The position numbers and the translations under genes are program-made. Shown here in pieces: positions 1 to 10,385 of a stretch of 10,385 bases of DNA. Source of the DNA: Chloroflexota bacterium (GTDB taxonomy: Bacteria; Chloroflexota; Chloroflexia; QHBQ01; JADMIH01); the NCBI GenBank assembly GCA_015478675.1, contig JADMIH010000140.1:1-10385 (forward strand). Reading direction: 5' to 3'. Each line of letters starts with the position of its first letter. Positions within the stretch are counted from its first letter, which is position 1. A model generated the notes under the pieces. The model had not been told where the DNA came from. It was given only the letters and a program-made list of their open reading frames with translations, and ran no database searches.

Positions 1-66
1 AGAGGAACCAACTTCAAGGGGTAACTGTCCAAGCTTGGACAGTTACCCCTTGAAGTTGGTTCCTCT
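1..66. repeat. Perfect 66-bp palindrome (33-bp arms, no spacer)
   Basis: The left arm (1-33) is exactly the reverse complement of the right arm (34-66), with AAGCTT at the centre. The window starts at the first palindromic base, so the real arms may extend further left. It could be a transcription terminator for a gene to the left, an insertion-sequence or MITE remnant, or a fold-back artefact at a contig end. It has no loop and no T-tract, so a simple Rho-independent terminator is not obvious. The symmetry is seen directly; the function is unknown. Confidence 0.9.
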
Positions 67-68
67 CT

Positions 69-90
69 AAATCGGAACCGTTACAGATTT
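69..90. repeat. Short hairpin repeat, related to 8405-8424
   Basis: AAATC (69-73) can pair with GATTT (86-90). Positions 70-89 match 8405-8424 at 17 of 20 bases, including the GAAC and TTACAGATT blocks. A partial third copy lies at 8672-8691. This looks like a small dispersed intergenic palindromic repeat. No function can be assigned. Confidence 0.5.
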
Positions 91-221
91 GAGCCAGGTA
101 GACGTGAACGGCGCTACTGTGATACCATCTTCAGGAGATACTATTTTTCTCTGCTGGCTTACGTGGCTGCCAGGGCAGTTGCTTAGATCGTAGAGTTTAA
201 TTTTGTTGATGGAGCGTACCG

Positions 222-1802
222 ATGGAGCCGATCCTCCGCAGCATCAACCTTTCTAAGAGTTTTGGCTCGCTTCCTGTACTTCAGCAGGTTAGCTTAGAGG
301 TTGCACCTGGGGAAGTAGTTGGCCTGGCAGCTGGGCATGGCGGTGGTAAGTCGGTGCTGGCGTCAATCCTCGCCGGTTCCCTGGTCCCCACCGCTGGTGA
401 CGTGTATATTGGGGGCCAACGCATGCGTTGGCCTTATAGCGCGCGCTCAGCCGGAGTCGAAGTAATCCACCAGGAGACAGAGTTAATCGAGCACTTTGAC
501 ATAACAGCCAATATATTTCTTGGCGATGAAATATGCTGGTCAAAGGGTGGCATACTCCGGCGGGTGGATGAAGCACGAATGGCCCGGCGCGCAGCCGATG
601 CGCTGGCCTTGCTGGGTGCTCAACTTGGTCCTCTACATAAGCCGGTGGCGAGTTTATCGAGCGAACAGCGCCAACTACTTGGGATCGCCCGCGCCCTCAT
701 TTATCCTGCGCGACTGGTCGTTGTGGACGAGCCGGGGCTCCCCCTCAGCTACGCTTATCAGCAGAAGCTCCTCTCGGTCGTCCGCGCCTGGCAGCACCAA
801 GGCACTGCGGTACTCTTTATCAGCAACAACCTTGATCACCTCTTCGCGGTGGCTGACCGCATAATAGTGCTGCGCCATGGGCGCAGTGTCGTTGATCTTC
901 CAACGGCAGAAACAGATCGCGAAGATGTTGTCGCCGCGCTCGTCGGCACAACTGATCGTCAGCAGCTAACGCCTATTATCTGGGCGCTGAACAGCTATTA
1001 CCGCACCCGTGAAGAAGCCGAGAAACTCGGCCATCGACAGACGTTGCTGGAGCGGAATCTTGCCGAGCAAGTCGCTGCCCTCGACAGTGCTAATGCGGCA
1101 CTACAGGCTGCCCACCGCCGCTTGCTGACTGAACGCGAGGAAGAGCGCAAGGCCCTTGCGCGTGAGCTGCACGACCAGGTCATACAGGATTTACTGAGTA
1201 TGAACTACCAACTCGAGGAGGCTGAAGGAGAGCCTCCTGGGCGCATCGCGGGGGTGGAAGGCGATCTGGCTGAGGTGCGCGCCGGTATTCGCGCCCTGGT
1301 GGATGATCTACGCCAGATTTGCAGCGACCTGCGCCCGCCGACAATTGACAGCCTGGGCCTGGGTGCGGCCCTCCAGTCCTACACGCGCGACTGGTCGCTC
1401 CGCAGCGGCATCAGCGTGCATCTTAACCTCGATAAAGAGCTTGGTCGCTTGCCCGAACCACTGGAGTTGTCGATCTTCAGGATTGTGCAGGAAGCGCTCA
1501 GCAACATCCGCAAACACGCAGAGGCAACAGAAGCCCAGTTGAGCCTGAACCGCTCTTCCCCTGGTACGCTGAGGCTTTCCATCACCGACAATGGCCGGGG
1601 GTTGCCGGGCGATTTTGACCTGGCCGCGCTGGCCGCCGGCGGGCATTTTGGCGTGCTTGGCATCAGCGAGCGTCTTGCCTTGATCGAGGGTCGTTTGCAC
1701 CTGGAGAATCACCCCGGCGGGGGCGCGGTGCTCCACGCTTATATCCCTGTGCCAAAAGCCAGGTCGCGTGCGGCGAAAGTAGGCCCAAATAGCGTCCGGT
1801 AA
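222..1802 (+). CDS. ABC-ATPase-like domain fused to NarL/DesK-type sensor histidine kinase
   Basis: This is a 526-aa soluble fusion with no visible membrane segment. Residues 1-245 resemble the ATPase of sugar importers, but key motifs are degenerate. Walker A is AGHGGGKS (37-44; first Gly is Ala, following Thr is Val). The Q-loop Gln is Q84. The signature is LSSEQ (145-149) instead of LSGGQ. Walker B VVVDE (166-170) is intact. The switch His is Asn (N202 in ISNN). A probable coiled coil (about 260-312) leads to a HisKA_3 dimerisation domain with phospho-acceptor H317 in RELHDQVIQDL. The HATPase_c domain has N-box residues E424/N428, G1 DNGRG (456-460) and a G2-like GVLGISER. The kinase half therefore looks active, while the ABC half probably binds nucleotide but hydrolyses it poorly; that is inference. 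The start is supported by GGAG at 211-214, 7 nt upstream. It shares an operon with the regulator at 1813. It may monitor the sugar importer encoded at 3787-7129. Confidence 0.9.
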   Translation: MEPILRSINLSKSFGSLPVLQQVSLEVAPGEVVGLAAGHGGGKSVLASILAGSLVPTAGDVYIGGQRMRWPYSARSAGVEVIHQETELIEHFDITANIFLGDEICWSKGGILRRVDEARMARRAADALALLGAQLGPLHKPVASLSSEQRQLLGIARALIYPARLVVVDEPGLPLSYAYQQKLLSVVRAWQHQGTAVLFISNNLDHLFAVADRIIVLRHGRSVVDLPTAETDREDVVAALVGTTDRQQLTPIIWALNSYYRTREEAEKLGHRQTLLERNLAEQVAALDSANAALQAAHRRLLTEREEERKALARELHDQVIQDLLSMNYQLEEAEGEPPGRIAGVEGDLAEVRAGIRALVDDLRQICSDLRPPTIDSLGLGAALQSYTRDWSLRSGISVHLNLDKELGRLPEPLELSIFRIVQEALSNIRKHAEATEAQLSLNRSSPGTLRLSITDNGRGLPGDFDLAALAAGGHFGVLGISERLALIEGRLHLENHPGGGAVLHAYIPVPKARSRAAKVGPNSVR

Positions 1803-1812
1803 GGAGGATTAT

Positions 1813-2862
1813 ATGAGCAGTGTGAAAATCGTTGTTGCAGACGATCATGCAGTTGTACGTGCGGGCATAGCCAATGCGCTCTGTAGCCTCCCCAATATCA
1901 AGATCGTCGGTGAGGCCAGTGACGGCCATACTCTACTATCGGTCCTGGCGAAAACCAGGGCTGATATGCTCGTCACCGACGTAACGATGCCGAACTTCGA
2001 GCCGATTGAGACGACACGTAAGATCCGCGAATGCTATCCAGAGCTGAGGATCCTTGTGGTCAGCGCCTATGACGATGATATGTACGTACAGGGACTGCTC
2101 TCGGTTGGCGTCAACGGCTACCACCTGAAAGATCAACCGCTCAGCGACTTGAGGCTTGCCGTGCGGCGCGTGCTAGCGGGCGAGCTTTGGGTCTGCGGCT
2201 CGCTGGTTGAAAAGCTGGTGCATGCTCAGGAGGCGGCTTCGACAGCAGCGCTGTTGACTGCTCGCCAGCGCGATATGCTTCGCCTGCTGAAAGAAGGACT
2301 AGACAATCACGCTATCGCACGTCGCACTGGGCTGAGCGTTAAGACCATTGAGAACCATCTAACGCGCCTCTACCGCCAGATCAATGTCCAGAGCAGGCTG
2401 GAAGCGGTCAGCTACTCTGCGCACCACCCGCAAGTGCTGGCAAGCACGAAACCGGCTGTCCATCATCCGGTAGACTTATATCGCGAGGAGCGCAACCGCC
2501 CCGTAATACTGATTGTGGACGACAATATCCGCTATCGGACTCAGCTGCGGCGCATGGTTTCCAAGAACTGCCCTCAAGCCCTGGTATATGAGGCCGAAGA
2601 TATCGCACACGCACTGCGTGCGGTTGAGGGCTCCCGACCGCAACTTGTATTTGTGGATGTTGTGCTCGGTGATGAGAATGGGATTGACTGTCTTCAGCAA
2701 ATCAGGGTCCTTGCGCCGCAGGGACGGGTTGTGCTGATGAGCGCCTACCCCGACCGCGAATTCCGCCGTGCAGGTCGTGATGCGGGCGCAGTAGCCTTCC
2801 TCGACAAGAAGGACCTGAACAATGCTACCCTGCGCGAAGTGATTGCCGACCTGATTGACTGA
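1813..2862 (+). CDS. Response regulator with REC - LuxR HTH - REC architecture
   Basis: This 349-aa protein is the probable phosphorylation partner of the upstream kinase. The first receiver domain (about 4-122) has acidic D10/D11, phospho-acceptor D56, S84 and K106. A NarL/LuxR-type helix-turn-helix follows (about 146-200, with LTARQRDMLRLL and GLSVKTIENHL). After a linker comes a second complete receiver (about 230-348) with D236/D237, phospho-acceptor D282 in FVDVVLGD, S310 and K332/K333. NarL-family regulators are usually about 210-220 aa with a single N-terminal receiver, so the C-terminal receiver is an added module. A strong AAGGAGG (1801-1807) overlaps the kinase stop codon and sits 5 nt before the ATG, which implies translational coupling. 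It probably controls a nearby promoter, most plausibly that of the sugar importer, but no operator could be identified. Confidence 0.92.
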   Translation: MSSVKIVVADDHAVVRAGIANALCSLPNIKIVGEASDGHTLLSVLAKTRADMLVTDVTMPNFEPIETTRKIRECYPELRILVVSAYDDDMYVQGLLSVGVNGYHLKDQPLSDLRLAVRRVLAGELWVCGSLVEKLVHAQEAASTAALLTARQRDMLRLLKEGLDNHAIARRTGLSVKTIENHLTRLYRQINVQSRLEAVSYSAHHPQVLASTKPAVHHPVDLYREERNRPVILIVDDNIRYRTQLRRMVSKNCPQALVYEAEDIAHALRAVEGSRPQLVFVDVVLGDENGIDCLQQIRVLAPQGRVVLMSAYPDREFRRAGRDAGAVAFLDKKDLNNATLREVIADLID

Positions 2863-2908
2863 GCACGGGCGTTTGCCTTTAGTCTTAGGGGGAATCCCCT
2901 ATGCCGTT

Positions 2909-2940
2909 GGGGGGCATAAAGGGTTGCCCTTATGCCCCCT
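2909..2940 (+). terminator. GC-rich hairpin after the two-component operon
   Basis: GGGGGCATAA plus GGG (2910-2923, one bulged A) pairs with CCCTTATGCCCCC (2927-2939) around a 3-nt loop. The hairpin lies 47 bp past the regulator stop and is well placed to end that transcript. No T-tract follows, so it may instead be a stabilising 3' structure. Confidence 0.55.
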
Positions 2941-3786
2941 CTCCTATTACTCTGTCCCTATTGCACCCTAGCCTTGCTTGTGCGGCAAGATAAGAATGAC
3001 CGGCTACGCCCCCATCTTTTGGTGGCGACGCCACTGCGCACATACAAGAGAGCAGGGATCTGGTGCGCGCTATCGTTCCATAGTGCGTAAAGTGCCCTCG
3101 GTCTTTGGTGATACTCCTGTATAACGCAGACGTTTTAGGCTGTACACGTTCAATGTTCGACGTGCTAGTGCCGGGAGGATAAACCTTTATGGGTGTTACT
3201 CGCTCTCCTTGATCGCGGCCTCGTGGTTTCCCTGTTGTTGGCTTACGCGATAGCGACCAATCTCTCGACCCGTTCGGGCTGGCGACCACCTCCACCATGT
3301 AGGTCTAACCTTAATACTACTGCCCGTGGCGTCAGGTATATCCTCTGCTGTGCGTCACCTCTAAGCTTACTACACCTACATTACGGAAGCTAAAGCGCCG
3401 GCACTCAGGACGGAGCTGACTTGTGCAGTTTGGGCGCGACAACAGCCCTCAGCAAATGAGCAGCGGTGCGGATACGATGGTTTAAGCCTGCACGCTGCCT
3501 AAAATCGTGGCGTTGCACCTTTTCAGACTGGCAAACCATAGTCAGGCAGAGCGCCGGTGCGACGCGGTCGCGCATATCAGGCATGTAAAGTCCTTTTCCA
3601 TCTGGTTATCGTTAGTGGAGAGTATCGCTCGCAACTTCCTGTGCAATATGCAATAGGAGAGGCGATTCACAAAGGAGGTGAGCTTCCCGCCATCAAGCAA
3701 GAGACAACCCCGATTATTTGGACGGCCATCCGGCTCCCGTCGCCGGGCCGCCATCGAATACAACTATCAAGTTCAGGAGGAAAGTA
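2941..3786. other. Long intergenic region upstream of the sugar importer
   Basis: About 850 bp hold no convincing gene. Short open frames at 3193-3393 and 3557-3787 show no recognisable domain. A GGGAGG at 3174-3179 precedes an ATG (3189) that opens only a seven-codon frame. I could not place a clear promoter. The length and position suggest that the control region of the importer lies here, possibly with binding sites for the REC-HTH-REC regulator. No tRNA-like T-loop or other RNA gene signature was seen. Confidence 0.5.
3671..3681 (+). promoter_or_regulatory. Isolated perfect Shine-Dalgarno-like sequence
   Basis: AAAGGAGGTGA matches the 16S anti-Shine-Dalgarno almost completely, but it lies 105 nt upstream of the importer start, with no ATG at a suitable distance. 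The overlapping GTG (3678) opens a frame that runs out of phase into the lipoprotein gene. It may be a ribosome standby site, a remnant of a lost leader frame, or chance. The real ribosome binding site of the lipoprotein gene is the GGAGG at 3777-3781. Confidence 0.3.
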
Positions 3787-4974
3787 ATGATAAAACGCAA
3801 CACTATCTTTGTAACACTCCTTACCGCAGTACCGATGCTACTGTCAGCGTGCGGTGGAGCTGCCACCGTCCCGCCCGCACCCACCGACACAACAGCGCCC
3901 CTGGTGGCAACCGACACAACGGCTCCCGTGGCAGATACCCCCACAATGGCGGCTGCGGCAGATACCCCCACAATGGCCGCTGCTTCCAACGGGTCCAAAA
4001 TAGCGATCTTGCTCCCTGAGACAAAGACAGCACGCTACGAGAGCCAGGACCTGCCTAACTTCAAGGCCAAGCTCCAGGCTCTCGGTTTCGATGTCAACAA
4101 TCTCATCTACAGCAACGCCAATCAAGATGCCAGTGCGCAGAAGTCTCAGGCCGAAGCTGCTCTCACAAATGGGGCTAAAGTACTGGTGCTTGATCCGGTA
4201 GACTCGGCAGCGGCGGCGGCTATCGCTGATGAAGCCAAAGCAAAGAATGTACCGGTCATCTCCTATGATCGCATCATCAAAGGAACGGACGCTGTAAACT
4301 ATTACATATCGTTCGATAACGAACAAGTCGGCAAGCTTCAAGGCCAGAGCTTGCTCGACGCGCTTGGCGGTAAAGCCAACGCTACGGTGGTCATGATCAA
4401 CGGCTCTCCAACAGATAATAACGCTACTTTGTTCAAGGCAGGCGCTCACTCTATCCTTGACGGCAAGGTGAACATAGCCAAGGAATATGACACCCCTGAC
4501 TGGAGCCCTGACAAGGCGCAGAGCGAGATGCAGCAAGCCTTAACGGCGTTGGGCAACAAAGTAGATGGCGTACTGGCAGCTAACGACGGCACAGCCGGTG
4601 GCGCTATTGCCGCGATGAAGGCCGCCGGTATCTCGCCCCTGCCCCCTGTCACCGGCCAGGATGCAGAGTTGGCAGCTATCCAGCGCATTCTCGCAGGTGA
4701 GCAGTACATGACTGTCTACAAGGCTATCAAGCAGGAAGCCGAGACCGCTGCCCAGTTAGCTTATACGCTAGCCAACGGCAAAACACCTGAGGCGTCAATG
4801 GTGAACGGCAAGGTGAACAACGGCAAGGTAGATGTGCCCTCTGTGCTGTTGGTGCCTGTGAAGGTGACCAAGGACAATGTGGAGAGTACAGTGGTAGCAG
4901 ATGGTTTCTGGAAGGTATCGGACATATGCACAGCAGACTTTGCCAAGGCTTGTGCTGATGCGGGCGTAAAGTGA
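3787..4974 (+). CDS. xylF: XylF-like sugar-binding lipoprotein of an ABC importer
   Basis: This 395-aa solute-binding protein captures a monosaccharide outside the membrane and passes it to the permease. The ATG at 3787 is preferred over an upstream TTG (3718): GGAGGAAA ends a few bases before it, and the protein then begins with a lipoprotein signal, MIKRN, a hydrophobic run and lipobox LSAC with C22 as the lipidated residue. A low-complexity Thr/Pro/Ala linker (about 23-68) tethers the periplasmic-binding-protein type 1 fold (about 70-380). Characteristic XylF-type blocks are SYDRIIK (159-165), YISFDNEQVG (173-182), NGSPTDNN (205-212), ANDGTAGGAI (265-274), TGQDAE (289-294) and MTVYK (308-312). 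These favour D-xylose or a related pentose, but the ligand is inferred from family resemblance. Two Cys (C381, C389) near the C-terminus could form a disulfide. It is the first gene of the importer operon. Confidence 0.92.
   Translation: MIKRNTIFVTLLTAVPMLLSACGGAATVPPAPTDTTAPLVATDTTAPVADTPTMAAAADTPTMAAASNGSKIAILLPETKTARYESQDLPNFKAKLQALGFDVNNLIYSNANQDASAQKSQAEAALTNGAKVLVLDPVDSAAAAAIADEAKAKNVPVISYDRIIKGTDAVNYYISFDNEQVGKLQGQSLLDALGGKANATVVMINGSPTDNNATLFKAGAHSILDGKVNIAKEYDTPDWSPDKAQSEMQQALTALGNKVDGVLAANDGTAGGAIAAMKAAGISPLPPVTGQDAELAAIQRILAGEQYMTVYKAIKQEAETAAQLAYTLANGKTPEASMVNGKVNNGKVDVPSVLLVPVKVTKDNVESTVVADGFWKVSDICTADFAKACADAGVK
3931..3984 (+). repeat. 27-bp tandem duplication in the lipoprotein linker
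   Basis: Two adjacent 27-bp copies (3931-3957 and 3958-3984) differ at two bases and both encode ADTPTMAAA. They lengthen the flexible linker between the lipidated Cys and the sugar-binding domain. Such repeats arise readily by slippage, and copy number may vary between strains. Confidence 0.85.
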
Positions 4975-5012
4975 TCGAATCCCGGTTGGGAAACTGAACA
5001 GTGCAGCACGGT

Positions 5013-5037
5013 AGTGGGGAGCAGATTGCTCCCCACT
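5013..5037 (+). terminator. Intercistronic stem-loop between binding protein and ATPase genes
   Basis: AGTGGGGAGCA (5013-5023) and TGCTCCCCACT (5027-5037) form a perfect 11-bp stem with loop GAT. It lies in the 128-bp gap after the binding-protein gene and lacks a T-tract. In comparable importer operons such hairpins protect the 3' end of the binding-protein mRNA or cause partial termination, so that more binding protein is made than ATPase and permease. That role is inferred here. Confidence 0.6.
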
Positions 5038-5102
5038 GCATTATACTTACCTTGCTTTACAACAGCATTAGCACGACAGCTTTACTCATTGTGGAGAACG
5101 AC

Positions 5103-5918
5103 ATGACGACGGCAAATGCAACTCCGGTGTTGGAGATGCGCGGTATCAGCAAACGTTTTGGGGCTGTTCAGGCGCTACAAAACGTTGACTTTAATGTGTA
5201 CGCCGGCGAGGTGGTCGGCCTGGTGGGTGACAACGGAGCGGGTAAGTCAACCCTTGTTAAGTGCATCGCGGGCATCCACCCTATAGATTCCGGCACAATC
5301 CAGTTCGAGGGGCGCCCGGTGACTATCAATGGGCCGAAAGGCGCGGTGGCGCTGGGCATATCCACGGTATACCAGGACCTTGCACTGTGCGACAACCTGG
5401 ACGTGGTGGCGAACCTCTACCTGGGTCGCGAAGAAATACATAAGATAGCGCCGGGTGTCGTGGGGACTATTGACGAAGTGAAGATGGAGAAGCGGGCTAT
5501 CTCGGTGCTTAGAGGGCTATCTGTCTCTATACCAAGCGTGCGTACCCTGATCGCCTCCCTTTCGGGGGGGCAGCGCCAGTCGGTAGCGGTAGCGCGGTCG
5601 GTGATGTGGAAGCCGAAGCTTGTGCTGCTGGACGAGCCGACCGCGGCGCTTGGCGTCGCCCAAACACGCCAGGTGCTCGACCTTATCGCACGGCTACGTG
5701 AACAGGGTCTTGCAGTGGTGATAATCAGCCATAACCTGGAGGACGTTTTTTCTGTAGCAGACAGGATTACCGTGCTCAGGCTAGGGCGCTTCGCGGGTAC
5801 CTTCGGGGTGCGCGATGTGACCCACGAGCAGGTGGTGGGGGCTATTACAGGGGCAGAGTTCGGAACGCTCGAGTCTTACCCTGGCCAACCCCTGATGGAG
5901 GAGCCGAAAACCGTATGA
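5103..5918 (+). CDS. Half-size sugar ABC importer ATPase (single nucleotide-binding domain)
   Basis: This 271-aa ATPase powers sugar uptake on the cytoplasmic face of the permease. All catalytic motifs are present: Walker A GDNGAGKST (42-50), Q-loop Q91, signature LSGGQ (153-157), Walker B LVLLDEP (173-179) and switch histidine H210 in ISHNLED. XylG and RbsA are usually about 500 aa with two fused domains; this protein has one, like FrcA of the fructose importer, so it should work as a homodimer or pair with another subunit. The ATG at 5103 is chosen over upstream starts because GGAG (5093-5096) lies 6 nt before it and homology begins directly after. Its stop overlaps the permease start by 4 bp (ATGA). 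The N-terminal domain of the kinase at 222 is a degenerate relative. Confidence 0.93.
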   Translation: MTTANATPVLEMRGISKRFGAVQALQNVDFNVYAGEVVGLVGDNGAGKSTLVKCIAGIHPIDSGTIQFEGRPVTINGPKGAVALGISTVYQDLALCDNLDVVANLYLGREEIHKIAPGVVGTIDEVKMEKRAISVLRGLSVSIPSVRTLIASLSGGQRQSVAVARSVMWKPKLVLLDEPTAALGVAQTRQVLDLIARLREQGLAVVIISHNLEDVFSVADRITVLRLGRFAGTFGVRDVTHEQVVGAITGAEFGTLESYPGQPLMEEPKTV

Positions 5919-7129
5919 GCACAATGCTAAACGACCCCCGTCTCATAGGCAAGGAGCCGGAAGGTAGCTTGCTAGGCAATCTGCGCCGCAGGCTCTCCTA
6001 CGCTGACCTGGGCCAGTTGCCGGTCTTGCTCGGTCTAGCACTGATATGGATTGTCTTTCAGTGGGCGAACCCTTTGTTCCTCTCGCCCGGCAACCTGACA
6101 AACCTGCTGCTACAAAACGTGGCTATCGGTATTGCCTCGATTGGCATTACTCTGGTGCTGCTGCTTGGAGAGATTGACCTGTCAGTAGGGGCAGTGAGCG
6201 GAGTCTGCGCGTCGGTGATGGCTGTGGAGAGCGTCAAGAACGGCTGGCCCGGCCCTCTGGCTGTGTTGGCTGCGTTGGCTGTGGGCCTGCTGATCGGGGC
6301 GCTGCATGGTTTCTGGATTACTAAGCTGCGCGTACCTGCCTTTATAGTTACTCTGGCTGGCCTACTCGGCTGGCAGGGTGTGCAGCTACTGGTGCTCGGC
6401 AACACCGGCACGATAAACCTGAGAGACCCGTTCATTACAGGTTTGACCCTTACATTCTTCCCAGGGCTGTGGGCCTGGGTAGCTTGTATAGTGTTTGTTG
6501 CGCTCTACGCGGTAGGCTCATTCTGGGAGCGGCAGCAACGTGTGGCTGCGGAGTTGCAGGTAAGCTCCCTGGGCAGTCTCATCGCACGCATCGTTGTAGT
6601 GGGCCTTGGAGTGCTCTTATCTATGGCAGTGTTCAACGCCGACAGAGGTTTACCGCTGGCTGTGGTGATCTTTGTAGGGATACTGGTGATATTTAGCACA
6701 ATTACCAAACGTACGAGGTTTGGCCGCCATATTTATGCAGTTGGTGGCAATGCTGAGGCCGCACGCCGGGCCAGCATCAACGTGGATAGTATTCGTATTG
6801 CCGTCTTCACCCTCTGCTCACTAATAAGTGCTCTGGCCGGAGTAATGGCCGGCTCACGCTTGCTGGCGGTAAATCAGTCCTCCGGTGGCAGCGACTTCCT
6901 CCTTAACACTATAGCTGCGGCTGTTATCGGGGGCACCAGCTTGTTCGGTGGCCGCGGTACTGTATGGGCAGCCTTGCTCGGCGCACTGGTCATAGGCTCA
7001 ATCGCCAACGGTATGGACCTGCTGGCCCTGGAATCGCCTATCAAGTTCTTGATCACAGGCGGTGTGCTGCTTGCAGCTGTGACTATTGATGCGCTGGTCC
7101 GCAGGCGTCGTGTGGCGGTCGGGCGCTAA
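5915..7129 (+). CDS. xylH: XylH/RbsC-type sugar ABC importer permease
   Basis: This 404-aa polytopic membrane protein forms the translocation channel of the importer. Several hydrophobic segments are visible, the first at about 34-50 after a charged N-terminal tail. Family motifs include GEIDLSVGAV (85-94), the ATPase-coupling loop with FGRHIYAVGGNAEAAR (269-284), and AAVIGGTSLFGGRGTV (335-350), followed by a terminal hydrophobic stretch and a basic tail. The length matches XylH (about 390-400 aa). A central charged loop with FWERQQ (203-208) lies before the second hydrophobic half. The start overlaps the ATPase stop, so the two are translationally coupled. Substrate specificity cannot be read from the permease; xylose is suggested by the binding protein. 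Confidence 0.92.
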   Translation: MSTMLNDPRLIGKEPEGSLLGNLRRRLSYADLGQLPVLLGLALIWIVFQWANPLFLSPGNLTNLLLQNVAIGIASIGITLVLLLGEIDLSVGAVSGVCASVMAVESVKNGWPGPLAVLAALAVGLLIGALHGFWITKLRVPAFIVTLAGLLGWQGVQLLVLGNTGTINLRDPFITGLTLTFFPGLWAWVACIVFVALYAVGSFWERQQRVAAELQVSSLGSLIARIVVVGLGVLLSMAVFNADRGLPLAVVIFVGILVIFSTITKRTRFGRHIYAVGGNAEAARRASINVDSIRIAVFTLCSLISALAGVMAGSRLLAVNQSSGGSDFLLNTIAAAVIGGTSLFGGRGTVWAALLGALVIGSIANGMDLLALESPIKFLITGGVLLAAVTIDALVRRRRVAVGR

Positions 7130-7134
7130 GCATA

Positions 7135-7159
7135 CAGGTGAGTGGCTGTGCCTCACCTG
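7135..7159 (+). terminator. Hairpin just after the importer operon
   Basis: CAGGTGAG (7135-7142) pairs perfectly with CTCACCTG (7152-7159) around a 9-nt loop, starting 5 bp after the permease stop. No T-tract follows, so this is a weak terminator candidate or a 3'-end stabiliser. Confidence 0.4.
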
Positions 7160-7628
7160 CTCCGATACTAAGCTCGGCTGAGGCCATACGGGGCGAACCG
7201 TGGACAATGGAAGCGCAGAGCAGATAAAGCTCAACCCTCCACTGCCTTGACCGCAATGCAGTTTCGGCATATCACCAGAGCAAAGCTCTTGATTTCAGTG
7301 ATATTGCTCCTGCACGTCCGGTCCAACCAGTAGTCTAGCTGCTCAAAGGCTGTGCTACCAGCCGAGCGAGTGTCCTTGTAGCAGGTATTGCGCAATAGCT
7401 ACGATCTCCACAAATCTCTCGGATACTGTGCCCGGCGTCCTTCTCCAACGCAATCGGAAAGTTTCACAACAGAGAGACACCTTTCTCTACCTGGCATTAG
7501 CCTTGCTATAGTAGTGGATTGCGAGTTAAGTTCTTGTGCGCACAAAGCAGACTCATTAGTCTGCTGCGGAAGATGCACTGGGGCTGTTTAGAAAGCAAAG
7601 CATTCGTACGACATTTACGGAGGTTACT
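7160..7628. other. Intergenic region upstream of the DUF305 gene
   Basis: About 470 bp with no convincing gene. Short open frames (such as 7388-7591) show no domain and no good ribosome binding site. The notable structure is the pair of palindromes at 7534-7565. No tRNA or clear -35/-10 pair was found; TATAGT at 7507-7512 is a possible -10 without a good -35. Confidence 0.5.
7534..7565. promoter_or_regulatory. Two adjacent palindromes upstream of the DUF305 gene
   Basis: TTGTGCGCACAA (7534-7545) is a perfect 12-bp palindrome. It is directly followed by AGCAGACT-CATT-AGTCTGCT (7546-7565), a perfect 8-bp stem with a 4-nt loop. They lie about 65-95 bp before the DUF305 start. They could be operator sites for a dimeric regulator or hairpins in the mRNA leader. 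The symmetry is seen; the function is inferred. Confidence 0.4.
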
Positions 7629-8192
7629 ATGCTATCTGAGGATCAAACCAAGACTATGCAGAGTATGGCAAGGCAAAGCCAGAGCAACCTTGATGAGCTG
7701 AAGCCGCTTTCGGGCAAAGACTTTGAGGTAGATTTGCTCAACAAGATGATAGAGCACCACCAGAGTTCAATTGGCATGGCCAAGCTGGCGCCCGACAGGG
7801 CCAATCACCAGGAGGTCAAGGATACAGCCCAGAAGATGGTAAGCGCACAGGGTAGCGAGATAAAGAAAATGACAGGTTGGCTGCAAGAGTGGTATGACAC
7901 GGCCCCAAAGCAGGGAAGCATGCGCAAGGTGCCCGGCATGAGCATGTCGGAGATGACGGCCATGCTGCAAAGCCTGAAAGGTGATGACTTCGATAAGCAG
8001 TTCCTTACTATGATGACAATGCACCACATGGGCGCGATTAAGATGGCTCAACTGGTGCCGGATCGCGCAACCCATAGTGAGTTGAAGACCCTTGCGCAGA
8101 ACATTATCTCCTCTCAGTCGGCGGAGATAAAGCAATTCGAAGGCTGGTTGAAAAGCTGGTACAACATGGAGATAAAGGACGGCTCTGCCTAG
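7629..8192 (+). CDS. Tandem DUF305 (ferritin-like) protein without signal peptide
   Basis: This 187-aa protein consists of two copies of the DUF305 helical unit. Copy 1 (about 27-90) has MIEHHQSSIGMA with H43/H44, and copy 2 (about 116-179) has MTMHHMGAIKMA with H132/H133. Each is followed by matching APDRANH/VPDRATH blocks and WLQEWY/WLKSWY ends. A Met-rich stretch (about 98-112) joins them. The paired His and Met residues are likely metal ligands; the DUF305 protein CopM of Synechocystis binds copper, so metal binding is a reasonable inference. Many family members are exported, but this one has no signal peptide. GGAGG (7619-7623) sits 5 nt before the ATG, and no alternative in-frame start exists upstream before a TAG. 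It is probably transcribed alone. Confidence 0.88.
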   Translation: MLSEDQTKTMQSMARQSQSNLDELKPLSGKDFEVDLLNKMIEHHQSSIGMAKLAPDRANHQEVKDTAQKMVSAQGSEIKKMTGWLQEWYDTAPKQGSMRKVPGMSMSEMTAMLQSLKGDDFDKQFLTMMTMHHMGAIKMAQLVPDRATHSELKTLAQNIISSQSAEIKQFEGWLKSWYNMEIKDGSA

Positions 8193-8223
8193 CCAGGTGA
8201 GGCTATAAAGTCGTGGATATGGC

Positions 8224-8253
8224 AGATGAGGAGTGGCACACCACTCCTCATCT
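8224..8253 (+). terminator. Perfect 13-bp hairpin after the DUF305 gene
   Basis: AGATGAGGAGTGG (8224-8236) and CCACTCCTCATCT (8241-8253) form a perfect stem with loop CACA, 31 bp past the stop. No T-run follows. A second hairpin, GGCTATA/TATAGCC (8281-8287/8300-8306), lies just downstream. Together they probably form the 3' end of the transcript. Confidence 0.6.
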
Positions 8254-8401
8254 ATTGACTGCTCCGATCAGGAGTGCAGTGGCTATACCATTGCCTTGTT
8301 ATAGCCGCCCTTCATAACACTCATAGCTCCATATACATCCCTGTAAAGCCCCGTCTCCCATGAAGTGAGAGAGAGGTTCGGGGTGCGGGTCCTTCCCCCA
8401 T

Positions 8402-8427
8402 CCCAATCTGAACGCTTACAGATTGGG
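8402..8427. repeat. Hairpin repeat CCCAATCTG...CAGATTGGG
   Basis: A 9-bp perfect stem (8402-8410/8419-8427) with 8-nt loop AACGCTTA. Its core (8405-8424) is the second copy of the repeat seen at 70-89. The block TCTGAACGCTTAC recurs at 8674-8686 with one base difference in register upstream. It borders the larger palindromic repeat cluster. Confidence 0.6.
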
Positions 8428-8446
8428 GGCTACAGGGGCGTCCCTC

Positions 8447-8626
8447 CCCTCACCCCATGCCCCCTCTCCCCTTGTGGGAGAGGGGGTTTGCTCCTGCTGA
8501 GTGCACAGGGGCCTGCCCCTGACGGGGTTACAAGGGTGATTAAAGCCCCCTCTCCCTTGATGGGAGATATACTCCCCAGCAATAAAGCCCCCTCTCCCTT
8601 CATGGGAGAGGGGCATGGGGTGAGGG
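8447..8626. repeat. Composite GC-rich palindromic repeat element (REP/MITE-like)
   Basis: Outer inverted repeats at 8447-8470 and 8604-8626 match over 23 bases apart from one extra C in the left arm. Inside are a hairpin (8460-8470/8476-8486) and two direct 27-bp copies (8541-8567 and 8583-8609) that differ at one base and each contain CTCCC...GGGAG symmetry. A degraded relative may lie at about 8355-8392. No transposase is present. Similar CCCCTCTCCC palindromes are common intergenic repeats in some Chloroflexota and cyanobacteria (general knowledge, not searched). It probably expanded by a non-autonomous mechanism. Confidence 0.75.
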
Positions 8627-8703
8627 TAGGTATGCCCGCACAGTTGCCTCTTGACGATTGCTCCACCCCCAACTCTGAACGCTTACTTGTGAACTCTATT
8701 CTC

Positions 8704-8732
8704 TTGACAGGACCCTTATAATCTACTAATAT
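8704..8732 (+). promoter_or_regulatory. Sigma70-type promoter upstream of the rhodanese gene
   Basis: A perfect -35 TTGACA (8704-8709) is followed after exactly 17 bp by TAATAT (8727-8732), a 4/6 match to the -10 consensus. A perfect TATAAT (8717-8722) also occurs, but its 7-bp spacing makes it unsuitable with this -35. Transcription would start near 8740 and leave a leader of about 180 nt. Confidence 0.6.
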
Positions 8733-8740
8733 AGCTTCGT

Positions 8741-8919
8741 AGACCGGGCGCTCGACCGCCGTGCAACCGGCGGAGAGTGAGAAGCAATCTCACGGGTAAG
8801 CAAGCAGCGATTTAGAGCCGGCGAAAAGAGTAGCTGTACCGGTTGCGCGTCCTCCGCAGCCAGCCGAGCCTGTATATGCAGGCCCACCTTACCGCGCCGC
8901 GTACGTGGGGCTCGTAACT
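8741..8919 (+). ncRNA. Possible structured 5' leader of the rhodanese mRNA
   Basis: The leader can form two mutually exclusive structures. One is a local hairpin, CCGCCG/CGGCGG (8756-8761/8768-8773). The other is a long-range pairing of GTGCAACCGG (8761-8770) with CCGGTTGCGC (8839-8848), with one G-U pair. A second hairpin, GTGAGA/TCTCAC (8777-8782/8788-8793), lies between. I do not recognise a known riboswitch class. The alternative pairings would fit a regulatory leader, but GC-rich DNA can produce such pairs by chance. Confidence 0.25.
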
Positions 8920-9705
8920 ATGAGTGAAACACCCAGAAAAAAGGCTTCAGGGCGCAAGGTTTCCTACGGTGCTGCAAAGCAGCGCCATGACAGCTACGAT
9001 TATGAAGAGAACTCCGACGACGATTACTTGCCTCTGCAAAAGCGTAAACCTCAGAGTAAGAGCGGCGCATATCGTGGTAAAGGGGGTAGTGCGAGAGAAG
9101 GCGCACCTCAGAGTAGAGGGCCGCTGCCCAAACGCGACCTCTCCCCGTACATACTAGGGGCGTTGGTAGGAGCCTTATTGGTTGTTCTTACGGCGCTGAT
9201 ATATCTCCTGGGCATCAACAACACAACTCCTGTGGCCGGTACACAAAGCCTTCCCAGCGACCAACCTGGCAGCCAGCAGCTTCAGTCTCCTGTTGCGGGC
9301 GATCCCCCGCGCATGTCACTGGTTGACTTCAAAGCATTATACGATGATCCGGCTAAGCGCCCGCTTATTATAGATGTGCGCGCCAAAAGCGCATACGACC
9401 TGGGGCACATAAAAGGTGCAATCTCTTTCCCTGAGGCTGATGTGGACGCCAGGGCTAACGAGCTGCCGAAGGACAAGTTGATCGTAGCCTACTGTCAATG
9501 ACTGGACGAGTCGGAAAGCGCCAGTGTGGCGAAGCAACTTCATGATGTATATAACTTCAGTTACGACAACCTGAAGGTCCTATTAGGCGGCTGGAACGCC
9601 TGGAAGCAGGCAAATAGCTCAGATGCAAAGGGCTATCCAATCGAGGTGACAACCAGCAGTTCCCCCTCTACTCCCGCTAACTCTGTGCCAGGTACCGTGC
9701 CTTGA
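8920..9705 (+). CDS. Membrane-anchored rhodanese with in-frame TGA in the active-site loop (selenoprotein candidate or nonsense mutant)
   Basis: Read to the first stop (9499-9501), the product is 193 aa. Read through that TGA it is 261 aa, ending at TGA 9703-9705. Residues 1-73 form a charged cytoplasmic tail, about 76-99 a membrane helix (LGALVGALLVVLTALIYLLG) and about 131-242 an extracytoplasmic rhodanese domain. Rhodanese hallmarks before the TGA are LIIDVRAKSAYDLGHIKGA (149-167) and catalytic-type C192 in VAYCQ. After codon 194 (TGA) the domain continues in the same frame with LDESESASVAKQL, then LLGGWNAWKQA and GYPIE, the usual end of the fold. The truncated form would lack part of the catalytic loop and the last helices and should not fold. 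Family members often read YC-x-C/W-P-x-E here, so the TGA falls at a Cys or Trp position. The ATG at 8920 lacks a strong ribosome binding site (GGGG at 8907-8910); a GTG at 8905 is an alternative. The promoter is at 8704-8732. Confidence 0.75.
9519..9531 (+). other. Weak bacterial SECIS candidate after the in-frame TGA
   Basis: CGCC (9519-9522) and GGCG (9528-9531) form a 4-bp stem with loop AGTGT. A G is the second loop base, 23 nt past the TGA. These values fall in the range described for bacterial SECIS elements, but the stem is minimal and would occur by chance fairly often. A competing pairing, ACTGG/CCAGT (9501-9505/9521-9525), also exists. Confidence 0.2.
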
Positions 9706-9786
9706 TCTCTGACAGCTCTCAGATGCCGAGCACCGATGACCTGGCGCTCCATTATAGGCGCTAACGGTGAAACGCGGTGGTGATAA

Positions 9787-9824
9787 ATGAATAGCCCGAC
9801 GTCTAGAGGCATCGGGCTATTCAT
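9787..9824. terminator. Bidirectional-looking terminator hairpin
   Basis: ATGAATAGCCCGA (9787-9799) and TCGGGCTATTCAT (9812-9824) form a perfect 13-bp stem with a 12-nt loop. It lies between the convergent rhodanese gene and the minus-strand YHS gene and could end both transcripts. The remaining spacers (9706-9786, 9825-9976) show nothing else. Confidence 0.7.
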
Positions 9825-9976
9825 CTTGCGGCGATAGCTCTGCTGACGGTATACGAGCGGAGTATCTCTCACCCTTACACATACATCTTCTCTACGCCTG
9901 ATTTGAAGCTTCAGCGGTTCTGCCAGTATTTCATGCTCGATGGATACACTATCGAGGATGAAACACTGCTCCCGCG

Positions 9977-10177
9977 CTAGCTGCTGGAGCCGCCACCCTG
10001 ACTGGTGGAGCTTCCCTCATTCTGAGCCTTCTGCACGAAGTCGGCGGGGTTATTGTCGAACGCCCGCTTGCAGCCTGCGCTGCAGAAGTAGTACGTGGTC
10101 CCCCCGTTTTCGGAGGTGTACTGCGCGCTTTCGCTATCTATTGTCATGTTGCAAACCGGGTCTATAACTTTTGCCAT
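9977..10177 (-). CDS. Small YHS-domain metal-binding protein
   Basis: This 66-aa cytoplasmic protein is essentially a single YHS domain (about 4-48) with a Ser/Gly-rich tail. Visible hallmarks are DPVCNM with C9 and M11, and YYFCSAGCKRAF with C32 and C36, which are the likely metal ligands. YHS domains occur alone or attached to heavy-metal P-type ATPases and are thought to bind copper or similar metals. AAGGAG (10185-10190 on this strand) lies 7 nt before the ATG, so the start is secure. It lies 80 bp downstream of another minus-strand gene and may share its transcript. No membrane segment or signal peptide is present. Confidence 0.92.
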   Translation of the reverse strand: MAKVIDPVCNMTIDSESAQYTSENGGTTYYFCSAGCKRAFDNNPADFVQKAQNEGSSTSQGGGSSS

Positions 10178-10257
10178 TGTCTTTCTCCTTTGCTTGGTTA
10201 TCTCCGATTAATAAACCAGGGCCGAGCCAGCCGGTGAGCCAACCCTGCGCTGCCCGC

Positions 10258-10385
10258 TTACTTGCTACTCAGTGGGATAAAGCCGCGTGGGCCGCTATCA
10301 GTGGGCTTGCTATCCGCGGTGCCCGCCACTGGATAACCCTCTTCGTCAAGGATCTCCTTGACCTGATCCAGCGGCAGGGTGCTCT
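10258..10385 (-). CDS. 3' end of a probable heavy-metal-associated (HMA) domain protein (partial)
   Basis: Only the last 41 codons are in the window; the gene begins beyond its right edge. The visible end contains LPLDQVKEILDEEGYPV, which resembles the final strand-helix-strand of HMA (CopZ-like) domains, where an acidic helix is followed by GY-x-V. A hydrophilic tail follows and ends in FIPLSSK before the TAA. The metal-binding CxxC would be upstream, outside the window, so the assignment is tentative. Being next to the YHS gene supports a metal-handling role. Confidence 0.6.
   Translation of the reverse strand, partial: STLPLDQVKEILDEEGYPVAGTADSKPTDSGPRGFIPLSSK

Follow-up and report, generated by a model that had tools for sequence, protein, structure and literature searches.

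Rhodanese selenoproteins with a CxU motif, in which selenocysteine (Sec, U) stands two residues after the catalytic Cys, are already known. As far as the accessible parts of the sources go, the NCBIfam family NF041203 (rhodanese_LYCAU, rhodanese-related (seleno)protein) is the rhodanese-like form 3 with the motif CxU (PMC13188914), a rhodanese-related sulfurtransferase with CxU has been listed (PMC9312934), other rhodanese-type selenoproteins were reported in the Sargasso Sea and GOS surveys (PMC1088965, PMC2398784), and three selenoproteins were counted in Chloroflexi in 2006 (PMC1794560); the main text of a further report (PMC12013277) holds no rhodanese or Chloroflexi terms. In titles and abstract openings of the literature on Chloroflexota selenoproteins and on CxU or two-selenocysteine rhodaneses, with few subscription journals among them, we did not find the branch analyzed here described. 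The window, that is, the whole stretch of 10,385 nucleotides of contig JADMIH010000140.1 from a Chloroflexota bacterium, carries a gene (8920-9705, forward strand) whose product is apparently a membrane-anchored relative of these proteins and is not a listed member of NF041203. Like that family, it has a rhodanese domain with a proposed Cys-x-Sec in the catalytic loop, and NF041203 was the best NCBIfam match for the gene and for the seven relatives scanned. However, against an equivalog cut-off of 115 bits the gene's protein scored 69 and the relatives 66-96, values that may be somewhat low since they were scanned as pieces of 94-127 residues; the protein also differs from the family in its apparently anchored N-terminal extension and in having CQU instead of CAU. 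The Sec or Cys of NF041203 two residues past the catalytic Cys has its counterpart in the in-frame TGA, and relatives of the same context have TGA, more rarely Cys or Gln, at this place. Scoring below the cut-off, the protein is by the curated rule not a member, though it would work like that family; since neither the gene nor the seven relatives reach the cut-off, automatic annotation may keep truncating them. The single-domain rhodaneses GlpE and PspE (NF001195, NF007627) share the Pfam family and have the catalytic Cys, and are not known to have a second chalcogen residue two places past it; the corresponding scores were 20.8 and 18.1 bits, against 102 in each case. NF045694 (TsoB, rhodanese/DsbD fusion-like) is likewise a selenoprotein with a rhodanese-like part, but the score was 24.4 bits where 805 are required, its architecture is different, and its motif is given as UxxxxU in the accessible part of PMC13188914.

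The frame at 8920-9705 starts with ATG at 8920 and has a single interruption, the TGA of codon 194 (9499-9501), which lies two residues past Cys192 (TGT, 9493-9495), the codons at 9490-9501 being TAC TGT CAA TGA. It is followed by 67 further codons up to the real stop, the TGA at 9703-9705, as the initial annotation had noted, and the read-through product has 261 residues, against 193 if codon 194 is a stop. With the TGA read through, Pfam PF00581 (Rhodanese) matched residues 137-231 (9328-9612) over profile positions 5-102 of 102 with an E-value of 4.4e-15 and a score of 56.4 bits against a gathering score of 22.2, which is full-domain membership across the TGA, while the truncated product covers the profile only up to position 69. 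For residues 111-261 an AlphaFold model, computed with Cys for Sec and 36 sequences, had a mean pLDDT of 88.4, with values of 94-98 in the blocks around the site. In this predicted model Cys192 and residue 194, the third residue of the active-site loop (C-Q-U), sit in a loop joining a strand to a helix, and a Foldseek search with the model gave PDB rhodaneses as the top fold matches. The Y-C columns are invariant in the homologue alignment, where C also stands for TGA. Inspection of the translation by eye points to a probable single membrane-spanning segment at about residues 77-98 (9148-9213), preceded by a basic, low-complexity, disordered-looking N-terminus. Because a basic N-terminus is followed by one apparent membrane segment, the rhodanese domain is probably extracytoplasmic.

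We examined the codon at the site in the DNA of relatives, which were collected from genome contigs by similarity to the read-through protein and are more distant than the protein homologues described below. Matches came from 33 of 400 genomes in a draw of the phylum Chloroflexota and from 5/158 genomes in the class of G011, these relatives being 26-40% identical, and from 38/199 genomes in the class of G139, and the class of G022 comprised a single genome; none of these searches gave a close relative of the CQU type. A second search of the phylum with a stricter limit gave 0/400 new, the listed genomes being already known from the earlier draw. The plasmid search gave six records, distant rhodaneses only, and among 65 pattern matches in viral contigs there was no relative. 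Altogether 298 aligned sites were read, sites falling on an alignment gap giving no row, and the 140 rows with a Y/F/H-[C/U]-x context were tallied. TGA was found in 44 of them (the gene itself, 39 distinct sites of relatives and four duplicate fetches), Gly in 71, Thr in seven, Ser in five, Cys and Ala in three each, Asn in two, and His, Asp, Lys, Gln and Arg in one each. The rows with Gly resemble other types of rhodanese with YCxG, and in the 48 rows which also have the family's following context the counts were TGA 44, Cys 2, Gly 1 and Gln 1. Thus, as in a bacterial selenoprotein, UGA is conserved with Cys in some homologues (L006, L012 and L134 at the site), and neither TAA, TAG nor TGG was observed at the aligned codon in any of the 298 rows. 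TGA carriers include Poribacteria (L001), Acidobacteriota (L002, L003, L005) and Chloroflexota (L004), together with genomes from the Chloroflexota searches and with L010 and L016, which from their names we take to be Acidobacteriota. The frame past the TGA is conserved: the mean entropy there in relatives was 1.37, 1.18 and 1.82 for codon positions 1, 2 and 3, and of the 34 residues directly following the TGA 25, 23 and 21 are identical to the protein homologues P0004, P0005 and P0084. The initial annotation had proposed a selenocysteine candidate and had held the intact downstream frame against an old pseudogene; the conserved TGA and downstream frame, together with the covarying hairpin described below, favor both points. 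The conservation of the TGA position, the downstream frame and the hairpin is far beyond chance.

The remaining 158 rows lay outside the Y/F/H-[C/U]-x context, and six of them have TGA, among them L140, a further C-T-U carrier with Ile replacing Tyr, and L132, which reads C-U. In L009/L125, L126 and L132 an insertion stands ahead of the TGA (YCSDCU, YCGRCU and YGDRCU), followed by PP, which may represent a shifted Sec site. L001 (2530-2538), L123 and L135 have TGA at the catalytic Cys too, giving a putative U-x-U active site whose two UGA codons share a single conserved hairpin downstream. Another rhodanese type, seen in L090, L099, L037, L045, L053 and L067, the last four being the rest of the six, has TGA five residues past the catalytic Cys (C-x-x-x-T-U).

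Downstream of the in-frame TGA lies a bacterial SECIS-like hairpin, CGCC-AGUGU-GGCG (9519-9531, forward strand), with a stem formed by 9519-9522 and 9528-9531 and the loop AGUGU at 9523-9527, starting 21 nt after the TGA. The A and U of the loop may pair, leaving GUG. For the comparative analysis redundancy was cut at 85% identity, which left 33 sequences with the gene and 32 without. Across the 32 relatives the alignment of the 48 nt beginning at the TGA is gapless, and columns 20-24 with 30-34 are paired in 160/160 cells; the gene keeps four of these five conserved pairs, the outer one (9518/9532) being G-A here. Compensatory changes on both sides were observed in three of the five pairs (GC to CG; CG to UA or AU; CG to UA), and the covariation score was 0.342 against 0.183 in shuffled alignments and at most 0.105 in slid versions, which pair no more than 58.8% of cells. 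Of the five measures, four were matched by at most 1/500 shuffles, and the fifth, the number of further pair types, was equaled by 70/500 and is not exceptional. RNAalifold returned the identical five pairs with no prior hint. Loop position 2 is an invariant G, and the next base is U in 32/33 sequences. The third codon positions had a mean entropy of 0.41 inside the hairpin, compared with 1.53 before and 1.82 after it, and since they are nearly frozen there, constraint on the protein alone does not account for the conservation. A covariance model built without the gene found the site as its best match in the window (29.9 bits, E 3.4e-7, an E-value which partly reflects coding similarity), the next match scoring 17.1 bits; this second match, at 1126-1175, was set aside as its TGA is out of frame of the ORF at 222-1802.

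The published bSECIS model, in the accessible part of its source, asks for a loop of 3-9 nt, a stem of 4-16 bp, a G at loop position 1 or 2, a distance of 16-37 nt from the UGA and an MFE of at most -7.5 kcal/mol (PMC13188914). The hairpin fits it in its 5-nt loop with G and then U from position 2, its 4-bp stem and its spacing of 21 nt, but the bare hairpin, at -6.6 kcal/mol, misses the energy limit, which is reached with flanks (-8.1 over 9505-9545 and -10.8 over 48 nt). When more flanking sequence is included, an alternative fold can outcompete the hairpin; part of the 5' strand of this alternative would probably be covered by a ribosome standing at the UGA. Compared with shuffles, the stretch past the site folded somewhat better at TGA sites than elsewhere, three cuts of it giving mean z-scores of -0.71, -0.78 and -1.00 for TGA sites (n 33) against -0.33, -0.14 and -0.22 for non-TGA sites (n 88), and single-sequence folding of 67 nt at the gene gave no signal (z 0.11). 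The leader at 8730-8919 folded no better than shuffles. Rfam gave nothing at gathering scores on the contig, and two chance-level matches in 8200-10385 when E-values up to 1 were allowed. When the SelD loci of carrier genomes were scanned as a SECIS reference, the motif search gave three usable sites among 27 loci, and this reference was set aside. With the TGA read as Sec, the branch gains a well-conserved, covarying SECIS-like hairpin.

The protein homologues were taken from a search over about 5.8 billion proteins, of which the best 120 of 138 matches were listed, one of them (P0002) being the gene's own truncated product of 193 residues. Among the matches listed, 115 of the 119 homologues, as seen from the protein ends alone, stop exactly at the position of codon 194, and they come from many separate contigs; the final residue after YC, P0002 included (116/120 matches listed), is Q in 106, S in four, A in three, N in two and D in one. 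One of the other four listed homologues, P0085, ends earlier and is named partial in its record. The short form in which gene finders have recorded 115 of the 119 listed homologues is what would be expected if the TGA were a true stop, the gene encoding a 193-residue protein with the downstream part as a decaying remnant or reached by occasional read-through. But this form breaks off partway through the domain, the frame and the hairpin beyond the TGA are conserved, and under a true stop TAA or TAG would be expected sometimes and occurs in none of the 140 context rows or the 298 rows overall, which makes a true stop very improbable. Read as Sec, the codon would complete a domain which is on record as cut off in at least those 115 listed proteins.

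An even smaller probability attaches to the view that an ordinary rhodanese gene recently acquired a nonsense mutation here, such as TGG or TGC to TGA, or contains a sequencing error. The three rows of relatives with Cys would fit it, as would the Trp at the site in three of the 119 listed homologues, the JGI proteins P0004, P0005 and P0084 (contigs of 1614, 996 and 1016 bases, respectively); but the same TGA stands at 39 distinct sites in several phyla and homologues from many contigs end there, and as a general account this explanation is, on such comparative grounds, already refuted by the conserved TGA. P0004 has another W directly after TTP, near the gene's own VP-TGA end, and then an unmatched tail, which suggests that the source translated a stop TGA as W; the W at the site may have arisen in the same way. 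The initial annotation had taken Trp in relatives as the sign of a nonsense mutation: TGG is absent from the aligned DNA rows, and the W of the three JGI proteins stands on the other side, one of them with these signs of translated TGA. The same three W residues would also fit an organism-wide reading of TGA as Trp (a table 4 type code), to which we assign a negligible probability, since TGA terminates three of the other seven genes selected from the contig's ORF list and Trp is encoded by TGG throughout (24 codons across seven of eight genes), and P0004 itself seems to carry a translated stop; that the seven other genes have no inner TGA is a consequence of how the ORF list is built.

Selenocysteine at codon 194 is thus strongly supported by these comparisons, and the machinery for its insertion was searched for in the genomes of relatives. 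SelB was over the cut-off in 306/400 genomes of the Chloroflexota draw and in 19/19 of those whose fetched rhodanese locus has TGA at the site (E 1.0e-85 or better, lists compared by eye). The chance of this is P about 0.005, or 0.007 if the 310 genomes listed with SelB are taken, and the association is modest because SelB is common in the draw. In a set of 11 genomes SelB was over the cut-off in nine, the exceptions being the TGA carrier G004 and the Cys carrier G006. All 30 chosen carriers had tRNA-Sec over the cut-off, 28 of them at 60 bits or more and G003 and G560 at about 50 bits, and 14 control genomes passed the tRNA-Sec cut-off in five cases and the SelB cut-off in two. SelD was over the cut-off in 27/30 carriers, the exceptions being G005, G479 and G610, and 25 of the 27 SelD genes themselves contain one TGA. 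Most carrier genomes checked therefore hold SelB, tRNA-Sec and SelD.

We consider it very likely that the product of the gene is a rhodanese-domain selenoprotein, membrane-anchored and probably extracytoplasmic, in which hairpin-guided SelB inserts Sec194 to form a probable CxU redox pair. Following established biology, SelB with Sec-tRNA(Sec) would bind the short hairpin with its loop 21 nt past the UGA, and selenocysteine would be inserted at residue 194, giving Cys192-Gln-Sec194 in the active-site loop of a protein whose anchoring is read by eye. In some relatives that stop at this codon the rhodanese carries a fused AhpC/TSA-like or zinc-ribbon domain, and from the CxU motif and these fusions we infer a redox role: the likeliest chemistry is a Cys192-Sec194 redox pair, probably a selenenyl sulfide in a thiol or persulfide oxidoreductase and not a plain single-Cys sulfurtransferase. 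With the anchoring inferred as above, the Sec reading points to extracytoplasmic selenium use in Chloroflexota. More tentatively, and with considerable doubt, the gene may belong to a large misannotated group of rhodaneses, anchored or secreted, whose active site is C-x-U or even U-x-U, some of them AhpC/TlpA-fused, in which one hairpin would serve one or two UGA codons and which would form an extracytoplasmic, selenium-dependent thiol/persulfide relay. Among the protein records, P0111, P0115, P0117, P0118 and P0121 have the same end point and join the rhodanese to AhpC/TSA or thioredoxin-like domains, as seen in proteins only.

Elsewhere on the contig, the ORF at 222-1802 combines an ABC ATPase domain with the histidine kinase domains HisKA_3 and HATPase in one reading frame. 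The rhodanese gene is flanked by a DUF305 gene (7629-8192) and a YHS-domain gene (9977-10177), which may indicate a metal-related neighborhood. Upstream of the gene, at 8344-8637, a 27-nt C-rich repeat occurs four times together with several inverted repeats, and this region resembles a small mobile or structural repeat.
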